Origin: Fragilariopsis cylindrus CCMP1102
Taxonomy: Eukaryota > Bacillariophyta > Bacillariophyceae > Bacillariales > Bacillariaceae
Direction of reading: 5' to 3'
Length of the DNA stretch: 64,000 nt
Assembly: GCA_900095095.1 (NCBI GenBank)
Contig: FMBT01000474.1
Location: forward strand, 18,349-82,348
Position numbers and translations under genes: made by a program. How positions within the stretch are numbered: position 1 is the first letter of the stretch; the number at the start of each line of letters is the position of its first letter. The notes under the pieces were generated by a model, which made no database searches, was not told the origin of the DNA, and saw nothing but the letters and a program-made list of their open reading frames with translations. Of the stretch, positions 1 to 64,000 are shown piece by piece.

Positions 1-91
1 TCTGTATGTGGTCTGTCCTTAGCCGGTCATTCCACTCATATGGTCTATCCTTAGCCGGTCATTCCATAGTGACATGTGTCTTACGCCTACA
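1..91 (-). repeat. Putative 3' LTR start of a Copia element, with two direct repeats
   Basis: On the minus strand, downstream of the RNase H fragment, a purine-rich tract at 92-104 (GTGTGGGGAAG) looks like a polypurine tract. It is followed at 91 by TGTAGGCG, which fits the TG that begins an LTR. Inside the putative LTR a unit of about 25 bp is present twice in tandem (about 8-37 and 40-68), with the shared core CCTTAGCCGGTCATTCCA on the plus strand. The LTR would continue off the left edge, so its length and target duplication cannot be seen. The LTR assignment is inferred from position and the tract; the duplication is seen directly. Confidence 0.5.
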
Positions 92-307
92 CTTCCCCAC
101 ACTTACAGAATCTAGACCATCTAAACTGTGTTTTGATTGATGTAGAATGTAATATAGTGAGATCAGTGGGTTAGATATGTAAGTAGAGACAGACACATAG
201 TTAATTATGTGTGCTTTGTCATTAGAATGATCAATATAGGTAAAGACGTCTGTATGCTCGTAAAATTTTGTTCTCCCTGTTGGTTTGCTCAGAGAATCAC
301 TGTAATT

Positions 308-724
308 TTAATCTATCAATGAACTGACAAAATCAATGAACTTATCATCAGTCCACTGTGATATAGTAAAGTGCTTCAATTCTACATGTTGCATTCTTCT
401 TGTTGGTTGTTGTGTTTTAGCTAGGCTAGCTGCACCTTGATTATTAGCTAAAATTGGTGTTGGCACGTCCATACTGATACCAATTTCTTCTAAAATCCAT
501 CTTAAGTATAAAGCTGCTTTACCGGCATCTGCCATGTTAGTATATTCAGCTTCCGTTGAGCTCTGTGTTATTGTTGGTTGTAATCTTGTCCTATAATAGA
601 CAGCCGCTCCTGCTAATATCATAACAATACCTCCCATTGCCCTTCTTTCAGTACGGTCTGATGCCCAGGTGGTATCAAATGATCCTGTCATCTCTAATGC
701 ATTCCATTGTTCGTCAAATTTCAA
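308..724 (-). mobile_element. Ty1/Copia retrotransposon, RNase H end of the polyprotein (partial)
   Basis: This 138-residue open segment matches the C-terminal RNase H region of Copia polyproteins. It has a W-A-x-D block followed by RR-x-x-G-G, then the hallmark SSTEAEY motif, LRWILEEIGI, a degenerate N-N-Q-G-A-A-S-L-A block (usually D-N-x-x-A) and H-V-E-L-K-H-F near the end. RNase H removes the RNA strand during reverse transcription. The reverse transcriptase, integrase and gag parts are absent: upstream sequence beyond 724 is AT-rich and not open. It is therefore a 5'-truncated relic or the tail of a degraded copy. The NNQ in place of DNQ suggests loss of a catalytic aspartate. Confidence 0.85.
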
Positions 725-1132
725 CTATTAAAGACGATGGTAGCACAGATAGTGGCACGACGAAGCATACTAACGCAACGGGGTACACCGAAGGACCAAA
801 ATATTATTCCTCGCGTAACATTGCAAGTACTGATCATACCTACTATGCGTGTTGAATATATGAACGAAACTATAGTCGTCGTCATCATCACAGAGACAAT
901 AATTGAGTTGATCGGAGACAAATCTTGAAATTTCATAGATCACTATGACTATATAACACAAATATAGTTGAAATAAAAAGGAAAACATTACTATCTCGTC
1001 ATATCTTTATTAAATCAGTACTGGTAGCTTACAAATAGATTTTTTTGAATCGATTTTACTATGTTATTTTGCTTCGTTCATTCATAAAGAGAAAGACATA
1101 TGGTATCGACAAACACAGTATAATCAAATTAT
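725..1132. other. Intergenic, AT-rich, no gene seen
   Basis: The stretch lies between the Copia relic and the 3' end of the methyltransferase gene. Short open frames on both strands are low-complexity and show no family features. It probably contains decayed retroelement sequence and the 3' UTR of the neighbouring gene. Confidence 0.5.
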
Positions 1133-2492
1133 TTACTTACGTTCAAACAAATAAAGAGAAACGATCCATTCTTCACCGTTGTCGAATCCCCATAGTTCCG
1201 CACAAGCGAAGAAGAATAATCTCCAATTGACGTACCATTCACGTTCCTTACCGATTCCGTACGCTTCTGCTAGAACGGGTTTGAGTTCACCAGAGGCCCA
1301 ACTTTTATCTAAGTAATCCAACCATCCGTTACTGGTTTTTTCATAATTTTGACCATTCACTCTCCAATGATTCACAATAGCAAATTCATTTGCAAAGTAT
1401 AGTAGTAAATCATCACTGGGCATAGTACCACCGGTAAAGAAATTATCACTCATCCATCCTTTTTCAAATTCGTATGTGAAATTTTTATGTGTAAAGATAT
1501 GAACAAATAATTTACCCTTTGGTTTTAACCATGAATTGATTTTATTTAATAAAACATCATAATTCTTCATATGTTCAAACATTTCAACAGTCATAACAAG
1601 ATCATTATCCTTCACTACATCTAATACACCCTTGTCATCCGCAACATTACACGTCAGGATGGTAATATTATCCACATTATATCCACGAGACTTGGCAGTA
1701 GCAAGAATATATTCTCTTTGAGAGCTACTATTTGATATTCCAGTAATCTTGGCATTGGGGTAGTGTTCGGCTAGGTGTAAAGTCAAGCTTCCCCATCCAC
1801 ATCCTAAATCCACAATTTTCATTCCGTCCACGACACCGGCATGAACACAATATTTATTCAACATGGCAATTTCCGATTCTTCAAATGTTGTATCGGGTGT
1901 TAACCATAACCCACTAGAGTACTTCTTACGAGGACCTAAACATAAATCATAAAATTTAGCTGGTACCTCATAATGTTGTTCATTCGCTTCATCAGTGGCA
2001 ATGGCAATTGGCATCGTTTTTAATTTGTTCACAATTGTTAATTTTTGTTCCAATTCTTGCGTTACACCATCGGCACGTAATATATTCAAATGATCACTGT
2101 TTGTTTGTTGTGGGATTAGTGTGTGCGTTATAAGTGTAAGAATCTTTGTGGATGTTGGCAAAGGAAGGGAAGGAAGGGAGGGGGGGGGGGGAGATGTCTA
2201 TAGATTAATTTCGAAATTGTCTATTTTACTTTACTTACCGAAGTTGAAGACGAATACCCCAACGGATAATACAATCAGGAACTAATCCATGATGAATTAA
2301 TGGGATACAAGATTCTGTAACATCCGATAATATATTCATAATTTTATCAGTAATCTTACGATATATCATGGATGTGGTTACGATACGTATCAAAGCAAAT
2401 CCTAATACCAGATGATGAGGACGAATATCCTCATATTTCGTTGACGAGGATGGTACGATCAATAACGATCGAGCAATATCAACGGCCTTCAT
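1133..2492 (-). CDS. Cyclopropane-fatty-acid-synthase/coclaurine N-methyltransferase-like SAM methyltransferase, two exons
   Basis: Exons are 2492-2239 and 2096-1133 and encode 405 aa. The donor CG/GTAAGTAA and acceptor AAACAG/T join in phase 2, and the 142-bp intron carries a poly-C tract. Exon 1 ends in GLVPDCIIRWGIRLQL, which continues into exon 2 as expected for the family. Exon 2 has MPIAIATDEANEQHYEVP, the SAM-binding LDLGCGWGSLTLHLA motif, EMFEHMKNY, FFTGGTMPS and the family-typical C-terminus NNGEEWIVSLYLFERK. Homologues methylate benzylisoquinoline amines in plants or act on lipid unsaturations, and the class is also common in algae and bacteria without alkaloids. The substrate here is unknown. 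A GTAAGTAA string overlapping the stop codon could be a further donor, but the normal family end argues against another exon. Confidence 0.88.
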
Positions 2493-3083
2493 AGTTGGTA
2501 GCTGTGTTGTTGTCTTGTCACTTCTTATGCTATAGGCAAGTAATCTTATCCAGACTTAGCTCGTCCGGTGGAATGAAATTGTGTGAAAGGTAGTTGCAAT
2601 AGAGGCCCTATATATGACCGAACTGTTGCTAACGGCTAATAACGAGAAAGATTTTTTGGATTTGCAGAAAAGCATTCTTCTCTAAAAAAGGGCGAGCCCT
2701 AGATTTATTTTTTGATGTGGATCAAAAAAGCGCGGTGTTAATGCAGTCTGCTATGCTCCGTTTTTTAGTTGTGAATTTTGACATACTTTAGTTCCTTTTA
2801 ATGATAGGACTAACTAAGAATGCATGCATTGTCGAAATTTCGATAATGTGAACGGAAATAAATAATGAGAAACAAAACCGTGGTGGGTCATGCTGTGGAT
2901 GTTGTGAAAGAATGAGACTTTTTTGGATACCACCAATACTAGAATAGTACATCGAATGTCATTGTCTATGATAATCGATGATATGCATCAACGAAGGGGA
3001 AGTCCAAAGAAGAAATCATACTATAATAATAGAACCGTCAAGAGTGGCAAGTCAACATCAAAATCAATATCAATATCAATAAA
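2493..3083. promoter_or_regulatory. Shared intergenic region between two divergent genes
   Basis: About 590 bp separate the start codon of the methyltransferase (minus) from that of the sugar transporter (plus), so both promoters must lie here unless unseen 5' exons exist. No other coding sequence is apparent. The plus-strand start is preceded by a purine/AT-rich leader with repeated TCAATA units (about 3057-3083). I could not assign a TATA box or initiator confidently. Confidence 0.5.
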
Positions 3084-4432
3084 ATGAGTGACAACGATTC
3101 AAGAAAATCGTCCACGGGCATCATCGCCTCGGAATCATCGTCGAGGGCATCGTCTCCTAATACTAGCCGTGGTGACGTTGATGTAGACGACGAGGACAAT
3201 AAAAGCATTCACAGTGAAGTGGATTACAAAGACGTCGAACTTGCTCCATTAACTCCCAAGAACAAGGACGACAACGCCGATACAGCCGAAGAAGAAGCAG
3301 GACTATTAGTAGATCCACACAAAAATAGGAATACATCCGAATGGATCAGTTTCATTGTAAAGAAAAATGGAAAAGTATTATCTACTTGTTTATCATATAG
3401 TTTTTGCAGTGTTAGCATGGTCTTAGTCAATAAAAGTTTAGCATCAAGGTACGTTACATAGGATAGAGGATGATTGATTGATTGCATTGCATTGCATTGC
3501 ACTGCACTGCACTGCATTTATACTGCTCTGCACAAAATTGACTAGTTTGTCTAACGTTTTTTCCCCCTATTTTTATGTTATTAAGTTATAATCATTTAAT
3601 TGATGGCGATTTGAATATTCTGTTAGTGGTCATTCAGGCAATTGTCGCCGTCTTTGCTGTGGAAGGTTGTAAACGACTTGGTTGGGTCGACTATCCTTCC
3701 TTTAGTTTCGAAACTGCAAAAGAATGGGCACCCGTGAATATCTTCTTCTGTTTGATGCTGTTTACGGGTATGTCATCCCTGCAATATAATTCTGTCCCGA
3801 TGGTCACCATATTTAAAAACGTCTCCAATATCACTACAGCGGTGGGGGACTATTATTGTTTCGGAAACAAACCAGAACCATTGGTCGTGGTGGCATTCGG
3901 GATTATGTTATCGGGTGCAGTGGCAGCCGCATCGAATGATTTATCTCTGAGTCCGATGGGAATTTTATGGATGATCGGGAATTGTGTTTCCGCTTCTGGT
4001 TATGTATTGTATATGAAACATGCAACAGAAAAAGTGAAATTATCAAAGTTTGGTATGGTCTTTTATAACAATGTACTTTGTGTCGTATTTCTTCTCCCAG
4101 TGGCAATTGCTATGGGACAAACAACAGTTTTCTTTACAACACCTGCTATACATACACCCGATTATGCAATGAAGAATTTATTTGCAGGTTTGGTGGGATT
4201 TCTATTGAATTTTGCATCATTGTCATGTGTTGCAACATCTGGACCAACCACATATGTTACTATTGGTAGTCTTAACAAGATCCCTGTTGCTATTTTGGGA
4301 TATTATATCTTTGATAGTGTTATCAGTCAAGAAACTTGGTTCTTCATCGCTGTTAGTATGTGTGGAGGATTTTTATACTCATATGCAAAACTTATATCAT
4401 CGTCGTCACCTCGGACAAACCGTACCAAGTAA
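3084..4432 (+). CDS. GDP-mannose-type nucleotide-sugar transporter (drug/metabolite transporter superfamily), two exons
   Basis: Exons are 3084-3448 and 3586-4432 (403 aa). The donor AAG/GTACGT and acceptor TTAAG/T join in phase 2; the 137-bp intron contains TGCAT/TGCAC pentamer repeats. The first ~90 residues are an acidic Ser/Asp-rich cytosolic tail, followed by about ten hydrophobic segments. Two family signatures are visible: TIFKN in the middle (the FKN nucleotide-sugar motif) and IGSLNKIPVAILG near the end, matching the GALNK motif of Vrg4-type GDP-mannose transporters. These are Golgi antiporters exchanging GDP-mannose for GMP to feed glycosylation. Substrate by homology only; GDP-fucose or another nucleotide sugar is possible. 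Confidence 0.87.
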
Positions 4433-5172
4433 GCGATAGACACAAATAATAAACTTGTACAGTAGAAACGTAAAACAGACAAAAACAAATTGACGCGGAT
4501 TATGTTGTTTGATTTACTCTATCTATAGAATAATAATATGGTCGACATGGCAAACAAATAGCAACTGATTGGATCGAATCGAATCGAATCGAATGAAAGC
4601 TCATATATTAAACGAAGAACTACTAATAAGCGACTCCTTTTATCTTGATACAAAAGACTTCACCTCATAGAATAAACTAAATTAATTTCTATCTTTTACC
4701 CTATCATTGTTAGATCTATGTAGACTAAAAGAAAAGGCTTGGTTTTCTTGATAGTACTAATTTTAGGAGATCAATCGTCTGATTTTTGTTAGTCATTTAC
4801 ATCGTGGTTATCAACTAGCAAAACTGCAACATTCCGGCAACCTGTATGTATACTTAGTTACATCCTTTGAAGGATATGATGCATTTGGTCTATGACGACA
4901 AGACAAAACTGGATAGCTAGTATATAATAGTGATGCGTTTCAGTATGATCGATATGGCTCAGGCAAAACTATAAATAATAACAAAAGCGAATAAAAAGAT
5001 GAAAATAGACGTATTGGATAAATATATTGTAAAAAAAATTATATAATTGCTATTCATCATCATCTAAAGATAATAATGAATTTATTGTCTTTCCCAGCAC
5101 TTGAGCCAGCTCTGTTTTATTTTGTAGCATGCGCTTATATAAATGGAATTAATTCATGGTTCTCTATTTCTT
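4433..5172. other. Intergenic, no gene seen
   Basis: This region is AT-rich and lies between convergent gene ends. It contains a short run of tandem ATCGA units (about 4573-4595), TACAGTA at 4459 and no sustained open frame. It should hold the 3' UTRs of both neighbours. Confidence 0.5.
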
Positions 5173-6079
5173 TTAACGACTACGCTTGAGAGACTTTTCA
5201 ATTTCACTGTATTCTTGATACAAACGTTTGCGTCTCTTTTCAGGAAGTGGATATTTGTACCCGTACGAGGTATAATGTCCTGCCAACACATTAATGGACG
5301 TATACAAGGTACTGAAGGATGGTTTTCCGGCAATTTTAGGAAAACGACGGTAATAGGATACAAAGTCGACCATTTCCTTTTTCATTTCCTTTCCATAATC
5401 TTCCATACGATCTGCACCTTTCCCGAGGGTTGTGGCGACGACCATATGTGTCCGGACTTTGGCAGCATCTTCGTCGTACTTGAAGGTAAGACCCCAATCC
5501 GTAGGATAGTCGTATTTAGTAAATTGTTCAGGAACCTCAACCACAGCGGATGCGATGGTTGGCATAAAAGTGGTACCAGCAACGACAGCAGCAGTGGTTG
5601 CTGCAGCTGTTTTTAAGAAATCACGACGGAGTGCCGGTGATGCCTTCATATATTTATTTTAGTTGTCGCAGAAGAAGAGACGAAAATAAGGATAAATATA
5701 AGTTTGCCAATGATAATAATTCAGTTAAAAGGTATTATCGATGTGATTGTGTGTGTGTGTGTGTGTGTGTGTGTATCGAAGAAAAATAGGAAAAAAGATG
5801 CATGGTGAGTGAAGAATAATTATATAATGATCACATATTTCTGCCTACGTGCGTACACCCTGCCTATTTCACCCCTCCCTCTCTCAATAAGAGATCTTCA
5901 ATCACCATAACCACTACAGTCTCGGGTATGTGTAAAAAGTTAAAAACCCTAAGATGAGATACAACGGCGATTTTCTTCATATAATAATAACAGCTTACCG
6001 TTTGAGGACTGCTGTTGGGAGAAAAAGCATTTGCCACGGCTACAGTAGCCAGTGTGAAAATAAGTTGTGCCTTGACCAT
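5173..6079 (-). CDS. psbQ: PsbQ-like oxygen-evolving enhancer protein 3, thylakoid lumen, two exons
   Basis: Exons are 6079-5999 and 5643-5173 (183 aa); donor ACG/GTAAGC and acceptor GAAG/GCA join in phase 0 across a 355-bp intron with a (GT)n tract near 5750-5775. Exon 1 encodes a signal peptide (MVKAQLIFTLATVAVA) ending in N-A-F-S-P, the diatom plastid cleavage motif. Exon 2 opens with ASPALRRDFLKTAAA and a hydrophobic stretch to ASA: a twin-arginine thylakoid signal. The mature four-helix region carries DFVSYYRRFP, PSFSTLYTSINVLAGHY and PLPEKRRKRL, typical of PsbQ, which stabilises the manganese cluster of photosystem II on the lumenal side. The exon-2 ATG at 5649 is in frame but is not needed as a start, because the first exon supplies the plastid targeting. 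Confidence 0.88.
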
Positions 6080-7382
6080 TTTGAATTATTGAATTTAGTT
6101 TTAGTTTTTGATCTGAAAGATAGATTTGTGGACAACACGTGAAGTTAGTTGTTTGGTCTTTTGCTTTAATCTTCTTGTTCTGCCCGTCGTTGATGTTGCT
6201 TACGATCAGTTTGCTTGCTGTGTGCGTTGTTATCTATGATGCGCCGCATGAACAGGATCGCAGTGACATCATCGTTGGAGCTTGCTCGACAAAGGATACC
6301 GATTTGTGTGACTGAGAACGTGCTGACGTGTGTGTATAAAGTGAGGGAGGGGCCAAATATTGGGGGCTATCTACACATACCATCCCCCTAACCAAGAATG
6401 GGCTACTATTACAAGCTACAAATTTCACAAGTAAGTACTGTATTGTTGGTGGTGAAAGCCAGGTCAAACCGCACCTTCCCCATCATCAATATGATTGAAC
6501 TTCTCTAAGTAGTGTATGGGGAAAACAAAGTCAGCACAGATAACAACAGCTAGCTGAGTAGGTATTCTTTTGGAGTGTGGCTCTCTAATAGCTGTAGAGA
6601 GTGAAGCTAGGATGATGATGATGATGTGATTTTTGAAATCCATTGCAGCAGGTACTACAGTAATGCTAGGACCTACAAGTAGCAGCTAACACATATAGCT
6701 TCTCACACTGTTTGGACTGCATATAATACAGCTGGCATACAATAGTGATTGTACTGGTTGGGCTGCACAACATAGAGTTCATACACAAGAAGATTGCTCG
6801 CACATTTCACTTGGTGGATGCAGAACAAATTTTATAATGATATAGTGTTTGGTTGCTGCACTGGATGGGCTGCATAGAGTCAGCACAGTCTTCATTGTCA
6901 CCATTCATCCCTGTGTGATATGCTTCAATGAAATTAATCCACTAAAATTCCCAAGACCTAACATTATGTAAGAGTGCTTACACTTGGGAATCTGCATATT
7001 ACACATCCCTCAAAACCACAACACCAGATCATAATTATATGCATACGATGACATAGAGACTTTTTAAACATTGTAATGGAAGATACCTAGAGGTTGTACT
7101 AGGCCTTGTTTGAATAAACTCTGCTGCTAATTAGTTACTATCTATGCATCATGCATCATATTGTGCTTTTATGTTATGCATTTTACATCCACGATATAGT
7201 GCTTTGTACTTTATTCCCCATTCTGTATGTTGGAATATTCAGCCAATTTGTTTTCTCCACTTCTTTTATCATTATTTATAAACAATGCTTTCTATTTTTC
7301 TGCTTCATCATCATCATCATCATCATCATTTTTGGTATCATGCCCATCATTATGTTTGATACTACTGTATCTTTCTTGTTTT
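6080..7382. other. Intergenic 1.3 kb, promoter of psbQ and unassigned sequence
   Basis: Immediately upstream of psbQ (6080-6200) the sequence should contain its promoter. At 6700-6900 two diverged stretches share GGGCTGCA plus flanking motifs (near 6759 and 6869), hinting at an old repeat. A (TCA)n run lies at 7307-7331. The open frames here are short, hydrophobic and low-complexity, and I do not accept any as a gene. Confidence 0.45.
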
Positions 7383-9071
7383 TTACACCATAACAACAAC
7401 TTCTCCCTTATCATTGTGTTCGTCGACGTAAGCTTGGCCGTATTTACTTAGCATGTAATCATGTGCATCTAGTATCGCTTTCTTCATGAGAAGATCAGTA
7501 TCAGTATCAGTATCAGTATCACCAGTAGTCGCTTTATGGGTAGCCTTTTCTTTTGAAATAGAACCGATATTGCCTGTACTACGATTGGATCGTTGTTGTG
7601 GTTGTCGCCTCTGTTGTTTTCCCCCATTCTTCGATACAAGAATGTTGATGTTGATATTTCTAGGACTAGTGTCGCTATCATTTGGTAATGATAGGATATC
7701 CTCCTTCTGCTTCTGCTGCTCCTCTAGCTGGCGATACCAGTACTTCCCTGTATGGGTCTGTCGCAATTTCCATCCCGATACACCCACCTCGTGATGTTGA
7801 GCGTCTATTGCATCTTCATCGGTATCGCAATAACTTCCTACTGCAGCAGCAGTAATAGACGACGATGACACTGCTACTGATTGTTTATTCTTCCAAGTTT
7901 TCATCATCGAACAATCCCAATGATTGTCGTCATCGTCGAGCAATAATTTGTTCGTACTAATATCTGATGGAAGCTTCCGCCATTTCGTACACTTATCACA
8001 TTGTACCCACTCAACATTAGAATTAGTGTCCTCACATTTTACCCACTCAACAATACCATTAGTAGAAGTATTAGTAGTAGTAGTATCCTCGTCGTCGTCA
8101 TCCTTTTTTGAATCACCACCATCATCATTGGATAATAATTCGGAAGTATTACTTGTTTGGTTACTCCTTTTTGCCGGAGGACGACCTCGTTGCTGATGAC
8201 CGGATTTCGTATTGGACTCAGCAGCAGCAGCAGCAGTATCTGCCGTATCATCATCTGGATTCTTCTCTGATGCTTGAATTGCTTGTGTTTTGTTGTTGTT
8301 GTTGCTGCTGTTGTTTGAAATATTGTGTGGTAACGGTAGAATCCAACGCCAATTCCCTTCTATCCATGATTTATAACCATCGTAACCATCATCATCATCA
8401 TCATCATTATTCTTCTTATTATTATTATAACGCTGCTCGATCGTCATCATCGTTTTCGCTTTTTTGATTACCTTCTTTTCGATAGGATTATTATCATCAC
8501 GTTTTTGTTTGCATGTACCTCGTCTCCGACTTTTCACAGAATCATAAAGACTACTTTTTGGAGCAATTGATGATGGCTCCGTTTTAGTTCCTTCAGCTGC
8601 TACTTTTACTTCTACTTCTTCTTCAGTATCACACAAAAGGTCTGACTTTGTCATAATACCTAGAGCTGACTTCGTCATGGCGGCAGTTAGTTGTACTGGT
8701 ACTTGTTCCTTATCCTGAGAAATTTTGACGGCAGCACTATCCCTGGAATTATCTCTTTTATTGATACTGTTTGTAGTATCATTATTGGCCTTCATAATTC
8801 GGTGTTCGGCGTTGTAATTATTTTTGTTATTGCTTTTTTTGCGATTGCGATTGCGATTGTGATTATTATTATCATCACTATTATTATTAGTATTAGTATT
8901 ATTACTATTACTATCATCATCATCGGTTACAGAAGAAAACCAAATCCTACCGTCTGATGATGAGGGCGTTACTACCATAGATGATGAATGGACGTCATCT
9001 GATTGTCGAAGAATTCTACGTTGAAATTTCTTTCCACATTTGTTCTGCTTGAAATGAGCAATGTAAGACAT
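7383..9071 (-). CDS. CW-type zinc-finger protein, Asn/Asp-rich
   Basis: The protein has 562 aa from the first ATG at 9071. A CW domain lies at about residues 350-415: VQCDKCTKWRKLP, then W-D-C and a later C, giving the four-cysteine zinc site and conserved tryptophans. CW domains bind the histone H3 tail, often methylated Lys4, so a nuclear chromatin role is likely. The rest is low complexity: Asn- and Asp-runs in the N-terminal half, a K/R-rich segment with likely nuclear localisation signals, and an R-G-R-P-P-A-K-R AT-hook-like segment (RGRPP) at about residue 300. After the CW domain, a W-K-L-R-Q-T-H-T-G-K-Y-W-Y-R-Q-L-E-E block and a C-terminal helix (LDAHDYMLSKYGQAYVDEH) look ordered but are unassigned. 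Introns within low-complexity parts cannot be excluded. Confidence 0.75.
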   Translation of the reverse strand: MSYIAHFKQNKCGKKFQRRILRQSDDVHSSSMVVTPSSSDGRIWFSSVTDDDDSNSNNTNTNNNSDDNNNHNRNRNRKKSNNKNNYNAEHRIMKANNDTTNSINKRDNSRDSAAVKISQDKEQVPVQLTAAMTKSALGIMTKSDLLCDTEEEVEVKVAAEGTKTEPSSIAPKSSLYDSVKSRRRGTCKQKRDDNNPIEKKVIKKAKTMMTIEQRYNNNKKNNDDDDDDGYDGYKSWIEGNWRWILPLPHNISNNSSNNNNKTQAIQASEKNPDDDTADTAAAAAESNTKSGHQQRGRPPAKRSNQTSNTSELLSNDDGGDSKKDDDDEDTTTTNTSTNGIVEWVKCEDTNSNVEWVQCDKCTKWRKLPSDISTNKLLLDDDDNHWDCSMMKTWKNKQSVAVSSSSITAAAVGSYCDTDEDAIDAQHHEVGVSGWKLRQTHTGKYWYRQLEEQQKQKEDILSLPNDSDTSPRNININILVSKNGGKQQRRQPQQRSNRSTGNIGSISKEKATHKATTGDTDTDTDTDLLMKKAILDAHDYMLSKYGQAYVDEHNDKGEVVVMV

Positions 9072-9796
9072 GATTGATATGTCATTAATAATAACCACTA
9101 CGTGTAGTTATCATAGCGTAGAGTGTAATATAAAAGTTATGGAGTCAAGGATTGCTAAACGGCGTTCTTGGCGTCTCTGATGATGCCTTCGCTGTAGAAT
9201 GTTTGCTCTCTGTCTTAGCTGCTGAGAATGATGTTGCAGGCAAGAATAGCGTTGATTTTGTCACGACAAAGTCATGAAGAAAAAATATATCATTCCCTAA
9301 TCTTCCCTCCATTACCGTTTTTCACATTGACATAAATAGGCCCAACGTTCATCGGTGCGTAATGGTGGTAGTGCTCAGCGCGGAGGAATTGAAATTTGGA
9401 TCGACAAATGTTTTAAATTTTGAAGGGCATATGTAAGTTTGATAATGACGTGCGATAGCCGGGAATGAAATGTTGGGACTCACTCAATTTTGCGTGCTTT
9501 CTCCGACTACTAAATTAAGTACTGTAGACTTTGAAAACCAATAAAATTTCTTGAAATTCTTAAGATGTGAAAAAAATCGAAAGAAAGAAAAAAACCCCAC
9601 GCTTTAGACCTCACAAGTAGCCTTGTTCTTATCTCGATTGGTAGTGGTATCGTCGCCCTCGCTTGTCACAGAGAGAGACAGAGAGAGAGAAAAGGAACAA
9701 GGAACAGAGGAGAGACACGCAGTCAATAAGCGATCATACTAGAACAAATTATCTCGTTTTCAACGCCATCCGCCATCGCAACATTTAAAATAGACT
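9072..9796. promoter_or_regulatory. Divergent intergenic region between CW-finger and FCP1-like genes
   Basis: About 725 bp lie between two start codons facing away from each other. A GA-rich tract (CAGAGAGAGACAGAGAGAGAG, about 9668-9690) sits roughly 110 bp upstream of the plus-strand ATG and TACTGTA occurs at 9521. No open frame is credible. Promoter function is inferred from layout. Confidence 0.5.
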
Positions 9797-11461
9797 ATGT
9801 CATCTATGGTAACTGAAAATTCGATCATGAGCACGAGTAATAGTAGCAACAGCAAAAAGAGATCAAGAAGTACAAGAAAAAAGCGAAATAAGAACCCGTC
9901 ATCCTCAACAACACAATCGTTATTATCCGTAGCAACAAAGATAGTATCAGCAGAAGTATCAGCAGCAGAAGCAAAAATTATCACAACAACAACAACAACA
10001 ACAACGGCGTCGTCGACCATCAAGAAGAATAGCAAGAAGAAACCGAGGCTTTCAAAGTCTGAAAAGAGAATACGGAAACAAGAAGCACATAAATTATTAG
10101 ACGACGATAATAATGGTCAGAACAATAATCAAAAGCAAAAGCAACAGAAGCAGAAGCAGAAACAGAAACAGGACGTGATGACGACGAAGATCGATCGAAT
10201 TCTGAAATGTGCAGATCAATCATTATTTACGGGATCTGTTATCATTGATAACGACAACGACAACGACAGCACCAATGGTGATGATGATAAAAGAACAACA
10301 AGAACAACAAACAAGACAGAGGCTACCATTCAAATCGTTTCAGGATGTGATTGGAATAAATCAAAAGAAAGAAGACTTCCTACTATGACACCGACGATGA
10401 CGTTACTATCAATGGGGGGAAGAATGGCAATGACAAGAAGTAGAATTATGAGAAGTACTGCTGCTACTACTACTACTACTACAATCCGAGTAAAACCTCT
10501 TATTATATTAGATATTAATGGAATACTTTGTCATCGAATACGAAAACGTCATCAAACAACTCAACAAAATAAATTGCGTTCACCGATTGGTATGGTTGCT
10601 GGAACACCAGTTATACCTCGTACCGATCTAAAAGAATTTTTCAATTATTTAGGTCAACATTTTTGTTTAGCTATATGGACATCAGCAAAACGTAAAACTG
10701 TAAAGAAATTACTTGATTTATTATTAATTCAAAAATTCAATAACAGTAACAGTAACAGTAACAATGATAATAATAATAATATTCAGAATAAATTTTTATT
10801 TGTTTGGTGTCAAAATGAATGCACCAAAAAAGTGATTGCTAAAGATCCTAATAATTCAGCAAGAAAGAAGTCGACGAGGGAGGATAATAAAAATAGTAGC
10901 GATGACGACGATGACGATAAAAATAATAATGAAGTTGATTGTGATGGTGCTGCTGGAGATTGTGACAACAACAACAACAACAACAACAAAGACTACGATC
11001 CTAGTAGTATCATATATGAAAAGCATTTGTCTAAAGTATTCAAAGCTTTCCCATTATGGTCTACCAACAATACTCTGTTAGTTGATGATTCACCTGAGAA
11101 ATGTCCCGTAGCGATATCTAATTGTATTCATCCACCTCCCATACATGGAGGGCAACACAATAACAAAGCTTCTCATTCTAACGAAACAAACAACGGGTTA
11201 CTACATACTACACCAGGGCATTTACTGTCTGACGAAGGAAACGAACAGCGACAAAGTCTATTCTTTCAGAAATTGGTCAATTTTTGGAACAATCAACCAC
11301 ATGCTACTACAGTATCATCATCGTCGATGGAAGAAGATGAAATATCAGCAACGACAACGACAACGACCAACACTGGATACTATCAGTTTCTACAGGAAAA
11401 TGCAGATGGATATATGGGATGGCGTCGTCATGGTGATCTAGCAATCAACAAAAATAGCTAG
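9797..11461 (+). CDS. FCP1/SCP-like HAD phosphatase domain protein
   Basis: The protein has 554 aa with a Ser/Lys/Gln-rich N-terminus. A NIF/FCP1-like HAD fold begins near residue 236 with PLIILDINGIL (motif I), then GTPVIPRTDLKEFF, FCLAIWTSAKRKTVKKLL (motif II) and LLVDDSPEKC (motif III, about residue 426). The family removes phosphates from Ser/Thr of RNA polymerase II C-terminal domain or other nuclear proteins. The nucleophile Asp is present, but the second Asp of D-x-D-x-T is replaced: D-I-N-G-I. An Asn/Asp-rich insertion of about 55 residues splits the domain between motifs II and III. Nuclear location is suggested by basic stretches (KKRSRSTRKKR). Activity is uncertain because of the D-to-N change. 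Confidence 0.78.
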   Translation: MSSMVTENSIMSTSNSSNSKKRSRSTRKKRNKNPSSSTTQSLLSVATKIVSAEVSAAEAKIITTTTTTTTASSTIKKNSKKKPRLSKSEKRIRKQEAHKLLDDDNNGQNNNQKQKQQKQKQKQKQDVMTTKIDRILKCADQSLFTGSVIIDNDNDNDSTNGDDDKRTTRTTNKTEATIQIVSGCDWNKSKERRLPTMTPTMTLLSMGGRMAMTRSRIMRSTAATTTTTTIRVKPLIILDINGILCHRIRKRHQTTQQNKLRSPIGMVAGTPVIPRTDLKEFFNYLGQHFCLAIWTSAKRKTVKKLLDLLLIQKFNNSNSNSNNDNNNNIQNKFLFVWCQNECTKKVIAKDPNNSARKKSTREDNKNSSDDDDDDKNNNEVDCDGAAGDCDNNNNNNNKDYDPSSIIYEKHLSKVFKAFPLWSTNNTLLVDDSPEKCPVAISNCIHPPPIHGGQHNNKASHSNETNNGLLHTTPGHLLSDEGNEQRQSLFFQKLVNFWNNQPHATTVSSSSMEEDEISATTTTTTNTGYYQFLQENADGYMGWRRHGDLAINKNS

Positions 11462-11668
11462 CTAAGCAATTGTTAACTTTTGGAAACTCATTTATTAATT
11501 GATAGAGAATACATGTACAAGTAGTTAAGTTGTTTAAAAGTAGTAAATAAGTATTATACAATCTAAAAATGTTATAAAAATGTAATAATAGTACAAGATA
11601 AATAGAATAAGTAAATGACAGTATTTGAATAGTCCAGACGACACGACGACAACGAGCACAGAATTTCA
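11462..11668. other. Short convergent intergenic spacer
   Basis: About 200 bp of AT-rich sequence lie between the stop codons of two convergent genes. It probably holds both polyadenylation sites. An AATAAG/AATAAG-like string at 11546 is the only weak candidate signal. Confidence 0.4.
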
Positions 11669-14600
11669 TCAGTTTCCTTTTTCTTCTTCTATTTGATGTC
11701 TTTGACCGCGAAGATTTCTGCTACCATCGATATTCGATTGTCCTGCTGGTTCTGACGACGACGATGTTGATAATGACTCCTCCTTGAAGATAGAACTAGC
11801 AGTAAAGAGAGGAAAATCTCGTCCTGTATCTAGAACAGCATTCACTGTATTCTTTCGATTTGGTAAACAATAATCTAGATCAGTTTCAGTCTTTACACCG
11901 ATCCATTGAAGAACACCATTCCAAATCGAGTCCCACGACGTAGTTGGAATGAACCGTCCACGGTCGTCAACAAGTAAACCAGATGGGGTAAGATCGGATG
12001 GATATTCTCCTAAGATCTGACCACCCTTTACATCGCCACCTAAAATCATATAATGACCTCCCCAACCGTGATCGGTACCATCATTACTAGAGCAGGTAAA
12101 TAGAAACAACAACAATATGAACAAGATACGAATGAGATCATAATTTGCATGCATGCATGCATGTATGTATGTATGTAGAACTATGTGGTTGCCAGTGCTA
12201 TAGAGCATATGATTACATTTTTCTTACCTATTTGGTGTGAATGTTCTTCCGAAATCTGACGCAATGACAACAGTAATATCATCCCAAAATCCATCGGTCT
12301 TTGCTTGCTCCACAAATAGGCTGAGTCCATGATTTAGTGCACGAAGCTGTGATCGGAGTCCATCTTTCATTTTATTGTGATGATCCCAACTTCCAAGTTC
12401 TGTGAAGAAAATATCACGGTTGGTGTTGCGGAGATCCTTTGTTTGGATAGTCTTAGCAATAGTCGACCATTTTTCCCAATGCTCCTGTTCAAATTTGTCA
12501 CCGTTGGAATACTTTGGCTTACCATTATCTGTCCAAATGGACTCATCTAAGTTGGTGTCATTAAACATCGACTGGAATCTTTCCGCCTCGTCAATACCCG
12601 TAATGAATTGTTGTGACCAGGTTTCACCGAATATTCCACTAAATTCGTCGGATCTACCATTTAAAGATCGAGCATATTGTTCAATATCAAAATCAGATTC
12701 AGTGTCCGGTCGCATTGCAAACTTCTGAGATCCACTTCGACCTAAAATGGTAACTGGGGGGGATTTCACATGCTCTCCCTCTAGTGATATGGACGGACCG
12801 TCGATTGAAATAGTATTGACAACATGACCATTCTTTGATAATACATCTTTCACTCTTCCCATGACCCCAGTTCCAGCATTTTTATCATATGGGTCAACCT
12901 TCGCGGTCTCATACTGCATAGCGTTATGAGCAAATAGTTGAGTACGTGTAAGTTCGTGGTAGTTATTTTTCGTCATCTGTTGTTCACGATGAAAAAGGTT
13001 ATGTGTGAGTCCAAGACCGAACGATAGAACTATTTATTGTGGATAATAATAGATTAGAATGACGCATACGGAAGAACTTACGCCTTGATTGTTAATAATA
13101 CCGGCATTCGCAAAGAATGATAGGTTTTTGGCATCATATAGGTCCTTCACAATCGTGAGCTCGTCATGGATCGCAAAATGACTACATGGCTGATTTGATC
13201 CTGTTGCATCAATAGTCAGATCAAATTCTCCTTCCGCAGCGTTAAAAGCAACAGATCCGCGTTGTTCTACATACTGGTCGCGGACACTCTTGCCCTCAGG
13301 ATTCGTTACGCTACATGTTTTGGGAACAAGCACATTGAAGGAATCGTATCCTCCAGGAAGCATGACAAATACCACTGCTTTGTATGGAAGATCAGTCGAT
13401 ACAGGCAATGTCGGCGGATTACGTTTTTGGCCGATTGTATAGCCAAGGCTCGTTGAATGAAATTCGGGGGAAGTTACGATAAGTTGTTGTGCATTTATCG
13501 TTGCTTCTTTTGAGCTTTTGCCTTTAGCAATGGTATCTTCGTACGCATCCTTGATCATAGCTCGTTTACTATCGCTTAGGCGTCCACTTGTGAGAAGCGT
13601 TGCTAGATCATCAATAATTTCGGCTGGTGTTGCCAATCCATAATTTGCTGGATCATAGGTGCTCTCACCATTATTTTTTGTATCACCCACAATGCAGCTT
13701 GCAGGTGCCACACCTCCAAATCCCCCATAACAAGAGGAAGCACCGTACTTTAGGTAACTGATAATCGTATTTGTCATTTGAACGCTAGTTGGTCCCGAAA
13801 GCACTTGGGATTCTGGAGAGCTCATTCCTGCTCTACCCACCCGTCCTAATGTAAAAAGTAAGCAGTGATAAGGATTAGAATAAGTACTGCTGCACCCAAA
13901 CAAAAGATGATATTAAGAAAATCACTCTGGTAACTTACCTGTCGGCTGATATTCTGATTTGAAAAACGAAAAAACGCTCGGTAACTTGTGGCTTTGTTGA
14001 CCGATCAATCCTTGTAGATCTGAACTAACGGTCAAAAGAGGTGAATCTTTCGTGGCCTCGAAGCCGAGTGCTCTTAAAACTTTCACTACCTTTAGATAAG
14101 GCTCCTGGATTGATCCGCTGGAAAGCAAAAGGAAAGAGAATTATGTAAGGATCAATGAAGTTTAGATGCCCAAGAGGAGATTATTCACTAGTATGACACA
14201 TAGTTCATAGTACCGTAACAACTTACTGCATAGGATCTTTGTCAAGAATGGGATCAAGGAGCTCTTTATCAAGTAACACAGCTGCAATTGTTGCTTCAAG
14301 GCAGCCATATCGACCACTTCCGATTCGTGTATTAGTTGGATCATGTTGATAAATACCACTTCGAAAAGCCGTTGAGATGGCTTTGACATATCGTGGTGAA
14401 GGGTTGCTTTCTCCAAAACGTTGGGCCAGTCGAAGGGCTAAAAAACTTGCCGTATTCTGGTGGAAAAAGGTATGTTCCAGAGCGGCGTCTATTTCGTATG
14501 CGGCATCTCGAATAGTTGGCTCTGATAATGTATAAAATGAGACAGGGTTACGAAACTTTGCCGCACCCTTTCCGAGACGCACCTCACTTTTTATGTTCTT

Positions 14601-17600
14601 CCTGTAATGTGTTCGTCCATTGTTGTCTGTAATTTTGAACACTGTTTTCGCTGTGAGGCCGTCAGGAGGATGTTTCGACAAGCCACTTATTCCATTAATC
14701 GGTTCAAAGTCTTGAGTGTGAAGGAAGGACCCTATAGTTGCAGTAGACAGGACCATATCGATAGAACCTATATCCGTATCATTTTCAAATGCTAAGGTCT
14801 CTTCAATCGTAATTGGACACATACATATGTTGTCGTCTCCATTCGTGCAACCAACGCTTGCGCAATTACCGGTAATGTCGCCGACAAATGGACTGGTATC
14901 GTTAGAGAGCCAATCGACACGGAAAAACATTTCAGTGTCACTCGTTACCATTTTGTACGTTTCCGCATCCTCAATTTGAGGCTCGTGAACAATGGCAACT
15001 TTTCCTTCTTGATTTATCTTGGCTGTCTGAACACAATCCATCGACGACCAAAAGAATGCCCCAAGATTATCGCAAGCTCCGTTCTGTTTGCAATCGATGT
15101 CTTCTACTAAGGGATTTTCACAAAGGGATTGGGTAGTTGCCGAGGTAGCGCACCTTGTTTTGGCTATATCAAGAGAAACCCTCTCACCAGAAAATAATTC
15201 TTTCCGTGAAAGAGTATTATCGCCGCTGCTATTACTACTGTCACAGCAGACGGTAGATGCTGCCGGTGTTTGAGGATCACCGCACATAGCATGACCAAGC
15301 TCACCCCAACGCCTACGAATCGAGCGTGCGTTTTCATAGAATAAATGATTAACACATTTGGGCCTAATGTATTCATAGAAAATTCCATCCCCAACTTCAA
15401 AGGTACGGATATCATGCAGTGTACACTCTACTCCACTACATTCAATATCAGACTCGAGGACTACCTTGATCGCAGGTGTACAGCTCCCATCTTCCCCTTT
15501 ATTGCAAAGTTTAGATGCCAATGCAGAGGAGTCGTCAAGCGATAATCGTACAGGATCACTTCCCCACCACTCTGTTTTGGGATCGTTCAAAAGCTCGGGA
15601 CTTGGGTTTGATCCTAGAACTTGATACGTAGCTCCTTTCCTTAGGAAATGTTTATCGGGTAAATCCCTACAAAGAGGATAACCATCACCAATGTAACTAT
15701 TTTCCATTCCACGCTGTGAAACAGATAGTGTATGCTGTTAGAAAAGACACAAAGTCAACGTAACGAGGAAAATAGTAAAAATACCTTAGGAATCACTTAC
15801 TTTGGGAAAATGATCCTTAAGATCTGCATTTATGAGCAACGGATCGATTTCGTTTCGTTCCCATTCCGGAAGCGTAACATCTTCAATGTTTCCTCGCTTG
15901 GGTTGACGTTGGAAGCCAACAAATACTCTTGCATACTCGGAAATGTCATGGTTTGTATACGTTCGAATCTCGTGACCATTAGAGTCTGTTAGGATTGTCC
16001 CGTCGTCATTAAGTTTATAGAGTCCCACACTAAATAGCTGTAAAAGTTCCCGTGCGTAATTCTTCAAGATGGATAGATAAGCACGATAATATGTTAGACG
16101 GTTGAGGAGTATACTCTGACGGTGCAAAAGAAGTTCCAAAAAATAGGACGTACCTCATCGGCATGGTGAACTTTGTTCGATTTTGTCCAAGTACTTCCCG
16201 TTGAAGCGCCATCCACGTATGTCAACATTTCTGCCATCATTGGAGAGTATGTAACCTCCTTTAGAATATCAAGATAATTTCCAAAAGCGTTTCTCACTGA
16301 ATGAATCATCAACCAGGTAGAGGAATACATCAAGAACCAGTGTGAGAGCTTTATCAATCAGACAAGAAGAAAGTCAAAGGTGTATATTATAACGAACATA
16401 GAAATATCTTACCAAAAATGTCGTAGTATGTGAGGAAATTTTCACTTTGTGTTGTCAAATCCACCGAGTTTGGGGATACTGGGATGATCTGCGATAACGC
16501 CCACGCCATTCTTTGCCGTAGCTGATCTTCACCTTTGAGTGCAATTTCTAACCATACTGTCTCTCTCTGCCCTGTCAAGCGTTCTTGTGGTAACGTCCTA
16601 TTGTACTGAGTGAGAAGATCAAAGCCACCACGACCAAGAGTTCCGGAATTAATTTTATGTTTATTCGCTACTTCGTATGGACTTCCACAGACAACTACAG
16701 ATTCAGATTCATTATCTATTCCATCATTATTATTTTTTGTAATAGAGCATGCATTTTTTGACAAGACACAATGATCTTCGTTCAGGAAAGATCTTGGAGC
16801 ATTAGCACATCGAACGTGCATTCGATCATCCGGAGCATTGGTAGTTTCTACCATTGCTGCCTTCCCACCATCTACAAGTGGATTGTCAAGTTGGTTTTCT
16901 TGTAGTTGAAAGGATGGCGTGTGGATCCAAAGCGTATTTCCAACAGAGGCAATCGTAACGATCTCGGGAGTCCCTGTAGGGTTAAGTGAACAACTGTTTT
17001 CATCATCATCGACGATATCGTTAATAAGTTCCTTTATTTGTGTGTCTCCCTCATCAAAGAACTGTGCCATTGCAGGTACTGTATTTTGGTCATCGATCAT
17101 TACCAATGCATCAGCTAGGCCAATATGTTGTTCATCTAACTTTATGATTGGGTTCCCGGGAACTCCGTCAAAATAAACGGCGTGCTCGCACGAACCATCT
17201 ACCCTCAGGACTACTCGACTACCAACAAACTCATTTGGTATAAAACATATTTCATAGCTACCATCTGGTACTACTGGCTTATTGTCATTGGAGATGAATC
17301 GTTTGACTCGACCTGGAATTACTGATCGGACATGTCCTCCGACCGACAAAACCTTATAATTAGAATCGACTGGACTTGTTGATATACTCAATTCTCTACC
17401 AACATCTTTGGATACAAAGACGAATTTCCGATATTGAGCACCTCGTTGACAAGGTCTAAATGCAAGGCCGCCCATCCATGTTGTTTCTCCATGCCAGTTT
17501 GTGGCGCGTTCCCTAAAGAATTGACGGTGTGACGTGATCGGTAACTTTAGTTGATTTTCAACCCAATCAATAGGGGAATTTCCATCGTCGACGAAGGCAT

Positions 17601-18639
17601 TAATTTCTAACGTGGTCGCCCCGAACGTAGTTCGTTCTAGAAACCTAGCAGCCTCATCTCGTTTCCCTATAGAGTATTCATATGATTTCAACACGTACTT
17701 CCGACCAACCGATAAAGGGGGGAGAACAATTAGACAATCACCTTCTGAGTTATTGCTTTGGTCGGAGCAAGAGAGAGGTACGCTATTAGTGCCAAAGTAA
17801 TGGCTGTGATAGGGTTCCCACCCTTGGCCGTTGTAGGATCTTCCAATGGGTTTGAGTTGCAAGTCCCTGTCATTATTTATATCTGGATCGATCAAGACTT
17901 CCAAAAGAGTGCACAATACGTTGGGAGAAGAATTTGCGAGTAACATCTTATGGTATGCACCACCTACTCCTCCAACACCGGTTGATAGTGTTTCAAAGGT
18001 AAAAGTAGGAAGATCAATCGAAAGAGGACCATCACCTGGATCCGGACAAAAGTAAAGACTAAAATCGATATCCTTTTTAGCTTTTTCAAATTCGACGGCG
18101 TTACTATATGATGTAGTATATTCTTCTTCTTCTTCATTTTGTTCATCGATAGGTGAATTATCGTCAATCATCTCGTCGTTGTAATCATTTATACTTGCGC
18201 TGCCGCCAGAGTTTCCGTTATGAATATCATTCTCTATCTCTCCTACCTTCTCATTCTTGTCGGTTGATATTATTTCTTCATAGATGATGCCGTCACTCTT
18301 ATTATCGTTATTATAGTAAATATTCAGACTTTCAACATCATTGCCAAACTGTAAGCTTATCTTGTTATCATTTTTTATGATGTTATTGTTATTGTTATTG
18401 TTATTCTTACTGTTGTTCTTGCTTCGGACCAATCCGATCGAAACTAAAGCGATTGAAGCTATCACGATAATCCCACTCACGATGATACCAACTAAAAGGA
18501 TGCGGTTTTTGGTTTTGATTTTGTTTCTAGTACCTATGTCATTCCGATTCCCCCAGCTCTGTTGCTTCGTCATCGTCGAATGGTTCGGCGGTGGATGGTC
18601 AGGGTTCTCTATGATGCCGCACAATTCATTTATGTACAT
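11669..18639 (-). CDS. DUF1800-DUF1501 fusion protein with N-terminal membrane anchor, eight exons
   Basis: Exons: 18639-16413, 16296-16154, 16061-15801, 15713-14227, 14117-13939, 13845-13082, 12976-12228, 12086-11669; 2,075 aa. Every junction has GT-AG borders and consistent phase, and each restores a family motif. A cytosolic tail is followed by a membrane segment at about residues 47-70 (LLVGIIVSGIIVIASIAL), then a luminal/extracellular part. DUF1800: ARFLERTTFG, QLRQRMAWALSQ, YYDIFVRNAFGNYLDILKEV, HADE/NYARELLQLFSVGLYKLNDDG, ENSYIGDGYPLC, DPMHGSIQEPYLK. DUF1501 starts in exon 6 (VFVMLPGGYDSFNVLVPK) and ends with ASDFGRTFTPNSNDGTDHGWGG and GGDVKGGQILGEYP. In bacteria these are usually separate, adjacent genes of unknown, probably surface, function; DUF1501 is alkaline-phosphatase-like. 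Intron 7 carries a CATG/TATG microsatellite. Confidence 0.88.
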
Positions 18640-18685
18640 CTATATTTTTTTTTGGTTAATCGTTCAGATAAAAATTTGTCCTTGT

Positions 18686-18717
<32 letters not shown>

Positions 18718-20134
18718 AGGGTATGAAGATAATTACTATTCTGAGAGGCACTTGACGTTGTATTATTGAAATTGTGGAGGGGAATTTTTTACTTCTTTTC
18801 TTCTATCGATAATAAGCAATTGTATGAGTATTCATTTGTATACCCAACAACAAAGTAAGATACGATTTACCTGATACTTGTAACAGGATGGATGCATTGA
18901 CACGATCAATGTTTTCACAGAATTCGACAATGCCTTTGTCGAACATGATAAAGTGGGAATGAATATCCGGAAGAAGAAGGCAATTGTTCATACAGTAGGA
19001 AACAAATTCGAAATAATAAGACATGTGGACGAATTCGTCAAAAAGATTATATCAAGAACTAATTGAGAAGGTCGTATAAACCATCAAATTTCGTCAATTC
19101 AATAAAACGGAGAGTTCTTACAAAGCGGGATTCTATTTACTCTTGTGAACGAGTCAAGTCCCCTGGAATTTTGTCGCACCGCCACGCGCTCGTGGTGCGT
19201 TAAAAAAGAACTTTCTATAGATTAGTGAGTCATGGATGTATATAAGTCACTAATCGTGCGATCGAACGATCCTTCGATCGAATCAGGGGTAATAATTTAT
19301 ATGAACAACAATAACAACACCGATTGATTAATCACAACAGATCAATCAGTTGAAGTAAAATAAACCGTGGTAGTTTAATATGAGGAGAATAGTGGAGACT
19401 ATGGTCCAACCAGTTGGAGTTGATTCTACAGAGACAACATACCTGTCGGAAATGGATCTCCTTCTAACACTCTATCAAATAGTAAAACCAACCACCACCC
19501 TACTTAATATAATAATAATAGACTATACTCTATTATTCGTTTAACTCTTACTCTACTATTCAATTCATGTTACTCCTCTCCTATGCACCTCTTCTTGTGA
19601 CGCTTCGAAATTCGGCTTCATATTCAGTTGCACCTCCACAGCAAATCCCCTCTTGATCTATTCACCGAACAGATACGTCCTTTCTTGGTGATTTTGGTGT
19701 AAAAGAAAGTGATAATTTATCCGGTACCTACCTACCAGGGAGTAGAAGGACATGATTATTTGTGATACTGTACCATGAGGTGATATAGTGGGGTGATATA
19801 GTTACTGCTTTATCGACTATTTTGCCTTAGCAATTTATACTCTCCTAGTATCCAACGCAACAATGCGGTGGCGTAGGCCAGCACCATGATCCATATAGTA
19901 CCGGTATACGTCACAGATATTGGCAAGAAATTATTATGAGGAGCCGAGTCAGTCACAGTTCTTTGTTTCAATGATCATTCTTCTTCTTGTGATTTATTCG
20001 CACTTGTCGCGATAAGTGTCACGTGATGACGTTATCTCATAAAACACATTAGTAACAACAAAGCTGTTTGCCAACAGTAGCATTGATCTTGACTAAACTC
20101 TCTATCATGTTGTTTTTATTGTAGTGGTCGCACT
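18640..20134. other. Intergenic 1.5 kb with microsatellite, hairpin and one unassigned open frame
   Basis: A (GGT)n tract lies at 18691-18719 just upstream of the DUF1800-DUF1501 start. A 73-codon open frame at 18803-19024 (minus) with a good donor-like CAG/GTAAAT near 18870 might be a 5' exon, but its natural phase does not join to the next gene, so it is left unassigned. At 19216-19258 a 9-bp inverted repeat GATTAGTGA/TCACTAATC flanks 18 bp, followed by the self-complementary CGATCGAACGATC. GGTGATATAGT is duplicated at 19780-19802. Nothing else coding is seen. Confidence 0.45.
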
Positions 20135-21265
20135 TTATCGGCATCTACGGCGGAGCACTGCAACAACGAAACACCAGACTGTCAATACCCCGACTCCAAA
20201 TTGCAACTGTCGAGTAGCGTTCCTTTGGACCTTATGCACATATGAAACTTCCATGGCATAGCCGTATCCCTTTCCGTCACTGTTACAGGTCCCATATCTC
20301 GTCACAGTCGGCCAATGAGACTCAAATTCATCCTCCCATGGAGGCAGTTCGGGGTCATACGTAGTAGTATTCTGTTGCAACAAGGTCAGATCCCAGGCAC
20401 GTTCTACACATTTCCAGCTAGCATTTCGAGCACTGCTTTCATCCGGGTAGCAGGAACAAGTGCTGGTGCCATCCTGCCTACAAACAAAGGAGGTACATTT
20501 ATTCATCTGCGGAATATTGGTATTCCATTGGTCTATGCTGGTTCGGCACCCCCATTGTTTGCCCCAACCAATTCTGAAAGTGACTTGAACACTGGGTTGC
20601 GGAAAGGGATCCCATGGTTGCCTCGAGGTTTCGTCGCCGTGCTCCAACAAGCACGGAAAGAGCTCCAGATTGTCCGAATACTCATATATCGTGTCGGAAT
20701 AATGAAGAGTCGGCAGTTTGGTCAATCGCATGGGACCCAAGTATTCATACTGGTGACGACGAATAAGTATGTGACCATTGAGAAGACAGCTGCTTCCTAG
20801 ATAGAGCAGATACCAAGAAAATCTCCAGGTGATCAGGAATGTGTTCGATACTTTTCCCTTGTGATTGCAATAATCGTTGTTGCTCTGTGTGGAAGATTCC
20901 TGGCGCGTCGATTGCTCTGCTCGTTTTTGCCATAAACACAATATCAGCTCAATGAAAACACCCATTCCCAGAGCCAAAAACAAACCTTGCAGGGGATCCG
21001 CGGATGAATTCTCCACGACAGGTCTACTCACCAATCGCGTAAACGAGAATATGATCAGACCAGAAGAGGTCACAGCTCCAAACATATTGCAGAATATTGC
21101 TCGACGCCTAGTAAATTTGGCACTAGTAGGTGCGATAGCAACGAGATAGGCCATGAGAGCAAACGCGGAAATCAGGCTGAAGCAAGTAAGTCTTGCCTGT
21201 TCGAACGCCAGTGATGGTTCAGGTAGGATGTAACCAATATCGTCGTTTGACATGTCGGAAAGCAT
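20135..21265 (-). CDS. Multipass membrane protein with Cys-rich luminal loop, family unknown
   Basis: The protein has 376 aa from the ATG at 21265 and is intronless. I do not recognise the family. Hydrophobic segments lie near residues 25-45, 65-82, 96-114 and 145-165, then a long loop of about 180 residues, then a final segment near 350-370. The loop has many Cys (for example C-x-S-F-V-C and T-C-S-C-Y) and N-glycosylation sequons (N-A-S, N-T-T, N-A-T), which places it outside the cytosol. Base composition is visibly more GC-rich and less repetitive than most neighbours, and it lacks Asn/Ser runs. A receptor- or TMEM-like role is possible but unsupported. Confidence 0.7.
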   Translation of the reverse strand: MLSDMSNDDIGYILPEPSLAFEQARLTCFSLISAFALMAYLVAIAPTSAKFTRRRAIFCNMFGAVTSSGLIIFSFTRLVSRPVVENSSADPLQGLFLALGMGVFIELILCLWQKRAEQSTRQESSTQSNNDYCNHKGKVSNTFLITWRFSWYLLYLGSSCLLNGHILIRRHQYEYLGPMRLTKLPTLHYSDTIYEYSDNLELFPCLLEHGDETSRQPWDPFPQPSVQVTFRIGWGKQWGCRTSIDQWNTNIPQMNKCTSFVCRQDGTSTCSCYPDESSARNASWKCVERAWDLTLLQQNTTTYDPELPPWEDEFESHWPTVTRYGTCNSDGKGYGYAMEVSYVHKVQRNATRQLQFGVGVLTVWCFVVAVLRRRCR

Positions 21266-22026
21266 CGTTGATTGCACAAGCGTCTTTGATGTGGACAGTG
21301 TTATAGGGTTAATATAGATCGGATGTCGGGTTCACTAGTGTTTGTTGGAATGATCCGTTTTACGTACGAGTTCGCTATGACAATCTATAGAATGTATGTT
21401 TCCTTTTAACTTTTGTTTCCTTATTTTACCTTTTCATACAGTATGCACTGTTCTTAGATTATGGACCATGCATAATGTAAATTCCTATATCCATTTATGT
21501 TCTTCGCCGTATGTTATTGTTCTTTGCCGAGTGCTACTTACTTGTTCTTACTCTGAACTGATTTCTCATTCTTGTCGGCACTTCTCATTCTCGTCGCGTA
21601 CGTTTCATGCGTGCCAACTACCAAGTATCAAACTAATAATAATGAACATAATATATATGATGTCTGTGCCGAATTAAATCGCTCGTGTTTTTAGTCGTGG
21701 TGCAGTTGAAGAGGTGCGCGAAAACTTCATCAATACAGTCCGATTTCTACTATGATTGATTCTCATTCCTCTCATCATTATAGCTGGCAAATCGACACAA
21801 ATTTAAGGAAATATATTGGAATTCAGCCGGATTTCGGTGAGAATTCGAATGGAAATTTCCATGTTCTTCGTTTGCTGTGTCATACCGGTAATAGAGCATT
21901 CAGCATCCTCTTTTTATTGTGTATTGTAAAAGTTCATTGTATAAATCCCGCTACTAGTAGGCTGTTGACACAGAATCCAGTAGATATTTTTCTGTTTCTG
22001 TTACTGTTGTTACTGTTTAATTCTTT
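21266..22026. other. Intergenic, divergent promoters
   Basis: About 760 bp lie between the membrane-protein gene (minus) and the MARCH-type gene (plus). An open frame at 21752-22030 overlaps the next start by four bases but is AT-rich and probably 5' UTR. CTTGTTCTTACTCTGA and TTCTCATTCTTGTCGGCACTTCTCATTC repeat units near 21540-21600 are pyrimidine-rich, as in a leader. Confidence 0.45.
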
Positions 22027-23751
22027 ATGAGTAACTTCTACGGTACGACCACTGTAATAAAAGATCCGAAAGTCAATCCATCGGCACCGTCAGCGAACGA
22101 CGACAGTAACAATAACAATAATAACGATGGTATGAAGAAATTAAATTTACAACCACCAGAATTTCAAAAATTCCAACGAGGAAAAGTAGACAAAGTAGAA
22201 CATCCGTACAATAATAATTCTAATATCAATAACGATAATAATGATGAGGGGGAAGAAGAAGAAGAACAACAACAAGAAGAAGGAAAGATGTGTCGGATTT
22301 GTTTAGAAGAAGAAGAAGAAGGTGATGATGACAACGATACGATGATTGCACCATGCCGATGTAAGGGTGGATCCAAGTGGGTACATCGAGAATGTTTAAA
22401 TGAATGGAGAACCAATGAAAGAGATCGTGCCTTTTCAAAATGTACCGAATGTTTCTTTGACTACTATCTTCAACCTGTGTACAGTAGTAGTGAAAGTGAT
22501 GATGACCAACTGCAACATCAGGATCAGGAGGCCCATCGTCATCGACGACGACGTCAATGTTATTTCTATTGGAAAGTTTCCAGAGATGTCTGTTTTGGTA
22601 TTGTCCTTCAACAATTGATTATTATTTTACTGGGAATAATTATTTGGACGTTGGATGTGAATAAGCAATTGCCAACAGTATTATTACCAGTTTCATTATC
22701 AGTATCTACACTTGGAAACAATCATCCATGGATATTATATTATTTATTTGGTTGGTTTGCATTCTTAATGATATTAGGTATATATGGTTTAATTATTATG
22801 TGTCTAAATAATTGTAATCTCAAACGAGCTATACCAAAAGTTGGTCCTCCATCGGAAGCTGATGATGCAGCAAGACCATTAGCTACTGCTACTACAAGTA
22901 CAAGTACAAGTAGTGCATATCAACACTATTATGACGATGGCAACAATAATAATAACAATGACAATTATTCTAGTCGTCCACAGACAGATAACACTAGATC
23001 GACAGCAGCACCATCGGCAGCTACGGAATATTATCGTCGTGCTCGACATCGACGACGACGTCATTATAATTATCGGAACAATCATTATTATGACAATACT
23101 TATTATCCTATGTATTATCCAATGTATTATCCAATGTATGTATACCCGACAGGGAATCATGGTTGTTGCTGCTGCTGCTGTTGTTGCGACTCAAATGGAC
23201 CAGCCGTAGATGTTAACAATATTGGTAGGCATGTGAATAATAATAACCAAGGTTGTTGTGACTGTGATTGTGATATTGGTGGATGCTTCAAAGGTTGTAT
23301 GAACAACAGCAGTAGCAGTAGCAGCAATGACAGTGATGCTAAGCATATTATATTAATTATTTTACTGGTCATTGCAATTATTCTTGCTATAATTGGATTC
23401 TTTGTGGGTGTTATCATTGTTGTTATTGCATTTCAAAGGATTGTTGGACGGCATATTTACCTTTTGCAAAAACGACAACTCGTACAGGAATTTCAAGTAG
23501 TAGATCTACAAGAATATGATTTAGATAAACCTATTGTAACAGCAACAGCAACAGCACCACCTGCACAATACAACAACAATAACAACAACAACACGGGTGG
23601 TGGGGGTGGTAGAACACCAACATCGACACCAACTGCAGCTCTTCATACTGCTTACAACAACATCAAGCATCCTGCTCCTTCGGCGCCATATATGCCCCCC
23701 GGGGATGCTGCGTACCTCAAAAGACTTGGTTTGATGGAGGATTGGCCTTGA
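22027..23751 (+). CDS. RING-CH (MARCH-type) membrane E3 ubiquitin ligase
   Basis: The protein has 574 aa. The RING-CH zinc finger lies at about residues 90-140: MCRICLEEEE, then APCRCKGG, WVHRECLNEW and KCTECFFDY, giving the C4-H-C3 pattern that binds two zinc ions and recruits E2-ubiquitin. At least three membrane segments follow: about 185-205 (FGIVLQQLIIILLGIIIW), 238-258 and 440-470 (HIILIILLVIAIILAIIGFF). Between them is a low-complexity loop with Asn runs, an eight-Cys run and repeats of the YYPM unit. Plant and diatom MARCH-like proteins sit in ER, Golgi or plasma membrane and ubiquitinate membrane proteins. No substrate can be predicted. Several trinucleotide runs make this gene prone to length variation. 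Confidence 0.85.
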   Translation: MSNFYGTTTVIKDPKVNPSAPSANDDSNNNNNNDGMKKLNLQPPEFQKFQRGKVDKVEHPYNNNSNINNDNNDEGEEEEEQQQEEGKMCRICLEEEEEGDDDNDTMIAPCRCKGGSKWVHRECLNEWRTNERDRAFSKCTECFFDYYLQPVYSSSESDDDQLQHQDQEAHRHRRRRQCYFYWKVSRDVCFGIVLQQLIIILLGIIIWTLDVNKQLPTVLLPVSLSVSTLGNNHPWILYYLFGWFAFLMILGIYGLIIMCLNNCNLKRAIPKVGPPSEADDAARPLATATTSTSTSSAYQHYYDDGNNNNNNDNYSSRPQTDNTRSTAAPSAATEYYRRARHRRRRHYNYRNNHYYDNTYYPMYYPMYYPMYVYPTGNHGCCCCCCCCDSNGPAVDVNNIGRHVNNNNQGCCDCDCDIGGCFKGCMNNSSSSSSNDSDAKHIILIILLVIAIILAIIGFFVGVIIVVIAFQRIVGRHIYLLQKRQLVQEFQVVDLQEYDLDKPIVTATATAPPAQYNNNNNNNTGGGGGRTPTSTPTAALHTAYNNIKHPAPSAPYMPPGDAAYLKRLGLMEDWP

Positions 23752-23875
23752 TATGGCTTTTCTTGGACTAGATCAAGTTATAACAAAACGTACTTCTTTA
23801 CTACTAAATAATCTTTGTGTTAAAAATAATCTTAAATATCTATATATAGTTTTCTTTTCTTACTATATTTTCGAA

Positions 23876-24754
23876 TTAAGCACGTTCTTGAATGAAAATT
23901 TTCCCCTCACCTGTTCGATGTGCTCGTAATTGATCATCGATGTATAAAATATCAAAATAAGCTTGCGGTTCCACACGAAAATCTTTTCCTCGTATTGTTG
24001 CTAATATATCTCCAACCACAGCCGGTGGAAATGAAAACGTGAAATCACGTAAAAAGGAAAATGGTGCATTTGAATTCAATGCTCGTCCACGTAAAAAATC
24101 TAATCGTACTCTTGTATCATTCAATGGTGTCATTTTGATGGTTATCTCTATCCGATCAAATGGTTTTTTGTTGTTGCTTTCCTCTTCATCATCACCACTA
24201 GTAGTACCTTCTAATGCAATAAAGTTCACACATTCTCCTTTCATTGCATCGATTACCTGTCCAGTCGATACTTCTATTCCACTTTTAACAGTATCACCAA
24301 ATTTTTCACTACTATCTTTTTCTGTCCGTGCTGGTGCTTCTGCATCCTTAGCATTCGTATATAGTAAACGCCACGAACCATCGAGGGGTGACGATTTCCC
24401 TCCTCGTCCTACTTCCTCATTATAGCCCGCTAATCCTTGTGTTGGACAATCTGTTGGATTGAACTTTGATAATTCTTCTACTAAAGAGAAAATTAGTGAC
24501 TCATCTTTATCTTTTTGTTTTGTAGCTGAAATGAGTTTTCGTTTCAGATCATTCCGTTGGAATTGGCTACGTACGTTTACAAAGATATTGTTTGTGGTTG
24601 CCGGTGGTTGTAAAGGAAGAGAAGGAGGAGAGGACAAACCAGTGATAGCAGTCTTTGCCGTTGCCGTAGTCGATAAACTCGATACGAACGGAAGAGTTGT
24701 TAATACGATCGCAATCAATAACAAGCATTGGAATATTTTCATCGTCATCGTCAT
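23876..24754 (-). CDS. Plastid lipid-associated protein / fibrillin (PAP family)
   Basis: The protein has 292 aa and is intronless. An N-terminal signal peptide (KIFQCLLLIAIVLTTLPFVSS) precedes a Ser/Thr-rich transit region, fitting the diatom secretory-plastid route, though no classic F-A-P cleavage motif is visible. The PAP domain shows LDGSWRLLYTNAKD, the central lipocalin-like strands and the C-terminal signature QAYFDILYIDDQLRAHRTGEGKIFIQ. Fibrillins bind lipids, quinones and carotenoids in plastoglobules and thylakoids and are involved in photoprotection. Its presence with psbQ and the FCP gene underlines the photosynthetic host. Convergent with the upstream MARCH-type gene, with about 125 bp between the stops. 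Confidence 0.85.
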   Translation of the reverse strand: MTMTMKIFQCLLLIAIVLTTLPFVSSLSTTATAKTAITGLSSPPSLPLQPPATTNNIFVNVRSQFQRNDLKRKLISATKQKDKDESLIFSLVEELSKFNPTDCPTQGLAGYNEEVGRGGKSSPLDGSWRLLYTNAKDAEAPARTEKDSSEKFGDTVKSGIEVSTGQVIDAMKGECVNFIALEGTTSGDDEEESNNKKPFDRIEITIKMTPLNDTRVRLDFLRGRALNSNAPFSFLRDFTFSFPPAVVGDILATIRGKDFRVEPQAYFDILYIDDQLRAHRTGEGKIFIQERA

Positions 24755-25467
24755 ACTAGTAATTTACTATAAGAATCAATTCCGCTTTCGCACTTTTAAG
24801 TTTTATGTCGGTGTCGAAGAAAAGTGCATACGATACAGTGTATACAGTACTTGAAGGTATTCATATTTTCACAGCATACGCTGCAGTGACTGTCAACTCG
24901 TCGTGGCTACATTACTATTGACTACTGTATGTACAAGTATGCAGATTGTTAATGATTCAGGATGTGAAGTCGTGGTTGTGATCGCGTGCGAATTCGAGAA
25001 TACGACTCAAATACATATTATTATATGTTCTTTGCTTCCCGCTTCGCATACGAAGTGCTGTAGTTAGTACCTAACTTGAAACTTAATACTGTACCGTACG
25101 TAACTATTTTTCAAAAAACTACACGATTTATATAATCGTATCTTTTGATATGCCATATTCAATATCCTCAATATCTCCAGATACCATTAGTGGAAAGCAT
25201 GTAATAGTAGAACAACATCGCAATCTTCAGTCTTCCAAACAGCGTAGTTGTTATTGAGACAATAGATATATACTGGTGCATACAGTTAATTGCATTATAC
25301 GATAAAAGGACAAGACTACTTTCTTAATATTTATAGGAACATACAAGATCTGACTAAAATAAGCTATTGAAAATGATAATACGTATCCTAAAATAGTGCT
25401 TTTTTATGATGCAGATCATACAATTAGTACTGAGTATTGAATACTTCTGGGGTCATTATGATTATGA
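24755..25467. other. Intergenic, AT-rich, no gene seen
   Basis: About 710 bp upstream of the fibrillin gene. TACTGTA/TACAGTA motifs occur at 24844, 24927 and 25090, the last as ATACTGTACCGTACGTA. No credible open frame. Confidence 0.45.
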
Positions 25468-26043
25468 TTATGGTGCATTCTGTACATTGTAAAAGACCAT
25501 TTCCATTACACTACCTTCCCTCATTGGACCTTGAATCGAACGACGCCAGTATTCATCGTTCCTACCCTTTCCTTTTTTTGATGATAATGGAGATAATGGG
25601 GCCTGCCTTCTTGATTTTAACAATAACCATGGGAATAAGCTACGATACGATCCTTTTTTTACCCCGTCGCACAGTACAATATTTCCATAGTTAGTACCTT
25701 TTGCTTTACTCATTAACATCAATATGGAGTTATCAGTTATGCTGCCATCCGCAGTAGTTTCGTCTTCTGCCTCTTTCTCTTGTTCATCGTAATCGTTGTC
25801 ATTAACAGTTTCACTGTCATTGTCATTGCCACTATCGTAGTAAGAGTGAGCAGCAGCAGCAGCAGCATTATCCACACACGTGGAGGATACTGTAATATCG
25901 CTATTGTTCTCTCCATCAGAGATTTTGCTACATTTGATCGAATAATTACTAATGGTACCATTCGATGGAACTTCGGCTATATCCTTCAATAATGAGTTGC
26001 TGGTCGTTATTAGCATCGTCGTCGCCGCCATCATCGTTGTCAT
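25468..26043 (-). CDS. Hypothetical acidic low-complexity protein
   Basis: An open frame of 191 codons with an ATG start. I do not recognise it. The first half is Ser/Asn/Asp-rich with a six-Ala run and an acidic stretch (YDEQEKEAEDE); the second half is more ordinary (GNIVLCDGVKKGSYRSLFPWLLLKSRRQ) and basic (SSKKGKGRNDEYWRRS). The composition matches real proteins in this window, but there are no domain features and no way to test expression. It may be an exon of a larger gene or a chance open frame. Confidence 0.35.
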   Translation of the reverse strand: MTTMMAATTMLITTSNSLLKDIAEVPSNGTISNYSIKCSKISDGENNSDITVSSTCVDNAAAAAAHSYYDSGNDNDSETVNDNDYDEQEKEAEDETTADGSITDNSILMLMSKAKGTNYGNIVLCDGVKKGSYRSLFPWLLLKSRRQAPLSPLSSKKGKGRNDEYWRRSIQGPMREGSVMEMVFYNVQNAP

Positions 26044-26752
26044 CGTTCTTCTTTTCGTACGCCTTGGTCATGCATTTGTCTCTTTGAACAAATATGAATA
26101 TGAAATACGTAGAAGAACGTTCACTTTGTTGGAAAAGGAAAGCACGATCGCTTTGAAAATCTTTAAATTCAAAGTCTTATAATAACCTACAATAGGAGTC
26201 AGTCGTATTCCACAAAATGCGGGATATCTCAATCGTGCATCAAATAAATGCAATAGTACACCTGAACCTTCAATAGGAGGACTCGTATTCCACAAAATGC
26301 GGGGAATCTCAATCGTGCATTAAATAAATGCACATCACTTTGAAATAAACAACCTTGTACCTGGTACTGTAGGGTACAATTTAGAGGATCTGTTCGTCGA
26401 TCTTTTCTGAATGATGAGGCTGAATGAGGGAGCTCCATGAGGGATGAGCGGCCAGCGGAGGGGTGATGCGAGAGGGATGTCCTTCGAGAAACGGCAGCGT
26501 GGAGTTGCGTTGTTGACACCTAGCTCGATCGCTCCAATTCTGTCATGGGTCGTTTTTCGATTTCCAAACCCGCGTTTGGCGCTCTGAATACCGGTCTGCT
26601 AAAATCAGATCTTTGGTGTGTCAGACGAGATCTTTGGAGCGCAGCAATAATTTTTGTTGCTGGGCTTGGGTAATAAAGAAGGCGTCCACCGTCCACCAGT
26701 GCCCTCCTCTATGGCAGCACTAGTGTAGCTCCCTACTCCAATAACTACAGTT
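26044..26752. other. Intergenic with a tandem duplication
   Basis: Two copies of a roughly 60-bp unit begin at 26191 and 26272 (period 81 bp) and share CGTATTCCACAAAATGCGGG and CTCAATCGTGCAT. The remaining sequence up to the DUF1697 start is unassigned; GC content rises from about 26400 onwards. Confidence 0.6.
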
Positions 26753-27409
26753 ATGTTTCAATACGTTGCCCTGCTCCGGGGCATCCATGTCAACGGCCAT
26801 CGGATCGTAAAAATGGCCGAGCTTCGGGCCAGCTTGGAACGAGACGATGGTTTTACCTCTGTCAAGACGTGGATGCAGAGTGGCAACGTCCTCTTCCAGA
26901 GCACCCTCCGCGCGGAAGTCATCGATTCCAAGATTCGAGAAGTTCTTCACGCGGATTTTGCACTAGACGATGTCCCCATTATGATTCGAACCGCCCGAGA
27001 AATCCAAGAGACGGTGGCCAGCAATCCCTTTCTTCCACCCAAGCACGAAGCGAAACGAATCTTTGTGGCATTTTTGGATCGGGTCCCCTGTCCCAAGCTC
27101 TGGAAGAAAATGGGCCAGATCGACTACAGCCCGGAAGAGTACAAACTCGACGAGGAGTTGAAAATCATCTACTTTTATGTGCCCGATTTTGCCAAGTACA
27201 AATTGGACACCACCCTATTCGAGAAGTAGCTGGAGGTTATCGCCACCAGCCGAAACTGGCGGACCGTCAACAAGCTGGCCGAAATGGCGAGTAGTAGCAG
27301 CAATGCGACAACGGCGGCGGCGGTACCAAAGAAAGAGCAGGCATCCAAAAAGAAGGCAGCGAAACAGCCCGCGGAACCTCAGCGTCGCAGCAAACGAGCG
27401 AAACTTTGA
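26753..27409 (+). pseudogene. DUF1697 family protein interrupted by an in-frame TAG
   Basis: The first 158 codons give a standard DUF1697 start: YVALLRGIHVNGHRIVKMAEL, KTWMQSGNVLFQS and a conserved mid-part. A TAG at 27227-27229 then interrupts. Without any frame change, reading continues as LEVIATSRNWRTVNKLAEMA, the usual C-terminal motif of the family, and on through a basic tail (PAEPQRRSKRAKL) to TGA at 27407-27409. Thus one nonsense codon, at a position where the family has Lys/Gln, splits an otherwise intact gene of about 218 codons. The segment is strikingly GC-rich compared with neighbours and has no introns, suggesting transfer from bacteria. Function of DUF1697 is unknown. A true nonsense mutation, a polymorphism, stop readthrough or a sequencing error are all possible. 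Confidence 0.8.
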
Positions 27410-27979
27410 AAACTTCGTCAATCGTACTTGAAACCTCAAAATACTACAGTACACTAACCTAATTATGAATACTCCGCATCGCCTTTTCATTACACGAGCA
27501 CTAACACCTGCACACAGTATAAATTTAGATACAGAGTTATTAATGCATGTCGCAAGCAATACCGTTATGAAGCGTGATTGTTATCATTTTCAAAGCTTTA
27601 TTTTGTGCATTTCCTCATACCTTCGATTCAAGAATATTAGTAGTATTACCTACTAGCAACTTAGATATTAAGACGCTAATGTGCACACGCTAGCTAAAAT
27701 ATTATTTGAAGAATCAATGAAATGCTTCTATCTATTTGATATTCGTGATTTTATGGGATGATCAGTCATACTGATCACATTTATCTAGGAGTTTGGATTG
27801 AGATGGAAAACTGCTAAACTCGCCTCAAATGCATCGTGATTTTCTGTTGTATCTAGCCACAAAAAGCGACAATTTAGTCTCGCTAAATATTCTCAATTCC
27901 AGATCGAAAGATAAATTGATACTTGTAGAAGTACTTCTATTGTTCATGCTGTTGTGTTATCCGCAATCCGTAATTGATT
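27410..27979. other. Intergenic between convergent genes
   Basis: AT-rich, with CTACAGTACAC at 27451. No sustained open frame beyond those antisense to the exonuclease gene. 3' UTRs are expected here. Confidence 0.45.
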
Positions 27980-30409
27980 TTAGCACTCCAGTTTGTTGTA
28001 CACACCAACGCACACCCATGCGTCCAACGAAGCGTAGGAGCGTTGTCTCTCTGATAGTGGACGACCACTCCATAGAGAACATTGTTCCGATTTGTCCAAG
28101 GGTTTCGATAAATAATGTTCACACGCTCGTGAAAGGCCGGTTTTTCGGAGCGAGGGTTCAGCATCGCGAACGAGGGTTTGTAGATCTACTACCGCTCTTG
28201 TCCCTGCCATCCAATGCCCAGATACTTCCTGCTGTTGATGTACACATGGACTAGCTCGTAGCCTCGACAAGTCTTGTTTACACGAGAAGCCTATTGCAGT
28301 AAAAGTAGGAGAATCTAGTAGATCTCCCACGGTCTCTTTCAAAGCTTTGACTCCCCGTTCCGTCGAAGATATGGCTGGAATGTCAATTAATAAGACCATT
28401 TTGGAATTGGCTAGTTGCAGTAGTGCTACTCCTTTTGTTTCCTCATCCCATTCCGCATCGAAACCAAAAACCTTAGCACCACCATTTTCTAGAAGTCGAT
28501 CAAATCCAAGAAGTAACTCATCCGGTGTACTTATTAGGGATGGGACAGTGCCCGACAAGACATCTTCGTATTGCAGGTATTTTTGTCGTCGCAAGGCAGC
28601 TGCTATATTGGCGGCTTTTTCGTCGTACACGTAATCTACACCATAAAGTGACGCTAAACGCTGGGCGCCATCTATTTGTCCCACCTCTTCCATTTTTCCA
28701 ATAGCATAATTACGAATTTCCGCACAAGGAGAGAAATTTACAGTAGAAGTAGATATGGCAGGCAATGTTACGTCGCCCGTTCCATCATATTTACTTTTAT
28801 CGTCATAATTAGTATCATCGCTATTTCCTTCATCGTCATCTTCTTTTTTAACCTTAGCAACTGCCCTGTCGACACGTTCGATTTGACGGTCCACGATCGG
28901 TAGTTGACCTTTTGTAATGACCTTAGCAATTGTATCACATGCATGATAATATCGTGCTTTGATGTACCGTGATTGACCTCCCATGTCATACAAACTGGTT
29001 GCTAAGCTATCGGCAAGACGATAGCTTCGATCTTCCATAGCAGTATCAATGAGTCGCTCTACGGCATATCGAACGTTGATTCGCTGCTGAGAAGCTGAAT
29101 AAACATTGCGATTGTCATCGTTCATATCGCAACCATTTTTCGATGCTTCAGAGACGGTAATAGCTGCCGTACAATTATAAGCCGTTTTACAGATTTCTTC
29201 AGCCGCGTGGTAATAATCATAAGCCACTGCTGCATCTATTAATTCCATAGGTGAAAGATCGGACCACGGTCGTAGTTGATTTGCCAATGCTAAAGCTCCA
29301 GAAATAATTTGTTTGGTTTCATCTGCGACTTTCTCGTCGTCGTCGTTGTTGGTTAGATGTTGCTGCGATTGTATTAAAGCCTTTCGAACTACTGTCGCGG
29401 TGTCGGAAGGTTCTACGGACTCTTCCGTCAATCGAAATGACTTGGCGAGATGACTGAGAATATTCAAATCAAAATTAATGTAATTGTCTACATTATCAAA
29501 TGCATTCCTAATGTAAGATTGAAGCAAAAGTGCCGATACGGATCGACCAACGTCCTGTAGGGGTTCATTTCTAAGAATAGTCGAGGAAAAGGCACTTGCT
29601 GCAGCCTTGGCACTTCCACTACTTTGATTCTGTCGTTGCATAATAGAAAGGGCACCAAAAACTAGACTCACAGCCAACGCGTTGGATTCTAACGACGATG
29701 ATGTAGCTGTAGTTGTAGATGGAATTTGTTGTTGTAGTATCCCGGCAGCATCTTGGAGTTCAATCCATGTTCGTTTTTTGTTCTTTTTCGTTGGCTTGTT
29801 CTTCGTATTGTCGCTCGTTGAGTGTGCAATTTGACATAACCGTTCGGCTGCAATTGAAGCGTATGAACTCAATATTTTACGAACATCATCATCATTACTA
29901 TTATTATTATTATTATTGTTATTGTTATTGTCTTGGATGATGTTGTCAACTGTAGCAAATTGTTGAAGCACGTGGCATGCATCCTTCAGAGTTTGTTCTG
30001 GTATACTCGTTGTGGTATTGTCGTTGTCATTGTTATCAGTATTGGTAATTTCTACCAACAATCCATGGAGTGTATCTGAAGGTGTAACGAGCGAACTAGA
30101 TGAAGTCATCATGTCCACAGAGAGAGAAGCTGTCAAGGTGGTGGTTGATAACAGACGTGATACTGGTGGCGGTACTAGTTGTAGTAGCGAAAACGGTTGG
30201 TAGTAATTTTTGTCTCGACTGCTACCCTTCCAGCAACGTAACCCGTTGTTGCTCCTGCTCCTGCTACTATTGATACGTGATCTGATGGTACTGAAAGTTC
30301 GACGTTGAACCGAGAAAGACAGAGTTTCACGTCGATAGAAATAGAGAGCCGATAGAAGTATGATAGATGATGATGATTTCGAAAAGATTCGAAAATTACG
30401 TATTTGCAT
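27980..30409 (-). CDS. 3'-5' exonuclease (DEDD, RNase D/WRN-like) domain protein, probably organelle-targeted
   Basis: The protein has 809 aa from the ATG at 30409. A DnaQ-like exonuclease domain fills about residues 630-809: VFGFDAEWDEE (Exo I, D and E ligands at ~647), IGFSCKQDLSRL (Exo II, D), and SYASLDAWVCVGVYN (Exo III, Y and D), that is the DEDDy pattern. Enzymes of this group trim RNA or DNA 3' ends with two metal ions. The N-terminus is basic and Ser/Arg-rich (RRETLSFSVQRRTFSTIRSR), resembling a mitochondrial or plastid presequence. The intervening ~500 residues are mainly helical, low in recognisable motifs, with one Asn run and an acidic Lys/Asp segment; Mut7/EXD3-like proteins share this layout. 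Exact substrate unknown. Confidence 0.8.
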   Translation of the reverse strand: MQIRNFRIFSKSSSSIILLSALYFYRRETLSFSVQRRTFSTIRSRINSSRSRSNNGLRCWKGSSRDKNYYQPFSLLQLVPPPVSRLLSTTTLTASLSVDMMTSSSSLVTPSDTLHGLLVEITNTDNNDNDNTTTSIPEQTLKDACHVLQQFATVDNIIQDNNNNNNNNNNSNDDDVRKILSSYASIAAERLCQIAHSTSDNTKNKPTKKNKKRTWIELQDAAGILQQQIPSTTTATSSSLESNALAVSLVFGALSIMQRQNQSSGSAKAAASAFSSTILRNEPLQDVGRSVSALLLQSYIRNAFDNVDNYINFDLNILSHLAKSFRLTEESVEPSDTATVVRKALIQSQQHLTNNDDDEKVADETKQIISGALALANQLRPWSDLSPMELIDAAVAYDYYHAAEEICKTAYNCTAAITVSEASKNGCDMNDDNRNVYSASQQRINVRYAVERLIDTAMEDRSYRLADSLATSLYDMGGQSRYIKARYYHACDTIAKVITKGQLPIVDRQIERVDRAVAKVKKEDDDEGNSDDTNYDDKSKYDGTGDVTLPAISTSTVNFSPCAEIRNYAIGKMEEVGQIDGAQRLASLYGVDYVYDEKAANIAAALRRQKYLQYEDVLSGTVPSLISTPDELLLGFDRLLENGGAKVFGFDAEWDEETKGVALLQLANSKMVLLIDIPAISSTERGVKALKETVGDLLDSPTFTAIGFSCKQDLSRLRASPCVHQQQEVSGHWMAGTRAVVDLQTLVRDAEPSLRKTGLSRACEHYLSKPLDKSEQCSLWSGRPLSERQRSYASLDAWVCVGVYNKLEC

Positions 30410-32625
30410 ACTAGTAGTAATACAAAACAACTTCCAAATAACTGCCTAACGATAATTTCTCGTGTCTCAGTCTCGTCTCGTCTCCCCCTTCACTAATTAA
30501 TTTACACAGTTACCGAGAAATGTTGCAGTATTTGTTTGTCCTTTATTAGTGAAGTAACGCATCAGTCGTGTAGGTAAGAAAGTTTGCAGCAAGTACCTCT
30601 ACTTCTCCTCGTCGGCATGCCTTCGGATATCATGTGCATGATGATGATGATGTGTTTGGCTCTTCTACTTTCTACAATTCTAATTGTGTATGGTTTACTT
30701 CTTTCACATTTCATTCCATTTAGGGCCGTTCTCTGATAGAATCGCGCATGATGCGCACGAATCGTCGCGCCACGATTGAAATATTTCCAAGACTAAGAGT
30801 TGTTTGAAGGTTTATTGCCCCCACTTGTTTGAAGAGTCGAGTCGTTGCTATGCTCTTGTATCACTTGTTTCAAAAGTTTTTTTTTTGTTATTGTGTTGTT
30901 CGCATAGGAGTTTATTCTCTTGGATGTGTAGGAGTTTGTTTGCTTTGTTTCTCTTGTTTCATTTCAAGAGTAGTATGCCTACGGTTTTGTTTGCTTGTTG
31001 CTGTTGTATCTCTTGTTTCAAGAGTCTTTTTTCATTATTATGTTGGATGATATTGTGTTGGATGTGGAAGAGTTTGTTCTCTTGTTTCAAGAGTACTTTT
31101 TCCATGTGGGTGCGCGCGGTAGAGTCTGTGTTTGTTTCATATATTTGTTCTCTTGTTTCAAGAGATCTTTATCCTTGTGGGTGTGGTAGAGTTTGCGTTT
31201 CATGTTTTTGTTTCTATTTCTCATGATGTTGACAATTTCTGGAGATAAAGTCATTTCCATATCAACATTAGCAGGGGTTGTCTATATTAGTAGAGAAAGT
31301 ATATCCCATTCTTCTCCTCCTGTTGTTGTTATCACTTACATCATCATCATCCAATGACAATGGGAAGGGAGACAAAGAAGAAGACGATGATACTGCAGCT
31401 GCTTCAGCAGAAGATGATGGTGATGATGAAGTCATTTCTTTATCTATATCAGTAAAGGTAGCGTTAGGGAGAGGGAGAGTCATTACTTGTTGCTATTATA
31501 ATGATCACTATGGCGGCAATGATATTGATATTAGTTGAGTACGACAGTAACAGTAGTAACAACGTTTGACAGACGACAAAACTTTGCTTTTTGTTTCCAC
31601 TGTAGCAAGAAGAAGAAAAGAGAAAACAATAATTTACAAAAACGCAGACTCATGACTGGAATTGTTAATTTTTCTGAGTCACGTGAGTCGATCAAATCCC
31701 TGTCACAGAAAAGATCTTTGGCTGATCAGTGTTTCTTATCGCGCATGATTCTTTGTACGTGTGAAATTATGCGCGAAAGTGATAGAACCCAAGTACAGTA
31801 ACGTTAATTAATAAAAACACATCATGTCAAAAGCGTGCTGTGATGTCACAACATAAAAGCGTAGAACGAATACGCCCGTGACGTATGAAAAGAGATATTT
31901 CACGTTTTTCCAAGGTTTTGCACTTGTATTCCACGTTGTCTCTTTTGATTTGATGTCGTTTTTTTGTTGAGAGTTCAAAAGTGTGATTGATTTATTAGTG
32001 GATTATTATTTTTGTGTTCCTGCTCTTCTTTTTTTTGTTTGAGATGGACGACGTGTACAACGGGTACTTCCTGTATGTTCTCTCTTGAAACCATCTGCAA
32101 CTTCTTCTATCCGCACGCTACAGCACAGCGACTAAGTTATTACTACCCTTAGTGTAAGAAGAAGTAATTGGTTGTTGGTTCAACTAAACTTTACATGTAC
32201 TAGCTAGTTAGATAGTAGATGGTACAGTAGTAATAATAGGTAGTAGTTTTAATAGTAATTCTATGGTATTATATGTTTATGTTATATGTTGTATGAGTGT
32301 GTAGTATCATGTCTGTGAAGAAAATTGCACAACATTAGTTAATAGGAGGAGTAACATGTGTGTGCTTATGTTATATGTACATTTTAGAAAAAATAGCAAC
32401 ACGTCTCCTTTTTGTTGTGAACAAATCCTCAAGTAGTGTACGTTACGTTAGATCATATTATGATTGTTATATATGTACAAGTAATGGTAACTTTAACGTA
32501 GCATGAAAAACTGTAGTAGTGTCTGTGTGCGTGCCAATCAAACAAGCAAGCAAAAAATCCTAGCTCGGGTAAAATGGGATTTGCGCAAATATACATGTGT
32601 TTGTGTCTTGTGTGTGTGTGTATGC
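30410..32625. other. Gene-poor 2.2 kb with palindrome array
   Basis: Besides the palindromic repeat array at 30.8-31.2 kb, this stretch holds only short low-complexity open frames. Those at 31268-31538 are open on both strands because of (TCA/GAA)n-like runs, so no coding claim is made. A stretch of TAG/TAA-rich sequence (32160-32400) is closed in all frames. Confidence 0.5.
30822..31164. repeat. Array of six short palindromes, CTCTTGTTTCAAGAG type
   Basis: Three perfect copies of CTCTTGTTTCAAGAG (6-bp arms, TTT loop) lie at 31010-31024, 31079-31093 and 31150-31164. A copy expanded by TTTCA lies at 30951-30970, and diverged copies at 30822-30836 and 30861-30876. Spacing is about 40-90 bp. 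Flanks share GGAGTTTGTT or GAGTTTGTTCT before and T-rich sequence after, so the array looks like a degenerate minisatellite of about 60-70 bp per unit in which the palindrome is the best-kept part. Confidence 0.8.
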
Positions 32626-33198
32626 TCATTGTATTTGTATATGTATGTACATAACTAAAAAGAGCAGAGCACAACAGAGTGTAGAATAGAATAGAATGAT
32701 CAAATCATGATAATGAACCGTTTGAACACGCCGTTCAGAAGTGATAGCCATCTCAAATAATGACGAAAGATTACATGATCTATCACATCGTGTTAATCCA
32801 CGACAAAGACGTTTTCGACTTGGTTGTTGTTGAAAGAAATCATTATTCTCGGAATCATCATCATCATCATCTTTCGTTATTCTTGAAAAGGAGAAGGAGT
32901 CACTATCATCACTACTACTACTATCATCACTATTATCATCGTAATCCAATGAAGGCCATTCGATAGTTGGGAATGCAATAGTTTCTTCTACTTGCTGTGA
33001 CGCTTTAATAAAATCTCCCATATCAAAGGCTGATGAAACTGATGATCGTGATCGTTTCATTGATGATGTATTAGTAGTAGTTGTAGTGATAGAATTGATC
33101 ATAGGAAGGCTTGTTCGTGCCTTATGCTCGGACATGGACGATGATTCAAATACTTGCAGTGCTTTCGTTGCGCCAAATTCGTTACGTTGGATCATCAT
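32626..33198 (-). CDS. Hypothetical acidic/basic small protein with hydrophobic tail
   Basis: The protein has 190 aa from the ATG at 33198. I do not recognise it. There are an S/T-rich N-half with basic KRSRSS, an acidic Ser/Asp run, then a conserved-looking block RKRLCRGLTRCDRSCNLSSLFEMA with three Cys, and a C-terminal hydrophobic segment (LIILFYSTLCCALLFLVMYI). The hydrophobic end could be a tail anchor, or the true stop may be reached differently by splicing. The Cys/Arg block is the only part that looks selected. Confidence 0.5.
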   Translation of the reverse strand: MMIQRNEFGATKALQVFESSSMSEHKARTSLPMINSITTTTTNTSSMKRSRSSVSSAFDMGDFIKASQQVEETIAFPTIEWPSLDYDDNSDDSSSSDDSDSFSFSRITKDDDDDDSENNDFFQQQPSRKRLCRGLTRCDRSCNLSSLFEMAITSERRVQTVHYHDLIILFYSTLCCALLFLVMYIHIQIQ

Positions 33199-34677
33199 GA
33201 TGAATGTGGTAATAGTATTGGAAATTCGTTTGTAATATATTGTTTTATGCGTTTCTGGATGAGAGGAAAACACAATATATTATAATGTTGATCTGCTACA
33301 AGTACTGGTTCGATTGATATAATAACTGTCAAGGATCGAGATGTCTAAGTTGTTGTCACGACTACAACTCTTGATTTTGTGATACGTACAACAAATCCCG
33401 TGCCACATCTACCACTGTAAAGTTCCAATTTGGCATGCAGCATTTAGCTGTTTACGTGTGATTTTGACATCAAGCTTTTTTTCACCTTCTTCGCTGCAAG
33501 CTTTGATGCTGATGTGTTTTTTAACACAGAAAAACCATCAAACACCATTTCATGCGCACGTAAAAATACAATAAGTAGGAATGTTTTAGAACATCTTCTT
33601 TGGATCTTCTCTGGTACATTTGTCTACACGTAATTCGCGTAAGGTATAACAAAAATATCCCGCGACATCTGCGACTTTCTGCGTTTTTTATAAGAGATAA
33701 GAGTCGCGCTCATATTGCTAGTGACATCACACAATTTGATTGGTCGTATATATTCATAAAGAACATAATTAATTGATCATAGCATTTACTTATAACTGTA
33801 GAGATAAGAGTGGCGCTAATGCTGCTAGTGACATCACACAATTAAAATTTGATTGGTCGTCTAATACACGAAGAACATGATTATAATTCATTTATCTCAT
33901 AGTATTTACTTATACTACTGTTGTAGAGATATGAGTGGCGCTAAAGCTTAATGACATCATTTTTTTTTGGACTCGTTGTTTTTTTTCAGATTTGATTGGT
34001 TGTTTAGATTGATTGCTTATTTCTGTATGATGTCACGCGCTGAATAAGGGATCATAGATTCGATTCATAGTAGATCTTCAGATTCAGATTGATTCATTCG
34101 ATGATTCGATTGATTCATTTATTTTATTGGAGATTCGATTCATTCGATTGATTCCTTCCTTCCTTCATGATCAATTCAGTTCAAAGTGAAGCCAAAAAGC
34201 AAAAAGCACACAACAATACTGATGTGTAAAGATGCATTACAGTAGCAGATTACAGTAGCAAATATACGCATGCTACTGGATGCAATCTGAATACTAAAAT
34301 TAACAGCATAACTACTTTTGTACAGCATGGTCGGTCGAAGCCTGCTACTGAGATAAGATAATGGTTGGTTTCGTACAACTGCTCTACTCTGTCACCTATC
34401 ATATCTGTTGCAGATACTTCATGTCATGTATGCTGGCTCATCTAATCTAAAATGTATGGAGGAGGAATTTAGGTGCATGATGATGCTTATGCTTCTAATA
34501 ATTGCTGTACTACTGGATATAACAGGCGATTACTACTACTTGTATACTGTATGGATAACAATATTTCCACATAAAAATCAGGATCATCTTGTTATCCGTG
34601 ACTCAAACGGGACTCATTATACAGAATTAGTTCCAAATCGAAACTTCTCCTTCCATCATGGCAACACAAGGAGGGAT
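33199..34677. other. Intergenic with tandem repeats
   Basis: Three diverged copies of a unit of about 105-125 bp begin at 33694, 33801 and 33926, each with GAGATAAGAGTGGCGCT-like starts, TGACATCA and TTTGATTGG. From 34040 to 34160 there is a GATTCATT/GATTCGATT-rich low-complexity stretch. The open frame at 34408-34722 runs into the inverted repeat and is rejected as a gene. Confidence 0.6.
33694..33999. repeat. Three-copy tandem repeat, unit about 105-125 bp
   Basis: Copies share GAGAT(A)AGAGT(G)GCGCT, GCTAGTGACATCACACAAT and TTTGATTGGTCGT, followed by CATAG-ATTTACTTATA before the next copy. TGACATCA within each copy is close to a CRE/bZIP element. The third copy is truncated and has T-rich insertions. 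Confidence 0.75.
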
Positions 34678-35696
34678 GGGAGGCGCACTGTGAAGACGGT
34701 TTTTTCGCCAAAAAAAAAGTAGCCACGCGCCAACTCTTTTTTTTGAGGATGCGATGCAAAACAAAGACTCAGAAATAATTCGCGCATTATTTTTCTTTTT
34801 TCCTCTGATCATCAAAAAAACTCTTTCTAAAAAGTGTTTTTTTGCTCTACTGTACCTTATTCCATACTAACGTTAGTAGAGCAAAAAATAATAATATTAT
34901 ATTCGCGACGCAATGAAATGAAATTAACAGTAGCCCCTAAATAAAAAAATCATGCAGTAAATAAAAAAGCACTCATTAAGTAAATAAAATATATTCATCA
35001 GTATAAAATCCGAATTTCGAACAAAAAAATAAATTATTGCCTTCAACAATGAAATGAAATTAACACAGTCCTTTAAGTAAAAAAATATGCTCAAGCAAAA
35101 ATTCCAAATTTTGAACGAAAAAAAAAATTATTGCCTTACACAATGAAATGAATTAATAAGAGCCATTAAGTGAAAACAATATGCATAAGTAAAAAATCTA
35201 TATTTTGTACCGAAAAAAAAATCCTCGCCGCGACACAATGATATGAAAATAACACAAGCCCCTAAGTAAAAAAAAAAACACCTTTTAAAAGAGTTTTTTT
35301 CGCTAAGTTAAAATATAATAATAATAATATTAATTGAGGATGGTGTGGTTGAGGCAAAATTGCGACCTTAGTAGCAGCTTCTGCACCAAAACGGATGGTA
35401 GAATCAGACGAAGCGTCGAATTCTGATTTAGAACTGTGTTTCATTATAAAAAACATACCATGGGTATTGAGTAACAGTATCAGCAAGTAGGGGGAAGAAG
35501 GTGTACAGTAGTACAGTAATGATGATGTTAATAGGAATTTATGATAAGAGGAAAAAGATAAATAATGCGCGAATTATTTCTGAGTCATATTTTTTGCATC
35601 GCATCCTCAAAAAAATTGCATCGCATCCTCAAAAAAAAGAGTTGGCGCGTGGCTACTTTTTTTTGGCGAAAAAACCGTCTTCACAGTGCGCCTCCC
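34678..35696. mobile_element. 1-kb non-autonomous element with ~130-bp terminal inverted repeats
   Basis: The left arm 34678-34810 and right arm 35543-35696 are near-perfect inverted repeats, starting GGGAGGCGCACTGTGAAGAC on the left and matching its complement on the right. The right arm carries an extra 21-22-bp copy of its TTGCATCGCATCCTCAAA segment. A second, nested inverted pair lies inside (34813-34844 and 35270-35302; AAAAAAACTCTTT with GTGTTTTTTT). No coding capacity is seen. I find no convincing target-site duplication, so the transposon superfamily is unassigned. MITE-like by structure. Confidence 0.8.
34906..35275. repeat. Four internal tandem units within the inverted-repeat element
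   Basis: The core CAATGAAATGAAATTAACA, with variants, starts near 34911, 35047, 35141 and 35237, giving spacings of about 136, 94 and 96 bp. Each is followed by a CCC(T)TAAGTAAA block and an A-rich stretch. They make up most of the element's interior. Confidence 0.75.
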
Positions 35697-35966
35697 TTAA
35701 GAACTAACTTTTGTTTTAGAATCTCTTCGAAAAGCTGATGTGTCATCGCTCAAGAATACAGTAAGAATCGAATCATAAAATTCGAATTCCTATTAACTCC
35801 CTCCATACTTAGACCATACGCTCTGCAACAGTCGGTATCTGAAGATACTGGCATCGAATCCAATCATCATACAATATGCTATAAGCAAAAAATTTCGGAT
35901 ACTGATAAGGACAAAAGGAATCTGAATCAACAGAATAATCAATCAATCAATCAATCAATCAAAAAA

Positions 35967-38102
35967 ATGACACGATATTTTTCTTCTTCTTCTTCTTCTC
36001 ATTCTCCGATTGTCGACATCATGACGGTCATTGTGTTTGGTTGGATGTTCCTGTTCATTCTTTTCTGTGCAACGTGGACACATAATAACAATATCAATCA
36101 TCATAACAGCAACGTTGTCGCCATCGATACATCCGCCAATAATGATAATATCGATTCATTAGTACAATTAAAACATCAAGTGCTGCCATCACCACCATCG
36201 TCTACTACATCATTGTCGTATTTGAATTCATCGTTTTCAGTCTTTGATCAACGATTATATGAAACACATTTCACTTCACCATACAGTGACTATCCTTGTC
36301 AACCAAGAAAAATTCATCTCAGTCCATCCACTGATATCAATCTTGATACTAATTTACTGAATATAACCGTCAGTTTTATTCTACCGAACGTTGCGAAACA
36401 TTGTCACAGCAACAATAACAATAACAATAAGGATAGTAATACCAAGGATAGAAATAACATACGAACCACGATTACGTATGGTCGAGGAAAGATTACTGAA
36501 GGTAGTGTCGTGATTCATTATAGCGACAAAGATGAAAACAAAGATGATGATTTATATACTATTATTCAATTCAATTATACTAGTCCAAAAACTGGAGAAA
36601 AGTATGAAAGTGGTATGATACATCATGTAACATTATCGAATTTACAGGCTGGTAAACAACGTTACTGGTATCGTATCAGTGTTGTAGAAGAAGAAGAAGA
36701 AGAAAGACAACAAAAACGAGGACGACCGCCGCTCACACTACCAGTAATAGTTCCTTTATTTTACTCACAATATCCACATTTCTTTTTACGTGGAAGTTAT
36801 AATGATTATTATAATTATGAATTGAAATCGGAACTGGAATCGAATATTAAACCATCAACATCATCAACATCATCAACAATGTCAACGTCAACGTCAACGT
36901 CAGCAGTACTACTGGGTGAAACACCTCTGTATGAATTCTCTACTCCACCAATGTATGGACAACCAACAAGTATTGCATTTATTGGTGATTTAGGACAAAC
37001 AAAAAATTCGACACGGACTATGGCACGAATTCTTGATGCTGCTACTGCAACATCAACATCAACAGTAATGAACGACAATGATCATGATAATAATAGTGAT
37101 AATAATAATAATAATGATGATCGTGTTGTTACTAATTTATTAATTGCTGGAGATTTATCATATGCAGATGGTGATCCTACACGATGGGATTCGTGGTTAG
37201 AATTAGCAGAACCATTATTGCGATCAGTACCATTTGCATCGGTACCAGGGAATCACGAAATAGAATGTGATCAAGTAACGCATGATGTCTTTGTACCATA
37301 TGAATCATTTTTTCGGAATCCGAATCGTATTGATACTGCCATTGAATTTCCACCATCACAAGATTATATTGATAGCATGACCTATGGCTGTGCCACAAAT
37401 TCGAATTTTTTAGGACGGTATGACTATGGGAATGCCTATTATTCGTACCGGCATGGGTTAGTTCATACAATTATGTTAAATTCCTATACATCAATATTAG
37501 ATGGTTCGTTACAACGTACATGGTTAACAGAAATTGCATTACCAAATGTAGATAAGTCAATAACACCCTGGTTGATTATTGTATTCCATACACCATTATA
37601 TACAACATTTAAAAGTCATATCAATGAAATCAATCCAACATTAATGAAAGATAGTGGTATACGACAATTATTCCAACGATATAAAGTTAATTTAGTTATC
37701 TCTGGACATGATCATGCATATATGAGAACTAAACCATTAAATCCGAATGGTAGTGTCGCGGAAAGTAAAGCAGGACCAATATTTTGGACACTTGGTGCTG
37801 GTGGTAATCGTGAAGGGCATTCGGAATACATAAATCCAATTCAGCAAGAAGACTGGGTAGATAAACGTGACGATGATGAATTTGGATTTGGTCTTTTCTT
37901 TGCACAGAATTATACCCATGCACACATACAATGGATGCGTGATGATGATAATAATAATGCTACTACTGATGTCGATAATGAATATGATAACAATAATAGT
38001 ATCGGTGGTCCTACAAGTACAAGTTCCGTTGTTGTCAGAGATAGTTTATGGATCGAGAACTATTACTATGACCGTGACGTCGATGCTACAAATGACGAAT
38101 AG
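35967..38102 (+). CDS. Purple acid phosphatase-like metallophosphoesterase, secreted or membrane-anchored
   Basis: The protein has 711 aa. A hydrophobic segment at about residues 14-35 (TVIVFGWMFLFILFCATW) acts as signal or anchor. An N-terminal fibronectin-like domain carries YGRGKITEGSVV and HHVTLSNLQAGKQRYWYRI. The catalytic domain has all seven metal ligands: GDLG (~340), GDLSYAD (~394), GNHE (~427), VFHTPLY (~539) and GHDHAY (~579). These enzymes hydrolyse phosphomonoesters at low pH using a two-metal centre; secreted algal forms scavenge organic phosphate. Asn-runs interrupt the loops, and a poly-Ser run follows the start. A run of TCAA repeats (35938-35960) abuts the start codon. Expression under phosphate limitation would be expected of the family but is not shown. 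Confidence 0.88.
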   Translation: MTRYFSSSSSSHSPIVDIMTVIVFGWMFLFILFCATWTHNNNINHHNSNVVAIDTSANNDNIDSLVQLKHQVLPSPPSSTTSLSYLNSSFSVFDQRLYETHFTSPYSDYPCQPRKIHLSPSTDINLDTNLLNITVSFILPNVAKHCHSNNNNNNKDSNTKDRNNIRTTITYGRGKITEGSVVIHYSDKDENKDDDLYTIIQFNYTSPKTGEKYESGMIHHVTLSNLQAGKQRYWYRISVVEEEEEERQQKRGRPPLTLPVIVPLFYSQYPHFFLRGSYNDYYNYELKSELESNIKPSTSSTSSTMSTSTSTSAVLLGETPLYEFSTPPMYGQPTSIAFIGDLGQTKNSTRTMARILDAATATSTSTVMNDNDHDNNSDNNNNNDDRVVTNLLIAGDLSYADGDPTRWDSWLELAEPLLRSVPFASVPGNHEIECDQVTHDVFVPYESFFRNPNRIDTAIEFPPSQDYIDSMTYGCATNSNFLGRYDYGNAYYSYRHGLVHTIMLNSYTSILDGSLQRTWLTEIALPNVDKSITPWLIIVFHTPLYTTFKSHINEINPTLMKDSGIRQLFQRYKVNLVISGHDHAYMRTKPLNPNGSVAESKAGPIFWTLGAGGNREGHSEYINPIQQEDWVDKRDDDEFGFGLFFAQNYTHAHIQWMRDDDNNNATTDVDNEYDNNNSIGGPTSTSSVVVRDSLWIENYYYDRDVDATNDE

Positions 38103-38336
38103 ACGGGACGACTCGACTCGCACACGTAGTATTTATTTTCTTTTAAAGACTGCAATTTAAAAAAATATTTAAGCATAATGCTACGTTTTTGTTCTCTTTT
38201 TCAGTAGGCAGAATTTGTATATAATAATATTCATATTAATACCAAGATTTCTACCTACGTCATTAAAGTAGGAACGAATGACGCTGTGATCATGATGTCT
38301 CGTGAATATCCTTCTACTAGTAGTTCCAAATAGTTC

Positions 38337-39872
38337 CTAGTAGTAGCATACAAGATCGTCGCTAAAATCCATTGACAACCTTTTAAAGTGTGTAGATTTT
38401 GACGAAGAAAATAGCCTCGCTATTGCCTCAGGATTGGATGGGAAGAACATATGTAGATATGTTGCGGTTAATGAGCCGTAACGATATACAGCTTCTCCTG
38501 GATAACTAGATTTCTGACGAATACCATGAGAGTAAGGTTCGGGAGTGTTATCACTTCGGGACTTATGATGAGCATGGGCACGGACCTTACCCTCAGGAAG
38601 AGGTACCGTTTGCATTCCCTGTCATCCACCTTTACTTTTCATAGTTCCTACTCCTGGTATCAGTCCTGTCATACACCATGTGTTGTCATGTAAGTCAATA
38701 AGAGTCTCCATGCAGTAAAGAAAGCCACCACATTCAGCTAGAATAGGATTCCCTTCCTTATGGAAACTTCGTAATGATAATAACATATTGATATTCCCGG
38801 ATAGTTCTTTTGCATATACTTCAGGATATCCTCCTGGCAGCCAAAGAGCGTTTGCTTCTAACGGAATTGAATCATCGTGGATAGGTGAAAAGTAGCATAT
38901 TGATGCACCCATATCTTTCAGAAGTGTAATATTAGCAGTATATGTAAAGCTGAAAGCATCATCCTTTGCAATGGCGATTGTTATACCCATTAGTTGCTTA
39001 GAACTTATGGTCGTAGTGTCAATGAGCTGCGACGGAGGATGAAAGGTCACATGCTTGAGGCGATCAATATGTGTCAATATACCTGATTCCTCTAGTAGAT
39101 CCGCTCCCGCTATAAGGCATTGTTCAGTAAAATTTTCACCCATTTCAGATGGTTGTACTAAACCAAGGTGACGTTCCGGAAGTTTCACGGCATCCGTACG
39201 TTTTAGTGCAGCTAGAAGTGGTAGATCATCGGGAAGTTCATCTCGAACCAACTTTGCATGGTAGTTGCTACCACAATAATTAGCAATAACACCAATCATA
39301 GTAAAGTCATCTCGATAATTACGTAATCCAACTGCAATTGCTGCTGCTGTTTGTGCCATCGCTGAGATGTTCATAATCAGAACTACCGGTATACCAAATT
39401 TTGCAGCAAGGTCAGCACTCGATGGTGTGCCATCGAACAATCCCATTGCACCCTCAATCAATATAATATCTGCCTTGCCTTTGGACACAGCACGAAAAAG
39501 TTCTAGTCGACACCATTCTTCTCCAGCCATCCATAAATCAAGCTGGACAACTGGCGTAGTCGATCCACGTTCTAGAATTTGTGGATCAAGATAATCTGGA
39601 CCAAATTTGAATATTCGTACAGTTTTACCATTGCGATGAAGTAGACGTGCAAGTGATGCAGTGATCGTCGTTTTACCCTGTCCCGATGCTGGTGCGGATA
39701 TGAACAGGGCGGGACAACTCAAAGGAGTAGCAGTAGCAGTAGCAGTAGCAGTAGCAGTAGTACTGTTGCTAGTACTGTTGCTAGTACTGTTGCTAGTACT
39801 GTTGCTACTACTGCCGTCGGGTGCTGATGTCTGCTCGTGATCATCGCTCATCGTCGTATGTGTTAACAGCAT
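38337..39872 (-). pseudogene. Cobyrinate a,c-diamide synthase-like (CobB/CbiA) with an in-frame TGA
   Basis: From the ATG at 39872 (alternative 39851) the frame gives a dethiobiotin-synthetase-like ATP domain with P-loop SAPASGQGKTT (~residue 57) and FKFGPDYLDP. A class-I glutaminase domain follows with ALWLPGGYPEVYA and the nucleophile motif AECGGF (~376). At 38624-38622 a TGA interrupts, exactly between MTGLIPGVGTM and the downstream GMQTVPLPEGKVRAHAHH. The same frame then continues through YPGEAVYRYGSLTATYLHMFFPSNPEA, the normal family C-terminus, to a stop at 38337. A single GGA-to-TGA change would explain it; no intron fits, since removing one would delete conserved sequence. The enzyme amidates cobyrinic acid in B12 synthesis, surprising in a B12-dependent diatom lineage. 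The N-terminus has N-S-T-S and T-A repeats. Confidence 0.85.
39719..39806. repeat. Microsatellites in the 5' coding part of the CobB-like gene
   Basis: GTAGCA is repeated about five times (39727-39757). It is followed by about four copies of the 12-bp unit CTGTTGCTAGTA (39763-39805). They encode the Thr-Ala and Asn-Ser-Thr-Ser runs near the N-terminus. Confidence 0.85.
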
Positions 39873-40379
39873 GTCCACGCCACACCCATAATCATGCACA
39901 GCACGACTCGACACCGACACGCCCTAAAAGAATTGTCGAGATTCCCTCTCTTCTTGTGAAAATTGATGATCACTATGAGGCGGAGCGAGTATCGAATGGT
40001 CTTTGATTGCTCTGATGGTTGATCTACTGAAGTATGCTCGAAGATCGAAGAGCAGAATAGAGCGAAGAGCATCATTAAAAATTCGAAAATTTGAAAATTG
40101 CATCGTTGCATAGTCATTCACTATAATTCGCTCAGTCACTAGTTCCTATCTATGCAACGGTTGTATGTATGCTAATGAGGTATAAAGGTATGAACGAAAA
40201 TAGAAAACAAAATGAAGAATCAATCAATCATTTATTGTTCAATCCAGTGACGACGTGACGATGTTGCAAAAATCTGCATAAAAGAAGCGACACCAAACCT
40301 AGCTGGAGCAGCAGTGAAGAAGGGAGGTATAGTTTGAACACAAATACAATTCAATCGAATGTGACAAGAAAATTACGCA
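39873..40379. promoter_or_regulatory. Divergent intergenic region
   Basis: About 500 bp lie between the CobB-like start (minus) and the ankyrin-like start (plus). Visible elements are a TTGAAAAT/GAAAATT cluster near 40080-40100 and TCAATCAATCATT near 40220. Promoter function is inferred from layout only. Confidence 0.4.
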
Positions 40380-42527
40380 ATGAATAACAAATACAACGTC
40401 CGAGCGATTAGAGATGAATTGGATACATATATTCGATGTAATGCTTGGAACAAGTTTCGTAAGAGATTTGTATCACTACTTTCAGTCGAAGGCAATGATG
40501 GACAGCAACAACAGCAACAACAGCGGTCATCACTTTGTCGCGCCGTAATCGAATACAGCAATAATAAATGTTCCTTTAATAACTATAATAAAGGAAATAC
40601 TACTACAACAGGCAGGAATTCTCTATTGCATGTGTTATGCCGTCGTTTTAATTCATCACCTGAACATCCTGTTCCAATGGATATGATTGAATTGATCGGT
40701 CAAACATGTCCAAAATTGTTCTCAAAAAGTATCATCTCGGACGTCGACACACCAGCAAAATCACCATTCATGATATTACTAGATCGAGGTGCGCCACCAT
40801 TCTTAATTGAACGGATAATTCAAATTCTGTACGATTACGATAAGAATAATCACAATCACAATGATCGCGACGGCGACGGCGACGACAATATAATCAAACC
40901 AATCTCAAAGATTAGGAATAAGAATAAGAACAAAAATAATGTTCTGCCTCCGAGTCTTGTTATGCAATGCTTGGTCGGGAAGGACAGTAAAGGTAACACT
41001 CCGTTATTACACGCCATCAAATATCAGGATTGTCCCGATATGTTACGAACACTCGTAGAATATGATAAATACGGACAATCACTCCTAATAACTAGTAGAA
41101 AAGGTCAGATACCATTGTATTACCTTGTTCAACAGGCAATGAGAGAACTAGGACAATATTATAATATATCATCAAGAACAACAACGGTATTGTTTGACAC
41201 AACGCAACTACCTGAGAACTTAGTTTACATGTTACGGAAAACACAACGTGCTATCTACGTTGAACAGCATGGGACGAGTCATAATTTTGATTTGGATTTG
41301 GATTCTGATTCCAATCGAGTGGGAGGAAGATACGATGATCATGACGTCGACGACGACGACAACGAATGTCACGACTACGATTTTAATGACGATGGCAATT
41401 TCAATGATGACGACAACGATAACGATGACGATGACAACGGTGTGCTGTTCGAAAGATCTACGACACACCGCCAATCCGTGGATAGCGTGCTGGTCTTCCA
41501 GGCCGCTATATGTTGTGTATAGTATCTAAACGAACGTCATCGAGTATCTCTTTTCAGATGGTTGTTAATGTTACTATTGGAGGAAGACTTTACAGCTGTA
41601 GATAATGATGGGAATACATACCAGCATCTTATTTGTTATGCGCACGAAAGCCAATGCTTCATAGGTGACGATAAAAACGATGGTGATAATAATATGACCT
41701 TGAACAGTAACAATAACAGCAACAGCAACAGCAATGACGAAAACAACAATAGCAGTACAAGCCTACTACAATTTTTGACTAGTAAACATCCAGAGAGTTT
41801 ATCAATGTATAATAATGATGGGAAGATACCTTTACATGTCGGTATCGAGCAGAAAAAGGACTGGAAGTATTTGGAATATCTAATCCGTTTAGCCCCAGAA
41901 TCAGGGCGAATACCGACTACACGTACCGTTACTACTACTACACGCCATATGCGGTCGTGGTCGCATTCGCCATTGTCGTCCTTCTCTCGGGAAAAACAGT
42001 TTCAACAACATCAACAGCAAAATCAACAAATGGGGGGTCAACTTCCACTCCACTTGGTGTTATTACAATATAATGGTGGTAGTTGTGATGATCATCGCCG
42101 TTATGATAGAAACAAGTCATCATCTACATCGGCGTCCAACAATAGTTGCAATGCTAGTATTCATACTACTACTGAGACTACTACAAACACTTATTACAAC
42201 GCAAAGGAAACAATTATTGGCTTATGGAAGATTTATCCAGAGGCAGCACTGATGAAAGATCCGACCACAAACCTTTACCCATTTCAATCTTTGGCGGCGG
42301 CGTCGGTATCATCCCCATCAGTAGCATCATCATCATCGCCGTCTTCTAGCACCAAGCGAAAGAATAACGGAAGAAAATCGAGACCCAGTACTAACAATAT
42401 TAGCGGCAGTATAGAACAAACGACGATGATGATGACGGAGATGATAGACAATCAATCGAAGGAGCAGCTCTCTTTAGTATACCAATTTCTCAGAGAGGCA
42501 CCGGAAGTCCTACAATTGTTAATCTAA
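40380..42527 (+). CDS. Ankyrin-repeat-like protein, probably two or more exons, junction unresolved
   Basis: The first open part (40380-41522) and the second (41558-42527) both carry degenerate ankyrin-type units: NSLLHVLCRRF, GNTPLLHAIKYQDCPDMLRTLVEYD, GQIPLYYLVQQ, then DNDGNTYQHLICYAHES, DGKIPLHVGIEQK, GGQLPLHLVLLQYNGG. A CTTTTCAG/A acceptor at 41557/41558 is good and opens the frame WLLMLLLEED. No GT donor in the first open frame has the phase it needs. In the alternative +1 frame a GT/GTATAG donor near 41515 would fit, which implies another intron or a frameshift in the Asp-rich segment at 41300-41450. Diatoms have many such ankyrin-like proteins, with protein-protein binding the usual role. 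Confidence 0.6.
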
Positions 42528-42754
42528 TATTATATCTTGAATATATGAACACATACGTCAACATCCGCGCCTGCACCGAATCATTTCCTTGATATTGTTG
42601 TGGTATGAGATCAATAGTAGGAATAATCTTCCATCCAATACCCGGCCTTTTAAAATCCTTGTAGATTTTTTTCGAAACAAGTGTTAAATTCATAAGTTCT
42701 TGATTGTTGTGTATGTCCTAAATAGTTTAAAAAAATACCCACACGAAGAGGGTA

Positions 42755-42943
42755 CTATTGAAAATCCATATATGTTAATGGTGGCATCTTATCATTCGAT
42801 GATGATGCCTTTAATTGTGGTATCTCTTCATTCGATGATGATGCCTTTTGTTTTTTACCTGCATTAGCAGTGAGACGATACGGTGGACGTTTGTATATTT
42901 CTCCTAATTTCTCCGATTGTGACGAGGATAACGACGAGGACAT
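42755..42943 (-). CDS. Small hypothetical protein, 62 aa
   Basis: An ATG-initiated frame with normal codon texture: MSSSLSSSQSEKLGEIYKRPPYRLTANAGKK followed by a duplicated unit (KASSSNEEIPQL / KASSSNDKMPPL) reflecting a 36-bp tandem duplication at about 42780-42850. No domain is recognised. A second open frame further along the same strand (42693-42490) could be a later exon, but no clear splice link is visible. Confidence 0.3.
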   Translation of the reverse strand: MSSSLSSSQSEKLGEIYKRPPYRLTANAGKKQKASSSNEEIPQLKASSSNDKMPPLTYMDFQ

Positions 42944-43812
42944 GCTACTATATACTTCTCTTTGCTCTGATTCCTACAGTAATCGTCGGCTGCTACTGAG
43001 GTAACGACGACACCTTGTAGGACCACAACACCAGGACAATAACAAGATCCATCTTCAATCTCTCAAATCGCATTGCTTCACATTTTGAAATCGAACAAAA
43101 TTGGTGATCTTTGAGCCAGAATTTCGGGGCACGATTTTTGCCCCCTTTTTGGGAGATTTTTTTAATAACAAATCCAATGTACAAGTTGAATAGGTCCTAC
43201 GTATACTGTGAGTACTGTACAACAAGCACCTCACACGGGACCCATTGTAATTTGAATCCCCAAGCGGTGGGATTCGATTCTCTGAAGGGAACGCCGCTGT
43301 ACAGTAGAAAAAAAAAACGATAGTCCGGACGTCCTCGGTCGGACAGTGGGAGTGAAAAATCATCATAAACTCGATAGCGGTGGGATTCAACTCTATTAAG
43401 TGATCGCCGCTTCAGAAAAAAATGACATTCCGGACGTCCTCGGTTTGAGACGGTGGAAGTAAAATGTTATTATTTTGAGACGGCCTCCACGACCAAAATC
43501 AACAAAACATAGGAGGAGTGGATCTTGCTTTCTCTTCGATTTATAAAGGTAGGAATTGGGTACAAGGATCTAGTAGGAATTCAACGTAAGTAACGTAAGC
43601 AACAATTAGCTCACGACCCCTCATCGATCGAGTATTGTATACCACTCATAAAATCAAAATTGATCTCGATCAAAACACAGCAGCAGCAACAGCAACAACA
43701 ACAACAACATTGTATTGATTCCTTTCTTTACTTTACTTTACTCTACTCTAATTCTATTACACTTTTAACCTATTCTTTCTTCAAACGAACAACGAACAAC
43801 GAACAACGACAA
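42944..43812. other. Intergenic with a 113-bp tandem duplication
   Basis: The tandem duplication is described separately. TACTGTA/TACAGTA motifs lie at 43215 and 43302. A CAA/CAG-rich stretch at 43677-43708 and CGAACAACGAACAACGA at 43786-43806 precede the next start codon and are probably 5' leader. Confidence 0.5.
43264..43470. repeat. Tandem duplication, period 113 bp, with CCGGACGTCCTCGG
   Basis: Copy one begins at 43264 and copy two at 43377. Both start GCGGTGGGATTC, contain a GCCGCT block and an A-run, then TCCGGACGTCCTCGGT and a G(A/G)C(A/G)GTGG(G/A)AGT(G/A) end. GGACGTCC is a perfect palindrome with an ACGT core. The copies have diverged by substitutions, so the event is not very recent. 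Confidence 0.8.
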
Positions 43813-44999
43813 ATGATGATGATCTCTAATAAGAACATGTTTGTATCCTTCCTTTTCTCTTCTACAATTTTGGTCGGTCTCGGTCCTAATCTTGGCATTA
43901 CCTCTACATCGTCTCTTTCTTCCTACGTTGTCAATGCTGACTTTACCTGTAAGACGGAATTGGATTTCCATACATGGGAAAAAGAAAAAGAACAACGTCA
44001 CATTCCAGGAAAACAAACATTCGAACAGATTGCTACAATTTTAATGGAAACATTCAATGAAGCGTACAGTGATTCGAATGGTCCTCGCATGAGTAGTGAT
44101 ACTTTCGCTTCTGTAAGTTTGTCAATGTTCTTCTTCGTCGTCGTCTTTGTCGAATGTTTTGTTCTGCGTTGCTACTCGATACTTGTTGTTGTTGTTGGTG
44201 TTGTTGTTGTTGCCTTACTTCCAAACACTAACATCGACTCACGATACCATCCGTTCCGTTCCGTTCCTTCTTTTTTCCTAAATTCATTTTTCATTTTTAT
44301 TTCATTTTGATTCATTGATTCGAACGTACCCAGTATCAACTGGAACACGATGATGACCCATTTAATGCTGATGTCGATATCGATATCGATGCTGACGTCG
44401 CCGCCGTTATGACTACAGGCCGCCACCGTCATCGTGGCCTTCGTTCTTCTACTACTCTTGCTATTGCGACCGACGAAGTCGATGGTGATGGACTTGGACC
44501 TGAACTACGCACTACCGGTACTAGTCTCTCTCGATACCAGCCTCGGTGGGCTCCTAAAAGATGTCCTCCACGCTCTCAAAGATGTCGTCAGGCGCAAGTG
44601 ATGAAAATGCTGAGTCGCTATCATATGAAACCGACGTACGAAAGTGGTCGGTGTGATTTTTTTTGTAGAGATGATGATGATAGTGCGGAAATGGAGAGTG
44701 AGGCAATCATCAACCTTCCTCTTCTTCTTAGCGATGCATCTACTATTACTTCTTTAAATTCGCCTGCACTCAAGAAATGGGAAGATCTCGCTTGTCAGAA
44801 AGTCAAAGACGAGATCGATGATTATTCTTATGGAAGTATTGAAGATTGTTCAATTATTCTTACTGATTGTGAAGACGTCAACGACCACGAAGATCTCGAA
44901 GATGCTGCTGATGTTGGTGGTGTTACCTACGTTGTTACCGACAATCGTGATGTTGTTGAAGATTCTGATATCTTGTATTCTTTCACGATGCTTGATTGA
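43813..44999 (+). CDS. Secreted hypothetical protein, two exons
   Basis: Exons are 43813-44112 and 44334-44999 (321 aa). The donor TCT/GTAAGT and acceptor ACCCAG/T join in phase 0; the 221-bp intron is T-rich. An N-terminal signal peptide (MFVSFLFSSTILVGLG) precedes ordinary sequence (CKTELDFHTWEKEKEQRHIPGKQTF). Exon 2 opens with an acidic repeat (DVDIDIDADV), then Arg-rich RHRHRGLRS and a Cys-containing part (CPPRSQRCRQ, GRCDFFCRDDDD). The C-terminal part has CQKVKDEIDDYSYGSIEDC. I do not recognise the family. The signal peptide, paired cysteines and the exact exon fit support a real secreted or endomembrane protein, possibly diatom-specific. Confidence 0.7.
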
Positions 45000-45977
45000 G
45001 TAAATCGTATCATATCACCATCTACGTCTACGTCGATCTCCACTCTACGTCTACGTCTACTCTCTCTATGCATCGATTGGATTGAACCAACTCCCGAACC
45101 GAGACGCAATAATGTATGTGTGTCTACAACATTACTTCCCTTTCCTTCGATTCATTATCACTTTAATCATTATATATATATAACAAAAGAGCGCAAGACG
45201 TTCAGCGAGAAGAAAATGAATTCCGCCATACATATTACATGCATAGTTTACATATCATAGTTGAAACACATTCATTATTATTAATTACAATATTTCTTGT
45301 CCCTATTTGCTATCATATACAGCCATTAGCCATGATACGTTCTCCTATGGCTCCTCCACAACTATCGATAATCGATTAGAAGATTTCGAACTTTCTCGAT
45401 TTCTTAAATTAGAAAACTTACTCTCTATTTTAACTACAGTAGTGCCAAATGAAAACTAACTGAATTGTGTTACCCCCCGAATATACTACCCCCGAAAGTG
45501 TAAAACTTAAAAACACGACTTACTACGACTTCGAGGGTAGTGTGTTCAAGTGTAGTACGTATAATCTCTTCATATAGTAGGTCCTAGATTATGAGTCCAA
45601 TTTACTCATTCTCTGATCTGACAACTTAACAAAATACACACTTTAAGAACAACACAAAAATCAAATAATAACTGGCGAAGCCATCAAACACAAGATCAAT
45701 GTATAGACAATACAGAGCAACAGATTTTAATAACCTTTTAATCACATGATAGTTGATGCAAATCGATCAACAAAAATTAAACTTCAACAACAACATACCT
45801 CGCGATTAAAACGCGAAGTCACTGTCACAGCGCAACTTCAATGAATCATTATTTTTGTTACAGAGTCACTTATTCACGGCTTTCATCACAATTAATACTG
45901 AAGTAGTAAATGAAAAACTATGCCAAATGAAGTAGAAGTATTGGTCAACAAATTTAAAGGCAAGAGGTTCATCTAGT
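45000..45977. other. Intergenic 1 kb holding one copy of a dispersed repeat
   Basis: A segment at about 45705-45785 is homologous, in inverse orientation, to 56391-56492. Around 45475-45535 ACTACCCCCGAA and TTCGAGGGTAGT form a spaced inverted repeat. No coding sequence is seen. Confidence 0.55.
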
Positions 45978-46478
45978 ATGACGAAGAAGGAGAATAAGAA
46001 TGAATCTGCCGGCGCTTTCATCGAAGAGAAGAAGAAGCCGGAAGATAAATTGAAGAATAGTATTCCTACACTTAGCAGTGAAGGTAAAAGTATCAAAATT
46101 AATTACGAAATCAGCGGAGGCGGTGAAATCGTCAACCGAGTAATAGAACGCATGAACAAAGAGCTTAGCGTGTTAGAGAATGGATCCAATGGTTCCACAG
46201 TGTTGAACTTGAGCATTCTTCAGTGCACAGAGGGTGATCGGTGGGGGCGCATCTGTTGTGGCGAGCTCGGCGTAGGATGGATTGTCCTGGAAATTGAATG
46301 GAAATTAAAAGATGAGACAGGATGTGTTCTGGTAAAAGGAGCTTCCAAACTTCGTGACTCCGGTGTCGTTGGTTTTTCTGATTTGTGTAATAATGACTAT
46401 GGCGAGAAAAACTTGATCAACACGCTGACACCTAAGCTGGCTGAGGAAATCAAATCAAAGTCACTTCCCTTTCTCTAA
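45978..46478 (+). CDS. Hypothetical 166-aa protein with a beta-rich conserved-looking core
   Basis: Intronless with an ATG start. The N-terminus is Lys/Glu-rich (KKENKNESAGAFIEEKKKPEDK). The core LNLSILQCTEGDRWGRICCGELGVGWIVLEIEWKL and GCVLVKGASKLRDSGVVG alternates hydrophobic residues like a small beta domain, and a helix (NTLTPKLAEEIKSK) ends it. The layout resembles DUF4410-like domains, but this is a weak impression. No signal peptide. It has little low complexity, in contrast to most neighbours, which supports it being real. Confidence 0.55.
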   Translation: MTKKENKNESAGAFIEEKKKPEDKLKNSIPTLSSEGKSIKINYEISGGGEIVNRVIERMNKELSVLENGSNGSTVLNLSILQCTEGDRWGRICCGELGVGWIVLEIEWKLKDETGCVLVKGASKLRDSGVVGFSDLCNNDYGEKNLINTLTPKLAEEIKSKSLPFL

Positions 46479-47517
46479 TTCGTTTATACATATGTACGAA
46501 GCAAATATAGATGCGTCCGGTGACCAAAAACAGACACGACTATATGATTTATTGAAATTCTAGTTAACAACTGTATTAATTATATCTACTACTTTATATT
46601 TCGTTTCATCACAATATATTATTGCTAGATAGTAATCCCATCGTCTGGATGGCGATTTCTAGAATTTAGTTGTTCTCTCGTGTTTTTTTGTAGGTATATA
46701 CTATATATGTATGCATGTGCATATCGTCAGCATCAACAGACTAAAAACAAAAGCTTGATACCTCCATGTAATCAGATTCTCATCACACTTTACTATTATT
46801 GAATCTAACTGCAAAGAAGCATCGTACGAATCTGCATATTACATACTTTATCGCAAGTTGGCAGAAAAGACATGTACTAATATCTAGCTGCTAGTGCATA
46901 TGATAGCGATCATCGAAGAAAGAGAATTATTTGACGAGAGAATAATAACAGAAAGAAAACTTGATACATAGTTGAATTGAATCGAGATTACTTTAATAGG
47001 TAGAATACTATATCAACAGTAGAAGTGGAGTACTATTCTATCCAATGAACAGACTAACTCACCTTGAACTCATACTGATTGAGCGAAACCGAAACTTTTA
47101 CCACAAAACAGTAATGCATTTAAATTAAAACAAGATTAATTAACAAGATTTAAAAAAATGACGACTTGACTCACTCGACTCTTCACTCTTTTTTTGATAC
47201 AACAGAGGTACCATGCGCGTGACCGTTATGAAAACCTACTCCGAAAACCTAATTAACCATAAATGCGAAAAAATTAAATAAATAAAAATGTTCTAGCTAC
47301 GTGCTTAGCTAGCTAGTAGTACTCTGTATCAGCTGAACTGCGAACTACCAGAATATAATATTATCACAGAAGTACTAGTAGCAGGCAGAAGAAAAACGCC
47401 AAACTAACTGTCACAAACATACTGTGTACATGTGACTGGGACAATAAGAACATAAAACAAAAGAGGCAAATCGCAAATCACAAGGACGTCTTGAATCACA
47501 TCGTCTGACGTTTGCCA
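46479..47517. other. Intergenic, no gene seen
   Basis: About 1 kb of AT-rich sequence between two plus-strand genes, closed in all frames. It contains TATATACTATATATGTATGCATGTGCATA near 46693-46722 and AGCTAGCTAGTAGTACT near 47308. It should include the 3' UTR of the first gene and the promoter of the second. Confidence 0.45.
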
Positions 47518-49563
47518 ATGATGATTACCAACAATGGCACGACGATGATGACGACGTCGACGTCGACGATAGACAATAGTAAACAGTATCATCATCATGC
47601 AGCAAAGAAACTACAGTTACAAAGACCACAAAGAAAAATATCACATCTTCGGTTGGCCATGTATCTTGTTGGAGTTATGACTTTGTCAGTTCCGTACTTT
47701 TTGATCTCCTTTTCATCTATTTCATCGTCGTATCAGCAACAATCGTCTTCCACCATCAATAATGATTGTAGTGATGATGATAACAATAATGCAAATGCAA
47801 ATGCAAATGCATTTTCTTCTATATTGGCTGATAGCAAGGTATCATCATTATCATCATCGTCGTCGTCGTCGTCGTCATCGTTGTCGGTACATCGTCATGA
47901 TCAGCAACAGAAACATCAAATTCTTCCACCGGTATATAGTCTAGAACATCCACTAAATCATTCTCCATATAAAATCCTCCATACGGTTATGACACGTTTT
48001 ATGGTCGGTCAATCAAACGCAAAGTACGAATTGGCAAGGGCACGGTATTTATTATTTGAAAGTTTTTGTTGGCCAACAATCCAATATCAAACATCCAGAA
48101 ACTTTTTTTGGTTAGTACTAGTGGATCCAGGTTTGGACAGCTCCATAATTAATGATATGAAATCATTATTGAATGCTGTACCAACGGGTAACGCGTATAT
48201 GATATTAACAAATAACACAGCATGGTCTGCTGATGGTGTAGGAGTTGAAAATGTTACCTCCTATGGTGTTGGATTACAAACTATCGTTGAAGAATATACA
48301 AATGGTAAATTAAACATCATTACAGGAAATACAACATACTTATTACGTGCCTTAGATTGGATGACGAAACAACAACAAGTAGAAGAACCCCAATATAACA
48401 ACAACAACAACAACAACAACATCGAAACTAGTAAGCCGATCATGGTCATCGAAACATTGTTAGACGCAGATGATGGAATCAACAATCACGGTGTGGAATG
48501 GATTCAAGACGTTGCTATACAAAGGACGAAAGAACATCAGCAGCAGCAGCAACAGCAACAATCACCAGCACATCAATATCCTCTTCATCCTACATTAAAT
48601 TCTACCTGGTGGTTCTTATGTGGAACGGATCATATTGAATGGCACAATAGAGACATATTTAAATTAACAAATGAAGAATATATGGAACATGGTATCACAA
48701 GTGGATTAGCTGGATTACGTCAAAGTCCATACTTTTGTACATCTGCTGGTTTTACAAGAATCGGTATTACTACCACTACCACCACGAGTACGCCGATGAC
48801 AATACGTAGTGCATCATTGTCGTCTTCATCGTCATCGTCATCCCCATTCAAATTTCCCAATGATGCGTATAGCAATCACGCATTAGCTTTTTACTTTCCT
48901 GAATGCACCAGTACTAATACTACTACGGCTACGTCTACAAATATCAATAACAATGGGAACTATTCACATTGTTGGCGACGTGAATTTTCGGGAGAAGCAT
49001 TCGTTCTTAAATCACGGACAATAACAAGTGATTCTATGGATCATATGAATCCAAGAAAGACAGATGATTATCGTGATGTTGCATGGTTGAACAAAACCGA
49101 TTATCCATTACTGATTAATGAAACAGAACGGATGTGGAATGTATTAACAAAAGAATTTGCAATTGATCGACACCATGCATGGGAAACTAGTACATACATA
49201 TTCGATAATCGGCGATTAATTTTACGACAAAATAAGGACTCGCGATGTTCACCAGGATTTCCATGTTACAAGGAAGCTAAAAAGAATCTAATAAGAATGG
49301 AAAAATATTGGTTGGGTCAAACGAAGCAGGCTATCATTGATAAGAAGAATATAATGGATAAAATACATCAGCTTGCAGAAGATAAGAGGAAAAGAGATTC
49401 AGCAATTACAGATGCAAAACTTAGAGTCGAACAGGATCTGATAAAGGCAGAAGATAAAAGGAAGAGAGATTCAGCAATTGCAGATGCAAAACTTAGAGTC
49501 GATCAGGATCTGATAAAGAAATGCAAAATCTACCCACAAAATGCGATATGTACGAAAAAATAA
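47518..49563 (+). CDS. Rhamnosyltransferase-like (PF11316-type) type II membrane glycosyltransferase
   Basis: The protein has 681 aa from the ATG at 47518. A short cytosolic tail and a membrane anchor (LAMYLVGVMTLSVPYFLISF, ~43-62) are followed by a Ser/Asn-rich stem. The catalytic region begins ILHTVMTRFMVGQSN, ARYLLFESFCWPTIQYQ, FFWLVLVDPGL, ending near IETLLDADDGIN (the D-x-D-D nucleotide-sugar site), WWFLCGTDHIEWHNRDIF and SAGFTRIG. Ser/Gln/Asn runs interrupt it. A C-terminal part (FSGEAFVLKSRTITSDSM, ERMWNVLTKEFAID, GFPCY) is shared with the copy at 57.4 kb. A Golgi glycosyltransferase is the likely role. The end is elongated by a 72-bp tandem duplication (49375-49518). Confidence 0.75.
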   Translation: MMITNNGTTMMTTSTSTIDNSKQYHHHAAKKLQLQRPQRKISHLRLAMYLVGVMTLSVPYFLISFSSISSSYQQQSSSTINNDCSDDDNNNANANANAFSSILADSKVSSLSSSSSSSSSSLSVHRHDQQQKHQILPPVYSLEHPLNHSPYKILHTVMTRFMVGQSNAKYELARARYLLFESFCWPTIQYQTSRNFFWLVLVDPGLDSSIINDMKSLLNAVPTGNAYMILTNNTAWSADGVGVENVTSYGVGLQTIVEEYTNGKLNIITGNTTYLLRALDWMTKQQQVEEPQYNNNNNNNNIETSKPIMVIETLLDADDGINNHGVEWIQDVAIQRTKEHQQQQQQQQSPAHQYPLHPTLNSTWWFLCGTDHIEWHNRDIFKLTNEEYMEHGITSGLAGLRQSPYFCTSAGFTRIGITTTTTTSTPMTIRSASLSSSSSSSSPFKFPNDAYSNHALAFYFPECTSTNTTTATSTNINNNGNYSHCWRREFSGEAFVLKSRTITSDSMDHMNPRKTDDYRDVAWLNKTDYPLLINETERMWNVLTKEFAIDRHHAWETSTYIFDNRRLILRQNKDSRCSPGFPCYKEAKKNLIRMEKYWLGQTKQAIIDKKNIMDKIHQLAEDKRKRDSAITDAKLRVEQDLIKAEDKRKRDSAIADAKLRVDQDLIKKCKIYPQNAICTKK

Positions 49564-49740
49564 AAATAAGCAAAGATTTTAAGGGTTCAAACGGGCTTTT
49601 ATGGTCTAATAATTCCAGGCGATAGCTCGTACGAATCAAGCGGTGCACGGAGGAAGTACTCAGTCATCAGAACCATCACATTACGGTATCTTGCTCCATC
49701 TGCCCACATATTCATAAGTAAAAATTAAGGTATACTCCAA

Positions 49741-50382
49741 TTGTTGATTGTTGAGTTGTTGTTACAAAAAGCAAGCGTATTCATTCATCACTCCACGTCG
49801 ACTAAAAGAAAGAGTAGCAGCAAAGGAAAGGCAGCGAAAGGCGACGCCAAACGATCATGCGGGTCTCTCGATGGAGACCGGACCGAAAAGATCAATTCTG
49901 CCGATATCACTGACTGCTTGGCGATTCAATCAATGCTAGAAAGTATTCTCGGGAAGGCGGAAGAACGGATTGCATTGTTGAATGAGGAGGTGGAAAATCA
50001 GGGACTTTCGTACAAAGGAGAAGACAAAGTAGAGTGTGGCTGCGGGAATACCTTCTAGTTCGAGGGGGGCTATGGAAAGACGTGTGAAGAATGTCCCGAA
50101 GGAAAGCGCGAAGAGAAATGCATCGAGTGCACAAAAGTATGTAAAGGCGATAATTGTGGTGGGAAGATACTGTGTGGCGATTGTAAGACCTCCTGTAGTA
50201 TTTGTGAAGAAGCGTTTTGCAACGAATGTTTAGTTGAATGCTGTTCATGCACCTTACAATTTTGTGGCGGAAGCGATTATTGCCAGCTGCCAGATATCGG
50301 CTATAGCGGAGATACAGAATGGTGCAAAGGATGCATTAGAGGAGAGAAGGTAGTAATATTGAATTCATTATCTCTACTTTAG
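49741..50382 (+). pseudogene. Cys-rich zinc-binding-like gene without a start codon and with an in-frame TAG
   Basis: The frame opens without an ATG; the coding-like part begins about TSTKRKSSSKGKAAKGDAKRS and runs to VECGCGNTF, then TAG at 50056-50058. The same frame continues for about 105 codons with regular cysteines: CEECPEGKREEKCIEC, CGDCKTSCSICEEAFCNEC, VECCSCTLQFCGG, CKGCIRGEK, to a TAG at 50380-50382. The C-x2-C pairs resemble B-box/RING-like zinc sites. The uninterrupted frame on both sides of the stop suggests a single nonsense change in a recently active gene. The 5' part is truncated or begins in an unseen exon. Confidence 0.6.
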
Positions 50383-50811
50383 AATTACTAGGAAAAATAA
50401 ATTGCTTTGTAATCAATTTATTCTACAAAGTAGGAGCGTAGTAGCTTTTATTGGTTAGTGTCACGAAGAAAGATGTAAAATAGAGGATGACATCGCTAAC
50501 AGCTGCCTACCAAACGTATCTTATACAAGAAAGAAATCACTAATCTTGAATCTTAACACACTCCTGCGGACTATCATAAATATGCTATTTAGGACTTTGC
50601 TTCTGATTGTTTCTGGTTTTCTATTCATAATTATTAAAATTGATTTTATATTGAAGAGTATTGTCATAAACTTGAATAGAGAACCTTTAAGTAGTTGGAC
50701 TTGACCTTATCGACGGAATAACGGACAGCAACGGCTCGTTTCGCTTGAAAGATCAGCGCTCGGTTCGGTGCTAGGTTCAGCAATTGCTTCATTAATTAGT
50801 GGCGAACGAGG
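50383..50811. other. Intergenic, convergent gene ends
   Basis: AT-rich, closed in all frames apart from a short frame antisense to the macro-domain gene. No feature recognised. Confidence 0.4.
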
Positions 50812-51888
50812 TCATTTCGATGGATTTTTTTCATTCTTGTCGTCGTCGTTGTTGTTCTTTTCATTATCTTCAACATTATTATTATTACTATTACTATCAT
50901 TATTATTAAAGATTTCATTACAGATCTTCAATAATAAATTGATTTCCTCCCTTGTAAATCCACAGAGTGTAATAGTTTTTAGTTTATGTGAATAAGCAGC
51001 AGAAGCGATATTCTTGCTGATACCATCGACATCCTTATTTTCGCACTGCTCTTTCTTCTCCTCCTGTGATGGTTCTGATCCTGTTTCTTTTTCCCCTTCC
51101 TTTTCTTTTTTCGGATCATCAGGAATAGTAACGCAATCACCATAATCCAAAGTATTAGTAGCATCAATGTCAATAATATAATCACGAATAGCAATAATAC
51201 CTATCCGTAATACATCTTCTTGGGAACGATTACCACGGAAAATACCTGCTGACAATAATGAAAATCCAACATCTGTTATCATATTTTCATTGTTACATCT
51301 TTTAAGTGAATTTTGATATGCTGATCTTAGTAGTGAATCAGGAACACTAAATTCATTACTATCATTTCCATTATTATTATTTTCATCACCTGATGAGTCA
51401 TCATCATCATCATTATTATTATTATTATCCGGAAACTGAAAATAAATTGGTCCAACAGCATGAATGACATATGGAACTTTAAGTGATCCATAATTATTTG
51501 GACCAGTAATAACAGCACCACCCGTCGGACAACGAATTTCGACAGCACCACTAGCACTAGCACTGCCACTACTACGTCTACGTCTACGTCGTGTACCATC
51601 TGCTGTTATTATTTGTACTACAGGAAGTTCTTCACGATCTTTCCATAGATTTTTTCCACCAGCATTATTAATGGCACCATCCACACCACCACCACCTAAA
51701 CATCGTTCATTTGCAGCATTGACAATAGCACCAATTCTTTTGTTGTTGCTTTTGTCGGAAGTAGGTGCAGTAAAATCTACTACAGAACCACGAACAATAT
51801 TTAATGAAATTATTGGTGTATTATTATTCCCGCCACTATTATTACTGCCGACAAGACCAAATGTTGCGACCGTTTTTAATACACCCAT
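50812..51888 (-). CDS. Macro-domain (ADP-ribose-binding/hydrolase) protein
   Basis: The protein has 358 aa from the ATG at 51888. The macro fold shows IVRGSVVDF, GAIVNAANERCLGGGGVDGAINNAGG (residues ~48-75) holding the catalytic-type Asn and the GGGG-VDG ADP-ribose loop, CPTGGAVITG, PYVIHAVGPIY, and VGFSLLSAGIFRGN. MacroD-type enzymes remove mono-ADP-ribose from proteins or deacetylate O-acetyl-ADP-ribose. A poly-Asn/Asp loop after the fourth strand and a basic insertion (RRRRRRSSG) are host-specific expansions. The Lys/Glu-rich C-terminal half ends in an Asn/Asp run. No transit peptide is evident, so cytosol or nucleus is likely. The retained NAAN and GGGG motifs suggest activity. Confidence 0.87.
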   Translation of the reverse strand: MGVLKTVATFGLVGSNNSGGNNNTPIISLNIVRGSVVDFTAPTSDKSNNKRIGAIVNAANERCLGGGGVDGAINNAGGKNLWKDREELPVVQIITADGTRRRRRRSSGSASASGAVEIRCPTGGAVITGPNNYGSLKVPYVIHAVGPIYFQFPDNNNNNDDDDDSSGDENNNNGNDSNEFSVPDSLLRSAYQNSLKRCNNENMITDVGFSLLSAGIFRGNRSQEDVLRIGIIAIRDYIIDIDATNTLDYGDCVTIPDDPKKEKEGEKETGSEPSQEEKKEQCENKDVDGISKNIASAAYSHKLKTITLCGFTREEINLLLKICNEIFNNNDSNSNNNNVEDNEKNNNDDDKNEKNPSK

Positions 51889-52399
51889 AATATTATCTTA
51901 TTGTACTGTCTTATTGCTTAGCTAATGTTTCCTTCAGGTTTCCTTGCATATGTTAGCATTAATCATGGGTAGTAATAGTCCTGTCGAAGTGAGAAGTAAT
52001 AGTAACCAGCTCCATGTAGAGCAGTAATGATAACTCATATCTTTATTTTTTGATTTCTGTTCAAATTTTCGTATCGTCAAACAAACACGATTAAATTATA
52101 TACGACTGGAAATATGGTTTTATTACGTACAGTGCCTATTCAAATTTTGGGGCGAAAAGCAGGAGACACGTTTTGAAACATGGTTCCGCCCCCTTTTATT
52201 TTCCCATAAACTTCAAACTACACGTCATCGCTCATCAATTCATCGCCTCATCATAATCTTTTCTTTCTTCATTTTTCTTGACAACATAAGAAACTTTTTT
52301 ATTGCATTCTTGACATCGTTAGATCATTGTATTTATTAATGCTGATGTGACGACTGCCATATTATATTTTGTACTGAAAGAAAATAATGGAGTAACGTT
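51889..52399. promoter_or_regulatory. Divergent intergenic region
   Basis: About 510 bp separate the macro-domain start (minus) and the release-factor-like start (plus). Repeated CATCGCTCATCAATTCATCGCCTCATCA units at 52224-52254 are pyrimidine/CATC-rich. Promoter role inferred from layout. Confidence 0.4.
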
Positions 52400-53028
52400 A
52401 TGCTGCTGTACCATTCCCGTACTCTAACTTTAATGATCGGTTATTCTGTTTTTGTGATGTCGTCCATCACAATGATGATGAAAATAATAATAATGCAACA
52501 GCATAATAATATGCAGCGACAATTATTCGTTTGTTCCTTTACGACGACGGTACCAATGATTCGTCGTCGTTATAATAATAAGACTCATCAGATATTTTCG
52601 AGACTATATCATCATCGCAGCAACAATCAACAGGATAATATTCCCAACTTATTCTTACTATCAAGAAAAGGATCTGATTCTCGCACTACTCGATTATTTT
52701 CGTCGTCGAACAACGATAATGACGACGACACTACTAGTAGTACTGTCACAACAACAACGTTAGTACGACCTATGGAAAATATATATCGTGAATGGACATT
52801 AGAACAAGATCAATTACTTTGGTTGAATAGTAGTGGAAAGAATAAAAATAAATCGACGGCAGAACTGGCAGTTTTATTGGGAAGAGGTATGCGAGGTGTG
52901 GAACAGCGTTTATTAAAATTAAAAGATGTGGAATCATCCGTATATCAACGTATGTTTGTGAATAATAATAATAATCAGAATAACAACAGTAATAAGGACG
53001 ACGAAGGCGAAAAAGACAATAATGGTAA

Positions 53029-53061
<33 letters not shown>

Positions 53062-54424
53062 ATCGAATACAAGAAACAAAAAGTTAATTCCGGTATCAGA
53101 AGTATTACGAAGAATAGAATGGGATTATCAATTAAATGAAAATGATTTTTATATATTACATTATGATCGTGTGGATGATACAATAGTAACATCCTCATTA
53201 ACAGCATCCAATAGCAACATAGATTCTGGTGAAACATCTCTGATAAAAGCATTACCAGAACATCGGATTATGGCGATTAAATATAAGGAACGGATTGTTT
53301 GGGATCGTCGACAGAATCGTAAATATGATATTGTATTTAATGCACCAGGGATTATCGATGTAATACAAACATATGAGGAATGGGAAACTAAATGTAATGA
53401 ACGATTACAGATGTCAAGAATCATGCAAAATGAATGGAATGAACGATGGATGGATTTATTAGAATCATCAGAAACTAAAAAAGAACGATTATTTAAACTT
53501 ACAAAAGATCTTCTTGTCAGCAGCAGTGATGCTGGCAGTGGCAGTGGTAGTAACGATGATAGTAGTGAATCTCAAATCATCCATACGAAACAAAAAGTCG
53601 ATTTTTATCTTCCTTCTATCATTGAATTGTTTCGTGAAGGAGACTTTTTTAGTACAACAACAACAACAATAGAAACTACGACCGAACAAAACGATGATGA
53701 TCTACAGATGGCAGACTATCCTCCATCTTCTACTAAAACTGATAGTAATGGAAGATTGGTATCACTTCTTGACGAATTATCAGAATGGGTTGCTTCTCCC
53801 TACTGGACTGACTTTGACGATGACGATGACTATACTGAAATTGATGACAAAGACGACAATAACGAAGAACAGAACATACTCCGTGAAACACTTTTACAAA
53901 AAATATCGTCCACAATGGATCGATTGGAAGGGAAAGAGTATACTGTGAAAGAAAAAATGCAACAGTCCTTGAAATCAAAAAAGAAGCAACAAGTATCGCA
54001 ACAACAACAACAAGCAGCGAGTAGACTAAATAATATTCAATTGAATGACAATGATATAGAGGAATCATTCGTACGTGGATCTGGTGCGGGTGGTCAAAAG
54101 GTGAATAAAACAAGTAATTGTGTTGCCTTACTTCATACACCAACAGGTGTACGAGTTGATTGTCAAGATACACGTTCGTTGCAACAGAATCGAAAAATTG
54201 CACGTAAGCGTCTGAAAGAGAAATTAGATTTGTTTTGGAATGGTTCCAATTCGAAACAATCCATGAAACAAGTCCAAGCCAGTAAGAAGAAGAAAAAGAC
54301 GAAATTGAAAAATAAGTCCAGATTGAAAGAAAAGAAATTATCAAAGAAACAACAATTGTTGTTACAACTTGAAGAAAAGGAAAAGGAGGAGGAGGATGAA
54401 GAAGAAAAACAATTTAATGAATAG
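52400..54424 (+). CDS. Myb-like + DUF504 (MJ1316) + GGQ release-factor domain protein, organelle-targeted
   Basis: The protein has 674 aa and no intron. The N-terminus is basic and hydroxylated (RRRYNNKTHQIFSRLYHHRS, LLSRKGSDSRTTRLFSS), consistent with a mitochondrial or plastid presequence. Residues ~128-183 form a Myb/SANT-like module (REWTLEQDQLLW, AELAVLLGRGMRGVEQRLLKL). Residues ~228-315 match the DUF504/MJ1316 RNA-end-recognition domain: SEVLRRIEWDY, NDFYILHYDRVDD, PEHRIMAIKYKERIVWDRR. An Asp/Thr-rich linker follows, then a class-I release-factor domain at ~545-615: FVRGSGAGGQKVNKTSNCVALLH, PTGVRVDCQDTRSLQQNR, ending in a Lys-rich tail as in ICT1/MTRFR rescue factors. The GGQ hydrolyses peptidyl-tRNA; codon-recognition domains are absent, which fits ribosome rescue rather than normal termination. 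Confidence 0.85.
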
Positions 54425-54959
54425 ATTAAAAAAAAGAATAATGATATCCGTTTAAACATGATATATTTAAGTACTTGCGAAAAGAGCTAAAATAAATGAG
54501 AATACAATTACCATAATATCGTATATCGAATAAGCCACCGTAGATAAATCGTAGATTATTATATGCATATGGTGTTGCTGATGTTTGTTTTCATATAATA
54601 TGATCTATTCTATTCTATTTGAGAACCAGAACCAGAACTACAGTGTCAGTAATACCTCCCTGCGGCATAATTTAGTGAGAAGCCGTGTACTAGGAGGGGC
54701 AACAATTCGATAGGAGATCTTGTCACAAAAGGAGCGATCATAGCTAACTTATACTCCTATACGCTCGGAACTTATACAGTACAAAAAATATAGTATCCAA
54801 TATATTCAATAAATAAAAAGTACAATAGGAATCCATTTTAGTTTTATCTCTTGACTATATAAAAATAAATAAATATAAATAGATAGATATGTATATATTT
54901 ATTTATATTCATATTTATTTATGATTAATACTATCCCAATGGTTCGTTTATAACTTATC
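54425..54959. other. Intergenic, convergent gene ends
   Basis: AT-rich; ends in an A/T microsatellite-like stretch of TAAATA/TTTATTTA units (54860-54925) containing TAGATAGATATG. No gene seen. Confidence 0.45.
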
Positions 54960-55754
54960 CTATTCGTACCAAGAGGAAGTCAACGAGCCACAACTGTTGA
55001 AGTTAGATGAAGATAAAGGAGTGTCGAAGACTGACCTATCCACAGGTGCAAAATCATCAGACTTAAGTGCACCACAAACTCGAGTTTTGTCGTTATTCCT
55101 AGTAAAGGTTTTGTTAACTTGCTCTTGTTTGTGTAGCTTTTTTTGCTGCTCTTTACCAATCTTTTCCTCGTTAGCAACTACTATTCGAGAGAGTGGATTG
55201 ACTTGCTGTGGTGGTTGTTCCTTCTGCTGCATCTTTCGATCTGTTTCCGTCCTTTTTTTATTTGCAATTCTTCGTTTCGCAACCTTGTTCTTGGAACTCG
55301 ATTTGTAGCAGTCAGAGAGACAATCTCGGAATGCAGAAGTTATCCTTTCTCGAGCAACAGGCTCACCCACTACAGAGTAGGAATGTCCATCGTACCGGAG
55401 AAAAGCGGGCCCTCCTTCTTGTTCACACGACTCCTGTATGTTATAGTAAATATCAGTGACAATACATGATTTTCCAATCTTGGATTTATTAGCGTTGGCA
55501 TATTCTTGTACTTTGTTCTTAACAAGAAGTCTCAAGTTGGTATTACCAGGTGCTATTCTAGGTATTTTACCCTTGCCGATTACTACAGTGTAGAACGAAG
55601 GTTCCACCAAAGATGACGGTAGTTGCGTTATATTACTTTTATTTTCAGTGTAGAAGAAATTTCTACTCTGATTTTGGAGAGAAGAAGAAACAGTATCTGC
55701 CATTGGCATGGAGGAGCTCCTTACAACAGTGGAGAATGGCATGAGAGCATCCAT
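54960..55754 (-). CDS. DUF6824-like protein
   Basis: The protein has 264 aa from the ATG at 55754. The domain at about residues 57-150 (YTVVIGKGKIPRIAPGNTNLRLLVKNKVQEY, then SCIVTDIYYNIQE, GPAFLRYDGHSYSVVGEPVARERITSAFRDCL) follows the stramenopile DUF6824 layout of V-L-x-G-K/R-G, N-P-G-N and F-L, though the opening motif is divergent. The family is expanded in diatoms and often fused to transcription-factor parts, but its function is unknown. A basic region (KVAKRRIANKKRTETDRK) suggests the nucleus. Confidence 0.72.
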   Translation of the reverse strand: MDALMPFSTVVRSSSMPMADTVSSSLQNQSRNFFYTENKSNITQLPSSLVEPSFYTVVIGKGKIPRIAPGNTNLRLLVKNKVQEYANANKSKIGKSCIVTDIYYNIQESCEQEGGPAFLRYDGHSYSVVGEPVARERITSAFRDCLSDCYKSSSKNKVAKRRIANKKRTETDRKMQQKEQPPQQVNPLSRIVVANEEKIGKEQQKKLHKQEQVNKTFTRNNDKTRVCGALKSDDFAPVDRSVFDTPLSSSNFNSCGSLTSSWYE

Positions 55755-57364
55755 GGTATGATAGGAAGGTTCGTCGGTAACGATGATGTTCGTTGTGTTT
55801 TGTATAGTGTGCTTTGTAGTAGTCCTACAGTACTTGTTTTGTGAGTCTTGGCTGTGTCAATTGTAAGGTTTAAAATGATCATGAATAAATCGATCAATAA
55901 TTGTGAGAGAAGAACTGCTAGATAGAGTTGCACGACGTACTGCCGTAGAAAAGAAAGTGAATGTCATGACAACCACGTCGTGGGGAGACTTAAGATTCTA
56001 ATCACATTATCGGACTACATTCCTTCTCTTTGCATGCACTATTGCGACAACTATCAAACATTGTTCTTTTTCAAGACTAAGTATCAATGACATGTTCTCT
56101 TCCTCAAGTTGAACTTTTGTCACTATTATTTATGGCACCTTTGTCACTTTTATTTATGGCATCAATATCGCGATGAAAATCAATTAACGTTACTGTAGAT
56201 TTGTCAAGATTATTGCTTGGGAGACCAACTCATCGCGCGCGGATCGTGTGTAATGTCGGGATTGGTCAATCAATGTTAGGTTTAGCAGAGGTAGCGCTAA
56301 AGGAGTGAAAGGTTAACTGATTTCAATACGGGGTGCGTCACGATCCACGCGTCGCGCGTAAAGTCATCGTTCAATAATGTCCTCTTGATATTAATTTTTG
56401 TTGATTGATTATTGCATCAACTAATCATAATTAATAGCCTTTTAATCACATTGTGATAAAAAGGCTATTAAATTCTGTTGCTCTGTATTGTCCAGGGGAA
56501 ATAATTTCAATACAGGGTTTCGACATTAAGTTAGTACCTGTCTGTGCATTCATTTCATTAACGAAGTGTGATATTTTGACGCGTTTTCATCGCTTCATGG
56601 CGCTGTTGAAAATTTAATTATGTTGCGCAAGAGTTTGAAGTTTGCTTACAAAAAAAATGAATACAGTACTGAAAAAGAATGCATCGAAAATCATGCGCTA
56701 TTACTCTACTTCTAACCTTTACAATAATGTGGAGGTGTAATTTCGATTTTTCCTATCTACTGCGAGAAAAAACCTGTTCGGAGAGGTTGTCCGTACGTCA
56801 GCCGTTTTAGGCGAAAATTACTAGTAAACGCACACAGGAAATATAGGAAATGAGTGTTGTAAGGGGTGTCTGATAAACCAAAGAGAACGTGCTTTTTCAC
56901 CTACGTAGACATTACTAATTTAACTATACCATTTTGGACCATATACAGTGTTTACAACATACAAAAAAGAAAAGAAAAACACACATTTACTGTATTTTCT
57001 ATGCTGATGATTCATTCTGAAAATATTGTCCACTCTTGTTCCACTTGAGTTGATCTGCTCCTTGAAAAATTGCATGAATTATGCAGTTGTTTTTACTACA
57101 GTGAGTTTAGTTTTTGAGTCCCACGAATTTAAGTCATGATTTAGTTCATAAAACTCGCTGTATTTACATAATACACTTTGATGTACAGTATGGTGCATGC
57201 TATTATCACATCAAAAATTTTAACGGACGATATATAATAATTATTATTATTATAAGTATCAACTCATTCTTTTCATACTGTACCGTACAGTACGACGATG
57301 TCATCCTTGTATTCCACAATTAATATGCAGGGCTTCTGAACTCCTACAGTATATTAAGCTCACT
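55755..57364. other. Intergenic 1.6 kb with dispersed repeat and promoter of the next gene
   Basis: It contains a near-perfect hairpin (56432-56470: TAATAGCCTTTTAATCAC, loop ATT, complementary arm with one mismatch) inside a dispersed repeat, and a TCACT/TTTATTTATGGCA duplication at 56118-56162. TACTGTACCGTACAGTA, a perfect inverted repeat, lies at 57280-57297, about 70 bp upstream of the next start codon; TACAGTA also occurs at 57183 and 57348. No gene seen. Confidence 0.55.
56391..56492. repeat. Dispersed repeat containing a long hairpin, second copy at 45.7 kb
   Basis: Reversed, this segment aligns with 45705-45785: both contain GACAATACAGAGCAACAGA, a TTTAATA(A/G)CCTTTT block, GTTGATGCA and ATC(A)ATCAACAAAAATTAA. 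This copy retains a 39-bp palindrome that the other has lost. A small non-autonomous element or solo remnant is likely. Confidence 0.7.
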
Positions 57365-59035
57365 ATGAATTTGGCCCAACGAAGAACGGGTCATAATAAT
57401 CCAACAATATCTCCGGGCAATGCTTTCAAATATTCGTCGTCGTCTTCAATCCGTAAAGTCAACAACCGCCGTAATGTTGCGGTCGTGGTCGCATCTTTGA
57501 GTATCATATGGATTGGTATTTCTTTCCTTACATACCAGCATCTACCTAGTGTTTCAACAAACACTAACAGAAAGGATATACATTCGGTTGTCTTATCGAA
57601 TCATGGCTGTGATAAATTATCATCGACGACGATGACGATAACAACAAAAAAGAAGAATAAAGGACACGATGCTCGTAGAAAAAAATCAACACTTTCTCCC
57701 TACCGTATCGTTCATAGCTTGACGACACGATTTATGGTCGGTCAACCCAATCAACCGATTTTGGCAAGGGCGCGGTATCTTCTCTTCGAAACGTTTTGTT
57801 GGCCAACAATACAATATCAATCAGCTTTACCAGAGGATTATTCTTGGTTTGTATTAGCTGATCCAGGAATTGATCAAGAAGTTATCGCCGATTTACGCGA
57901 GTTGTTATCATACGACAAATTTCCAGAAGGGAATGCTTATCTGATACTAACTGACGAACCATCATGGGCAGCAGATGGTGTTGGTGTGCCTGGTGTTACC
58001 TCGTACGGAGTATCCTATCAAGAAATTGCACAGGGTGTGAGGAATGGTAAAGTGAAATTGCTAACGGGAAACGCAACACGATTGATCCAAACTTTGGAGT
58101 ATAGTATAGAGGGGAAGATGTATGATAGTAGTATCAGAAACAATATAAACAAAAGCGAGGATTATAAACCACTTTTGCTCATCGAAACCATGTTGGATGC
58201 CGATGATGGATTGAACAATCACGGAATTGAATGGATTCAAGATCTAGCTATTTCTCATACCCAACAACAGCAAAAAATGATAGCAACGACTAACCGCAAC
58301 GAACAACCTTCCCTGAACTCTACATGGTGGCTATTGTGTGGAACGGATCATATTGAATGGCACAATCGTGATATCTTTAGACTGACCGATAGCGAATACC
58401 AAGACATCGGACTGACAAGTGGCATTACCGGTATTCGTCACGCTCCACAGTACTGCGCATCGGCTGGATTTACACGAGTAGGTTTAACGACGACTAGGTC
58501 AATGACAACATCCAAAAGCAACAACGATTCAAGACCAAAAATCTCTCGTATTTCCGCAAGTTGCGTATAGTAATCACGCTTTAGCGACTGAGAATTTTGA
58601 CCTTTGCGATGATAAGAAAAATATTACCTTGGCTCGATGTTTTCGACGAGATTTTTCTGGTTTGCCCTTCATCCTTAAGTCACGAAGTATTACCTCCGAT
58701 TCGATGGTCATATGGATCCAAAACGCGAAGACTATCGAGATCTTCCATGGGAGGGTAAGATGGACCACCCTCTGGTGATAAATGAAACGGAAAAGATTTG
58801 GCGGATATTACAAGACGATTTCTCGATCAATCGTCTCATGGCATGGGAGACTAGTATGTACCTAAGGGAAAATTTGGAATCAATCATTCAGGAAAACAAA
58901 AAGAGTCGTTGCGCCCTGGGTTTTCCCTGTCGGGAGGTTGCTGATGTAACCTTTAAGAAAATGTCTCTGCATATTAAGAAAATGAACAAGATGAACTTGG
59001 TAGATGCATCGAAGAAGCAGAAAGCCACGATGTGA
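57365..59035 (+). pseudogene. Second rhamnosyltransferase-like gene with two compensating frameshifts
   Basis: The first 401 codons are intact and closely resemble the copy at 47.5 kb: RFMVGQPNQPILARARYLLFETF, DADDGLNNHG, WWLLCGTDHIEWHNRD, SAGFTRVG. It then reaches TAG at 58568-58570. Conserved sequence continues in the +1 frame from about 58540 (FPQVAYSNHALA, RRDFSGLPFILKSRSITSDSM) and returns to the original frame after about 58707 (MDPKREDYRDLPWEGK, LGFPC), to a stop at 59033-59035. So two single-base changes of opposite sense, one between about 58490 and 58550 and one deletion near 58707, separate it from an intact gene. It has an anchor (VVVASLSIIWIGISFLTY) and fewer amino-acid runs than the first copy. 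Confidence 0.75.
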
Positions 59036-59995
59036 ATGAATCTAATACCACTGAGCACGACTACGACTTAAACAAACTATATACACAATAATGGGGTTGG
59101 GTAATGTCCAGCCCGTCGCTTAGGGATGCTTGGATTGTACCATCTCTCTTTGATTATGTATCATCTACATACAGAAAAATCGGTTTGACCGCGCCTATAG
59201 ATTGATTCAACTTTATCTGATCTACAAAAATTAAAATTAAAAATTGCCGTGGCGGCTGCCGAAAAAAATGTTTCTTAGCTTACATAGTCCGTTTGTATAG
59301 TATATTTCCGAAATAGCTGCACCATTAGTAGGAACTTGTGTATGACATGATAGTCGTTTCCGTACAACTTTAGCTACAACATCTTCCATTTCTCCCATGA
59401 TAAGTACCGTATCTTTAGTGAGAAGCTGATAGTATACTAGGACCTATACTATGAATATACTCCTCTTATGCTAGAATAGGATATTGCGAAGTACTAGTAG
59501 GTACGAAGAACAAAAAATCGAAAATCGATTTCGGAATTGGAGTGTTCCACGATGAAGCCCAAACATATAATTTCCTGGGAATCATTTTTCTATACAAAAT
59601 TAGAACCATCTCCACGATCGTGGAAAGCGACAATATGCAGCCGCATATGTATTGGAATGTATTGTAACCAATCCACTGCTTTATAATGTACGTAGATCTC
59701 AAGACGAATTCGCAATCGATGCTATTTCTTTTCTTCTTCTTGCGGTAAGCATTTTTTTTCTACCTTTTGTTCTATTCATAAAAAAAATCGACTGAAGGAA
59801 AAATAATCCTATCTAAAGAACGCCACCGCAGTAAAAGTAACAGTTCTTATTACATTCAGGTTAGTAAACAATTATTCCTTGCAGTGGTTTTGATGTACAA
59901 TTCTAACCTCAATACAATAATATATGTGGCGTAACTAATCAGATAAAGGTTTCTTTTTCGCTCGTTCACTCGCCTTTGATACTCAACAGCAAATC
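59036..59995. other. Intergenic, no gene seen
   Basis: About 960 bp of AT-rich sequence. The open frame at 59466-59702 (minus) lacks family features. GAAGTACTAGTAGG near 59490 and TAGTATACTAGGACC near 59430 are palindromic fragments of no known role. Confidence 0.4.
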
Positions 59996-60566
59996 ATGAC
60001 GAAGAAAAGCGCCATCAAGGCAAAATCAACTCAAACCAAGAAGAAGCAGATCTCAAAGGTAAAGAAGGGCAATCCTATGGATATCATCCTCGCCAAAATG
60101 GCGGAAATGGATCAAATTGGTGTAACGGAAGTAATGGAGGTAATTTTGTTACAGGCGACTGGGTATGCCCGTCATGATAGCAAAGGATATCGAAATGCCG
60201 TCAAGGAGCTAATTAAGGACGGGTTACATTGACAAGACTAGCAAGGATAAAAAGATAACGTACCAACTCACTACAAAGGTCGTAAGTTTTTGGTGGACAG
60301 TGGGCAGATTGTCGTGGCACCGGAACCCACGAACAATGATGAACTTCATGAGCACCTAAAAGGAATGCTTTCCAAGATGGTTAAAGCTCCCCCTCAAAAA
60401 ATCGAAGCAGTTTTTTAACAAACTCAAAAATGGAAATTGGTATTCAGTTAAGGAGCTCGTTGAGGTAGCTGGCTATCAACGTGCTGACTCAAAAGGATAT
60501 CGAAATCATTTCTGGTATGAAAACTCTCGATATTTTGGAGAAATCAAAAGATACCTTACGGTTTAA
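59996..60566 (+). pseudogene. Repeat-domain (winged-helix-like) gene broken by several frameshifts
   Basis: The first 78 codons start with a Lys-rich segment and contain GVTEVMEVILLQATGYARHDSKGYRNAVKELIKDG, then TGA. Conserved-looking sequence resumes in another frame (YIDKTSKDKKITYQLT), shifts again near 60275 (RKFLVDSGQIVVAPEP), and again near 60390 (KQFFNKLKNGNWYSVKELVEVAGYQRADSKGYRNHF). The last unit repeats the first (V-x-E-L/V-x-E-V, A-G-Y-x-R-x-D-S-K-G-Y-R-N), so the gene had two copies of a small domain. Each break is one base, the last in an A-run. Stop at 60564-60566. Confidence 0.6.
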
Positions 60567-61814
60567 TGATAATTTCTTCAAATTCGGACGTTGTGTTTGA
60601 AGGAATCACGGGCACGAAATAAATAGAGAATCGACGAATATTATAAGCACGACCATATTCACTGTAGAAAGAGTAAATTAGTATGTTAAAAAAAAACTAA
60701 AAAATTAAAGTCTACTCCCACTTCACAATTAAACATTATTTGTTCAAAGTAAAAGACACATAGTGCAATTTTCCTACTATTATTTTCTGTTGTAGCCTTT
60801 GTAGCGTTTACATTGAAAGTGGTTGGGCACTGAACTTATGGACGTTCGTAAATATGATAGCTGATATCATCGTCAACACATGTCTTAGCATCTCTTTATT
60901 ATAGGAGAGGAGATATGAAGGCTGAGTGGCGATTTTGTTGTTGAATCCTTGATGTTTGTTGAATTTAATAAGATGCGCGTAAAAGCGTCAAGCAACGTTT
61001 GAAAAAGATATGTGTCTATGAATGGAATGGAAGAGATAAGCACATCATTTTATTAAAGATAGGTATGTAATGAAAGGCATTTCAACTTCGGTCTATTCAT
61101 CAACACTCCACTATCTGCCTACAGTATGATAAAATGTATTGAGCGACAGCGCACAAATGGCAGCGGAAAGTTTACAGTTGCATGATGTTGTGTGTTCTCC
61201 ATTCTTTTTCCGCTCAGGTTTTTCTTAGTTCCTAACGTCAACGGATAATCTTGAAAAGAATTTTATTTTTATTTTTAAGACTTTATAACTGATCGATCGC
61301 AAGAATGGCGCGCCTAATTGCGCAAACGCAATTATGCGCGTGCTTCTTTTGTTTTCTCTCATCTGTTGTAATACCGTAGCAGAAGCTTACCACAAAAACT
61401 GACTAATCAACCCTTGGCTGTCGCAATCGTGAAGAGGAACAATAAAGTACAAGTACAAGCTAGAGCAAGGACTGATATCAGCTGAAACGAGGCTGAAACG
61501 AGGAAGAGAACGAGACAAAGTAGAGATTCAGAAAGTCCTGTACATGCTATTCATTCATATTATTTCTCACTTGACACTGGGATACAAAACTAAATCTTGA
61601 ATCGTGTGGCAAAGCATCTCCTCATTTTCCGTAAGGGGATAAACAATCCATCAAGGAGCAAAGAAGTTAAAGGCACAAAGCACCCTCGCTCTTGTGCTAG
61701 AGAATTATTCCACTCCGTTGTTAATAATATAGACGATAGTACATGCCCATCTATCTATTATTATATAGATTCGATACGTTTGTCATTTGCCCAGAAGAAC
61801 TTATTTAAAAAAAC
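60567..61814. other. Intergenic 1.2 kb, no gene seen
   Basis: Closed in all frames over most of its length. GGCTGAAACGAGG is duplicated near 61480-61505. GCGCGCCTAATTGCGCAAACGCAATTATGCGCG at 61308-61340 is strongly self-complementary (CGCAATTA/TAATTGCG) and could form a hairpin. The promoter of the next gene is expected at the right end. Confidence 0.5.
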
Positions 61815-62603
61815 ATGAGCTCGCTTCAAAAAGCACTAGAAACCGCTCAACAAGAGCAGCCTCCTGCCTTTGCCCAAATAGGAGGAACCGCAAAGAAAAA
61901 GAAGAAACAGAAGAAGAAGAGCCAACCAAAGAAAAATGTCCGCCGTACTGTTATGATGCAGGTAAAACCTAAAATAGTTATTTCAACACCCGCTCACGAT
62001 GATGATGATGATGATGATGATGATGATAGCGACGATGGTTCGTGTTCGTCGTCGTCTTCGAATGACGATTCAAGTGTCGATACGAACGAGGAGGAACAAA
62101 AACAGCAAGATAATAATGACAGTGAAAACATGATAAAAATCCGACAACAGGCGTTTGATTTATTGAACAAAAGTAGTGGCCCCACACCCAACAACAACAA
62201 ATCAAGAACAAACGGTTTCAGCGTTTCATCATATCAACAACAATCTCCTGGAGAACAGTCGTCGAATACTACCAATCATAATACGAATAATACTCATTTT
62301 TCATCGTCGTACCAATCATCACCATATGAAATGCACAATCCAAATGTACATCCAAATGCACGAACTGCGGATAAAATGTCGATGACGGACTTAATTGTGA
62401 ATTGTGTATCCGATGTTTGTAGGAGTTCATCGTCTGACATTCTATCAAAGGGTGTTTCATTAGTTTCTGCTGGGTATAAAAGTGTTAGTAATTATGGTGA
62501 TACACCCGTGAGTGGTACATTTGATTCGATCGATACATCTCAACATGGATATGGCAATTCCAATAACATACAACGGGCATACCCAGCACGGTATCAAGAT
62601 TAA
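61815..62603 (+). CDS. Hypothetical low-complexity protein, probably nuclear
   Basis: The protein has 262 aa with an ATG start. A Lys-rich block (KKKKKQKKKSQPKKNVRR, ~27-44) that would serve as a nuclear/nucleolar signal precedes an eleven-residue Asp run and an acidic Ser stretch. The C-terminal third (MSMTDLIVNCVSDVCRSSSSDILSKGVSLVSAGYKSVSNYG) looks ordered and amphipathic, with two Cys. I do not recognise the family. CAG/GTAAAA near 61960 resembles a donor, so an alternative structure is possible. Confidence 0.5.
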   Translation: MSSLQKALETAQQEQPPAFAQIGGTAKKKKKQKKKSQPKKNVRRTVMMQVKPKIVISTPAHDDDDDDDDDDSDDGSCSSSSSNDDSSVDTNEEEQKQQDNNDSENMIKIRQQAFDLLNKSSGPTPNNNKSRTNGFSVSSYQQQSPGEQSSNTTNHNTNNTHFSSSYQSSPYEMHNPNVHPNARTADKMSMTDLIVNCVSDVCRSSSSDILSKGVSLVSAGYKSVSNYGDTPVSGTFDSIDTSQHGYGNSNNIQRAYPARYQD

Positions 62604-63489
62604 AAAATATAAAAAAAGGTATGAATCGAATCGGATCGGATCGGATCTGAAAAGGACATTTATTCTTCCAATTTCAAAGGAAATTATCTTGAGGATGAAG
62701 CATTTGTAAATTTGTCGTCTTCGAAATGGTGAGAAGAAATCGATGAATAATAATGAAATATAATGCATGATTTGGTAGAGAATAAAGGATTGTAAAAGAA
62801 AAAGGTCGAGTTGCAAGTGGATTGTTTTCTCGTTCCTCGCTTTTCAATAGTAATAATAACAACAATAATAATAAGAATAGTATAGAATGGATTTAATGCA
62901 AGAACAAACACAATCAAAACAACTGTATAATAATATGATAGATATGAATATTAAAACAGCGCCAACATATACTCCTATATTATACTCGTAGATTGTACAT
63001 ATTTTGTGTCTTATATATAAGATTCTATAAATGAGTAGTCAGCAAATAGTATAGTTGTCTATACGGTACATGTTGTTAGATAAGGACAATAAGACACTCT
63101 CCTCCTCGCGCTGTTGCAGAACATAATACTACATTGTAGTATCTTATACTGCACCCAAAAATAGGAGTAGTACTTGTAACATCAGACTACTGTAAATAGT
63201 AATTTCTGACGTCCAGCTGGTTGTTGTTCACCCATGGTGTTTAGAAACGCATTAGCATGCAAGCATGAAAGAGACAAGCTAGAGGAAAGGCACAAGTTTG
63301 CCTTATCTACGTAAGATGTATTTAATCTTGTTGGAATACAAATAGAATAGAGAACATATTAGTTATACATATTTTTCAGCATTCAAAGATGAAGAGAGAT
63401 TGAGAAATAAAAAAGGATTGTTGCTTTTGTCTATTATTATATTATATTTATTTGTGACGACAAGAGAGGATTATAGCTACATATTTTGT
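62604..63489. other. Intergenic, convergent gene ends, AT-rich
   Basis: Contains GAATCGAATCGGATCGGATCGGATCTG (62625-62651), an ATCGG microsatellite, and TACTGTA at 63190. A T/A-rich stretch (63420-63460) precedes the FCP gene stop. No gene seen. Confidence 0.5.
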
Positions 63490-64000
63490 TTAACCTGAAA
63501 AGGGGGCCCAGTAATTTCCATCGTATGACTTAACAATACTCGTCAATGTTGGAACTGATCCAGGTACGTTTCAGCAGTTACGAATCCAAAAATACCAATC
63601 ATTGCAAGACGTCCATTATTAATTTCTACCTTTAATCCACGTGCTTTTGACTCTTCCGATTTATTCTTATTCCATCCAAAAGGATCGTATAGATTAAATG
63701 GGACAGGATGTGGGAAATTTCCTTTCAAGTGCAGGAAATGCACCTACTTTGTCAGTCTTGTTTGCGTACCAGAACAATTCTAATACACCCAACAAAAGTA
63801 ATGATTGTGCTTTAGCTGCAAATGGTAATGCATCCCATTGTGCAGGTGGGGATAGGTCCGTGGATGGAGCCATCGATCCATCAAGAGATTGTGGCCATGG
63901 ACAACAATGTTCGATTGAACGCAATGTCCAACGAAGGCAGCCATAGCAACACGCCATGCTTAATTTCTGCTTCTCGTAGGTATCTAATAGAATCATCTTA
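63490..64000 (-). pseudogene. Fucoxanthin-chlorophyll a/c-binding (LHC) protein, 5' end beyond window, four frame breaks
   Basis: The reading runs from the right edge to TAA at 63490. Family motifs appear in turn but in different frames: DDSIRYLREAEIKHG, then RVAMAAFVGHCVQSNIV, then QSLDGSMAPSTDLSPPAQWDALPFAAKAQ, then [32 protein letters not shown] with the pigment-binding helix [15 protein letters not shown], and a C-terminus [17 protein letters not shown] ending WAPFSG. The breaks lie near 63952, 63900, 63728 and 63565, and each is explained by one missing base. LHC proteins bind chlorophylls a/c and fucoxanthin in thylakoids through the E-x-x-H/N-x-R helices, both present. Either a recent pseudogene or locally poor sequence. 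Confidence 0.85.

Follow-up and report, generated by a model that had tools for sequence, protein, structure and literature searches.

A diatom gene of the published MJ1316–release factor fusion type encodes a candidate organellar ribosome-rescue protein

Introduction

An open frame in the window, the whole 64,000-nucleotide stretch of Fragilariopsis cylindrus CCMP1102 DNA that was analysed here, appears to join an RNA-binding domain to a release-factor domain, which raises the question of whether the locus encodes one protein, what kind of ribosome-rescue factor this would be and what its RNA-binding half might do. An earlier note on this DNA suggested that the protein recognises ribosomes stalled on cleaved RNA and couples RNA damage to rescue in an organelle. 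The suggestion is sensible but not new, as a fusion of MJ1316 with C12orf65/MTRFR, proposed to couple organellar RNA damage to rescue, was printed by Burroughs and Aravind in 2019 (section 2.5, Fig. 4C; PMC6514570). The gene in the window is a further example of this published fusion type, with both domains in one protein and the same functional proposal; section 2.5 names no organism, however, and the conserved N-terminal module and long low-complexity linkers of the present protein are not mentioned there (PMC6514570).

Domain architecture

The gene occupies a single frame of 674 codons on the forward strand (52400–54424), which begins with an ATG at 52400, closes with a stop codon ending at 54424 and contains no internal stops. 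Re-reading the frame from the sequence returned exactly the coordinates and intact length given in the earlier note. The features of the frame are as follows.

52400..54424, + strand: fusion of an MJ1316 domain and a C12orf65-type release factor, 674 aa, one frame (frame, Pfam and comparison of copies)
52400..52765, + strand: residues 1–122, basic, fast-evolving N-terminal extension, probably an organelle-targeting presequence, as inferred from dN/dS (1.15) and charge counts
52766..52954, + strand: residues 123–185, conserved, probably helical module, called 'Myb-like' in the earlier note (dN/dS 0.105; low-confidence helices)
53090..53308, + strand: residues 231–303, MJ1316 (DUF504), PF04457 (Pfam E = 1.9e-13; residue conservation)
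53348..53524, + strand: residues 317–375, constrained stretch C-terminal of MJ1316, predicted helical at low confidence (dN/dS 0.141; poor model)
54032..54337, + strand: residues 545–646, RF-1, PF00472, with GSGAGGQ catalytic loop, C12orf65/MTRFR type (Pfam E = 4.6e-24; match to 7a5h)
54236..54364, + strand: residues 613–655, lysine-rich C-terminal tail (16 K/R and one D/E in 43 residues; dN/dS 0.034 for residues 613–674)

The DUF504/MJ1316 and GGQ fusion without a codon reader, as proposed from the letters alone, is genuine. Profile searches matched both families (E = 1.9e-13 and 4.6e-24) above their Pfam curated cut-offs, with 51.3 bits against 26.3 for MJ1316 (PF04457) and 85 bits against 35 for RF-1 (PF00472). 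The MJ1316 match covers positions 3–75 of the 75 in the profile and reached E = 1.4e-14 when the scan was restricted to residues 226–340, and the release-factor part carries GSGAGGQ at residues 560–566 with the GGQ intact. The codon-reading PCRF domain (PF03462) was absent from the fusion frame in a Pfam scan at E values up to 10; Pfam did detect it in frames of two further release-factor genes that this genome carries (loci L020 and L022). Long low-complexity linkers lie between the domains.

The description of residues 123–185 as a Myb-like module fared less well, as no Myb/SANT family was matched by Pfam in residues 120–190 and a PDB sequence search with the stretch returned nothing at E values up to 10. 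The sole Pfam match was to HVO_A0114 (E = 0.16, below cut-off), and the stretch is constrained between the two copies of the gene described below despite having no family match (dN/dS 0.105). Structure prediction yielded poor models with low-confidence helices and no usable fold match, and the structure search found no solved relative of MJ1316.

Two copies of the gene

A search of the genome (67.9 Mb in 818 contigs) recovered a second copy on contig C46, with 94% amino-acid identity, a frame open throughout and flanks colinear on both sides, which we read as the other allele. All seven indels that separate the copies within the coding region are multiples of three, compared with one of 17 in the flanks (14 upstream and three downstream, one of them, of 2 bases, directly preceding the ATG; Fisher p = 2.3e-5), and the low-complexity linkers themselves contain 15-base indels that are in frame. 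This comparison bears on whether neighbouring genes or exons have simply been read as one frame, a gene-model artefact that would be in keeping with the long linkers between the domains and with the fusion being known here from genomic sequence alone. Such an artefact is very improbable given the in-frame coding indels, including those in the linkers, the open frame of both copies and the fact that the domain pair is already in print as a fusion (PMC6514570). That the two halves might come from different genes, a point raised in the earlier note, is contradicted by the same colinear copy and its in-frame indels.

Between the copies, dN/dS is 0.35 for the whole frame. By segment, each value being based on few changes, it is 1.15 for residues 1–122, 0.105 for 123–185, 0.235 for the linker 186–226, 0.20 for 227–345, 0.47 for 346–543, 0.09 for 544–612 and 0.034 for 613–674. 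Both the MJ1316 and the GGQ domain are under purifying selection, and the pattern along the frame fits one translated protein in which two constrained halves would follow a presequence under loose constraint.

Release-factor type and likely compartment

In a PDB sequence search with the GGQ part, the best match was C12orf65 of 7a5h (104 bits, E = 5.3e-29, residues 546–650), with a gap-free alignment over 105 residues, 54 of them identical. Lower matches comprised a further C12orf65 structure (2rsm, 84 bits), a mitochondrial RF1-like factor (47 bits), bacterial RF2/RF1 (at most 43 bits), PrfH (41.7 bits) and ArfB (18 bits). The two C12orf65/MTRFR structures, 7a5h and 2rsm, are presumably those of human and mouse. 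Because C12orf65 is the best match, aligns without gaps and leaves ArfB far behind, the protein is classed by sequence as a C12orf65/MTRFR-type factor. It shares with C12orf65/MTRFR the RF-1 GGQ domain, a basic C-terminal tail and the lack of a codon reader, but the 7a5h chain is 166 residues long with nothing matched to MJ1316, whereas the fusion protein has 544 residues before its GGQ domain. A lysine-rich C-terminal tail is typical of rescue-type GGQ proteins.

ICT1 and ArfB are codon-independent GGQ rescue factors, a type to which the fusion protein also belongs, but it matches ArfB far more weakly (18 bits, against 104 for C12orf65) and ICT1/ArfB was ruled out as its nearest relative. Over the 105 residues aligned with C12orf65 it lacks the alpha-i insertion, which is a feature of ICT1 and absent in the C12orf65 type (PMC6514570). 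There is, furthermore, a separate ICT1-type gene in the genome, therefore the fusion gene is not the ICT1 gene. This ICT1-like rescue factor lies at 1730–2533 of locus L023 (contig C462), spanning 399 bases for profile positions 5–112, with a similar place on contig C592, apparently as two copies; its N-terminus includes a stretch ending in LAFTT that we take to resemble a diatom plastid-targeting signal. Other factors in the genome include at least two genes with a PCRF domain, SmpB and three more GGQ places (contigs C139, C397 and C36), and we do not claim that the fusion protein is the sole C12orf65/MTRFR-type factor.

The N-terminus of the fusion protein is basic, with no acidic residues in the first 60 positions, and R-L-F|S-S at residues 98–102 resembles a mitochondrial processing site. 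Residues 1–122 are thus probably an organelle-targeting presequence, although the hydrophobic start could be part of a plastid signal. As C12orf65 is mitochondrial, we lean towards the mitochondrion over the plastid.

Conservation and gene neighbourhood of MJ1316

Archaeal relatives of MJ1316 were found by profile in 24 of 60 genomes of one phylum, and six alignment columns are invariant in all 24. The fusion protein keeps five of these (R257, P286, H288, R289 and Y295); at the sixth, archaea have I and the fusion protein has L285. It also keeps W241, which is present in 20/24 relatives. These kept residues raise a little the case for what may be an intact RNA-binding face. With open frames of 80 to 160 codons, all 24 archaeal proteins are small, so none is a fusion of the type seen in the window.

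An apparent loss of an 'invariant' archaeal HRGAPGD loop, derived from 30 archaeal proteins, was rejected as an artefact, since that motif was itself the bait pattern; the exact motif occurs in just three of the 24 profile-found relatives. Two forms of the loop were seen among the archaeal proteins (L064–L087), a short one resembling (I/V)DRPKG and a longer one, (H/D/S)RG(A/S/C/M)P, with a two-residue insertion, and the fusion protein has the short form (YDRV). Elsewhere in the diatom genome, a short frame at 1357–1773 of locus L025 (contig C523) matched MJ1316 (E = 7e-4, below cut-off) and, overlapping it, PPPDE peptidase (E = 8e-4), both probably by chance.

RNA 3'-terminal phosphate cyclase produces 2',3'-cyclic ends. 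In a first sample of archaeal neighbourhoods (24 of 31 bait-found loci, 84 neighbour frames), a cyclase lay within 3 kb of the MJ1316 gene at four of the 24 loci:

L030, 3001..4308: MJ1316 gene and cyclase, adjacent and on one strand
L048, 1982..3222: MJ1316 gene and cyclase, adjacent and on one strand
L056, 3001..5541: MJ1316 gene and cyclase
L058, 3001..4793: MJ1316 gene and cyclase

CBS-domain proteins were commoner than the cyclase in this sample (five frames). A second sample (23 of 24 profile-found loci, 62 neighbour frames) had shorter flanks of 1.5 kb, and there the cyclase was not among the families seen at least twice (25 of 66 families listed), placing it at no more than one of 23 loci. 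Leading families were ArsR-type regulators (PF09824, 6/62 frames) and argininosuccinate lyase (four frames), the latter lying beside the MJ1316 gene in L064, L066, L068 and L072. Gene neighbourhood is therefore suggestive at best of a link between MJ1316 and cyclic-end chemistry, and the weaker second sample offsets about as much as was gained from the kept residues.

RNA repair genes

The 2019 paper and the earlier note share a model, similar to that of PrfH and RtcB, in which MJ1316 specifically binds the 2',3'-cyclic phosphate left when mRNA, tRNA or rRNA is cut on the organellar ribosome; the GGQ domain frees the peptide, and repair of the RNA end follows (PMC6514570). The name of the MJ1316 family and the published inference speak for it (PMC6514570), as do the mostly kept residues of the archaeal domain and the RtcA-type cyclase near archaeal MJ1316 genes (4/24 loci). 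A precedent is found in PrfH, which frees the peptide from ribosomes cut by colicin E3 before RtcB2 reseals them (PMC9223846). The concept of a release factor linked to RNA-end repair is common to both systems (PMC9223846), but PrfH and RtcB are encoded by separate, neighbouring genes, and the fusion protein scored 47.5 bits against the PrfH profile, where the cut-off is 166.65. Among repair genes of the diatom, Tpt1 was matched in two pieces, the first with internal stops, which may mean that the gene has decayed or is split by an intron. The RNA 3'-terminal phosphate cyclase (RTC) family was matched at four places (contigs C269, C484, C80 and C545), which look like two genes, each present twice. 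Both matches also favour the repair model.

RtcB (PF01139), however, had no match in the genome as assembled, an assembly that may be incomplete; the same search was positive in nine of 14 controls, genomes that all bear prokaryotic names. As no RtcB was detected, the repair step is not supported and a cyclic end would have no evident ligase to go to; if such an end is sensed, RtcB resealing probably does not follow. The near absence of the cyclase from the second archaeal sample (≤1/23) also weighs against the model, and searches of the openly accessible literature turned up no experiment that directly tested whether an MJ1316 domain binds such ends. A 2',3'-cyclic phosphate as the RNA feature that MJ1316 may read is the most uncertain element, and we regard the model as a whole as rather unlikely.

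The surroundings of the fusion gene include a divergent gene for a macro-domain protein (PF01661, E = 1.7e-18) at 50812–51888 on the reverse strand, 0.5 kb away, with bacterial and MACROD-type macro domains as its nearest PDB matches over a short stretch. Tpt1-type tRNA repair leaves ADP-ribose cyclic-phosphate by-products, on which macro domains can act. This makes the pairing of the two genes a curious one, but a single neighbourhood is no proof of a link. Two forward-strand frames that flank the locus (47512–49563 and 57365–58570) have a stretch in common, TRFMVGQ...LARARYLLFE(S/T)FCWPTIQYQ, and look like paralogues of one family.

Discussion

The fusion is real and well supported, and what follows on its mechanism is a proposal. 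Our best explanation, to which we give a probability of about 0.6, is that a nuclear gene here encodes a ribosome-rescue peptidyl-tRNA hydrolase of the C12orf65/MTRFR type that works in an organelle, most likely the mitochondrion, and carries an RNA-binding MJ1316 module N-terminal to its GGQ domain; within this reading, we infer import into the organelle, hydrolysis and RNA contact. On an organellar ribosome that has stalled or split, the N-terminal helices and MJ1316 would touch RNA that is exposed or cleaved, either the end of a cut mRNA or tRNA or the anticodon arm of the peptidyl-tRNA, which in mammals is the site of a separate protein, MTRES1. The lysine-rich tail may bind ribosomal RNA or the mRNA channel. 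Hydrolysis of the peptidyl-tRNA would fall to the GGQ loop, inserted into the peptidyl-transferase centre. MTRFR is described as hydrolysing peptidyl-tRNA in stalled or split mitoribosomes (PMC12319706, PMC9674279), and a fused upstream RNA-binding module would fit as its substrate-finding part.

The N-terminal half could instead be a built-in substitute for MTRES1, a general RNA-binding dock for the split large subunit or the peptidyl-tRNA that reads no damaged end. We hold this to be possible, at well under even odds. A plain docking module would not need the conserved MJ1316 residues, which are kept here, and the role of MTRES1 is itself contested: another group holds that MTRFR works on nonstop ribosomes, that the GGQ in the MTRES1 structure is too distant from the catalytic centre, and that MTRES1 is not recruited without MTRFR (PMC9674279).

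A bolder version of the rescue hydrolase proposed above would be a single-chain, damage-triggered factor, in which MJ1316 senses cleaved RNA on the split organellar large subunit, takes the place of MTRES1 and licenses the GGQ domain. We consider this improbable; the most interesting cleaved RNA would be a tRNA cut in its anticodon loop. If it were true, the damaged translation complex would, in a cell without RtcB, be discarded and not repaired.

What MTRFR recognises is disputed, the split large subunit and the nonstop ribosome being the two candidates (PMC9674279, PMC12319706). A natural fusion to an RNA-end domain, under selection in both copies, suggests that at least one lineage uses exposed or cleaved RNA as the cue, and the fusion protein of this diatom is a natural test case for such a cue in the MTRFR family.
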